Assembly: GCA_024256165.1 (NCBI GenBank)
Contig: JAKLZG010000064.1
Span: 1 to 34,084 of the forward strand
DNA length: 34,084 bases
Direction: 5' to 3'
Source of the DNA: Candidatus Methylarchaceae archaeon HK02M2
GTDB lineage: Archaea > Thermoproteota > Nitrososphaeria > Nitrososphaerales > JACAEJ01
A program made the translations under genes and the position numbers. Positions 1 through 34,084 of the stretch are shown one piece after another. Numbering within the stretch: position 1 is the first letter of the stretch; every line of letters begins with the position of its first letter. The notes under the pieces are model-generated. The model was not told the DNA's origin. It worked only from the letters and a program-made list of their open reading frames with translations, and ran no database searches.

Positions 1-392
1 TAGGTGAAACGGTGATCGCTGAACTTCATGAAAACGGTGAGATTACTACTAATACGATTATGCCAGAGGATTTAGGAATTAAAAATGCAAATGAATGCGA
101 CCTTCTTCCCGCTTCGAATAGAAAAGAGGAAGCATTGAACTTCCTGAGAATATTAAGTGGCAAGGATCGAGGATCGAAGAGCGAGATGGTATGTTTAAAC
201 ACTGCCCCTATTCTCTATATGATGGGTCAAGCCAAGGATATCAAAGAGGGATTGAACATAGCAAGAGAGACGATAGAAACTGGTCAGGCAATCATCAAGT
301 TGAAAGAATGGGTAAGGCAGCAAAATTCAGAACCTGAATTTGGTGAGAAGAAATTTAATAATCTAGTAGGGCAAATCGGCCTCTCTTTATAA
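1..392 (+). CDS. trpD: Anthranilate phosphoribosyltransferase, C-terminal part (5' end outside window)
   Basis: The reading frame is open from the window edge (first full codon at base 3), so this is the 3' end of a longer gene. TrpD transfers the phosphoribosyl group of PRPP to anthranilate in tryptophan synthesis. What is visible matches the C-terminal lobe of the family: a Pro-Glu-Asp-Leu-Gly segment near base 73, a short region ending in an arginine- and lysine-rich loop, then the pattern LNTAPILYMMGQAKDIKEG followed by a helix ARETIETGQAIIKL, which is the usual TrpD ending. About 25 extra residues follow that helix. The PRPP-binding glycine loop would lie outside the window and cannot be checked. 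The GTG at base 12 is an internal codon, not a start. A related phosphorylase-fold enzyme is the only other option. Confidence 0.85.
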   Translation, partial: GETVIAELHENGEITTNTIMPEDLGIKNANECDLLPASNRKEEALNFLRILSGKDRGSKSEMVCLNTAPILYMMGQAKDIKEGLNIARETIETGQAIIKLKEWVRQQNSEPEFGEKKFNNLVGQIGLSL

Positions 393-537
393 TTTATTCA
401 ATTTAAGGGTACCCTATTTTACTAAAACAAGTTAGATATCTAAACACCAACTCTAGCCGTTAAGAAGTTTAATGAGTGAAACAACCTTTCTAAAAGACCT
501 TCCCATTGTTTCTATAAATAAAATACTGATGGGGTAT

Positions 538-551
538 TTTCCATATGGAAA
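538..551. repeat. Palindrome TTTCCATATGGAAA, copy 1
   Basis: A perfect 14-base palindrome, identical to copies starting at 556 and 588. Start-to-start spacing is 18 and 32 bases. A 13-base relative, TTTCCTAAGGAAA, lies at 2418-2430 upstream of the regulator gene. Likely a transcription-factor site. Confidence 0.75.
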
Positions 552-555
552 TAGA

Positions 556-569
556 TTTCCATATGGAAA
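556..569. repeat. Palindrome TTTCCATATGGAAA, copy 2
   Basis: Second identical copy, only four bases after copy 1. The closeness would allow two dimers to bind side by side. Confidence 0.75.
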
Positions 570-587
570 CCAACTAGAGAATTATAT

Positions 588-601
588 TTTCCATATGGAA
601 A
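588..601. repeat. Palindrome TTTCCATATGGAAA, copy 3
   Basis: Third identical copy, 18 bases after the end of copy 2 and about 120 bases before the predicted TATA element of the downstream gene. Confidence 0.75.
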
Positions 602-683
602 TTCTAAATCTGATAAGGCCAAGGCTTTAAATATATCACTTTTCTTTGAGATGAATAAATCTGATGGATATAATTGTCACATG

Positions 684-707
684 AATGTATTACAATTGTA
701 ATACATT
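684..707. promoter_or_regulatory. 24-base perfect palindrome upstream of cobT-like gene
   Basis: The half AATGTATTACAA is followed directly by its exact reverse complement. It ends about ten bases before the TATA-like element at 717-724. The right half's first nine bases, TTGTAATAC, recur at 2391-2399 in the promoter of the nearby XRE regulator. A perfect palindrome of this length is unlikely by chance even in A+T-rich DNA and is a strong operator candidate. Confidence 0.65.
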
Positions 708-774
708 AAATAAGATTTATATGGTTGGATGATCCATCCGTATATTTGATCTCAATTATAAAGAGTTGATATAT

Positions 775-1899
775 ATGATCACTGATCTAAGATATGTAAG
801 TGTGATTGGAGATGATGCTAAAGCATCCAGATTTATCAATAATCTGAAAGGGAAAGAACCAGTCTTCATCTGTACTATGTCGAACACTATGACTGCACTA
901 GTTCCGGGAATAACAGTAGCTGGTGCAAATCCTGAGTTGATAAAGTATACACCTCCGGCAGATGTAGAGCTCGTTTATTACGGTGAATGTAAATGCATTC
1001 CTGTAGTTCCAGCAACACCTGATGGAAAACCTACACCAGCAATAATAACTATGAGTGCTCTAAAGCTTGCAGAAATCCCTTTCTTCGTCGTCGAAGCTGG
1101 TTGTGAAGTAAAGCCTTACACCCCATATTTCTCACTCAATATACCAAGTCCTGGGGATAACATACAGACAGGTAGAGCTCTTGATAGAGATGTGGTTGAA
1201 AAGGCTATTGATTACGCAGAGCTTATTGGTAGAAATTTTTCCTATCTAGCTGATTACTTGGTTCTTGGAGAAACCCTGCCAGGTGGAACAACTACCGCTT
1301 TGGGCGTCTTGATGGGACTTGGTATAGATGCAAGGGGAAAGGTGAGTAGTAGCATGCCTGATAATCCCCATGAAATCAAGAATAAAGTTGTTGAGGAGGG
1401 AATGAGGGCAGCTGGCATTCAAATAGGTGATTTAAGAAACGACCCACTTGGGGCAATCGCAACCCTTGGAGATCCTATGATGATAAGTGTTGTAGGGATG
1501 GCTTTAGGCGCAGCGCCGAAAGTTCCAGTGATCTTAGCTGGTGGTACACAGATGACTGCGGTTTTGGCATTGATAAGCAGAATAAGACCCGAAATCTTAA
1601 GCAATATTGCCATAGGAACAACGAAATATATAGTCGAAGACCCAACATCAAGCATACAATGGTTGGTCAATCAATCAGCAAACATACCTATCTTTGGTGC
1701 AGATCCAGGACTTGGAAAGTCTAAAAAAGAAGGTCTCAGGGCTTTTGGATCTGGATTCGTGAGAGAAGGTGTAGGTGCTGGTGGTGCAACTTTATCAGCT
1801 ATGCTTAAGTCTAAGGGAGAAATTACCACCGATATAATAAAAGCAGAAATTGAGAGAAATTATGAGAAGGTAGTCGAGTCTAGGTTAAGAGAAAGTTAA
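775..1899 (+). CDS. cobT: Archaeal CobT-like nicotinate-nucleotide:base phosphoribosyltransferase (TIGR00303/UPF0284 family)
   Basis: The archaeal CobT family is linked to activation of the lower-ligand base of cobalamin by transfer of phosphoribose from nicotinate mononucleotide. The sequence shows the family's features: an opening strand followed by FICTMSNT, a central GETLPGGTTTALGVLMGLG glycine-rich segment, then ILAGGTQMTAVLAL, and a closing GFVREGVGAGGATLSAML. Length (about 375 residues) is normal for the family. An in-frame TTG lies at 766, but ATG at 775 is preferred because GAGTTGAT at 763-770 resembles an archaeal SD four bases upstream. It stands alone on its strand, with the XRE regulator converging 26 bases downstream. 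Regulation by the palindromes upstream is likely. The exact base it activates cannot be read from sequence. Confidence 0.85.
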   Translation: MITDLRYVSVIGDDAKASRFINNLKGKEPVFICTMSNTMTALVPGITVAGANPELIKYTPPADVELVYYGECKCIPVVPATPDGKPTPAIITMSALKLAEIPFFVVEAGCEVKPYTPYFSLNIPSPGDNIQTGRALDRDVVEKAIDYAELIGRNFSYLADYLVLGETLPGGTTTALGVLMGLGIDARGKVSSSMPDNPHEIKNKVVEEGMRAAGIQIGDLRNDPLGAIATLGDPMMISVVGMALGAAPKVPVILAGGTQMTAVLALISRIRPEILSNIAIGTTKYIVEDPTSSIQWLVNQSANIPIFGADPGLGKSKKEGLRAFGSGFVREGVGAGGATLSAMLKSKGEITTDIIKAEIERNYEKVVESRLRES

Positions 1900-1925
1900 T
1901 ACAATATTACATTATATCAAAAATT

Positions 1926-2342
1926 TCATGCTATATAGGTCGTGTAGTTTGCTCTCCTTTTCAACGGCCTATCACAAGCATGACAACCCTCTATATCAAG
2001 GTCAGGCTCAAGTTGCTTATGAACCTTGCATAAGAGCTTTGACTCTCTTAAATAATCGCAAACTTCTGTAATTCTTTCTCTAATCTCCTTCCGACTTATA
2101 TCTCCAATAAACAGAAGATCAGCGAGCTCTTCTGTAGAGTCTCTAACCGCTTTTATATGATCCAATTTCAAAATAGTAGCACGCTTTCCCATCATATAGT
2201 AGCTTACAGCAGCTTGAGTGATGTCTAACTTATTTGCAACTTCTTCTTGTGTTAGCTTATGATTTTCTATAAGCCGTTTTGATATCATGGCACGTATTGT
2301 TGGAATAGCTACTTTTGATACCATCTCATACGGTGTTATCAT
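1926..2342 (-). CDS. XRE/HTH transcriptional regulator with C-terminal cysteine motif (COG2522-type)
   Basis: A small DNA-binding protein. Counting from the preferred ATG at 2342, the opening helix VAIPTIRAMISKRLIE is followed by a classic helix-turn-helix, LTQEEVANKLDITQAAVSYY, ending in GKRA. This is the pattern of archaeal COG2522 regulators. The C-terminal third carries a cysteine followed about 18 residues later by Cys-x-x-Cys (CKVH... CHAC), which could bind metal or sense redox state. Possible starts are TTG 2366, ATG 2351 and ATG 2342; GGGAG lies just before 2342. The TATA-like segment around 2372-2385 would place the transcript start near 2351. Its promoter shares motif relatives with the cobT leader, so it may control both genes (inference). 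Confidence 0.85.
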   Translation of the reverse strand: MITPYEMVSKVAIPTIRAMISKRLIENHKLTQEEVANKLDITQAAVSYYMMGKRATILKLDHIKAVRDSTEELADLLFIGDISRKEIRERITEVCDYLRESKLLCKVHKQLEPDLDIEGCHACDRPLKRRANYTTYIA

Positions 2343-2679
2343 GACTCCCATACAATATTTATTCAAATGCGTTATTAAATATAACGTAAGTTGTAATACT
2401 CTTTTTGACTCAATGTCTTTCCTAAGGAAACCAGCGTCTACAATACAAGACAGTAATGTTGAATTATAGATTATAGATATGATTGAGGTCCAAAATGGCA
2501 GAGACGAGGCTCTATTTGATTGGTGATTACATCTTTAATATCTTTATTTAAGTAGATGAAAATATAAATACAATCTTATTTAAAATATCTTAATCTAACA
2601 TAATCTTCCAAGTTTATTATGTGAATGGTGCACTAATCTGAGAAACGAATCAATCAAAATAACCTCTGATCTTAAACGC
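2343..2679. promoter_or_regulatory. Divergent intergenic region: XRE regulator and FAD oxidase promoters
   Basis: No credible gene. Near the regulator it has GTTAT-N5-ATAAC (2371-2385, probably including the minus-strand TATA box), TTGTAATAC (2391-2399) and TTTCCTAAGGAAA (2418-2430), both related to the motifs before cobT. On the other side AAATATAAATAC at 2560-2571 is a good plus-strand TATA box, with a second A/T-rich candidate just after it. The first would give the FAD oxidase gene a leader of about 85-90 bases. Confidence 0.5.
2418..2430. promoter_or_regulatory. TTTCC-TAA-GGAAA inverted repeat upstream of XRE regulator
   Basis: Shares both TTTCC/GGAAA arms with the three palindromes at 538-601; the spacer is three bases instead of four. 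It lies about 75 bases upstream of the regulator's start, a plausible autoregulatory site. Confidence 0.45.
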
Positions 2680-5505
2680 ATGGTAAAAGGCGATGTTCGA
2701 TTCGACGAAATCTCTAGGGCCCTCTATAGTAAAGCTGCTTGTATGTTCAAGATAATGCCCTTGGGTGTGGTGTTACCAAAAGATGAAGAAGACGTAATTA
2801 AAGTTGTAAAGTACGCTTTTGCCCATAACATCCCAATTACAGCAAGAGGGGCAGGCTCTTCACTCGTGGGACAGGCATTGGGTGAAGGAATAATTCTCGA
2901 TTTCAGTAAATATATGAACAAAATACTTGAAATTAACGAAAAAGAATCTTATGTCAAGGTTCAACCGGGCGTTGTGCAGGCCGATCTCAATGAAGTATTG
3001 TTAGATATTGACAGATTCTTCCCACCTGACCCATCAAGTAGCAATTGGTGCACTATTGGAGGCATGATAGCCAATAACGCTGCTGGCCCTCATTCCGCTA
3101 AATATGGAGATACAAGGGATTATACTTTATCTTTGAAGGTGGTGCTTTCGAATGGTGAAGTTATCACAACGAGGCCTATAGAATTGGACGGTGATATATG
3201 GAAGCAGATAATTCATTCTAACACTTTAAAAGGTAAAATTTATAGAAAACTTAGAAAAGTTTACAAAAGAAACTATGCTTTAATTGAAAAATCCTATCCT
3301 AAAGTCATGAAGAACGCTAGTGGTTACTACTTGAAGGAGATCGTTAAAGATGATAAGATAGATATAACAAAACTCCTTTTAGGTTCAGAGGGAACTCTTG
3401 GTATAATAATCGAAGCCAAACTCAAGATAATAAAAAGACCTAAAGTAAAGGCTACTGCCCTTGCATACTTTGCAAGTTTAGAATTTGCAGGTAAGGCTAT
3501 TACTGAGATATTAAAGTTCAAGCCAGCTACGGGAGAATTAATGGACAAGCTCTTGATTAATCTAATCCAGAAAGCTGACCCAGCCATTAATAAAATGCTT
3601 CCTAAAAGTACTGATGTAGTCATACTAATAGAATTCGATGGAGATACTATCGAACGAATAAAAGAAGATATCGATAATATGAGAAAAACTCTTGTCGACG
3701 ATCTGAAACTTGCTATCAAGGTCGATGTAGCTTATGATTCAGCCGAACAAGAAAGATTATGGCAAGTGAGGAAATCAGCAACTCCTATCATAAACAGGAT
3801 GAATGGTATAAAGAAACCAGTACCTCTTGCGGAAGATTCTGCAGTCGATCCATCGAAGATTCCTAATTACATCAGAGGGCTTTATGAAATATTTGCAAAG
3901 TATGGGGTACCTGCTATTATCTATGGACATGCCATAGACGGCAATATGCATGTAAGGGTTGTCATGAACCCTAAAGATCAAGATGATTTCAGTAAGATGA
4001 AACCGATAACCAACGAAATCTACGACTTAGTACTGGAATTAGGAGGGACTTTCTCAGGAGAGCATGGTGATGGAAGATACAGATCAGCTTACTTACCGAA
4101 ACTATTCAAGCAGATTTATCCTTTATTCAAAGAAGTGAAAAGTATCTTCGATCCGTCAGGGATTCTAAACCCAGACGTGAAGATATCTGGAGATAAAAAT
4201 AATATGATCAAGAATTTAAGGTATGATCCAAGCTATAAAATTATAAAGACAGGTACTTCTTTTGATGATAAAAAATATGTCTCTGAAATAGAGGCTTGCC
4301 ATGGTTGTGCCCAATGTAAGTCTATTGTTCTAACGGACATGTGCCCAATATACAAGGTCTCACATGATGAGAGGGCATCACCAAAATCTAAGGTAAATCT
4401 GTTACAATCTCTGATTTCGGGTCAATTAAATATTCATTATATATATAAAAAAGAATTTCTTGAAATATTTAATTACTGCCTCATCTGCGGTATGTGTTAC
4501 ATAGAATGTCCAACTGGTATAAATATACCAAAGATGGTACTACAAGCTAGGGCTGATTGTATAAAGAGGGTCGGTCAACCATTATCCGACTATGTTATAA
4601 CGAACGTGCCTTTGCTCTTAAGGCTTGGGAGTATCACTCGTCCAGTTACCAATTTATTTATGAATTTAGGATTCTTCAGGTCCATTCTACAAAAAATCCT
4701 TTTGATAGATGAGAGAAGAAAGATTCCAAAATTCCATCGTGATGAGCTAAAGGATTTGTTCAGAACTCCCGAGCAATTCAGTAATCATAAAGTAGCGTAC
4801 TTTGCAGGATGCTTTGCTCGTTGGATTTCACCCGATGTAAGTAGAGCGACCGTCAATGTTTTAGTAAAAAACGGCGTCAAAGTAGTAGTACCAGATCAGA
4901 AATGTTGTGGAATACCTATGCTATATCATGGGCGTCAAGATTTAGCAAAGAAGGAGATGGAGTTTAATGTGAGAAAACTGATTAAGTTTGTAAAAGATGG
5001 ATACGACATAGTTACTAGCTGCCCTTCTTGTAGCCTCAGTCTTAAGTATGATTATGTTGAGTTTTTTGTAAATGAAGATACAAGATCGATTTCAGAGCAT
5101 ACATATGACTTGGGGGAGTATCTTATGAAATTATTTAATGAAGGTAAATTAAACACCAATTTTAAGGAAGTAGAAATATCGAAGTTGATAACATATCATG
5201 TTCCTTGCCACTTGAAAGTTCAGAAGATAGGTACGCCTACTTGGAATATTGTGAAAACAATACCTGGGTTAAATTTTAAGGAAATTGAGGATGACAAATG
5301 TTGTGGTATGGCTGGCACTTACGGATTAGTATCTAAGAACTTCGATCTCTCAATAAAAATTGGATCAAAGCTATTCGATCAAATGAATAAGATGAATGCT
5401 AAATTTGTTTTGACCGACTGCCCGACTTGTAAGATGCAGATCGAACAAATGACAAATGCTAAAGTAGTTCACCCTATACAGATATTGGATATGGCTTACG
5501 GATAG
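2680..5505 (+). CDS. FAD-linked oxidase fused to Fe-S and CCG domains (glycolate/D-lactate dehydrogenase-like, GlcD-GlcF fusion)
   Basis: A 941-residue flavo-iron-sulfur dehydrogenase of the D-2-hydroxyacid oxidase type. Residues about 25-165 form the FAD-binding domain (ARGAGSSLVGQALG near 55-68; NNAAGPHSAKYG after it). Residues about 220-490 are the FAD-oxidase C-terminal domain, with SGEHGDGRY near 460. Two ferredoxin-like clusters follow: CHGCAQC near 540 with a later CP, and CLICGMCYIECP near 600. Two CCG domains end the protein (KCCGIPM near 741; DDKCCGMAGTYG near 873; each with a CPSC or CPTC). In many organisms these are separate GlcD and GlcF subunits. Electrons would pass to a quinone or other carrier; no membrane segment is visible. 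The frame stays open upstream to a stop near 2605, but ATG 2680 is the only usual start. Substrate is unknown; lactate or glycolate is a guess from the family. Confidence 0.88.
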   Translation: MVKGDVRFDEISRALYSKAACMFKIMPLGVVLPKDEEDVIKVVKYAFAHNIPITARGAGSSLVGQALGEGIILDFSKYMNKILEINEKESYVKVQPGVVQADLNEVLLDIDRFFPPDPSSSNWCTIGGMIANNAAGPHSAKYGDTRDYTLSLKVVLSNGEVITTRPIELDGDIWKQIIHSNTLKGKIYRKLRKVYKRNYALIEKSYPKVMKNASGYYLKEIVKDDKIDITKLLLGSEGTLGIIIEAKLKIIKRPKVKATALAYFASLEFAGKAITEILKFKPATGELMDKLLINLIQKADPAINKMLPKSTDVVILIEFDGDTIERIKEDIDNMRKTLVDDLKLAIKVDVAYDSAEQERLWQVRKSATPIINRMNGIKKPVPLAEDSAVDPSKIPNYIRGLYEIFAKYGVPAIIYGHAIDGNMHVRVVMNPKDQDDFSKMKPITNEIYDLVLELGGTFSGEHGDGRYRSAYLPKLFKQIYPLFKEVKSIFDPSGILNPDVKISGDKNNMIKNLRYDPSYKIIKTGTSFDDKKYVSEIEACHGCAQCKSIVLTDMCPIYKVSHDERASPKSKVNLLQSLISGQLNIHYIYKKEFLEIFNYCLICGMCYIECPTGINIPKMVLQARADCIKRVGQPLSDYVITNVPLLLRLGSITRPVTNLFMNLGFFRSILQKILLIDERRKIPKFHRDELKDLFRTPEQFSNHKVAYFAGCFARWISPDVSRATVNVLVKNGVKVVVPDQKCCGIPMLYHGRQDLAKKEMEFNVRKLIKFVKDGYDIVTSCPSCSLSLKYDYVEFFVNEDTRSISEHTYDLGEYLMKLFNEGKLNTNFKEVEISKLITYHVPCHLKVQKIGTPTWNIVKTIPGLNFKEIEDDKCCGMAGTYGLVSKNFDLSIKIGSKLFDQMNKMNAKFVLTDCPTCKMQIEQMTNAKVVHPIQILDMAYG

Positions 5506-5750
5506 TCTATAGATTTAATGTCTTTAGTTAACTCTTTTACTTTCTTAAGACCATCTTCCAAAGTAAACCTTAAATTTTATAAAATTTGAAGAGTTAGAAT
5601 CTTTAGATAGCGAGGAAGAGTCTGAAGATTCTAAACCATATAACGACTAAATATTTGATGATAATCCTAAACTTTTTTAATAAATAAATGATTGGAATAA
5701 GAGTTAACTAAAGATCCTAATTTGTCTATCTTCCTTGTGTCTCAATATTT
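5506..5750. repeat. Inverted-repeat-rich gap, MITE-like or terminator region
   Basis: Between two convergent genes. It is bounded by a perfect 16-base inverted repeat (5521-5536 and 5699-5714, core AGTTAACT). Inside lie a perfect 16-base palindrome AAATTTTATAAAATTT (5572-5587) and a 15-pair hairpin (5594-5608 with 5620-5634, two G-U pairs, 11-base loop). A run of six T at 5671-5676 could help end plus-strand transcripts. No coding frame and no target-site duplication is visible. Confidence 0.6.
5594..5634. terminator. Strong hairpin in convergent gap (possible bidirectional terminator)
   Basis: Arms TTAGAATCTTTAGAT and GTCTGAAGATTCTAA pair over 15 positions with two wobble pairs and an 11-base loop. 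It lies between the ends of the FAD oxidase and the oppositely oriented dihydroorotate dehydrogenase-like gene. There is no T run immediately after it, so a role in RNA end formation rather than intrinsic termination is also possible. Confidence 0.4.
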
Positions 5751-6803
5751 TTATCGGAGAAATTTACCCCTTAAATCTTCAACAGACGAATAAGGACTCA
5801 GACTTAATTCGGATAAGAATTCTTGTCTAATTCGACTTGGAGCAAAAGGGCCTCTTCTAATAAGTACTGTAAGAAAGCCAATAGCGCTGGCACCATAACC
5901 AATTATTTCGAAAGCTTGCCTTCCTGTCTCAATGCCGCCTGTTGCAATTATTGGTACTTCGTTCTCAGTTTCTTGATAAATTAATTTTGTTATTTTAACC
6001 GTATCTTTATACAAAATGGGCCCGCTCAACCCCCCCTTTTTCATTTCAAATTTTTTATTTGTACGAGACAAAGTATTACTTGCAGTGATGAATAATCCTA
6101 AATCTTGAGCTTTTCTTGCTAATTTTTTCAGTTCGATTTTATCCTTCCAAACTTGGTATTGTGATATTTTTATCGAAATTGGAGTTTTATATTGGGCATT
6201 CAAAGAATCAACCAAAGTTTCTAAACTTTCCAAATCTCTTTCCAGTCTGGTACCATTTGGTACATTTGGGCAACTTACGTCTAGTTCTCTTATGTTAGTA
6301 TAAGCCCCTAAAACCTTATCGACTTGTAAAATCTCTTCAGCCGAATTCCCACTATAACCAATTATTAGTTTTATACGCTCTCTTAATTCTCCCAATGATT
6401 TTAAATATCTAGCAACTGTTTCTGCTCCTTCTGATGGTAAACCCATAGAATTCTGGTACCATGGTGGTATTGCATGGGGATCTCTATCAAACCAGGGTCT
6501 TTTATTTCCAAGATATATATTCGGTCTTACTGAACCTATAGTAATATTACGAAATCCACAATAAACCATTGATTTAGTTATCCTACCATTTTTATCCCAT
6601 CCAGCAGCTAGAATGAAAGGATCTGACAATTTTACACCAGCTAGTTTTACTCGTAACACGGGATTTTCTATAAATCGGTCCTTAACTAACCAAAATGTCC
6701 AACGAAAATCTTCCAGAAAGCGTTGTCCAACGTGATGTGAAGTGTCTGGTTCTACTTTGTATAAGAAATAATCTCTTATGAAATCGTATGCTAGATCTAA
6801 CAT
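5751..6803 (-). CDS. pyrD: Dihydroorotate dehydrogenase-like flavoprotein
   Basis: A 350-residue FMN enzyme of the dihydroorotate dehydrogenase superfamily, which oxidises dihydroorotate to orotate in pyrimidine synthesis. The N-terminal part (YDFIRDYFLYKVEPDTSHH) and the motif ILAAGWDKNG are those of class 2 enzymes. So are the following GNKRPWF and NSMGLPSEGAE. The later motif LDVSCPNVPNGT has cysteine where class 2 enzymes have the catalytic serine; cysteine is typical of class 1. The FMN phosphate site IATGGIETGRQAFEII is present. An AAGG SD lies close to the ATG, and a TATA-like CATAAATAAA (minus strand, 6831-6840) sits about 30 bases upstream. No other pyrimidine gene is nearby, so a different substrate is possible. 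Confidence 0.82.
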   Translation of the reverse strand: MLDLAYDFIRDYFLYKVEPDTSHHVGQRFLEDFRWTFWLVKDRFIENPVLRVKLAGVKLSDPFILAAGWDKNGRITKSMVYCGFRNITIGSVRPNIYLGNKRPWFDRDPHAIPPWYQNSMGLPSEGAETVARYLKSLGELRERIKLIIGYSGNSAEEILQVDKVLGAYTNIRELDVSCPNVPNGTRLERDLESLETLVDSLNAQYKTPISIKISQYQVWKDKIELKKLARKAQDLGLFITASNTLSRTNKKFEMKKGGLSGPILYKDTVKITKLIYQETENEVPIIATGGIETGRQAFEIIGYGASAIGFLTVLIRRGPFAPSRIRQEFLSELSLSPYSSVEDLRGKFLR

Positions 6804-7021
6804 TTACCTTTTATAAAAAAAAAGGATTAATTTATTTATGCAGTTAGATGATTTTACATTATAGAAATAATTGGCATAAGATTATGTTAGAACTTTATTA
6901 TAATCATTCACTTATTAAATACAAATGATTGTTAACTTATTGCTTTAAGACACAAAATACTTGCCAATTCTATACTTATTAGATGAACATCAGGACGGAG
7001 CGTTGGTCTTTTTACATTACC
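6804..7021. promoter_or_regulatory. Intergenic region with pyrD-like promoter
   Basis: A/T-rich spacer between two minus-strand genes. The TATA-like element for the dihydroorotate dehydrogenase-like gene is at 6831-6840. AATTGGCA and its complement TGCCAATT occur about 90 bases apart, which may be chance. After the stop of the next gene its frame stays open for about 30 codons, without a start; I could not identify it. Confidence 0.35.
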
Positions 7022-9010
7022 TTACACTGTTTTAGCCGAAATTTCTATAATGCGCCTCTCTTCTCTCTTTTCATTCAATGTTTGAATTCCTAATCGTTGT
7101 TCTGCTGATCTTAAAATAGCGCCTAGCATATCTTTATACGACATACCCGCAATTTTTGCCATCTTTGCAAGATGTCCATCCCAGCACCATCCTGGATTGG
7201 GGTTCACCTCAAGGAGCTTTGGGTTTCCCTCACAATCCAGCCTCCAATCGAACCGACAGTAATCCCTACACTCCAGCCTTTCAAACAACTTCAAACAGCA
7301 TTCCACGATCAACTTTTCTGTCTCCCTTGGTAGCTGGGCAGGAACGGACTTGATTTTCCAATATGGTGACTCTGGAAGCCACTTGGCCTCATAACCGCAG
7401 ATTCTAGGGAGCTCTTTTGGAAGCTCCGAGTAATCTTCCTCAGTAATGGGTAGTACTATGTAAGATTCAGGAGGGTTTCCAATTACTCCCACGCTGAGGT
7501 CCTTCCCTGTAAGGAATTCCTCGACAAGAATGGGTTTACCGTAGCCAAATTTCTCCCTTATTTCAGAAATGGCATTCATAAGCTCCTCTACACTATTTGA
7601 CACACTCCTTTGCGTTATTCCGAAACTGGAATCACCAAAGTTTGGTTTTACGATAGCAGGGAAGCCAAAGGAAAGTTCAAAGGTTCTATCTTCTGGCTTA
7701 ATAAAGAAAGCTTTAGGCACAGGGATTTTCATCTCCTTAGCAATTCCTCTGACAAGTGATTTATCATAACAATAAGCAAGACACTGAGGTCCAGAGCCTG
7801 TGTAGGGGATGCCAAGCATCTCTAGCAAGGCGGGTATATGAAGCTCCTTTACAGCATCGTTGCTGTAACCCTCATCACACAGATTAAAAACGAAATCGAT
7901 CTTCCTTTTCAGTCTAATCAATTCTTGGATTAAATTATCATGATTACTCAGGTATGAAAACTGGTAGCCTTTAAGTTCCCCCAAAGTTGACTTCAACTGA
8001 TCGATTGTGTATAAATCGTCGTCATCGAAGATGGAGCAGGGCTTTAAAGTGTCTAGTTTACTAGGGTCGCCCAAAATTACTATCGCCCTCTTCACCGCCT
8101 CTTTTACTCTCTTTTTAGTAGGCTTCCATTCTTTCTTGACCACAGCGGTAAATATATAGCGACGCTCCATCATGCCAAAGTCCTTTTTTCTATGGGAACT
8201 AGAAGAAATTTCACTCTCAAGAGAGATATCACTGAAGTTTGCTGTTTTCAGAAGTTGGGTCAGGCCTTTCTTGGTGTAAAGCCTTTCCGAATAGAATTGG
8301 TCGGCAACCACGCCCTTTTCCACATGGGTAATTACTTCCCTTGATATTAGACGCTCTCCATCAACGGAAAGGGAGCGCTCCCTGCATACAAAATAATTCT
8401 TATCTATCCATTCCCAAGAGTGAGTTTGAAATTTTTTCTTTAAATATTCCCCATCAGCGACATCGATGAGTACCCTGCCCCAAGGTTTTAAAACTCTAAA
8501 TATCTCCTCTAAAACCCTTAGGTCATCTTGGATGGTATCGAAATAGCCGAAACTGTTCCCCAGTATCAAAACCGCATCAAAGGTATCGGGTGGATATGGT
8601 AGTTTTCGAGCATCGCCCTCTCTAAATCTAATATTCAGACCATATCTTTTAGCAGACGATTTAGCCTTTTGTATTAGATAATGGGATCGGTCTAATCCTT
8701 CAACGTATTTGAAGCCTCTCCTTGCCAGTTCCAGAGAATGGCGTCCCTGACCACAACATAGATCCAGAATCTTATCTTCAGGCGAGAGTTTTAGAATCTT
8801 TGAGAACGTATCTACTTCTCTACGGGTTATGCTTTGATCGTCAACTAAATCTGCATCTGTTTTCAGGTAAAGTGAATTGAAGATACGCCTCCACCAGTCT
8901 GAGGGAACTCTTTCTTCGAGGTGGGAAATAGGACCAAGGCATTTTTTCTCCTTGACTCTTCTTTCTTGAGGTAATTTTTCTTTGAATGATCTTACCATTA
9001 TCATCATCAT
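7022..9010 (-). CDS. Fusion: SAM-dependent methyltransferase + D-Ala-D-Ala ligase-like ATP-grasp enzyme
   Basis: A 662-residue two-domain enzyme. Residues about 60-290 are a class I methyltransferase: SAM loop ILDLCCGQGRH at 81-91, acidic end of strand 2 in EGLDRS, then FDAVLILGNSFGYF. Residues about 310-640 are a D-alanine-D-alanine-ligase-like ATP-grasp unit: VFNLCDEG, then IPALLEMLGIPYTGSG, then FPAIVKPNFGDSSFGI for ATP, ending with the metal site LLEVNPNPG (about 599-607). The pair suggests it both ligates and methylates a small acid or amino acid. Archaea generally lack murein, so cell-wall D-Ala-D-Ala synthesis is unlikely. The gene is richer in G+C than its neighbours (32 of 60 bases at 7201-7260, against 15 of 60 at 6121-6180), which hints at transfer. 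The start is one of several tandem ATGs; a 14-base palindrome precedes it. Substrate unknown. Confidence 0.85.
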   Translation of the reverse strand: MMMIMVRSFKEKLPQERRVKEKKCLGPISHLEERVPSDWWRRIFNSLYLKTDADLVDDQSITRREVDTFSKILKLSPEDKILDLCCGQGRHSLELARRGFKYVEGLDRSHYLIQKAKSSAKRYGLNIRFREGDARKLPYPPDTFDAVLILGNSFGYFDTIQDDLRVLEEIFRVLKPWGRVLIDVADGEYLKKKFQTHSWEWIDKNYFVCRERSLSVDGERLISREVITHVEKGVVADQFYSERLYTKKGLTQLLKTANFSDISLESEISSSSHRKKDFGMMERRYIFTAVVKKEWKPTKKRVKEAVKRAIVILGDPSKLDTLKPCSIFDDDDLYTIDQLKSTLGELKGYQFSYLSNHDNLIQELIRLKRKIDFVFNLCDEGYSNDAVKELHIPALLEMLGIPYTGSGPQCLAYCYDKSLVRGIAKEMKIPVPKAFFIKPEDRTFELSFGFPAIVKPNFGDSSFGITQRSVSNSVEELMNAISEIREKFGYGKPILVEEFLTGKDLSVGVIGNPPESYIVLPITEEDYSELPKELPRICGYEAKWLPESPYWKIKSVPAQLPRETEKLIVECCLKLFERLECRDYCRFDWRLDCEGNPKLLEVNPNPGWCWDGHLAKMAKIAGMSYKDMLGAILRSAEQRLGIQTLNEKREERRIIEISAKTV

Positions 9011-9013
9011 TAT

Positions 9014-9027
9014 GGCAAAATTTTGCC
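9014..9027. promoter_or_regulatory. Palindrome GGCAAAATTTTGCC at the start of the fusion gene
   Basis: A perfect 14-base palindrome ending four bases before the ATG of the minus-strand methyltransferase/ligase gene. It separates a GAGAGG SD-like stretch from the start codon. It could be an operator, or a hairpin that hides or positions the start. Confidence 0.4.
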
Positions 9028-9236
9028 TCTCAATGTTTTGAAACGGTATGTCAATAAAAGAAGTATAAAAAGTTTACAAACATATCATTTCAAAGGAAAG
9101 ACAGCTATCAAACAAGTTATCGATCGTTCTATAGTAATAATATTTCAAATAGAGCAGGTTATGTTTCTGTTGAAATTTCTTAATTTTCCAGATAAAATAA
9201 TTAATATTTGTAGTAAATTTACATACTCTTGAATTG

Positions 9237-9434
9237 ATGGTTGATGATGAAGAAGTAAGGAGACAGGAAGAATACAGTAATTTTGTAGATTTGCTCAATA
9301 AACTGCGTAGAGAAGATAAAATAACTCCCGAATATCGTAGAGACTTAGACAAGCAATGGAGAAAGTATCCAGAAAAGAGGTCTTTGTTATTACAACAACT
9401 TAAAGAACTAGCAAAGTCGTATACTCAAGTTTAG
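9237..9434 (+). CDS. Small charged helical protein of unknown function
   Basis: A 65-residue protein that I do not recognise. It is dominated by charged, probably helical segments (VRRQEEYSNFVDLLNKLRRE, then YRRDLDKQWRKYPEKR) and has no cysteines, signal peptide or membrane segment. ATG at 9237 is preferred to the TTG three bases earlier. There is no clear SD, but the A/T-rich AATTAATATTTG at 9199-9210 is about 30 bases upstream, as for a leaderless transcript. The amino-acid use looks coding, unlike the serine-rich frame on the other strand. It lies between the divergent fusion gene and the convergent endonuclease IV gene, which gives no functional clue. Confidence 0.55.
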   Translation: MVDDEEVRRQEEYSNFVDLLNKLRREDKITPEYRRDLDKQWRKYPEKRSLLLQQLKELAKSYTQV

Positions 9435-9513
9435 TTAAAGAATTGATTATAGGCCTTTTTTGACTTAACCGATAAAAATCAGATAATATTTGGGTCTTAC
9501 ACTCAAAAGAAGT

Positions 9514-10371
9514 TTAACAATCTTTAAGGTTGCCTTTCATAAGCTCCCTTGCCTTCTTAAGATTTCCTAAACTATCTCGCCTACTATCAATGGGGGTCTC
9601 TAAGATCAAAGGTAACTCCCTAATTACACTATGAGTTAGTATCGCTTTGAAACCTTCTTCGCCAATAAATCCCATACCTATATGTTCATGCCTATCTAAG
9701 TGTGAGTTTAATCTCCCTTTAGAATCATTGATATGAACCACCCTCAATTTAGAAAGATTGACTATTTTATCGAAGAGTTTTAAAGTCTCATTTACCGCCT
9801 TTCTATTGTTTAAATTATAGCCTGCTACAAAAGCATGACAAGTATCAAAGCATACCCCAACCCGATCCCTCTGTTCTATTTGATCTATTATACATTTTAT
9901 GTGATTAAACTCCGAGCCGACGCTATTCTTCATCCCAGCGGTATTTTCGAGCAGAAGCATTACATCGTTATCCACACTTGAAAGGGCTTGATTGCAGGCA
10001 TCAGCTGCCCTCTTAATACCTATATCGAGACCCTTACCAAGATGACTTCCTAGATGGGTGACGAGATAATCTACGTTCAATTGACCACATCTTAATAGCT
10101 CTGCTATAAGAGTATCTACTGAATTCTTATAGCCATCATCAAAGGGTGATGAGATATTTGGCAAATAGGGCATGTGAGCCACAGATACGTTAAATCCGTA
10201 AATCTCCAGCTTCTTGATGAAAGCATCAACATCTTCTTGATTTAGAGGGGAGAATTTCCAGCCTCTTGGATTCCTTGTGAATATCTGGAAGGTTGTACAT
10301 TCCATCTGCTTTGCTCTATCGACAGCCTTATCTATCGATCCTGCGATAGAAACATGAGCACCAAGAAGCAT
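9514..10371 (-). CDS. nfo: Endonuclease IV (AP endonuclease)
   Basis: A 285-residue DNA repair enzyme that cuts the phosphodiester bond 5' of abasic sites, part of base excision repair. It starts MLLGAHVSIAG, as is usual. All metal-binding motifs of the TIM-barrel family can be seen in order: AHMPYLPN, HLGSHLGKG, LLENTAG with a following GSEF, CFDTCHAFVAGYN, VVHINDSKG, HLDRHEHIGMG with FIGEEGF, and LILETP. Length is standard for the family, and nothing looks damaged. The ATG at 10371 is well placed. It is a single gene, converging with the small protein gene, so no operon context is available. Confidence 0.96.
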   Translation of the reverse strand: MLLGAHVSIAGSIDKAVDRAKQMECTTFQIFTRNPRGWKFSPLNQEDVDAFIKKLEIYGFNVSVAHMPYLPNISSPFDDGYKNSVDTLIAELLRCGQLNVDYLVTHLGSHLGKGLDIGIKRAADACNQALSSVDNDVMLLLENTAGMKNSVGSEFNHIKCIIDQIEQRDRVGVCFDTCHAFVAGYNLNNRKAVNETLKLFDKIVNLSKLRVVHINDSKGRLNSHLDRHEHIGMGFIGEEGFKAILTHSVIRELPLILETPIDSRRDSLGNLKKARELMKGNLKDC

Positions 10372-10502
10372 AAAAAAATCATATTTGAAATATTACCTAA
10401 AAAGATAACTATTGTACCCAGAAAACCTTAATATTATGAGTAAATTTAGATTTAACTTTGAAAATTTCAATTGACATAAGACGAAAAAGGTTACGATAAT
10501 TA

Positions 10503-11210
10503 ATGACGATAGGCACTAGAATTCTAATCTTTAATAATATACCTTTTGCCTATGCTTTAATAGGAATCATTGTTTTATTTCAAGACTTTACCACGTTTGA
10601 GGCAAAGTTAACTGCTATTATTTTCTTTGGAGGTTTATTATCTGCTGTACTCATAATTATCGAACCTGTTGAGCGATTAGTTGGGTTCTTTATAATACGA
10701 CATTTTCGGAAGCAAAGCGTCACAAATTTACCAGGGATTACATTAAAGACTAGAGGGGGGGTTATAAAAATCATTGGTCCCAATACAGTCTTCGGTCTTA
10801 AACCGATAACATCACAGATCTGGAAATCAAAAGTGGTTTCTTATTTAAAAAACAGGATTACGAGCCTTGTCTATACGTTAATATTTTTCTCAGTTGTGGC
10901 TTATTATCTTTTTTCTGAGAATGCAATCATTCTCAATTACTTCAAAATTGGTGAATTTCAAGTAAAAATCTTAGCAGGTCTAATTATTGTAGTTTTGTTT
11001 CTGATTATTTTAGTGCTAGCAAGAGAACTTCGTTGTCTACCAATACATGTGCGTGTAGCTGATATCTATTTGATGAAAGTGGAGGGAACACTGCCTGCAG
11101 GAAATAACTTTAAAAATCTTGAAACAGCAATTCAGCTTAATGATTGGGTTACTGCTAGATACTGGGCGCGGCGGAGTCATCTTGAGGGGGATTTTAATCC
11201 TACCGTATAG
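10503..11210 (+). CDS. Unknown membrane protein, four predicted membrane segments
   Basis: I do not recognise this 235-residue protein. Hydrophobic segments at about 12-28, 36-56, 119-137 and 155-173 predict four membrane spans in two pairs. A soluble loop of about 60 residues (60-118) lies between the pairs and contains a GG and basic residues. A soluble C-terminal tail of about 60 residues follows, with the rather distinctive NLETAIQLNDWVTARYWARR, which looks like a short helical hairpin. There are no conserved catalytic or metal motifs that I can see. It is isolated, with the nob1-nadK pair converging on it. The ATG at 10503 starts directly before the first hydrophobic segment; the upstream SD is weak. 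Confidence 0.75.
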   Translation: MTIGTRILIFNNIPFAYALIGIIVLFQDFTTFEAKLTAIIFFGGLLSAVLIIIEPVERLVGFFIIRHFRKQSVTNLPGITLKTRGGVIKIIGPNTVFGLKPITSQIWKSKVVSYLKNRITSLVYTLIFFSVVAYYLFSENAIILNYFKIGEFQVKILAGLIIVVLFLIILVLARELRCLPIHVRVADIYLMKVEGTLPAGNNFKNLETAIQLNDWVTARYWARRSHLEGDFNPTV

Positions 11211-11311
11211 TGGCTGTAACTATTTGCTTCGAGACCCCCAATTTTTCGATATAATAAAAGGAAAGGATACATAATACATGAGATTTCTTAATGATTTTAA
11301 ATAGTTAATCA

Positions 11312-11836
11312 CTATTTTCTCATCTTCCTTTTTAACTTTGTACCGCAGACGTCACATACTTTTACTTCACCGTTATTGAAGACTTTACCACATCCACTAC
11401 AGTAGATGAACCACCTTATAGTTTTTGAAATTCCCTTCATCATTACTGGGGAGAACTTCAATTTAAAAAATTTAACTAAATTTTGAATTGAATAATCATC
11501 CGAGACAATCGTAACATCATATCCATCTCGCTTTAACTGGACACCAAGGGTAACGATAGAAACATCCGCATCTGATAGCTTAATGACATCCCCACTTCTA
11601 CTTGCCATCTGCTTGACTTCATCGATTAAATTGCGGACTACTTCGGTTACTATCAGCCTACCACTTTCTATGAGAGCTGAGATAGCCATTTTTAATGCTC
11701 GATTATGAGATATCTCACGAATAATTTGAGGAGTTGTAAAATAAATAGAGATACCTGTGTATGGTATACCAGCGTAAAATGCTGTAGAATCCAGAACTAA
11801 AGCTCTCTTTTTTGATCGTTTTTTGTCAGAAACCAA
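11312..11836 (-). CDS. nob1: Nob1-like PIN-domain endoribonuclease with zinc ribbon
   Basis: Archaeal Nob1 trims the 3' end of pre-16S rRNA in late small-subunit maturation. The 174 residues hold a PIN domain with the acidic LDSTAF near the start, TPQIIREISHN, an acidic LSDADVSIVTLG and the closing VTIVSDDYSIQNL. A C-terminal zinc ribbon with CSGC and CDVC pairs follows, then a basic tail. The PIN-then-ribbon order and size fit archaeal Nob1. The start is TTG at 11836, overlapping the last 11 bases of nadK, so the two are almost certainly translated from one transcript. A lysine/arginine-rich N-terminus (KKRSKKR) precedes the PIN domain and may contact RNA. Confidence 0.88.
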   Translation of the reverse strand: MVSDKKRSKKRALVLDSTAFYAGIPYTGISIYFTTPQIIREISHNRALKMAISALIESGRLIVTEVVRNLIDEVKQMASRSGDVIKLSDADVSIVTLGVQLKRDGYDVTIVSDDYSIQNLVKFFKLKFSPVMMKGISKTIRWFIYCSGCGKVFNNGEVKVCDVCGTKLKRKMRK

Positions 11837-12656
11837 GATTATTTAGTTGGCGTAATATCTTCTTCTTATTGAACCTTACGAAGACAGCATCACGCTCATG
11901 TTCAGCGATTTCAATCCATTGCCTGGCGTTAATAGTATATGCCTCTTGACCATCAACTATCATATAGAAATCGTCTGAGAAAGATATTTCTATAGTTTCT
12001 GAAGGGAGAATTATTGAGGGTAATCTAAGCAATGGAAATACTGGCATTAAAAGAATAGACCTCGCTTCTTCATAAATTACTGGGCCTCCTCCACTAAAAG
12101 AGTGGGCAGTAGTGCCAGTAGGAGTTGCTACTATCAAACCGTCCATCTTCTGCTCTAAAAATACCTCTTGTGATTTTCTTACGGTCACCGTCGGTAGGGA
12201 AACATGTGAAACACGGTTGAAAAAAATCTCATTTAAGACCGGAGGAAAGGTTTTAACATCAGTGGAAGACTTGATGCGCAAACGTCTATCTAAGACATAT
12301 TTACCCTCAATTAACTTATCGATGGCAGCTGTCACCTCCTTTGGCAATATCTCTGATAAGACTCCTCTGCTTCCAACGTTTACCCCAAGCACTGGGACTT
12401 CTTTATCGATCATCCGTAAAGCCCTAAGAATGGTGCCATCACCCCCAACCGTAGCTAAAAGATCTATATCTTTGTCCATTACTTCCCTAATGGAAATCAC
12501 GGAGCGTATTGATTTGTATCTAAAGGGCTGTACTGTAGTTATATTGATACCAAATTTTAATAAATTCTCTATAAGTTGACAAGCTACAGTTTCTGCCCTC
12601 TTATACTTCTCTTTAATAAACACGACTACATGAGCAATATTGCGCCTTTTCACCAT
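11826..12656 (-). CDS. nadK: NAD kinase
   Basis: A 276-residue ATP-NAD kinase that makes NADP from NAD. The diagnostic GGDGT is at 71-75, followed by VPVLGVNVGSRGVLSE, then LNEIFFNRVSHVSL and the substrate loop TPTGTTAHSFSGGGPVI. The closing SFSDDFYMIVDGQEAY corresponds to the C-terminal beta-domain of the family. In many NAD kinases the glycine loop reads GFL; here it is RGVLSE, typical of some archaea. The ATG at 12656 faces the purS promoter region, and nob1 overlaps its 3' end. Pairing of nadK with a ribosome-maturation nuclease gives no direct pathway link. Confidence 0.94.
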   Translation of the reverse strand: MVKRRNIAHVVVFIKEKYKRAETVACQLIENLLKFGINITTVQPFRYKSIRSVISIREVMDKDIDLLATVGGDGTILRALRMIDKEVPVLGVNVGSRGVLSEILPKEVTAAIDKLIEGKYVLDRRLRIKSSTDVKTFPPVLNEIFFNRVSHVSLPTVTVRKSQEVFLEQKMDGLIVATPTGTTAHSFSGGGPVIYEEARSILLMPVFPLLRLPSIILPSETIEISFSDDFYMIVDGQEAYTINARQWIEIAEHERDAVFVRFNKKKILRQLNNLGF

Positions 12657-12891
12657 CTCTATCCAACATAGGATAATAATGACATTATTATATTTAGATC
12701 GTTTTGTTATATTGGAAAAGGTTTAATGGATTTATCCAGAAAACTGTGTAGGTTATACCTCTAGGTTATACTTATACATATTTCTTAAACCTAAAGGAAT
12801 GTTTATAATGGGTCTCAGGAACTAGTATCACGTAGGTTATGCTTTTATCTTCTATAACTACACCTTTACCTATTTTGGTGAAAAGTAACTT
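12657..12891. promoter_or_regulatory. Divergent control region between nadK and the pur operon
   Basis: Holds direct repeats TAGGTTATAC at 12749-12758 and 12762-12771, a variant TAGGTTATGC at 12833-12842, and an inverted AAACCTA at 12787-12793. Possible TATA-like sequences are GTTTATAATG (12801-12810) and CTTTTATC (12842-12849). GGTGA at 12879-12883 is a clear SD eight bases before the purS ATG. The repeats are the best operator candidates for the purine genes in this window. Confidence 0.5.
12749..12771 (+). repeat. Tandem TAGGTTATAC repeats before purS
   Basis: Two identical 10-base units start 13 bases apart; a third with one change is at 12833-12842. I did not find this decamer in the leaders of purD, purM or prs. 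Confidence 0.6.
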
Positions 12892-13152
12892 ATGAAGACT
12901 TACCTTGTCAAAGTTGTTATAGAGAATAAAGCTAGTGCTAGAGACCCTGAGGGGGAGACGATTCTAAGGGATCTATTGATTAAAGGTGGCTATGGACAGG
13001 TTAAGATTGTGAGAACGGCAAAGTTGTTGAAGGTGTGGATCGATGCTGAGACGAGTGAAGATGCAAAAAACACAACATCAAAGCTTTGTGATGAGCTAAG
13101 GATCTACAACCCAGTAGCCCACACATGCTCTATAAGCGTAGATGGAGAATAG
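12892..13152 (+). CDS. purS: Phosphoribosylformylglycinamidine synthase subunit PurS
   Basis: An 86-residue subunit that joins PurQ to the small PurL in the three-part FGAM synthase (step 4 of IMP synthesis). The pattern is typical: an opening strand TYLVKVVIENK, DPEGETI in the following turn, a helix, then VKIVRTAKLLKVWIDAET and a final helix ending in CDELRIYNPVAHTCSI. It is the first gene of the pur operon. A GGTGA SD lies eight bases before the ATG. Its last codons contain the SD for purQ, so expression of the two should be coupled. Length and composition are normal. Confidence 0.93.
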   Translation: MKTYLVKVVIENKASARDPEGETILRDLLIKGGYGQVKIVRTAKLLKVWIDAETSEDAKNTTSKLCDELRIYNPVAHTCSISVDGE

Positions 13153-13153
13153 T

Positions 13154-13858
13154 ATGAAAGTCGCAGTCATACAATTTCCTGGGAGCAACTGCGATTTGGA
13201 TACGATCTATGTCTTAAATAAAGTTGTGAAGATAAAAGCCGACCTCGTCTGGTATAAGTGTGAAGACCTAAATGAATATGATGGAATAATCCTTCCTGGA
13301 GGTTTCTCGTATGGTGACAGGCTGAGAGGTGGGATAATAGCTGCTCATAGCCCTGTCATGAGAGAGGTGAAAAGGATGGCAAAAGATGGATATCCAATCC
13401 TTGGGATTTGTAATGGTTTTCAGATATTGGTAGAGGCTGGGCTTCTTCCAGGAGCGTTGTTAAGGAACTCTTCTTTAAAGTTCATCTGTAAATGGGTAAA
13501 TCTTTCTATTGTAAGCATTAAATCTATTTTTACAGATAAGCTCAAAAGATCTTATATATTAAAGATGCCCATAGCCCATAATGAAGGGAGATATTTCATT
13601 GAAGAGCGTGATCTTCAAGAGCTTTATGACAGGAATCAGATCGTGCTCAAATACGTTAATGAAGAAGGCAGGGCTACGGATGAAGCCAATCCTAACGGTT
13701 CGATGGATAACATAGCAGGTATATGTAATATTGAAGGCAATATCTTAGGTTTGATGCCTCACCCTGAAAGAGCTTCTGAGAGAATTTTAAGCCCTTTTAG
13801 GAGTGAAGATGGAAGGTCGATCTTTACATCTATGATTGAATATATGAGAAAAAGGTGA
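13154..13858 (+). CDS. purQ: FGAM synthase glutaminase subunit PurQ
   Basis: A class I glutamine amidotransferase that supplies ammonia to PurL. VIQFPGSNCD opens the protein, GGFSYGDRLRGG follows, and the nucleophile sits in GICNGFQILVEAGLLPGAL. The other catalytic residues are in MPHPERA near the C-terminus. The ATG at 13154 is chosen because it opens MKVAVIQFPG as in other PurQ proteins and has GGAG (13144-13147) six bases upstream; an ATG at 13142 overlaps the purS stop and would add four residues. About 234 residues is normal. It lies between purS and purL in tight spacing, forming the complete PurSQL set. Confidence 0.95.
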   Translation: MKVAVIQFPGSNCDLDTIYVLNKVVKIKADLVWYKCEDLNEYDGIILPGGFSYGDRLRGGIIAAHSPVMREVKRMAKDGYPILGICNGFQILVEAGLLPGALLRNSSLKFICKWVNLSIVSIKSIFTDKLKRSYILKMPIAHNEGRYFIEERDLQELYDRNQIVLKYVNEEGRATDEANPNGSMDNIAGICNIEGNILGLMPHPERASERILSPFRSEDGRSIFTSMIEYMRKR

Positions 13859-13863
13859 AGTAA

Positions 13864-16083
13864 TTGGTCTTCCTGAATCCCGTTATTGTAGACTTGACAA
13901 AAGATGAAATCGATAGAGCTAGGAAGATGTTAGGAAGGGAGCCTAATGATCTGGAGTTGGCTATGATAGATGCTGAATGGTCGGAACATTGCAGTTATAA
14001 GTCATCCATCCCTGTTTTAAAGCAAATCCCAACAAAAGGACCTAGAGTTATAATAGGACCTGGATATGATGCTGGTGTTGTCGAAATAGGCGCTGGTTAT
14101 TTGGTCACTTTGCATATAGAGAGCCATAATCACCCATCTGCGATCGACCCTTATGGAGGGGCGGCAACGGGGATAGGAGGTGTTTTGAGGGACATCCTTT
14201 GCATGGGCACAAGACCTATCGTCCTTTTAGACTCTCTTAGGTTTGGTAATATAGAAAATAGTTCTCATTCTAGGTGGCTCTTTAAGCATGTTGTGAGGGG
14301 CATTTCTGACTATGGAAACTGTGTTGGTGTGCCAACAGTTGCAGGGGAAATCGAGTTCGATGAATGCTTTGAGAGAAACTGCCTTGTAGATGTAGTCTGC
14401 CTTGGATTGGGTAGAAGTAAAAATCTTGTTCTTGCAGAGGCAAAACATCCTGGAGATAAAGTTATACTCGTTGGTGGCAGTACTGGAAGGGATGGAATTC
14501 ATGGAGTAACATTCGCATCAAGAGTATTGACTGGTCAATCGGACAAGGAGCGATCAGCAGTACAGATTCCAGATCCCTTTATGAAAAAACTCATAATCGA
14601 AGCAACATTAGAAGCCGTTGAAAGAGGTCATGTCAGAGGTCTAAAGGATCTAGGTGGGGGAGGTCTTACTACTGGTCTATCAGAGATGGCTGAAAAAGGT
14701 GGATGTGGAATCGAGATTGAACTATCAAAAGTCCATTTACGTGAGAAGGATCTTAGCCCTATAGAGATAATGATATCAGAGTCCCAAGAGAGGATGGTCT
14801 TTATAGTAGAGCAAGGTTATGAGAGAGAAGTCTGTGAGGTATTTAGGAAGTATGAGCTGCCATACAGTATAATAGGCGAAGTTACTGATAGTGGAAACCT
14901 AACAGTCAAAATGGAAGAAGAAGAGCTAGCTAACGTCCCAGCAAACATATTGGCTAAAGCACCTATAATTCATAGAAGGTTGAAAGAGCCAGATTATCTA
15001 AAGAATTTAAATGAAATTAAAAAACCAGAAATCTCATCCGATCTCTTATCCATATTTTCAAAGTTAATGTGTAGTCCAAATATTGCTAGTAGGAGTTGGG
15101 TTTATGAGCAGTATGATAATGAAGTCGGTATAAGGACTGTGGTGAAGCCAGGTCAGGGAGATGTTGCAGTAATGAGATTGCCTGATGACTCTTTCTTGGC
15201 CATAAAAGCAGATGGAAATAGTAAGCATTGTTATCTAGACCCCTACAATGGGGCAGCAGGATGCTTATCCGAGTCGTGCAGAAACCTTATCTCTGTAGGT
15301 GCTGAGCCATTGGCTTTCGTTGACCACCTTCAATTTGGCGATCCAGGGAATCCTGAGGTCTTCTGGACTTTTAGCGAATCGGTAAGGGGCTTGGCAAACT
15401 ATTCAAGGGCTATAGGGCTACCATGTGTGGGAGGAAAGGTTAGCTTTTATAATGAGGATAAGGTAAAGAATAAAGCGATCAAACCTTCCCCCGTTATAGC
15501 AGCGATAGGTAAGATAGAGGATCAAGGATGGATAACAACGATGGACTTTAAGCATGAAGGGAATTATGTGGTAATTCTAAGTGAGACGAAATCAGAGATG
15601 GGTGGATCAGAGTATTATGAATATATCCATAATATAGTTGGAGGAATTGTGCCGCAGATCGACTTTATCAAAGAAAAGAAGACTTTAAACGTAGTCAAAG
15701 ATATCATAAGAAAAGGACTCGTTAAAGCTGTACATGATATATCTAAAGGTGGAGTGTTGATAGCTTTAGCGGAGATGTGCATCTCAGGGGGTATTGGTGC
15801 ATCGATCGATTGCGCAAAGACTCCTTCTTATGATCTAAGAATCGACGAACTCCTCTTCTCAGAGACTCATTCTAGGTTTATAGTAGAGGTGGAACGTAGT
15901 CTTATGGATGAACTCTTAAGAATAATGAAGAATTTCGATATTGTATGTGGTGTAATAGGTAAAGTTGGGGGAGATGAACTGGAAATCTCTAATAAAGATG
16001 ACAAATTGATGTCTATATTGATATCTGATTTACGGGATCGTTGGGAAACGTCCTTGCCAAGAAGTATGGGTGAAGTAAAATGA
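13864..16083 (+). CDS. purL: FGAM synthase large subunit PurL (small, three-subunit type)
   Basis: The synthetase subunit of FGAM synthase, 739 residues, which is the usual size when PurS and PurQ are separate. Near the start DAEWSEHCSYKSS is diagnostic. ESHNHPSAIDPYGGAATGIGGVLRD forms the nucleotide site (split here: ESHNHPSA then GGAATGIGG). Later come GLKDLGGGGLTTGLSEMAE, ADGNSKHCYLDPYNGA, and the C-terminal KAVHDISKGGVLIALAEM of the second PurM-like half. The start codon is TTG at 13864 with GGTGA just upstream; five bases separate it from purQ. Its stop overlaps the purF ATG, so all these genes should share one mRNA. Confidence 0.95.
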   Translation: MVFLNPVIVDLTKDEIDRARKMLGREPNDLELAMIDAEWSEHCSYKSSIPVLKQIPTKGPRVIIGPGYDAGVVEIGAGYLVTLHIESHNHPSAIDPYGGAATGIGGVLRDILCMGTRPIVLLDSLRFGNIENSSHSRWLFKHVVRGISDYGNCVGVPTVAGEIEFDECFERNCLVDVVCLGLGRSKNLVLAEAKHPGDKVILVGGSTGRDGIHGVTFASRVLTGQSDKERSAVQIPDPFMKKLIIEATLEAVERGHVRGLKDLGGGGLTTGLSEMAEKGGCGIEIELSKVHLREKDLSPIEIMISESQERMVFIVEQGYEREVCEVFRKYELPYSIIGEVTDSGNLTVKMEEEELANVPANILAKAPIIHRRLKEPDYLKNLNEIKKPEISSDLLSIFSKLMCSPNIASRSWVYEQYDNEVGIRTVVKPGQGDVAVMRLPDDSFLAIKADGNSKHCYLDPYNGAAGCLSESCRNLISVGAEPLAFVDHLQFGDPGNPEVFWTFSESVRGLANYSRAIGLPCVGGKVSFYNEDKVKNKAIKPSPVIAAIGKIEDQGWITTMDFKHEGNYVVILSETKSEMGGSEYYEYIHNIVGGIVPQIDFIKEKKTLNVVKDIIRKGLVKAVHDISKGGVLIALAEMCISGGIGASIDCAKTPSYDLRIDELLFSETHSRFIVEVERSLMDELLRIMKNFDIVCGVIGKVGGDELEISNKDDKLMSILISDLRDRWETSLPRSMGEVK

Positions 16084-17507
16084 GGGAAAAATGTGGAGTA
16101 ATTGGGGCTTATTCCTTAGGTGACTATAACATCTCACAATTTTTGGTTAGGGGGCTTGAGAGCCTTCAACATAGAGGTCAAGAATCATGGGGAATCGCTG
16201 TAATTGGCCACGAAGTTTACAAGAAACTAGGTCTTGTCATGAACGATTTAGAAGATACTTATAATGTTGGGAAGATGCATGGGAATGTGGGTATAGGTCA
16301 TGTTCGCTACTCCACAAAAGGCAGTACAACAATTGAGAATAGCCACCCTATAAAGATAGGCAAATCACTTTACATAGCTCATAATGGAACTGTAGTGAAT
16401 GCAGAAGAATTGGCAAGTAAAGTATCAGAACAATTTTACGTTTCTACTTCAGTGACAGATACAGAGCTTGTTGGTTTTAGGCTAACTCAATTATTTACCA
16501 AATATAAGGATTGGCAGACAGCTTTTAAAATATTGAATAGAGAAATCGACGGCTCTTACTCGATGGTCATTTTGACAGAGAATGGTGAGCTTTTAGCAGC
16601 AAGGGATGAAAGGGGATTCAGGCCCCTTTGTATAGGATATCAAGAAGAAAAAGAAACTTATTTTATCGCATCAGAGAGCTGTGCCCTTGACTTTCTTGAA
16701 GCGAGTTTAATAAGGGACGTAAAACCTGGTGAGCTAGTCAAGATAGACAAAGATGGTTTTTCAACCTTTATATTCTCTACAGGTATAAAGCATGCACATT
16801 GCCCCTTTGAGTATACGTACTTCTCCTATCCTAGCTCTTATTTAGAGGGAATAAACGTCTATATTGCAAGGAAGAGGATCGGGGCTGAGCTAGCTAAAAA
16901 GTACCAATCTGATGGCGATGTGATTATTCCGGTACCTGACTCAGCTAGACCTGCTGCTCAAGGGTTCTCAGTAGAATCAAAGATTCCTTTCGAAGAGGGG
17001 TTGATGAAAGGTAGATACAGAAAGAGAGGAAGCTTAAGGAGCTTCATAGAGCCTATTCAAAAAAGGAGAGAGGAGATCGTTAAGAAGGTGACCGCCATAA
17101 GATCTACTGTAGAAGGAAAAGATGTAATAGTCGTGGATGACAGCATTGTTAGAGGTACGAGCTCATCTATAATTGTCGGAATATTGAAGAAAGCAGGAGC
17201 AAAGAAGATACGTCTCTTTTCAACATTCCCTCCAATAAGATACCCTTGCTATACTGGAATCGACTTTCCTACTCAAGAAGAATTGATAGTGTATAAAGTA
17301 TGCAAAGATGAGAAGGACTTGAATCTCATCAATAAAGCGGTTGCATCCGCCCTAGAAGTAGACTTCGTTGGTTATAACGATATAGAAGGTCTAAGTAGAG
17401 GGATAGGATTACCTATCAAAGAGTTCTGCCTTTCATGTGTAACAGGAGACTACTCATGCCTCAAATACCCTCTAAAATTTCGGACGAGAAAGGAGATGAA
17501 AGGTTAG
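16080..17507 (+). CDS. purF: Amidophosphoribosyltransferase PurF (active form)
   Basis: Catalyses the first committed step of purine synthesis, making phosphoribosylamine from PRPP and glutamine. The N-terminal nucleophile is in MREKCGVIGAYS, so four residues would be removed to expose Cys5. HRGQESWG, HVRYSTKGS and AHNGTVVNAEEL complete the glutamine site. The PRPP loop is VIVVDDSIVRGTSSS. Four cysteines match the Fe-S ligands of the Bacillus-type enzyme: HCPFEYTYF, RYPCYTGID and CLSC in FCLSCVTGDY. The usual RYVGRTFI loop reads RYRKRGSLRSFI here, a small insertion. ATG overlaps the purL stop (ATGA). It is followed after one base by a paralog lacking the nucleophile. Confidence 0.95.
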   Translation: MREKCGVIGAYSLGDYNISQFLVRGLESLQHRGQESWGIAVIGHEVYKKLGLVMNDLEDTYNVGKMHGNVGIGHVRYSTKGSTTIENSHPIKIGKSLYIAHNGTVVNAEELASKVSEQFYVSTSVTDTELVGFRLTQLFTKYKDWQTAFKILNREIDGSYSMVILTENGELLAARDERGFRPLCIGYQEEKETYFIASESCALDFLEASLIRDVKPGELVKIDKDGFSTFIFSTGIKHAHCPFEYTYFSYPSSYLEGINVYIARKRIGAELAKKYQSDGDVIIPVPDSARPAAQGFSVESKIPFEEGLMKGRYRKRGSLRSFIEPIQKRREEIVKKVTAIRSTVEGKDVIVVDDSIVRGTSSSIIVGILKKAGAKKIRLFSTFPPIRYPCYTGIDFPTQEELIVYKVCKDEKDLNLINKAVASALEVDFVGYNDIEGLSRGIGLPIKEFCLSCVTGDYSCLKYPLKFRTRKEMKG

Positions 17508-17508
17508 A

Positions 17509-18822
17509 TTGGCTGGAATATTCGGATTCTATGCTTTTGGTGATGAAAGGGTAAACTGGGATTCATCCAAGTTCATCTACTATGGATTGAGTGCCCTCCA
17601 GGGGAGGGGTCAAGAGTCGACAAGCTTGGTTATCTACACTCATCATGATAATACTGAACCGCTAAGATGGATTTCTGGTGAGGGTCTTGTAGATGAAGTA
17701 TTTGGAAAAATAAAGCAAGATTATATGAAGGGTTTTCTAGGGATAGGGCAAGTGTCTGCTGAGAAAAGAGACTATGCCATAAAGGTAGAGAAGCCCATAG
17801 AACTTGCATTGGTGGGAGATGGAAAACCAGCATTACACGATAACAGGCAGAAATCCTTCCAGATATTTGCTGAGATGCTATCTAAGAAAATATCTGAACT
17901 GAGAGACCCCTTAGAGGCTACTAAAACATTGATAAGAGAGGTGGGAGGTGGCTACTCTTTTATAACCCTAACAAAGGATGAGAAAATGATCTGTGGAAGG
18001 GACATTCAAGGAATAAAACCATTGGAAGTTGGGGCCATAGGTTTCGATATTGGTGCAGTAGCATCTGAAAGCTCAGCCCTTGATGTAATTGGGGCAGAAC
18101 AATCAGGTTTTGTAAAACCAGGAGAAACAGTCATGTTCGATCCTTTGAGTATAGAGAAAAGACACATTAAAAATAAGACAGCTTACTGCAGTTTTGAGTA
18201 TGTCTATCTAGCAAGGCTTGACTCATATTTGAACTCGATCTCTGTTAGCAATGTTAGAGATATGATAGGTCAAAGGTTGTCAGAGGAGAATCCTGTCAAA
18301 GCTGAAGTTGTTATAGGCGTTCCCAATACAGCCATACCTTTCTCTATGTCATATTCAAAGAATAGCGGAATTCCAGTAAAGTACGGATTCACTAGGACAG
18401 GAAGGCATGTAAGAAGCGCAATAAAGCCCAGCCAATTTGATAGGATAGTTGGAGTTCAGTTGAAGTTGAACCCAATACGGACGTCTGTTGACGGTAAAGA
18501 AATAATTCTGATCGACGATAGCGTTGTAAGGGGAAATACTCTAAGAAGCACTGTCTATAATCTAAAGAGAAAGGGCGCAAAAAAAGTTCATGTAAGGATA
18601 GGTAGCCCTCCTTTAATATCAAGATGTCCATTCGGAACAGAAGTTCCTCCAGAAGATGAATTGATAGGTAAAGCCTTATCGAACGATGAGATTGCTGAGA
18701 TTATAGGCGCAGACAGTTTTGCCTATCTTTCTATCGATGGGCTATGTGAATCTATAGGTTTACCCGAATCCTCCCTTTGCTTGGGTTGCTTTACAGGAAA
18801 ATATCCTGAGAGGCCTACATGA
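17509..18822 (+). CDS. PurF paralog without glutaminase catalytic residues
   Basis: A 437-residue relative of PurF directly after purF. The start TTG (17509) gives MAGIFGFYAFG: alanine stands where the catalytic cysteine should be. No in-frame upstream start exists because TGA lies at 17497. Other glutamine-site motifs are gone too: HVRYST becomes QVSAEK and HNG becomes GDG. The PRPP loop is intact (EIILIDDSVVRGNTLRST), as is QLKLNPIRTSVDGK. The Fe-S cysteines remain (YCSFEYVYLA, SRCPFG, SLCLGC). AGGAGATG precedes the start at SD distance. It could be an ammonia-dependent transferase, a regulatory partner of PurF, or bind PRPP as a sensor. Its intact frame and tight spacing argue against decay. 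Confidence 0.9.
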   Translation: MAGIFGFYAFGDERVNWDSSKFIYYGLSALQGRGQESTSLVIYTHHDNTEPLRWISGEGLVDEVFGKIKQDYMKGFLGIGQVSAEKRDYAIKVEKPIELALVGDGKPALHDNRQKSFQIFAEMLSKKISELRDPLEATKTLIREVGGGYSFITLTKDEKMICGRDIQGIKPLEVGAIGFDIGAVASESSALDVIGAEQSGFVKPGETVMFDPLSIEKRHIKNKTAYCSFEYVYLARLDSYLNSISVSNVRDMIGQRLSEENPVKAEVVIGVPNTAIPFSMSYSKNSGIPVKYGFTRTGRHVRSAIKPSQFDRIVGVQLKLNPIRTSVDGKEIILIDDSVVRGNTLRSTVYNLKRKGAKKVHVRIGSPPLISRCPFGTEVPPEDELIGKALSNDEIAEIIGADSFAYLSIDGLCESIGLPESSLCLGCFTGKYPERPT

Positions 18823-18977
18823 TAATAAAGTAAGAATTATCAGTCTATTTTCAAATAGAAAGGAAGGATAATACATTTTGAACAAGGATAATAAATATGA
18901 ACAAATATTTTTTATGATAAAAATGTTTGTTGGGGCTACCCAAATAACTAATATGTGAATTATTGGAAGGAAATCTT
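18823..18977 (+). promoter_or_regulatory. Leader of purD with direct repeats and a hairpin
   Basis: AAGGATAATA occurs at 18864-18873 and again at 18884-18893, exactly 20 bases apart. A hairpin follows: AACAAATATTTTT (18900-18912) pairs with 18919-18931 with one wobble pair and a six-base loop. GGAAGGAAA just before ATG 18978 is the SD. The region may hold a promoter, a terminator for the first purine transcript, or an RNA control element. Confidence 0.45.
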
Positions 18978-20504
18978 ATGAAGATAATGGGCCTAGGCAA
19001 CGCATCAAGAGAGCATGCAATCGCAGAGGCTTTAGAAAGAAGTGATCACCATCCAAGAATCTTCTGGCTGGGTGATATAAGAAACCCTGGTATATTTAAT
19101 ATTTGTAAAAAATCCGGAGGCGACTTCGCTCTATCTAAGACTACAGACCCAGAGAAGGTCGTAGAGTATGCAAAGAGGTGGTGTGTAGACTTTGTAATAA
19201 TCGGGCCTGAGGAACCGAACTTTCATGCAGTTCCAGATGAGCTAGAGAGAAAAGGGATACCTTGTGTCGGTGCGAGTAGAGATGTAGCTATAATAGAGAT
19301 GTCAAAGGCTGAGATGAGGCGCTTGCAATGGGAGTATGGGATGAGTGGAAAGCTGCTCTTCAAGACATTCAGGTCTTCTAAAGAGGCTTACTCTGTCCTT
19401 GAAAAATACTCTGATACCCTAACATGGTTACAAAATGTAGCCTTGAAGCCTGCAAGACAGGCAGGTGGAAAAGGTGTAAAGGTTGTAGAAGATCAGCAAT
19501 TATACCTTCACGATGAGAAGCAGAGGTTCAAGTCTAAACATGCTGACTGGTTAGAGGGATATATGAAAAGTTATTCTGATATTGAAGATAAGATACTCGT
19601 AGAGGAGAAAGTATGGGGTCCTGAATACACTCTGCAGTGCTTCACTGATGGACGCTGCATAAAGGGTATGCCTTTAGTCCAAGACAACAAGCACGCTCAT
19701 GAATTTGACATAGGTACAGAGACAGGTGGCATGGGTTCTATATGTGGTTCAGGATTCACGTTGCCATTCATAACAAAGAAAGAGTATGAAGAGTCGTTGA
19801 AGATAGTAAATTCATTGGTCCGTGCTATACAAGATAAGGTTGGTAAGAGGTACCATGGTATGGTTGCTGGTCAGATGATGTTAACAGAGATAGAGGGTCC
19901 TACGATAATCGAGATGTATTCTAGGCTTGGCGATCCTGAAGCGTTGAATGTCTTAAACACATTAAAGACAGACTTTGTTGATATATGCTTGGCAATATTA
20001 GACGGTAACTTATCAAAGTTAAATGTTGAATTCGATAAGAGATCCACTGTAGTTAAAGCTATTGCGCCAAAAGGCTATCCTAATAATAGAAAGTTGGCTA
20101 AAAACCACCCTGTATTTGTGGATGAGCAAGCAATAAAGAGGGGGGGATGTAAGTTTTATTGGGGCAGTGCTGATCTCAACGAAGGCGGGGAGATACTATC
20201 AGCGGGATCAAGGCTTGTTGAAATACTCGCTATATCTGATGAGATAACAAAAGCAAGCAAGATCATTGATAGATGTGTACCTTATATAAAACTTCTAGAT
20301 GGTTGGGGTTTATTTTATAGGAGCGATATAGGATCTCCTGAACTAATGTGTAAAAGAATGGATGTTGCAGATCGTGTGAGGATGCTTTACCAATATAGGA
20401 GAGATAAGGGTATTCTTGGGAAGAGGATCGACTGGCTTCCAAAAGTCGGGAAGATGGACCCTGTAGCTCTGCTTAGAGATGAATTATCGAAAAAGAGTGA
20501 ATGA
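18978..20504 (+). CDS. purD: Phosphoribosylamine-glycine ligase PurD (archaeal long form)
   Basis: ATP-grasp enzyme for step 2 of IMP synthesis, joining glycine to phosphoribosylamine. MKIMGLGNASREHAIAEAL corresponds to the N-terminal GxGGREHA motif. VDFVIIGPEEP follows, then VALKPARQAGGKGV for ATP, HEFDIGTETGGMGS, and EMYSRLGDPEALNVL at the metal site. At about 508 residues it is some 70-80 longer than bacterial PurD; the excess lies partly in an insert after the ATP loop and partly in a C-terminal extension (YQYRRDKGILGKRIDWLPKV). ATG 18978 is preferred to TTG 18963 because GGAAGGAAA lies between them as the SD. The next gene starts one base after its stop. Confidence 0.9.
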   Translation: MKIMGLGNASREHAIAEALERSDHHPRIFWLGDIRNPGIFNICKKSGGDFALSKTTDPEKVVEYAKRWCVDFVIIGPEEPNFHAVPDELERKGIPCVGASRDVAIIEMSKAEMRRLQWEYGMSGKLLFKTFRSSKEAYSVLEKYSDTLTWLQNVALKPARQAGGKGVKVVEDQQLYLHDEKQRFKSKHADWLEGYMKSYSDIEDKILVEEKVWGPEYTLQCFTDGRCIKGMPLVQDNKHAHEFDIGTETGGMGSICGSGFTLPFITKKEYEESLKIVNSLVRAIQDKVGKRYHGMVAGQMMLTEIEGPTIIEMYSRLGDPEALNVLNTLKTDFVDICLAILDGNLSKLNVEFDKRSTVVKAIAPKGYPNNRKLAKNHPVFVDEQAIKRGGCKFYWGSADLNEGGEILSAGSRLVEILAISDEITKASKIIDRCVPYIKLLDGWGLFYRSDIGSPELMCKRMDVADRVRMLYQYRRDKGILGKRIDWLPKVGKMDPVALLRDELSKKSE

Positions 20505-20505
20505 G

Positions 20506-20937
20506 ATGGAAGTTGCTGTTATAGCTGGTAGTAAGTCAGATCAAAAGATTTTAGAAGAGATATGTAAAGTACTTGAAGATTTCCAAATCGAATATGAAAA
20601 GAAGATTCTCTCAGCTCATAGAGATCGTAAACAGCTAGAAATATACATCATGAATTCAGATGCAGATGTATTCGTAGCAGTTGCTGGGCTTTCTGCTCAT
20701 TTACCTGGATTTATAGCATCTTTGACTATAAAACCTGTGATTGGAGTCCCGATCTCAGCAAAGCTTGGAGGTCTGGATGCGTTATTATCCATAGTTCAGA
20801 TGCCTTCAAAGGTTCCAGTTGCATGTGTTGGTATAGACAACGGCAAGAACGCAGCCTTGCTCTCTATAGAGATATTAAGCATTAAACGCCATGAATTAAA
20901 GGAGAAACTGTCAAAGTATAGGTCTGATAAAACTTGA
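20506..20937 (+). CDS. purE: Phosphoribosylaminoimidazole carboxylase/mutase PurE
   Basis: A 143-residue enzyme for step 6, producing CAIR. VAVIAGSKSDQKILEE opens the protein as expected. ILSAHRDRKQLE follows, then VAVAGLSAHLPGFIAS, PVIGVPISAKLGGLDALLSIVQMP and GKNAALLS. The SAHR motif is as in class I enzymes, which convert N5-CAIR made by PurK; class II enzymes usually show SAHK. No purK is in the window, so either it lies elsewhere or this enzyme works directly on AIR. ATG 20506 begins two bases after the purD stop and yields the standard N-terminus; the longer frame from 20479 overlaps purD and is unlikely. Confidence 0.93.
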   Translation: MEVAVIAGSKSDQKILEEICKVLEDFQIEYEKKILSAHRDRKQLEIYIMNSDADVFVAVAGLSAHLPGFIASLTIKPVIGVPISAKLGGLDALLSIVQMPSKVPVACVGIDNGKNAALLSIEILSIKRHELKEKLSKYRSDKT

Positions 20938-21062
20938 GTGTTAAAGTCAAGCTTTTAAAGAAGGACAAAGTCAAAGATGCGAAAACTTCCAAATTAACGA
21001 AACTGTTTTACAAAACCTGTGCTTATAGAAAAACAAATCTCGACTAATAAAAAGGTGAATCG

Positions 21063-22106
21063 ATGACAAAGCTCACATATGCTAAAGCTGGTGTTGACCT
21101 AGATGAAGTAAGCAAAATTCGCAAAGATATTTTCAAGCAACTTTCTGACACTTTTAAATCGAGACAAGGAAAGTTCGGTTGCCCTCTCATTGAGATAGGA
21201 CATTATGCAGGTATTATAGACATAGGCGAAAGGGCACTAACAGTTCATTCTGATGGTGTAGGTACAAAAGTGCTTATAGCCCAAATGATGGATAAGTATG
21301 ATACAATAGGCATAGATTGTATAGCTATGAATGTCAACGATCTGATATGTGTAGGTTCTGAGCCAATAGCTCTTGTCGATTATCTGGCTCTCGAGAAGCC
21401 CGATACAAAGATCGTAAGAGAGATCATGGAAGGTCTTGCTAAGGGAGCAAAGGAGGCTTGTGTATCGATCGTTGGTGGAGAGACAGCAATCATGCCAGAT
21501 GTGATAAAAGGAATTGATGGAAAAGGTTTCGATCTTGTAGGTTTAGCAATTGGTGTTATCGATAAAGATAAGGTAATCACTGGGAAAGACTTAGAGGTTG
21601 GTGATACCGTATTTGGCGTAGAAAGCATAGGGATTCATTCTAACGGCTTGTCTCTTGCAAGGAAAGCGTTACTTCCAAAATATAAAGTCGATCAGTTCAT
21701 ACCTGAGCTTGAGAAGAGCCTTGGAGAAGAATTGTTGATGCCGACAAGAATCTACGTTAGACCAGTCCTTGAGGTATTAAAAAGGTGTAAAGTGCATGGC
21801 TTGGCTCATATAACTGGTGGGGCTTTTTCGAAGCTTGCAAGACTGCTGTTGAAGCCGAAGATGGGTTTATTACTTGATGATATGCCCGAACCTTTGTCGA
21901 TATTCCAACTAATCAAAAGGGAAGGCTCAATAGCTAAAAGGGAAATGTATCGAACTTTTAATATGGGAATCGGATTTTGTTTATGTGCACCTAGAGATGA
22001 GGAGGATCAAATTCTGAAAATATTTACAAAGCATGGCATGAGAGCAAAGACTATAGGTAAGGTCATTGGAAAGCCAGGAGTAATAGTAAGAGGTATACGT
22101 GTATGA
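21063..22106 (+). CDS. purM: Phosphoribosylformylglycinamidine cyclo-ligase PurM (AIR synthetase)
   Basis: A 347-residue enzyme for step 5, closing the imidazole ring. MTKLTYAKAGVDLDE is the usual N-terminus. LTVHSDGVGTKVLIA binds the nucleotide, followed by IGIDCIAMNVNDLICVGSEP, IVGGETAIMPDV, and GIHSNGLSLARKAL. GLAHITGGAFSKLARLL is near the C-terminus, slightly different from the common GLAHITGGGL. GGTGA at 21053-21057 is a good SD. A gap of 125 bases separates it from purE, so it may have its own promoter (CTTATAGAAA around 21021). Its stop codon overlaps the next ATG, coupling it to purP. Confidence 0.94.
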   Translation: MTKLTYAKAGVDLDEVSKIRKDIFKQLSDTFKSRQGKFGCPLIEIGHYAGIIDIGERALTVHSDGVGTKVLIAQMMDKYDTIGIDCIAMNVNDLICVGSEPIALVDYLALEKPDTKIVREIMEGLAKGAKEACVSIVGGETAIMPDVIKGIDGKGFDLVGLAIGVIDKDKVITGKDLEVGDTVFGVESIGIHSNGLSLARKALLPKYKVDQFIPELEKSLGEELLMPTRIYVRPVLEVLKRCKVHGLAHITGGAFSKLARLLLKPKMGLLLDDMPEPLSIFQLIKREGSIAKREMYRTFNMGIGFCLCAPRDEEDQILKIFTKHGMRAKTIGKVIGKPGVIVRGIRV

Positions 22107-23476
22107 TAAAAAGAGAGGAGATGCAAGAAGTAGCTAGCAAGTACAAGGAGCCTATATCTTTAATATTGGGCTCCCACTCTGCCCTTGATGCTGCATCGGG
22201 CGCTAGGGACTACGGGTTAAGAAGGATAATCTATACGACGAAACAAAGGGCTATAATCTATCTACAGAATCCAATAGTAGGTAAAGTTGAAGAGATAGAA
22301 GACTTACCCAAACATACCAGAGAGGATATGATCTGTGTTTTTGATCCAAGGGACTTGAAAAAAAATGGTGATTGGAAGATAGCTCTGATAATCTTGGACG
22401 AATACCCAGACATATTCAAGTATTTAGATGATTTAATGGATTTAGAATGTCTCCAGATACCAAATAGAGCTTTCTCTGTATATTTAGGCGGCGATGATTA
22501 CTGTAGTAGAATAGAAAATGAATTCCTGATACCTATTTTTGGCGCAAGAAAACTTTTGAAGATAGAGAACCGAGGAGAAATAGAGAAGGACTACTATTGG
22601 TACTGTGATAAAGCAGGTATACCTTACCCAAAATCTTACGAATTTGAAGTCTATCCGAATAGAATAAAGCTCAAGGAGTATATAGATGAGCCTATACTCT
22701 TAAAATCTGAGAATGCAAAAAGGGAGCTTGAGAGGGAGTTCATCTTCGCTGCCGACTCTAATGATCTCGAGGATAAAGTTACAATAGAGGTAGAAAATGG
22801 CAACCTAAATGAGAATTGCTTAAAGAGGGCTAGAGTAGAGCAGATAGTCTTGGGCCCCCATGCAAATTTCAACTTCTTCCTTTCACCATTAAATGCAGAG
22901 GAGGAGTGGGGGGATGTGGATGACATCTACTCTGAACTTCATGATACGAATCTGGATGAAGCAAGAGTATGCCTAGCGAATGAGTTACTCTCTATAGATG
23001 AGAGAAGAGAGACAATATTCGATGGATTGAAGAGACTACCTATAGATATTCAACAGAAGATCAAGCAAGTCCCATCCTTTGAAGTTACATGCCATCTAGC
23101 TATGAGCCTCAGAGAGTCTCTATTGAAGGATATTCATAAGTGTGCTAATGCCTTCCTTTTAGCAACGAAAAAATACGAACCCCCGGGAATAATCGGAGCT
23201 TGGTGCCTTCAAACTTTGATAACTTGGGGCAAGGTTCCAGGTAAAGCCGTAGAGTATGGACTATATGACGTTCCTAGTGGTGAAGATGTCTACGCTCATA
23301 TCCCTGTAACCCAAGATGTTGCAACGAGGCATGGGGGTGGCACGAATGTGCATATGGGTGTTGGCTCTCAGTACGCGAATGCGAAGTACAATAAAAGAAT
23401 GAGCATGGGTGATAGGATCGCTTTAGAGATGAAAAGAGCTTTGAAGTTAAGAATGCTAGAAAAAACCGTCACTTAA
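22103..23476 (+). CDS. purP: PurP-type FAICAR synthetase (formate-dependent, ATP-grasp)
   Basis: Archaeal enzyme that formylates AICAR with formate and ATP (step 9), replacing the folate-dependent bacterial enzyme. N-terminal part: ISLILGSHSALDAASGARD, matching the PurP opening. The ATP-grasp body includes RARVEQIVLGPHANFNFFLSPL. The C-terminal domain ends ATRHGGGTNVHMGVGSQYAN followed by MSMGDRIALEMKRAL, the PurP signature. At 457 residues it is about 95 longer than the biochemically studied methanogen form, with the extra material in the middle. Some archaea carry PurP paralogs of unproven activity, so this could be one of those. ATGA overlap with purM. Confidence 0.88.
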   Translation: MIKREEMQEVASKYKEPISLILGSHSALDAASGARDYGLRRIIYTTKQRAIIYLQNPIVGKVEEIEDLPKHTREDMICVFDPRDLKKNGDWKIALIILDEYPDIFKYLDDLMDLECLQIPNRAFSVYLGGDDYCSRIENEFLIPIFGARKLLKIENRGEIEKDYYWYCDKAGIPYPKSYEFEVYPNRIKLKEYIDEPILLKSENAKRELEREFIFAADSNDLEDKVTIEVENGNLNENCLKRARVEQIVLGPHANFNFFLSPLNAEEEWGDVDDIYSELHDTNLDEARVCLANELLSIDERRETIFDGLKRLPIDIQQKIKQVPSFEVTCHLAMSLRESLLKDIHKCANAFLLATKKYEPPGIIGAWCLQTLITWGKVPGKAVEYGLYDVPSGEDVYAHIPVTQDVATRHGGGTNVHMGVGSQYANAKYNKRMSMGDRIALEMKRALKLRMLEKTVT

Positions 23477-23532
23477 ATTAAATAATTATAACCATATCGC
23501 TACAACAGCATTAGCTACTATCCGTAGTATAC

Positions 23533-23558
23533 TTCCTATAGTATATTATCTATAGGAA
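23533..23558. terminator. Hairpin between purP and the ADP-ribosylglycohydrolase gene
   Basis: TTCCTATAG (23533-23541) and its exact reverse complement CTATAGGAA (23550-23558) flank an eight-base A/T loop. It sits in the 127-base gap between two convergent genes and could stop or stabilise transcripts from both sides. Confidence 0.5.
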
Positions 23559-23603
23559 TTTGACCTAAATCTACAACCATATCTCCAAGCGCTAGTATAC
23601 CTA

Positions 23604-24626
23604 TCACTCTATCAACCTCATCTTCCGCACTTCCAAGAGTTTCCTAGCAATTTCATCAAAATTCAGTTCATTGATTTTCGCAACTTTTTTAACCATCTCC
23701 TTAGGAAAAGCCTCGATCCCTTTAAATGCCCCTCCAATCCCGCCTACTATCGATGCTATTGTGTCTGCATCCCCGCCTATGTTTGTTGCCATTATTATAG
23801 CATCCATCGGCTCTCCATAAGTAGCAGCAAATACTCCAAATGCTGTTGGCACAGCTTCATTAGAAGCTATTCCAGCACCGACATAATTGTAAAGGTAATC
23901 TATAACTTCTATAGGACTCTTAGCATGTGAAACCAAATTTATAGCCAGCTCTATTCTTTTATCTACAGGAGCAGCTGGATATAGACTTCCAAACTGAGCA
24001 CCAAGCCTTGCACCTCTTATTCCAGCCTCGATGATATCGTCAATACTACAATTTCCTTTGATTGCCTTAGAGATCGAACATGCTACAGCTGAGGCAGCCG
24101 AGATAGCTACATCAGTATTGTGAGTGAACGCACATGATTTCGCCACATCTTTTACTATTTCGTGTAAATTTGAACCCGCATCGACAATTCCTACTGGAGA
24201 CACTCTCATAGCTGCACCATTTGTAGCCCCTAATCCAGAGACATACTTAATATCGACTCCTCTTGCCACCTTCTCTAAAGCTGCTCTCGTGCTAGGTCCC
24301 AATAATCTCTTTGCAGAAGCACCGCATTTAACACTCCACTCCCATAATCGCTGTGCAAAACCTTCTGATGAGATATATTGATCATTTATCAATGCATCTG
24401 CTAAGACCAATGTTATTTGGGTATCATCGGTAACATGCCCAGCCTTTAACCCATCATGGACTATGTGCCCTTTAGGTGCATCGAAAAAACTTATTACCTT
24501 TCCAAACTTTTCACTTATCTGTTCTGGTGTGTACCCAGATGTAGGCATCCCCATGGAATCTCCGATCGCTACGCCTGCCAAGCATCCAACTGACCTTGAA
24601 AGTATCAATTCATAATCTGTAGTCAT
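23604..24626 (-). CDS. ADP-ribosylglycohydrolase (DraG family)
   Basis: A hydrolase of about 340 residues that removes ADP-ribose from proteins or small molecules. The metal sites of the family are clear: GVAIGDSMGMPT near the start, HVTDDTQITLVLADAL, and the C-terminal ATNIGGDADTIASIVGGIGGA. The start is taken at ATG 24626 (MTTDYELILSRSVGCLAG); the frame extends upstream to 24785 but would then overlap the divergent gene and add about 53 residues unlike the family. A TATA-like stretch at 24651-24663 is correctly placed for this start. The neighbours are an RHH/PurM-like gene and a CinA-Nudix gene. Some DraG relatives act on ADP-ribosylated DNA or nucleotides, so its target is open. Confidence 0.92.
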   Translation of the reverse strand: MTTDYELILSRSVGCLAGVAIGDSMGMPTSGYTPEQISEKFGKVISFFDAPKGHIVHDGLKAGHVTDDTQITLVLADALINDQYISSEGFAQRLWEWSVKCGASAKRLLGPSTRAALEKVARGVDIKYVSGLGATNGAAMRVSPVGIVDAGSNLHEIVKDVAKSCAFTHNTDVAISAASAVACSISKAIKGNCSIDDIIEAGIRGARLGAQFGSLYPAAPVDKRIELAINLVSHAKSPIEVIDYLYNYVGAGIASNEAVPTAFGVFAATYGEPMDAIIMATNIGGDADTIASIVGGIGGAFKGIEAFPKEMVKKVAKINELNFDEIARKLLEVRKMRLIE

Positions 24627-24690
24627 TCTCAATCCGTAACTTAGACCAAGAGTATTATAAGTAATTAATCTAATAATAATTCGTTCAAAA
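24627..24690. promoter_or_regulatory. Compact bidirectional promoter
   Basis: Only 64 bases separate the two start codons. The A/T box TATTATAAGTA (24653-24663) is nearly symmetric and lies about 32 bases from each start, fitting leaderless or very short-leader transcripts both ways. Confidence 0.5.
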
Positions 24691-25623
24691 TTGAGTAGCC
24701 CGATAAATGTAAGGCTTCCTGAAAAGATAGTAAGAGAACTTGATGGATTAGCCAACGAGTATGAGTTAAGTAGATCAGAAATCATACGTCAAGCTTTAAC
24801 TTTTTATCTAACTATGCTAAAAAGTATAGGAAGTATAGTACGCCCTACGATATTTAAAGTAACGCCTTCACAAGTAGTCTTGATGAAAAGGGGAGATGTG
24901 TCACTTTTAAAGCTACCGACTGGCTTGATTTTAACCTTAAGCTATACATCATCAGGTGGTATAGGCTCGAAACCAATGGATAAGGTAAAGGTGGATTGTT
25001 TTACATTAGGTCGTTTCATGACCAGGTTAGTCCTTATGGATACCATTGCGATAAATTCGTGGCCAAGGCTAATTGTAGTGACATTGAGCGTTGAGATGAC
25101 CCCCACAGGTATCAATATATTAGAAGGTGTAAAGAATGAGTTAAAAAAAATAGGACTCGATCCAGAACAGTCGATAAGCGTAAATACAGAGGAGAATGTA
25201 ATTACCGATCAGACAGGTCTAGGTTTAATGGCTTTGGGACTTGTCCATGAAGATGAGCTGAGAATGGGGCGAACTCAGCCTAACGATGTCCTTATAATAA
25301 TAGGTAATCCAAAGATTGGAGAAGAAGTCCTACAAGCTGAGAGAGAAGGAAAGATAGCAGACCTTCAAGAGATCCTTAGGTTGCTTCAACTTGATTTTGT
25401 TCACGATGTAATTCCTGTCGATACTCAAGGCATAGCCTACGAAGCAAGGATGATAACCCAATTAGTCGGGCGTCAAGTTAAGTTTTATGATGGTGTTGGA
25501 ATAGACTTAGAAAAACCAGCAGGTCCTGCTACAGCAATATTGGTTACTGTGGATGGAGCACAGATCGAAAGACTTGCACAGATTATTAGAAAGCCAATAA
25601 CGACCATCGGTAAAGTTATGTAA
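24691..25623 (+). CDS. Ribbon-helix-helix DNA-binding domain fused to PurM/AIR-synthase-like domain
   Basis: A 310-residue fusion. Residues about 4-42 are a ribbon-helix-helix (CopG/MetJ-type) domain: INVRLPEKIVRELDGLA then LSRSEIIRQALTFYL. From about residue 55 the chain resembles the PurM/ThiL/SelD/HypE superfamily: SSGGIGSKPMDKVKVD corresponds to the PurM GVGTK loop, MDTIAINSWPRLIVVTLS to the metal strand, and LRMGRTQPNDVLIIIGNPKIGEEVL to the second lobe. The end (GPATAILVTVDGAQIERLAQ) is not typical of PurM itself. It starts with TTG in a probably leaderless transcript. Position near the pur block suggests a regulator sensing a purine intermediate or ATP, but this is inference. A kinase fused to a DNA-binding domain is the alternative. 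Confidence 0.85.
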   Translation: MSSPINVRLPEKIVRELDGLANEYELSRSEIIRQALTFYLTMLKSIGSIVRPTIFKVTPSQVVLMKRGDVSLLKLPTGLILTLSYTSSGGIGSKPMDKVKVDCFTLGRFMTRLVLMDTIAINSWPRLIVVTLSVEMTPTGINILEGVKNELKKIGLDPEQSISVNTEENVITDQTGLGLMALGLVHEDELRMGRTQPNDVLIIIGNPKIGEEVLQAEREGKIADLQEILRLLQLDFVHDVIPVDTQGIAYEARMITQLVGRQVKFYDGVGIDLEKPAGPATAILVTVDGAQIERLAQIIRKPITTIGKVM

Positions 25624-25682
25624 AATTCTTATCTACCATAAACCTTCACAACTGAATATCAAACTAACCAAACTTATTTTAA

Positions 25683-26951
25683 CTACTGATTATCTTGATC
25701 CTTCATAAAGTAGTCTTTCAGAAGCTTTTCTGTAGTGCTGGTAATCTCCAAACTGTTCAGTTCTTCAACCTTGAACCAATTGACATGAGAAGACTCTTCG
25801 CTACCTCTTATCTCTCCATCAATGCGATTTGCTAAAAAGTTTAAGATCAAATAGTGAAAGCGTATCCTATTCTCATCATCGAACACAATATAATCAGATA
25901 CATCTATTAGATCCACTAACTCTACCTTGAGCCCTACTTCTTCTTTTACCTCGCGTTTTACTGCATCTTTAATCGTTTCACCAAGCTTTACAAGACCACC
26001 TGGTAGGGCCCATTTGCATTTACCTGGTTTATGCGCCCTTTTAACTAAAAGAACCGAATCATTTTGCTTGATCAGTGCCCCCACACCTACCATTGGATAC
26101 TCAGGATATTCCCGCTTTAACATCTCGATCTTAGATCTTGTGCTTTTCTCATCGACTTTCCCACCATATTCGACTATTAAAGAGACCAACTGCTCTAATG
26201 CAACCTCGATTCTTTTTAAAGCGATTGAAGGCTCCTCGGCAGTTGTAGTTACTTGAATTTCAATCTTAGAAACACCCTCTTCTCGACCTTTTGGATGTGA
26301 TTTTATATACACCAAGGGATTACTTTTCAACACTCTGTCAATAAGTGGTGCCAATTCTGATTCAACTATACCAGTTATGAAAACATTATTCTCTCGGTAG
26401 AAACCTTTTCTTATTTTTGCTATAATTGGTATAATACTTTCTTTAAATAAGGTCTTCATCTCTGATGGAACTCCAGGGAGGCAGATGATATTCATACTGC
26501 CTTTTCTCAATAAAACTCCAGGAGCTGTACCTACTGGATTTGGAAGAGGTTTTGAACCTTCAGGTAAAGTAGCCATCTTTATCCTCTCAGGTGTAAGCTC
26601 GACCGTTTTCAGCAGACCATGATCAAAAATCTCTGTATACTTCTTTTTTACCATCCTTAAAGCATCTTCGTTTAAGACTAATTCTCGATCGAGGGATTTC
26701 GCTAAACCTTGGAGTGTCTTATCATCATAAGTAGGTCCCAGACCACCTGATATGATCAACCAATCTACTCTTCTTTCAAAAGATTCTCTAACTGCAGAAG
26801 ATATCTCTTCTATATCATCTCTAATTACCGTACAACGCCTAACGAAATATCCTAACTCAGTTATAGCCTTTGCAAGCCAATGAGCATTTGTGTTTAAAGT
26901 CTTTCCATTAAGAAGCTCATTTCCAACAGAGATTATCTCATAAATATCCAA
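25683..26951 (-). CDS. CinA N-domain (COG1058) fused to Nudix hydrolase
   Basis: A 422-residue fusion. Residues 1 to about 250 are a CinA/MoaB-like domain: YEIISVGNELLNGKTLNTNA, then WLIISGGLGPTYDDKT near 64-79, then NPVGTAPGV and IICLPGVPSEMK. COG1058 domains are reported to hydrolyse ADP-ribose. Residues about 286-420 are a Nudix domain with the box GGLVKLGETIKDAVKREVKE continuing EVGL (318-341), which cleaves nucleoside diphosphates linked to another group. In bacteria CinA usually carries the PncC amidase at this place. The start is TTG at 26951; no ATG fits. It converges with the RHH/PurM-like gene. A role in clearing ADP-ribose or a damaged nucleotide is plausible. Confidence 0.9.
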   Translation of the reverse strand: MDIYEIISVGNELLNGKTLNTNAHWLAKAITELGYFVRRCTVIRDDIEEISSAVRESFERRVDWLIISGGLGPTYDDKTLQGLAKSLDRELVLNEDALRMVKKKYTEIFDHGLLKTVELTPERIKMATLPEGSKPLPNPVGTAPGVLLRKGSMNIICLPGVPSEMKTLFKESIIPIIAKIRKGFYRENNVFITGIVESELAPLIDRVLKSNPLVYIKSHPKGREEGVSKIEIQVTTTAEEPSIALKRIEVALEQLVSLIVEYGGKVDEKSTRSKIEMLKREYPEYPMVGVGALIKQNDSVLLVKRAHKPGKCKWALPGGLVKLGETIKDAVKREVKEEVGLKVELVDLIDVSDYIVFDDENRIRFHYLILNFLANRIDGEIRGSEESSHVNWFKVEELNSLEITSTTEKLLKDYFMKDQDNQ

Positions 26952-27048
26952 TTCTAAATTTATAAAGATCTTTTATTTATTATTAGAGTTTTACTCGAGT
27001 TACAGATACAAAAAACATTAAACAAACCTCTCCAATTTAATATGGCTT

Positions 27049-27807
27049 ATGTTCGTAATATTCATCTTAGGAACTGCTGGGTCAGGCAAGTCCCTTCTTA
27101 CATCAACACTCGTCTCTTGGTATACTGAGAAAGGCTCATATGCAATATCTGTCAACCTTGATCCAGGACCTTTAGAACTTCCCTACGTGCCAGATGTCGA
27201 TGTAAGAAACTATATAGACATTCAAAATATTATGGCGACTTACCATTTGGGACCGAACGGGGCCCTGATACTTGCATCTGACCTTATCGCAACCAAGATC
27301 GAGAAACTCCAAGATGATATCGATGAGTTCCGTCCAGATTACGTAATAGTAGACACACCTGGTCAGATAGAACTCTTCGCTTATAGATCGAGTGGTCCTT
27401 TTATAGTCCAGAATTTAAGTTGCGAGAATAGAGCATTACTCTTTCTTTTTGATACTTTGCTTGTCTCGACTCCTATAAACTTCGTCTCAATGGCACTTCT
27501 CTCAACATCTGTTCAATTAAGGCTTAAGCTATCACAGATACCTGTATTGACAAAAAGAGATTTGGTAGGTAAGGGAATAAATCGAATTATGGAATGGGCA
27601 TCGAGCTCAGCTATTCTTGAAGAATCTATACGTGAAGAAGAGGAGGGATCACAGTACCTTTTAAGTAGTAAAATTTTACGCGAATTGATATCGCTTGGTT
27701 TTGAGCAAGATCTTATACCAATTTCATCGATTACTCGGGAGGGTTTGGTAGTGCTTTCTGCTACCTTAGCTAATATCCTTCGTGGTGGAGAAGAGGTTAA
27801 CGATTAA
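27049..27807 (+). CDS. GPN-loop GTPase
   Basis: A 252-residue GTPase of the XAB1/Npa3 family. P-loop GTAGSGKS at 8-15, LDPGP in switch I, the defining Gly-Pro-Asn insertion LGPNGAL around 67-73, and DTPGQIELF in switch II at 102-110. The G4 motif is the unusual VLTKRDL rather than NKxD-like VLSKIDL, which still supplies the K-x-D spacing. Eukaryotic relatives assemble RNA polymerase II; archaeal proteins form homodimers and have an uncertain role. It has its own promoter region and converges with a small zinc-ribbon gene after 11 bases. Other transcription genes (TFS, rpoL) lie 6 kb away. Confidence 0.92.
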   Translation: MFVIFILGTAGSGKSLLTSTLVSWYTEKGSYAISVNLDPGPLELPYVPDVDVRNYIDIQNIMATYHLGPNGALILASDLIATKIEKLQDDIDEFRPDYVIVDTPGQIELFAYRSSGPFIVQNLSCENRALLFLFDTLLVSTPINFVSMALLSTSVQLRLKLSQIPVLTKRDLVGKGINRIMEWASSSAILEESIREEEEGSQYLLSSKILRELISLGFEQDLIPISSITREGLVVLSATLANILRGGEEVND

Positions 27808-27818
27808 TTATATTCAAT

Positions 27819-28022
27819 CTATTTCTTACTTAGCCACCACTTTAAATACTCATCGTGCTTTCGCTTTTTACTATTTTCTACCCTTTCTCCTCTAAGTTTT
27901 TCCTTTAAATCTAAGAGTTCATCCTTCGTAATATATAAACCACACTTCTTACAAATATAGTGCTTAGAAGTAGAATCATAAAACACGATGCCTCCACATT
28001 CTATACAATATTGTTGCGTCAT
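27819..28022 (-). CDS. Small zinc-ribbon protein
   Basis: A 67-residue protein with two Cys-x-x-Cys pairs (CIECGG near residue 6 and CKKCGL near 24) spaced as in a TFIIB- or TFS-like zinc ribbon, followed by a charged helix (ITKDELLDLKEKLRGE) and a basic, tryptophan-containing tail (YLKWWLSKK). No enzyme motif is visible. Archaea have many such small ribbon proteins, often binding nucleic acid or ribosomes. The ATG at 28022 is in good position, and the gene converges on the GPN GTPase with 11 bases between stop codons. I cannot assign a specific function. Confidence 0.8.
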   Translation of the reverse strand: MTQQYCIECGGIVFYDSTSKHYICKKCGLYITKDELLDLKEKLRGERVENSKKRKHDEYLKWWLSKK

Positions 28023-28083
28023 CCCAGATTATCTAATTTTAATAGCTTGCTTAAAAGTTTAACAATCGGGATACTTTACCGTC

Positions 28084-29166
28084 TTATGTAATGAAATTCT
28101 CCAATCCAACATCTTTTACGATATGTATCGTCTGCTCCATCTCATCCCTACTTAGTCTTCTCTTTAGTTCTGGTATCTCATGAGCCCTCCAATGGGGAGT
28201 ATATTGCCACATAACATTGACCCTAACATACCTTCCTAGGTTCTTAACTATCCACTCAACTATGGGTCTGAAGCAACATTCTATATGTTTCGGGAGAACC
28301 AATATGCGTATAATTAACTCTCCATGTTCTTTAGCAATGAGATGGTTTCTCGTACAAGTTTCCCAATATTTTGGTGCATCGGATATCCTTATTGCACAAT
28401 CGTTATTTCCATACTTGAAGTCTAACAGATAAACATCAGCCCACTGAGCTAGTAATCGAGAAGAAGGGTGACTGTAGTAGCTATTAGAGTTCCAGACTAT
28501 AGGTAAATTTTCCTTAATCTCCCTTGATATCTCCAACCAGTGATAAAGATAAGGAGTAGGGTCTCCACCTACCATATTCAAGTTCCTACAACCCCTTGAT
28601 TTGGCTTTATCTACCTGACTCGCAACCTCTTCAAATTCGTATTGAGTGCCTGCCTCTTTCCATTGGCTGATCATCCAATTCTGACAATGAAGACACGTCA
28701 TAGTGCAACCAATAGTGAACACGGTGAATGATGGTACAAGCTCAGGCTCTTCTCCATAATGGTCGAACATAGTCGAAACAGGGAAATCCATACTGCAACC
28801 ACAGTACTCCGTTTTGCCTTTTAATCTGTTGACTGCACACGCGTGTATGCAGAATACACATCTCTCAAGCACTTTCTTTGCTAAAGCAATCTTGAGATCT
28901 AGTAGACTATTCTCAGCAAGATCATTGATTTCTTGGCCAGAATCGACCTTTTTTATATAATTATTGAAATCTTCAACTGATTTGTTGTGTGCTTTCCACA
29001 TCTCAGCCGTGCTTTTTCCTTGAAAATCGATGGAAAAAGTCTTTAATAAATTGAACTTTGCAATCTTCTTATCGAATATTATATCAAAATATCGCGATAA
29101 AGAGGCTTTGCACTTCTTATCATAGAGTACAGTAAAAGAATCTTGGCGTAACGCTTTCCATATCAA
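28084..29166 (-). CDS. Radical SAM protein, PflX/COG1313-like activase homolog
   Basis: A 360-residue radical SAM enzyme. The cluster motif CTMTCLHC in TVFTIGCTMTCLHCQNW is preceded by the cysteine-rich pattern of this subgroup: CVFCIHACAVNRLKGKTEYC. Downstream are NMVGGDPTPYL and LLDFKYGNND, as in the family. These proteins resemble pyruvate formate-lyase activase but their targets are mostly unknown. It carries about 100 residues before the cysteine-rich region, a helical N-terminal extension. Start TTG 29166; it follows the AmrS-like gene by 18 bases on the same strand, suggesting an operon. No glycyl-radical enzyme is found in the window. Confidence 0.88.
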   Translation of the reverse strand: MIWKALRQDSFTVLYDKKCKASLSRYFDIIFDKKIAKFNLLKTFSIDFQGKSTAEMWKAHNKSVEDFNNYIKKVDSGQEINDLAENSLLDLKIALAKKVLERCVFCIHACAVNRLKGKTEYCGCSMDFPVSTMFDHYGEEPELVPSFTVFTIGCTMTCLHCQNWMISQWKEAGTQYEFEEVASQVDKAKSRGCRNLNMVGGDPTPYLYHWLEISREIKENLPIVWNSNSYYSHPSSRLLAQWADVYLLDFKYGNNDCAIRISDAPKYWETCTRNHLIAKEHGELIIRILVLPKHIECCFRPIVEWIVKNLGRYVRVNVMWQYTPHWRAHEIPELKRRLSRDEMEQTIHIVKDVGLENFIT

Positions 29167-29184
29167 ATTTCACCTTCACCTATA

Positions 29185-30225
29185 TTAAAACCATCTAATA
29201 AAACTTCGAGTTTTCACTTCACCTATTATATTGATATTAAATCCACAGTTAGGACACTTTTTATCCTTTGATAGATCGATCTTAAGCACATCGAAACCCG
29301 TCCTTCTTATTAAAAGATGTTGGCAATTTGGGCAGTATGTATTTTCACCCTCGCCTACCACATTCCCTATATAGACAAATTGTAATCCCTCTTCCTCAGC
29401 GATATTCTTCGCCTTTAACAAAGTCTCAAATGGTGTTGCATATATGTCTGTCATCTTATAGTGGGGGAAGAAACGTGAGAAATGTAAAGGTGTGTCTGAG
29501 CCTAAACAATCCTTCACCCATGTTGCAAGCTGTTTTATTTCGTCCAAAGAATCATTGATGCCAGGGATTATCAAGTTCGTCACTTCAATGTGTGTACCTT
29601 TTCTCTTCATCAATTTTGTTGCTAAAAGTACAGGTTCTAAACTGCCCTTACAATAAGTGCGATAAAAGCCTTCAGTAAAGCCCTTTATATCGACATTGGC
29701 AGCATCTATATATTTAACTAAAGGTAAAAGAGCTTCCTCTGTTATATAACCATTCGTAACAAGTACATTATGAATTTTATTCTCATTCGAGAGCTTGGAT
29801 GTCTCATAAACGAATTCATACCAAAGGAGTGGCTCGTTGTAAGTGTAGGAGATGGATGAAGAGTTTGCTTTAAGAACTCTTTTAATGATTTCTTCAGAAG
29901 TGATTTCATGTGAATAGACTTCGCCAGGAGATGCTTGGCTTATCTCCCAGTTCTGGCACCATGGGCAGAATAGAGTGCATGATAAACTTGATATCGAGTA
30001 TGTATCGCTACCAGGCCAGAAATGAAATAAAGGTTTCTTTTCTATTGGATCGATAGCCTCTGCAGTAGTTGTGCCATATATCAAAGTGAAAAGAGCCCCA
30101 TTTCTGTTCTCTCTTACTCTACATACTCCCCTTTTTGAGTTCTTTATGGTACAACCTCTTGGACAAAGCTTGCATTTCACATCAGTACTAATAAGCTTCG
30201 TGTAGGCCATTGCCTCTTTTTCCAT
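29185..30225 (-). CDS. amrS: AmmeMemoRadiSam-type radical SAM protein (AmrS/COG1180)
   Basis: A 346-residue radical SAM enzyme close to the AmmeMemoRadiSam radical SAM component. N-terminal zinc-like motif CKLCPRGCTIKNSKRGVC, then IEKKPLFHFWPGS, then the cluster motif CTLFCPWCQNWEISQ. SSSISYTYNEPLLWYEFVYE follows, then VTNGYITEEAL, NVDIKGF and HFSRFFPHYKM. The C-terminus adds a zinc ribbon with CPNC pairs. The partner proteins Memo and AMMECR1 are not in this window. The ATG at 30225 is the first of two possible starts (the other at 30210). It is divergent from the PRPP synthetase gene with 92 bases between. Biochemical role unknown in the family. Confidence 0.9.
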   Translation of the reverse strand: MEKEAMAYTKLISTDVKCKLCPRGCTIKNSKRGVCRVRENRNGALFTLIYGTTTAEAIDPIEKKPLFHFWPGSDTYSISSLSCTLFCPWCQNWEISQASPGEVYSHEITSEEIIKRVLKANSSSISYTYNEPLLWYEFVYETSKLSNENKIHNVLVTNGYITEEALLPLVKYIDAANVDIKGFTEGFYRTYCKGSLEPVLLATKLMKRKGTHIEVTNLIIPGINDSLDEIKQLATWVKDCLGSDTPLHFSRFFPHYKMTDIYATPFETLLKAKNIAEEEGLQFVYIGNVVGEGENTYCPNCQHLLIRRTGFDVLKIDLSKDKKCPNCGFNINIIGEVKTRSFIRWF

Positions 30226-30317
30226 AACCGTCTATGAAATTATTGGTAAGACATCCTAATAATTTTATTTAATCTGTTGCGATAAAGAAAAAAGGCACCC
30301 GACTCTTTCTACATTAC
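30226..30317. promoter_or_regulatory. Divergent promoter between radical SAM genes and prs
   Basis: A 92-base A/T-rich spacer. AATTTTATTTAATC (30261-30274) may include TATA elements. The purS repeat TAGGTTATAC does not occur here. Confidence 0.35.
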
Positions 30318-31214
30318 ATGTCTATAGATGGACAAAAAGGGTGGTTGATCGCCCCAGGACCGGCATCAAAAGACTTAGCAACTAGTTTAGCTGAAAAATT
30401 GGGTGCAGATCTTGTAAAAATTGATGCCAAACTCTTTCCAGATGGTGAGAGCTACTTCAGGATTATGAGCGATGTTATGAATAAACGTGTTGCAATAGTG
30501 CAGTCATCCTATCCACCAATCGACAGGTATATACTGCAATTGTTGTTTTTAGCTCACAAACTAAATGAAGATGGTGCAGAGGTTCATGCAGTAATCCCGT
30601 ACTTAGCTTACGCCAGGCAACATAAGATCTTCCTTCATGGGGAGATCGTAAGCTTAGGAGTTTTATCTCATCTACTTAGATCTGTGGGAGTTAGAAGGTT
30701 GGTTACTATCGATATACATAATGTAGAAGGGCTGGGACTGTTCTCCATTCCTGCCTATAGCGTGTCAGCAATTCCTCTGATGGCTAAGTACTTTAAAAAG
30801 TACAATTTGAATGAGACTATTGCGGTATCTCCTGACCTTGGTGGGTCGATCAGAGTGGAAGCTTTTGCAAAAATACTAGGCGTTGAGTACTTATCACTTG
30901 CTAAAGTTAGGGATCAAGTTACAGGGGAGATTATGTTAGAAGAAATAACAAAAAACGTTCAAGGCAAGGACGCAATTCTTGTTGATGATATTATAAGTAG
31001 TGGTAGGACGGTGGAATTGGCTGCACTCAAATTAAAAGATTGTGGTGTTAGGAAAGTATTTGTAACTTGTGTCCATCCGTTACTGACTGATGATGCTTTA
31101 GATAGGATAAAGAATGCTGGTGTTGAAGAGCTTGTAGGAACGAATACTATACCAAGCTCTATCAGCAAGATCGATGTAGCGTCTGTATTAGCATCCCACT
31201 TGTCTACCCTCTAA
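30318..31214 (+). CDS. prs: Ribose-phosphate pyrophosphokinase (PRPP synthetase)
   Basis: A 298-residue archaeal enzyme that makes PRPP from ribose 5-phosphate and ATP, feeding PurF, TrpD and CobT-type chemistry. Motifs: LFPDGESYFRI, VIPYLAYARQHK (the flexible ATP loop), RRLVTIDIHN, VSPDLGGSIRVEAFA, and the PRPP-binding loop AILVDDIISSGRT near 213-225. The C-terminus ends as usual for the family. Length is shorter than the 315 residues of bacterial enzymes but typical for archaea. ATG 30318. It converges with an unknown helical protein with only five bases between stops. It does not lie in the pur operon but supplies it. Confidence 0.95.
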   Translation: MSIDGQKGWLIAPGPASKDLATSLAEKLGADLVKIDAKLFPDGESYFRIMSDVMNKRVAIVQSSYPPIDRYILQLLFLAHKLNEDGAEVHAVIPYLAYARQHKIFLHGEIVSLGVLSHLLRSVGVRRLVTIDIHNVEGLGLFSIPAYSVSAIPLMAKYFKKYNLNETIAVSPDLGGSIRVEAFAKILGVEYLSLAKVRDQVTGEIMLEEITKNVQGKDAILVDDIISSGRTVELAALKLKDCGVRKVFVTCVHPLLTDDALDRIKNAGVEELVGTNTIPSSISKIDVASVLASHLSTL

Positions 31215-31219
31215 TTTTT

Positions 31220-31831
31220 TTATTCATCACATTCGAATGTTTTTTCACTTAGCGTTGATTCTTCCTCAGATAAGACTTGTAGAGAGCTCACAAAGGGCTG
31301 AAATTCTTCAGCATACCTCTCTACAATTTGGCTCAAACTCTGAAGAGCTTCGACTTTTTCATACATTGCTACAAAAATTGTATTAAAAGCTAAGCTTGTT
31401 TTAGTAAGGGTATAAAAATAAGCTTCAACTTCGTCGACCCCAAATAAGCTTAATCTATAAGGGTCTCTAGAAAAAAGTTCTGAGAAAAAGCTAATGTGTA
31501 CCTTGAGTATATCAAGGGCGTAGAGCATTGAATTGAGGATACTATCATCTACAACTCTTTTCTTAACTTCTTTGCGAAGAAATTCAAAATAATTATCATA
31601 ATGCTTGATAATCCTTTGCATAATTGGATAAAGATTTAAAGAATAGAGAAGGTAATGAATAACTTCTGTTTCAATAGCTGACTCTTTATCATCAGCCTCA
31701 ATGATAGGAAGGATTACTTTCTTAATTATTATATCCGAAATATACTTGAAATAACCCATTTCTTCCTCTGCCAAATTAGAAAAATATTCCTTTAGAATAT
31801 CTTCCCTTGGAAGAGTTATTATTACACTCAT
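31220..31831 (-). CDS. Unknown helical protein
   Basis: I do not recognise this 203-residue protein. It appears wholly alpha-helical, rich in Glu, Leu, Tyr and Phe, with no transmembrane stretch, a single cysteine close to the C-terminus and no catalytic motif. Segments such as FFSELFSRDPYRLSLFG and VERYAEEFQPFVSSLQVL suggest a helical bundle. The start ATG at 31831 has GAGGT about 13 bases upstream, and a TATA-like AGTTTATAGTAAAT (minus strand) lies further up at about 31867-31880. The region before it is long, so it has its own promoter. Confidence 0.75.
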   Translation of the reverse strand: MSVIITLPREDILKEYFSNLAEEEMGYFKYISDIIIKKVILPIIEADDKESAIETEVIHYLLYSLNLYPIMQRIIKHYDNYFEFLRKEVKKRVVDDSILNSMLYALDILKVHISFFSELFSRDPYRLSLFGVDEVEAYFYTLTKTSLAFNTIFVAMYEKVEALQSLSQIVERYAEEFQPFVSSLQVLSEEESTLSEKTFECDE

Positions 31832-32189
31832 CTCGTGATATACCTCTATTTTGGCTAGTCACTTATTTACTATAAACTTAGTGCTAAACACGTTTATATA
31901 AGAACTCTTATCTGTATGAGAATAACATTAGTCGTTTATATCATAATACGTCTCTTGGAAGATTTTTTATGGAAAAGGAGTTTGAGGAAAGATTATGAAA
32001 AGAATGAGGTAAGGAACCTTATATTCAATATGTGTATCCGAATTAAGTACAAATTGAGACAATAACATCAATTTTATACGTCCCTTTTCTTCAAACAATA
32101 TGTGATGTCCTGTTTCGACATAATTAATTTGAAGTTTAGTTTTCCAATTAAAAACTTCTTTTATGTAAGTCTCACCATCATTATCTTAA
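31832..32189. other. Gene-poor gap with possible gene remnant on the minus strand
   Basis: About 358 bases. It holds the promoter of the helical protein gene. On the minus strand a frame of 72 codons is open (31967-32185) with protein-like composition (DGETYIKEVFNWKTK near its start, HHILFEEKGRIKLMLLSQF later) but no ATG or GTG at its beginning and no SD. It may be a decayed gene or chance. GAAGTTT and AAACTTC (32131-32158) could form a weak hairpin before the methyltransferase gene. No tRNA or known RNA seen. Confidence 0.35.
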
Positions 32190-33218
32190 ATGGCGAATTC
32201 GATACAACAATGTAGAAATACTTTCTTCTTACTCTCAGGAGAGAAGAGCACCCTTAATCAGGCTGAGTTAAGAGCCCTTGTGGAAATTTATGATCGTAAA
32301 GCAAGATTTGAGAAGATTGGTGAGCGTGTATTCGTTGTAAGTGGAAAATTCAACCCAAATATAATTGTAAAGAGAGGCGCGTATGTGAATGCTGGCGGTC
32401 TTCTTCTAACTCAATGTAAAATGGAAGATATGGAAAGGTCGATAAACTCTATAGCTTTTGAAGAATTCATTGATGACTCAAAAATCTTTTCAGCATCAGT
32501 CTTTAATCTATCCAATAAACCGCTATCGGAGAAAGTAGAAATCATCATAGGCTCTGCTGTGAAAAGAAGAATCCCCAAAGCTAAAGTTTCACTTACAAAT
32601 CCTAAGCAGATCGTAACCGGTATAATTTCTAATGCTAATCTTATCATAGGTATTACAGATTATATGAATAAGAAAGGGTGGGTATTAAGGCGACCTAGGA
32701 CCAGACCTTTCTTCCATCCTTCGGTACTATATCCTAAGTTTGCAAGAGGTTTGGTCAACCTATCACGCATTAAAGAAAGAGAAATTCTTCTCGATCCATT
32801 CTGTGGTACAGGAAGCATCTTGATAGAAGCATCATTTATTGGAGCCAACTGTGTTGGCATAGATATATCTATGAAGATGTGTCGAGGAGCTATGAATAAC
32901 CTAATGCATTATAGGCTTACAACCCTTGGAATCATAAACTCAAACTCTCTAAAACTTCCTATAAGGCAAGCGGATGCAATAGCAACTGACATTCCATATG
33001 GAAGATGCGCATCATCAAGGGGTTTAAAGACTTCCAATCTGCTACAAGAATTCATCTCGAAAGCAAAGGATATATTACCTAAAGGAAGGTATTGTATTTT
33101 TGTCCATCCTAAAACAATTAGACTAGATGACTTAGATGGCTTTGAGGTAAAGGAAGACCATGAGGTCTATGTTCACAGAAGGTTAACTAGGGCTATAACT
33201 GTCCTAAAGAGAAAGTAG
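32190..33218 (+). CDS. tRNA (guanine-10-N2)-methyltransferase Trm-G10 type (THUMP domain)
   Basis: A 342-residue RNA methyltransferase. The N-terminal half (residues about 1-160) contains a THUMP-type RNA-binding region, ending in a segment such as KKGWVLRRPRTRPFFHPSVL, characteristic of the Trm11/Trm-G10 family. The methyltransferase half has the SAM loop LLDPFCGTGSILIEA, then NCVGIDIS, and the catalytic motif TDIPYGRCAS corresponding to D-P-P-Y for N2-guanine methylation; here the first proline is isoleucine. The archaeal enzymes form m2G or m2,2G at position 10 of tRNA. ATG at 32190. Single gene; TFS converges from downstream with about 90 bases between. Confidence 0.9.
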   Translation: MANSIQQCRNTFFLLSGEKSTLNQAELRALVEIYDRKARFEKIGERVFVVSGKFNPNIIVKRGAYVNAGGLLLTQCKMEDMERSINSIAFEEFIDDSKIFSASVFNLSNKPLSEKVEIIIGSAVKRRIPKAKVSLTNPKQIVTGIISNANLIIGITDYMNKKGWVLRRPRTRPFFHPSVLYPKFARGLVNLSRIKEREILLDPFCGTGSILIEASFIGANCVGIDISMKMCRGAMNNLMHYRLTTLGIINSNSLKLPIRQADAIATDIPYGRCASSRGLKTSNLLQEFISKAKDILPKGRYCIFVHPKTIRLDDLDGFEVKEDHEVYVHRRLTRAITVLKRK

Positions 33219-33307
33219 CACTATAGATTGAAAAATTCTCTACTTCTCAAACATGAACTACAAAGGTTTGATTATTTTATATTAAAGATATCTATTAAAT
33301 TTACAAA

Positions 33308-33646
33308 TTATGCATAAAATCTCCAAGTGTAATTACATTTTGTGCACCTGTAGAATTGAGTAGGTGGTTCATCTCCACTTCTAGTTTGCAGGAACCACCA
33401 ATATGCATTCGTATTGTCACATTTAGGGCATTCTATGGTGGTGGTAGGTAATGTCTTAATTTCATCTGCTTCATCTCCAAGCACTTTTATATAAGTTCTT
33501 GACGCGCTTTCCTCTGTTTTAGCCATAAGCTTTTCTATTCTGGTGTAAAAACCACATTTTTCACAAGCTAAACCAGGGAATGATATATCTCCAATCTTAA
33601 TGAGTTTGTACTTAAGCTTTGTACCACATTTTTCACAGAACTGCAT
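33308..33646 (-). CDS. tfs: Transcription factor S (TFIIS-like cleavage factor)
   Basis: A 112-residue zinc protein that stimulates transcript cleavage by paused archaeal RNA polymerase. N-terminal ribbon FCEKCGTKL with CEKCGF; C-terminal ribbon ECPKC with CTKCNYTWRF. Between the latter is TRSGDEPPTQFYRC, which carries the acidic Asp-Glu pair of the catalytic hairpin. The ATG at 33646 is preferred over TTG 33649 since GGAGTGAT precedes it, overlapping the end of rpoL. That overlap implies translation with rpoL from one mRNA. Length and motif spacing are standard, and an inactive paralog is unlikely because both acidic residues remain. Confidence 0.95.
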   Translation of the reverse strand: MQFCEKCGTKLKYKLIKIGDISFPGLACEKCGFYTRIEKLMAKTEESASRTYIKVLGDEADEIKTLPTTTIECPKCDNTNAYWWFLQTRSGDEPPTQFYRCTKCNYTWRFYA

Positions 33647-33650
33647 CAAA

Positions 33651-33938
33651 TCACTCCGACTTTTGACCCAGACTTATTTTTATTTCTGAAAGCATTTCAG
33701 CTGATTTTTCTATTGCTTTTAAAATATTCGAAATTAAAACATCTACAGGTTCAACATCCTTTGTTTGAATTCTCATAGTAAGCCTATTTAGCAATGGATG
33801 TTGTTGGATAACTCCAGCAAATAATATACGCTCATCCTCAAGGAGTTCATGGTGAATAATATGCGGTATAGATATGTCTTCATCAGTTATATGCATAAGT
33901 AAAGTCTTGCTTTCATTGGAAAGTACTTTGAGTTCCAT
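33651..33938 (-). CDS. rpoL: DNA-directed RNA polymerase subunit L
   Basis: A 95-residue subunit homologous to eukaryotic Rpb11, which pairs with subunit D to seed polymerase assembly. The sequence shows LKVLSNESKTLLMHITDEDISIPHII, then LLEDERILFAGVIQQHPLLNRLTMRIQT, matching the Rpb11 pattern of SHTLGN-like and H-P-L segments; the second is well conserved. It then ends in a long helix (LISNILKAIEKSAEMLSEI). The ATG at 33938 follows a probable upstream gene by about 43 bases, and TFS begins at its 3' end, so these genes likely form an operon. Confidence 0.93.
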   Translation of the reverse strand: MELKVLSNESKTLLMHITDEDISIPHIIHHELLEDERILFAGVIQQHPLLNRLTMRIQTKDVEPVDVLISNILKAIEKSAEMLSEIKISLGQKSE

Positions 33939-33980
33939 TAGTCTGTTATCATCATCGGAGCAAGTTAATAAGAATTACCC

Positions 33981-34084
33981 TTATGATTTTGTAAGGTTTG
34001 TGCACTCCTGGCATAGATCTCTAGATATACTAACGTTGGATACTTTTAGGTCTCTAAATCTCCTTCTAAACGATGTATATATAA
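33981..34084 (-). CDS. Probable 3' end of a gene cut by the window edge
   Basis: On the minus strand one frame is open from the window edge (first full codon at 34082) for 33 codons to a TAA at 33981-33983, while the other two frames have early stops. The predicted end, VSISRDLCQECTNLTKS, contains a Cys-x-x-Cys and would belong to a zinc-binding C-terminus. It lies 42 bases before rpoL on the same strand. Exosome protein Csl4, which ends in a zinc ribbon and in some archaea is next to rpoL, is one option, but the evidence is thin and I leave the product open. Confidence 0.4.
   Translation of the reverse strand, partial: IYTSFRRRFRDLKVSNVSISRDLCQECTNLTKS

Follow-up and report, generated by a model that had tools for sequence, protein, structure and literature searches.

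A PurF homolog without a glutamine site is paired with a divergent PurD in Thermoproteota and some Asgard archaea

RESULTS

An intact purF is followed after one base by a second PurF homolog

We analyzed a 34,084-nucleotide stretch of Candidatus Methylarchaceae archaeon HK02M2 (contig JAKLZG010000064.1, referred to here as the window), which carries on its + strand a purine operon that runs purQ (13142), purL (13864), purF, purF', purD, purE (20479), purM (21063) and purP (22103), with gene names other than purF and purD that we take in part from established knowledge. The purF gene (16080–17507, +; 475 aa) encodes an intact glutamine-PRPP amidotransferase (EC 2.4.2.14) in which C5, HVRYST, HNGT, TDTE and VDDSIVRG are all present, and its product scores 364.9 bits against TIGR01134, the NCBIfam equivalog for purF, above the cut-off of 350 bits. 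The window lacks purC between purE and purM (20938–21062); the sister genome G002 has purC at this place (L061:6222–7058), and G006 likewise lacks it. Elsewhere in the window, on the - strand, are a 662-aa ORF (7022–9010) in which a class I methyltransferase domain is joined to an ATP-grasp domain resembling that of D-Ala-D-Ala ligases, an arrangement unusual for an archaeon, and two neighboring radical-SAM proteins (28084–30225).

The gene directly behind purF (17509–18822, +; 437 aa, TTG start), which we call purF', had been described in a first-pass annotation as a tandem PurF paralog that has lost its glutaminase and kept its PRPP and Fe-S sites, and the sequence bears out each element of that description. 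A single base separates the end of purF at 17507 from the start of purF', and the ORF reads (M)AGIFG from the TTG, with the Ala2 codon (17512–17514, +) where PurF has its N-terminal nucleophile Cys. An in-frame TGA (17497–17499) is followed only by AAG-GTT-AGA before the TTG, so purF' has no upstream start; a mis-called start that conceals a Cys is ruled out by this stop four codons upstream. The glutamine-site motif HVRYST (PurF residues 74–79) is replaced by GQVSAEK, such that GQVS (residues 80–83; 17746–17757, +) stands where the site has HVRY, and HNG is replaced by GDG within GDGKP (residues 103–107; 17815–17829, +). Retained on the same strand are the PRPP loop LIDDSVVRGNT (residues 334–344; 18508–18540), the pyrophosphate loop P-N-T (residues 272–274; 18322–18330), which is P-[EDN]-T in all PurF', and the Fe-S ligands Cys227 (18187–18189), Cys373 (18625–18627) and Cys424 with Cys427 (CLGC; 18778–18789). 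The flexible catalytic loop (GFTRTGRHVRSAIKPSQ..GVQLKLNP, residues 293–322; 18385–18474, +) includes the invariant R302 and K319, as well as R296 and G298 at the positions of the B. subtilis feedback residues K305 and R307.

As a whole, PurF' scores 254.1 bits against TIGR01134, under the 350-bit cut-off, and Pfam matched its phosphoribosyltransferase domain and no glutaminase domain. Its AlphaFold model (pLDDT 92, pTM 0.90) aligns from end to end with PurF of B. subtilis and of E. coli; thus, the glutaminase domain persists as a fold. The gene is under purifying selection, with dN/dS of about 0.12 between the window and its nearest relative (0.09 for PurF and 0.06 for PurD).

The glutamine site is lost and the PRPP site retained across the family

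We aligned 64 PurF' and 70 PurF proteins from Thermoproteota, the PurF set also including Asgard sequences. The glutamine-site Cys, Arg, Tyr, Asn and Asp were each present in 70/70 PurF proteins, compared to 0 (Cys), 0/64 (Arg), 0/64 (Tyr), 3/64 (Asn) and 13/64 (Asp) in PurF'. We found 65 orthologs of PurF' across Thermoproteota, so the gene is neither confined to the window nor represented by damaged frames in its relatives, and among the approximately 61 with an aligned N-terminus none has Cys at the nucleophile position. In contrast to the glutamine site, the PRPP loop (DDS..G), the pyrophosphate loop (P-x-T) and flexible-loop residues R302 and K319 were each conserved in all 64 PurF', and the four Fe-S cysteines in 63–64. 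The alignment thus supports loss of the glutaminase with retention of the PRPP site as a conserved property of PurF'. In one family the N-terminal domain has eroded further, leaving a protein of 378 aa.

Mutation of K305 or R307 in B. subtilis PurF relieves nucleotide feedback (PMC4223553). Since the K305 position is occupied by Arg, Leu or Thr in PurF' and the R307 position by Gly in 57/64, feedback control of PurF' probably differs from that of PurF.

The flexible-loop Lys (K328 in B. subtilis), present in 64/64 PurF', is found in only 52/70 PurF and is replaced by Trp, Met or Glu in 15/70. Trp or Met occurs at this position in the true PurF of many Nitrososphaeria (for example, L064:8003–9445 and L076:8961–10397), including genomes in which it is the sole PurF. 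These replacements prompted us to consider a reciprocal split, with PurF acting only as glutaminase and PurF' only as phosphoribosyltransferase, which we rejected because the change also occurs in genomes without PurF'.

PurF' is a separate clade in which some Asgard members retain the Cys

PurF' is found across Thermoproteota and in some Asgard archaea. In the tree it formed one clade (64 rows, SH-aLRT 100), and when Asgard sequences were added, all PurF' (53) were split from all PurF, bacterial sequences included (32), with support of 100/100. The PurF' and PurF of the window are 36% identical. Thus, while purF' is a tandem paralog in its position one base behind purF, its history is a different one: it is no recent copy of the adjoining gene, and by these trees PurF' is an ancient clade distinct from all the PurF proteins sampled.

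The catalytic Cys is retained in relatives only among Asgard archaea, where 7 of the 12 PurF' (L230–L235 and L237) keep the N-terminal Cys yet lack the glutamine-site Arg-Tyr; in these seven the GATase_7 domain is still recognizable (51 bits in L230). They are possible intermediates in the loss of the glutaminase. Their position nested inside the PurF' tree suggests that the glutamine site was already broken in the ancestor of PurF' and that the Cys was lost several times afterward; regain of the Cys in Asgard PurF' seems less likely.

Family f8 (G027, G036, G057, G013, G044 and G051) has a second weak PurF-like match (26–28% identity, mostly over residues 111–424), which is distinct from PurF'.

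The gene behind purF' encodes a divergent, long PurD

The neighboring purD (18963–20504, +; 513 aa as called, with the aligned start MKIMG at 18978) was overlooked in the first-pass annotation and belongs to the story of purF'. It encodes the sole PurD in the window's genome, and its score of 289.2 bits against TIGR00877 (GAR synthetase PurD) is barely over the cut-off of 288 bits. This "long" PurD has the ATP-grasp GAR synthetase fold and domain order of PurD (TIGR00877; 2YRW, 1GSO), but differs from it in three motifs and a C-terminal tail, and forms a separate clade on a long stem. KADGLAAGKGV becomes KPARQxGGKGV, GPNTGGMG becomes GPETGGMG (GTETGGMG in the window) and IExNxR becomes IExYSR, which in the window is E-M-Y-S-R (PurD residues 317–321; 19911–19925, +), with Tyr for the ATP-grasp Asn of E-x-N-x-R. 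All long PurDs have E-x-Y-[SAT]-R, whereas the ordinary PurDs compared have E-x-N. The tail (20337–20501, + in the window), which ordinary PurDs lack, carries a conserved R..Y..R and W-x-P pattern. The Asn of E-x-N binds magnesium in ATP-grasp enzymes, so that a Tyr in its place is unusual and suggests an altered active site in the long PurD. GAR synthetase activity is expected of the long PurD, since the genome has no other PurD.

PurF' and the long PurD occur together and are replaced together

We found PurF' in 14 of 201 genomes of the order, and exactly these 14 gave near-full-length scores with the long-PurD profile (at least 892 bits, or 300 bits for one copy cut by a contig end; the next PurDs reached at most 159 bits). 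The only further long PurD in the order is a fragment at a contig start (G081). Among 398 genomes sampled from the phylum, many of them incomplete, 73/73 genomes with a strong PurF' also carry a long PurD. Another 42 genomes have a long PurD, and 40 of them have a second PurF-like gene, which in representatives of families f19, f26, f32, f35, f38, f39 and f56 proved to be PurF' when profiles were compared. The two exceptions are G281, in which the PurD is cut by a contig end, and G385, which has no PurF' and whose PurD of 458 aa lacks the tail and carries the residues of ordinary PurDs (KPDGL, GENTGG, E-x-N).

Beyond Thermoproteota, 12 of 228 genomes of an Asgard phylum have a long PurD (622–718 bits; all others at most 337), and all 12 have both PurF and PurF'. 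Among Asgard genomes with an ordinary PurD, three of the four checked carry a single PurF-like gene, while the fourth, G925, shows an additional, weaker match. (The Asgard phylum here is that of a Prometheoarchaeum record, and L033–L035 are Nitrososphaeria/Thaumarchaeota MAGs; lineage names are inferred from such records.) In 247 genomes of the Methanococcoides phylum, no PurD scored above 338 bits.

On several occasions, one of them within a single genus, the pair of PurF' and the long PurD has been lost or replaced as a whole. In that genus, the pair is present in G006, while G004 and G005 lack PurF' and carry, at the corresponding place right after purF, an ordinary purD that is unrelated. 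Within family f14, the pair is found in G019, G032, G067 and G077, while G048 and G055 carry an ordinary PurD without PurF'. G009 and G025 have neither PurF' nor the long purD, and their operon passes from purF to purE. The PurD that stands in place of the pair in G004 (L072:10074–11672) and G005 (L073:9452–11050) is a 532-aa protein with a long ATP-grasp insertion and a very long branch in the PurD tree.

Gene order and rates of change point to the same partner. PurF' lies within 200 nt of purD in 58/61 loci and of purF in 46/51 loci that have both, and it adjoins purD also where purF lies elsewhere. The order purF-purF'-purD holds in most genomes; in G012 and G026, purN and folD separate purF from PurF', which still adjoins purD. 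PurF' and the long PurD each form a single clade, and their two trees are almost congruent and contain the same major groups. Across 44 genomes, PurF' distances correlate at 0.79 with those of PurD (partial correlation 0.68 with PurF removed), compared to 0.59 with those of PurF (0.27 with PurD removed). Thus, presence and absence, adjacency and rate covariation all track the long PurD, which makes PurD rather than PurF the apparent obligate partner.

An apparent PurF'-PurD gene fusion in G218 (a 971-aa open frame) was ruled out, as the frames differ. The AlphaFold model of a read-through PurF'-PurD fusion had two good domains (pLDDT 89, pTM 0.60) and no confident interface; since the alignment behind it was shallow, at 15 paired rows, and it had no control, the pTM of 0.60 neither supports nor refutes a complex.

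DISCUSSION

From these patterns we consider it very probable that PurF' and the long PurD form a functional unit, and probable, with less assurance, that PurF' is active on PRPP. The overall explanation we favor, to which we give an even chance, is that PurF' works with the adjacent long PurD by taking PRPP and ammonia and handing over phosphoribosylamine. Under this proposal, PurF' would add ammonia to PRPP, drawing either on free ammonia or on that set free by the adjacent intact PurF, and would pass the unstable phosphoribosylamine straight to the long PurD. The altered active site of the long PurD and its C-terminal tail would be adaptations for taking up this intermediate, and PurF would stay the glutamine-using enzyme. 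Ammonia-dependent synthesis by PurF' with direct hand-off is, as a specific claim, possible but rather short of probable, and we regard as doubtful the stronger version, in which PurF' and the long PurD are a two-subunit synthase that converts PRPP, ammonia, glycine and ATP to glycinamide ribonucleotide with no release of phosphoribosylamine. Since 7 of the 12 Asgard PurF' keep the Cys, what is essential to the unit may be something other than the loss of the glutaminase.

We considered several other explanations. Genes that are inherited together as one operon block can be linked for that reason, but the repeated joint replacement argues against such inheritance as the whole account. This bears on the idea, proposed in 2011, of a free-standing ammonia-dependent PRPP aminotransferase that serves when ammonium is plentiful, for which the link to the long PurD would be operon inheritance only. 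The invariant PRPP site of PurF' fits this idea, as does the ammonia-dependent activity retained by E. coli PurF with its Cys changed to Ala (cited in PMC3261824), but it leaves unexplained both that PurF' is never found with an ordinary PurD and that the two are replaced jointly, in one case within a genus, and we find it fairly unlikely. Somewhat unlikely, too, is a PurF' that is a non-catalytic scaffold or a PRPP/nucleotide sensor, bridging PurF and the long PurD and regulating or channeling the phosphoribosylamine made by PurF. Such a role would suit the prevalent gene order, the eroded N-terminal domain of the 378-aa proteins, the altered feedback positions and the suggestion of a missing factor for A. 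aeolicus, in which PurF-PurD channeling was too weak in vitro (PMC3261824). A PRPP sensor, too, would be expected to keep its PRPP site unchanged; however, it is the whole catalytic set that is invariant in PurF', down to the flexible-loop Lys so often missing from PurF, and this is more than mere binding should call for.

The PurF fold is oligomeric, and PurF' adjoins purF in most loci that have both, so a PurF heteromer, the partnership suggested in the first-pass annotation, in which PurF' takes ammonia from the glutaminase of PurF has some appeal. It is nonetheless improbable, as PurF' tracks PurD in its presence and covaries more weakly with PurF, and as PurF retains a PRPP site of its own in genomes that have PurF' and functions by itself in relatives that lack it. 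What stands of that earlier interpretation is the lost glutaminase, the retained PRPP site and a plausible dependence on ammonia; as partner, the evidence favors PurD over PurF. Finally, while the missing glutaminase motifs are what a decaying pseudogene from a recent tandem duplication of purF would show, the low dN/dS (0.12), the intact frames and a separate ancient clade in dozens of families rule this out, and we give it essentially no credence.

PurF' itself is known. According to the survey of Brown et al. 2011 (PMC3261824), it occurs in every Crenarchaeon studied, with Ala or Val for the Cys and clustered with purine genes; its ammonia-dependent activity was offered there as an untested guess, and the widespread duplication of archaeal purF was called unexplained and worth investigation. 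The window gene likewise lacks the N-terminal Cys and lies beside a true PurF near purine genes. The PurF' of that survey form their own cluster; the window gene falls in one clade with the PurF' of single-contig Thermoproteota genomes. It fits the 2011 definition, a match made by description and not against the paper's named crenarchaeal sequences. The accessible part of the survey differs from our results in treating Crenarchaeota only, with no link to a divergent PurD and no function assigned. Our search of the open literature, with subscription papers outside it, found no later explanation of PurF' or of the purF duplication. Thus, what appears new is the presence of PurF' in Nitrososphaeria and Asgard archaea, together with its strict coupling to a divergent PurD.

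PurF' and PurF (TIGR01134; B. subtilis 1GPH/1AO0, E. coli 1ECB) share the fold, the PRPP and pyrophosphate loops and the four Fe-S cysteines of the B. subtilis type; unlike PurF, PurF' lacks the nucleophile Cys and the glutamine-site Arg-Tyr or Asn, is altered at the K305/R307 positions and scores below the cut-off. Transfer of phosphoribosylamine from PurF to PurD is thought to require contact (PMC3261824). The channeling described for E. coli and A. aeolicus PurF and PurD concerns the same intermediate and the same two steps as our proposal for PurF' and the long PurD, but it involves no dedicated extra PurF, and no stable complex was found.

Neither PurF' nor the long PurD should be labeled as ordinary PurF or PurD in annotation. 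The strict pairing with an altered PurD provides the first concrete lead on PurF', namely that it belongs with PurD and that both enzymes changed together, and it makes their action as a working unit a testable idea. The pairing is also relevant to how phosphoribosylamine, which is too unstable for free diffusion, is managed in cells, many of which are thermophilic. If PurF' and the long PurD do prove to be a two-subunit synthase, they would constitute a distinct archaeal form of the first two steps of purine synthesis, operating beside a conventional glutamine-using PurF.

Follow-up and report, generated by a model that had tools for sequence, protein, structure and literature searches.

What does a protein sense and control when it joins a DNA-binding domain to a PurM-like domain and is encoded beside the purine genes of an archaeon? 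The question is raised by an open reading frame in contig JAKLZG010000064.1 of Candidatus Methylarchaceae archaeon HK02M2 (the 34,084 nucleotides analysed are called the window here), which the first-pass annotation took for a possible purine regulator. The reading frame was confirmed at exactly 24691-25623 on the forward strand, encoding 310 amino acids from a TTG start, and a comparison of relatives showed that the start of the fusion, TTGAGTAGCCC, is kept across them. The features of the gene are as follows.

24691..25623, + strand: RHH-CblS fusion, 310 aa, proposed regulator of cobamide lower-ligand salvage
24703..24813, + strand: ribbon-helix-helix (RHH) DNA-binding domain, residues 5-41 (Pfam and phmmer)
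24874..25620, + strand: CblS-like domain of the PurM superfamily, residues 62-310 (BLASTP; AIRS matches of relatives)
24645..24661, + strand: conserved block ACCAAGAGTATTATAAG 5' of the gene, probably its promoter (a similar block was seen in each of the six family f1 members compared)

The two domains of the fused protein

The N-terminal RHH domain noticed earlier was borne out by Pfam, in which residues 5-40 matched RHH_1 (PF01402, CopG/MetJ type) above the cut-off with an E-value of 4.7e-10. A phmmer comparison also aligned residues 5-41 of the window protein with the EndoAI antitoxin (4me7, E 0.0066). Beyond the RHH domain, the window protein has no Pfam match above the cut-off and no AIRS hit of its own. 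AIRS (PF00586) was matched above the cut-off by two relatives, a fused one with 41% identity to the window protein (E 1.5e-5) and a stand-alone one (E 8.3e-6), in agreement with the PurM-like layout that had been read from the letters. The full-length fusion is kept in 5 of 6 relatives of the window's family (f1), at 73-86% identity, and a scan of the genome contigs with the window protein returned a single near relative. AlphaFold, supplied with only two sequences, modelled the fused protein with a pLDDT of 34, too low for the model to be used.

The identity of the second domain came from BLASTP. In a single comparison, the window protein aligned with a Listeria CblS homologue, whose gene adjoins cobU-cobS-cobC, at 31% identity over 230 amino acids (E 2e-30), and the homology to bacterial CblS runs through the whole CblS-like domain. 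The window protein is also homologous to a Lactiplantibacillus plasmid CblS, the copy contained in an operon named CblT-CblS-CobS-CobC (PMC6722938). A passage of PMC6461909 cites Gray and Escalante-Semerena 2010 for the alpha-ribazole kinase CblS of Listeria innocua. One archaeal relative, G011, carries both the fusion and a stand-alone copy, the latter directly behind an ECF-type S component; the stand-alone protein matches proteins of Listeria, the Lactobacillus group and Cytobacillus at about 30% identity. In the records of the bacterial homologues, cobS, other cobalamin genes or an ECF S component adjoin the gene. Because of the alignment to the Listeria protein and the cobalamin gene context of the homologues, we identify the second domain from sequence as CblS, the alpha-ribazole kinase that acts in salvage of the cobamide (vitamin B12) lower ligand, and not as PurM or PurL.

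Comparison with PurM, ThiL, SelD and CblS had been proposed at the outset. The profile of the fused family matched PurM weakly (probability 13%) and that of stand-alone CblS matched it with a probability of 59% (P 9.4e-5). When profiles of solved structures were searched, CblS returned only a weak match to PurM (FGAM cyclo-ligase) beside a repeat-protein artefact, and nothing was found for the fused family.

The fused clade and its gene neighbours

A survey of 398 genomes from the phylum placed most full-length fusions in families f25 and f47 and a single one in f59; f1 and f6 have the fusion as well. In a tree of 48 CblS domains, one branch with support of 100/100 splits 28 fused from 20 stand-alone sequences, and the fused ones form a single clade from five archaeal families. 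The two groups differ at residues 68, 86 and 117, as counted on 19 stand-alone sequences at residues 86 and 68 (one of the 20 is truncated at 86) and on all 20 at residue 117.

24946..24948, + strand: codon 86, Thr replacing the Asp conserved in stand-alone CblS (residue count; aligns with PurM D64)

Residue 86 is Asp in 19/19 scorable stand-alone proteins and Thr or Ser in 28/28 fused ones, which all lack the loop Asp. Residue 68 changes from Arg (19/19) to Gly (27/28), and residue 117 from Glu (20/20) to Asp (27/28). In the profile alignment, residue 86 lies opposite D64 of the SDGVGTK loop of PurM and residue 117 opposite the Asp of the ND motif. Most other residues conserved in CblS are kept in the fusion, including D69, K94, D97, E167, Q174, G205, P207, E251, G278, and P279. 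The loss of the loop Asp suggests that catalysis was lost and ligand binding kept, so that the domain would serve as a sensor and not as a kinase, a reading that is based on this one position plus the Glu-to-Asp change at 117. The retained residues (D69, K94, D97 and others) would also suit a bifunctional protein in which the RHH regulator keeps its alpha-ribazole kinase activity, on the model of RbkR, which has been described as both regulator and enzyme (PMC8305020), and family f1 yielded no stand-alone CblS. We regard such a protein as unlikely, given the change at residue 86 in all 28 fused proteins and at residue 117 in 27 of them; moreover, a fused enzyme would be redundant where a stand-alone CblS coexists with the fusion, as in G011, f47 and several f25 genomes.

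Gene order connects both forms of CblS with cobamide metabolism. It was read from mechanical ORFs in the relatives, labelled by BLAST against a small reference set, with Pfam/NCBIfam for selected members only. For the stand-alone archaeal cblS, 16 complete loci were read (a seventeenth, cut at its 5' end, was left out): in 14 of them the gene immediately 5' was called as cblT, and in the remaining two (G613 and G569) only an antisense ORF was called and cblT was read by eye. In four loci (L080, L082, L083, and L087), cobS and a CbiS-type gene lie close by. Divergent pairs of the fusion with cblT-cblS, cblT or cobT are present in G011, G006, G501, G603, G509, G466, G631, G478, G683, and G674, the partner being cblT-cblS in G011, G683, G674 and four f47 genomes, cblT alone in G006 and G501, and cobT in G603. 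G613 and G569 join this set if the antisense ORF there is taken as cblT. A corrinoid adenosyltransferase gene abuts the end of the fusion in five family members; none was found in the window genome, which also has no match to ECF_trnsprt (PF12822), the profile for the CblT-type partner. In nine f25 loci the fusion adjoins coenzyme A synthesis genes and an S component, with no cobamide gene adjacent. G001 is without the fusion, cobT and cobA, all three together, which may reflect gene loss or an incomplete assembly.

In the window, the gene divergent from the fusion is of another kind.

23604..24626, - strand: ADP-ribosylglycohydrolase-family gene, start inferred at 24626 (PF03747, 1e-61)

The same family appears in the G006 operon divergent from the fusion (L027:8477-13499), which comprises cblT, an ECF ATPase, EcfT, an ADP-ribosylglycohydrolase and a PfkB kinase, a pairing of the last two that recalls E. 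coli yegUV. The ADP-ribosylglycohydrolase may supply CobT by splitting alpha-ribazole into its base and ribose. A NicO-type nickel/cobalt transporter gene is divergent from the fusion in G713 (L073:6645-7397).

A one-component regulator reading ATP or an AIR/FGAM-like intermediate had been proposed for the window protein. The general architecture stands, an RHH domain with a PurM-superfamily sensor, probably for a small ribonucleoside or its phosphate. The purine intermediates find no support, given that the sensor is CblS and that the neighbours across families are cblT, cblS, cobT and the corrinoid adenosyltransferase gene.

A shared palindrome and its promoter context

The divergent intergenic regions share an 18-bp palindrome, GTATTACNNNNGTAATAC, with the predicted operator form GTATTAC-N4-GTAATAC. 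Nine sites, each beside a fusion gene (L060, L061, L067, L068, L071, L077, L088, G011, and G006), were used to train a symmetric matrix. Two of them, L060 and L077, have the same sequence. The L060 site lies between the fusion and the divergent cobT of G603, and in several of the other loci it is cblT that shares the site with the fusion. None of the nine comes from the window, and family f1 contributed only the G006 one, shared with cblT. When the window was scanned, the top site was found at 687-704 with a score of 26.6 (shuffles: mean 13.9, maximum 20.2), and three trials with random 1.34-Mb sequence gave a best score of 18.0. The site is also the sole exact copy of GTATTACNNNNGTAATAC in the 1.34-Mb genome, and it precedes cobT.

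12..392, + strand: TrpD-like phosphoribosyltransferase, C-terminal piece (PF00591, 1.7e-13)
687..704, no strand: predicted operator GTATTACAATTGTAATAC, perfect palindrome before cobT (top matrix score, 26.6)
717..722, + strand: TATA-like element of cobT, starting 12 nt past the operator (fixed spacing in the target set)
766..1899, + strand: cobT, archaeal nicotinate-mononucleotide-dependent phosphoribosyltransferase, predicted target (TIGR00303, 398 bits against a cut-off of 240); the start is perhaps the ATG at 775

The association with cobT holds across the family. All six f1 members with the fusion carry a site scoring 22.8-26.6 before cobT or before an operon that has cobT as its last gene; for G002 this strong site (25.2) precedes the ADH-TrpD pair and a weaker one (18.3) lies directly before SSS-cobT. 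Gene order in G002 and G003 places the ADH-TrpD pair behind an operator of the same kind. Of 61 relatives, only two contain the symmetric pattern GYAYTACNNNNGTARTRC; each has the fusion, and in each the pattern stands at a cobT operon. In 22 fusion-bearing genomes of other families there are 19 exact matches to GTATTACNNNNGTARTRY, and 18 of them, as assigned by eye and unblinded, lie at RHH-CblS, cobT, a small membrane protein gene or the ADH-TrpD pair; 8 of these 18 are training sites or near-identical copies, which leaves an independent count of 10/11. The small membrane protein is 58% identical to one encoded after cobT in G603. Pattern searches allowing one or two mismatches returned about as many matches as the reversed-pattern control, and the analysis was therefore confined to exact or high-scoring sites. 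No high-scoring site was detected by the matrix scan near cblT in stand-alone cblTS loci without the fusion.

Several further observations were made around these sites. A zinc alcohol dehydrogenase and TrpD-like pair stands behind an operator in two distant families (L188:3070-5264, L149, and L150). In G554 (L152:4040), a gene follows a strong site (25.0) that keeps the 12-nt distance to TATA; the relative of this gene in G669 (L154:2550-3824) matches the CbpB family of peptide-modifying radical SAM proteins. In the window, three perfect copies of a second palindrome, TTTCCATATGGAAA, lie at 538-551, 556-569 and 588-601, after the TrpD-like gene and before the cobT operator. The genome has no further exact copy and six relatives lack it; the three may provide a second input to cobT.

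The palindrome also lies at the promoter of RHH-CblS itself in f25, f47 and f6, being strong in 16 of 21 loci outside f1 and weak in f59; the matrix scan found no strong site at the fusion promoter of L074, L075 and L078. Within f1, the fusion's own promoter is without the palindrome in 5 of 6 members, the window included, and the link between protein and site in the window genome therefore rests on relatives, mostly of other families. Another factor could bind the palindrome, RHH-CblS having other targets; an XRE-type regulator gene (1926-2366) adjoins cobT in the window and likewise in G002, G003, G004, and G005. This is improbable in view of the palindromes at the RHH-CblS promoters of f25, f47 and f6, where no XRE gene is found among the three nearest neighbours of the fusion genes.

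The same scan bears on the purine genes. Tandem decamers before purS had been put forward as the target, and TAGGTTATAC is indeed present there at 12749, 12762 and, with one mismatch, 12833. With up to one mismatch, the window holds 4 matches against a chance mean of 2.4, which is near chance, and three cluster before purS. The decamers are absent before purS in G002, of the same genus, and in G003, and the region upstream of purS contains no operator site, its best matrix match (11.6) lying below the shuffle mean. The expected co-occurrence with pur genes extends to some f1 members: they adjoin the fusion in the window, G002 and G003, which together with the PurM-superfamily fold is what speaks for a purine regulator acting on the repeats. 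In other families the fusion lies elsewhere, beside cobamide genes, and the sensor is CblS. Regulation of purine genes was rejected on these grounds, the unconserved repeats and the missing site before purS in particular, and we consider it very improbable. Directly after purF lies a second PurF-like gene (17509-18822), 36% identical in product, with similar genes in G002 and G003; the protein starts MAGIFGF, without the N-terminal Cys of MREKCGVIG.

The position of the palindrome relative to the promoter is nearly invariant. Of 26 target promoters, 24 have a TTWWAT element that begins exactly 12 nt past the palindrome and 25 have one that begins within 10-13 nt, compared with a mean of 0.34 and a maximum of 3 in 2000 rounds of shuffled downstream sequence; the 26 promoters were picked for the presence of a site, and common descent links some of them, so that their independence is overstated. 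For cobT, a TATA box on the upstream side of the operator (about 668-675) had been considered and was dropped, as the promoter set showed the conserved TATA downstream. At the fusion's own promoters in other families, the TATA-like element lies upstream of the palindrome, which covers the likely start site, and in divergent pairs both TATA-like elements can be the same DNA on opposite strands.

The fixed distance from the TATA-like element suggests activation, and from the spacing alone we infer that activation is somewhat more probable than repression. A protein that simply represses every target until its ligand releases it, blocking TFB/TBP by binding beside BRE/TATA, is a plausible alternative to which we give rather less than even weight. 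The site ends about 12 nt before the TATA, a bound RHH tetramer could cover the BRE, and many archaeal one-component regulators repress. The near-invariant spacing fits contact-dependent activation better than a steric block. At the fusion's own promoter in other families, the palindrome over the start site suggests autorepression.

The proposed regulator and known systems

We propose that the fusion of an RHH domain to a copy of CblS yielded a one-component transcription regulator in which the CblS sensor and the RHH domain control cobamide genes through the palindrome, and we hold this with good confidence; cobT would be, with the same assurance, a gene that it regulates. The CblS part would sense alpha-ribazole or alpha-ribazole-phosphate, with or without ATP, rather than catalyse; a ligand of this kind is reasonably likely, judged from the sequence relationships. 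RHH dimers would bind GTATTAC-N4-GTAATAC before cobT, cblT, the SSS transporter-cobT operon, the ADH-TrpD pair and the small membrane protein gene, the target in the window being cobT. At these promoters the palindrome, just upstream of the TFB/TBP region, would lead to activation; at the own promoter in other families, downstream of the TATA and over the start site, it would lead to autorepression. Site position would thus set a dual role, with cobT, cblT and transport genes activated and the regulator itself repressed. The full combination is more tentative, somewhat short of an even chance: a catalytically dead kinase copy with an RHH domain that senses the B12 lower ligand, activates through basal factors at 12 nt, represses itself, and governs a regulon including unrecognised lower-ligand enzymes. 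Candidates for the latter, as part of the same tentative reading, are the ADH-TrpD pair and the ADP-ribosylglycohydrolase with its PfkB kinase, an alpha-ribazole cleavage route.

A candidate regulator, sensor, operator and targets are now named for an archaeal phylum. If the proposal is true, a salvage kinase has become the sensor for the pathway to which it belongs, and unassigned genes of lower-ligand metabolism can be approached through the operator. A literature search, mainly of openly accessible papers, found no paper joining AIR synthase, ribbon-helix-helix and archaea.

The closest known protein is CblS of Listeria, Geobacillus and Lactobacillus, with its partner CblT, to which the whole CblS-like domain is homologous at 31% identity. 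The fusion differs in its N-terminal RHH domain, in Thr/Ser for Asp86, in forming a separate clade and in being placed as a divergent regulator and not inside the operon. The genes for the archaeal stand-alone relatives lie directly behind cblT and at several loci beside cobS or other cobamide genes. Bacteria commonly control B12 genes by riboswitch, and an archaeal CBL-box was reportedly proposed in 2003 for a hypothetical B12 regulator. NikR, in which an RHH domain is followed by a C-terminal nickel-binding ACT sensor domain, shares the order of RHH and sensor with the fusion and differs in having ACT in place of CblS; regulators of the NikR/CopG type bind palindromes.

The archaeal thiamine regulator ThiR has a sensor related to thiamine-phosphate synthase. 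Like the fusion, it joins a DNA-binding domain to a relative of a vitamin biosynthesis enzyme, and it differs in domains and vitamin. ThiR is named in PMC10746257, where CblR, a predicted cobalamin regulon of Pyrococcus furiosus, is also found, with the regulator listed as unknown. CblR likewise concerns an archaeal regulator of cobalamin genes; it belongs to another phylum and is set beside the fusion by description only. RbkR is a bifunctional archaeal riboflavin regulator and kinase, whose N-terminal HTH domain is missing from an enzyme-only relative (PMC8305020). In both RbkR and the fusion, a DNA-binding domain is joined to a relative of a vitamin kinase of its own pathway, and the predicted sites of the fusion precede genes of that same pathway (cobT, cblT, and linked operons). 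RbkR differs in combining HTH with riboflavin kinase for riboflavin, against RHH with a PurM-fold CblS for a cobamide, and it keeps its catalysis, which RHH-CblS has probably lost.
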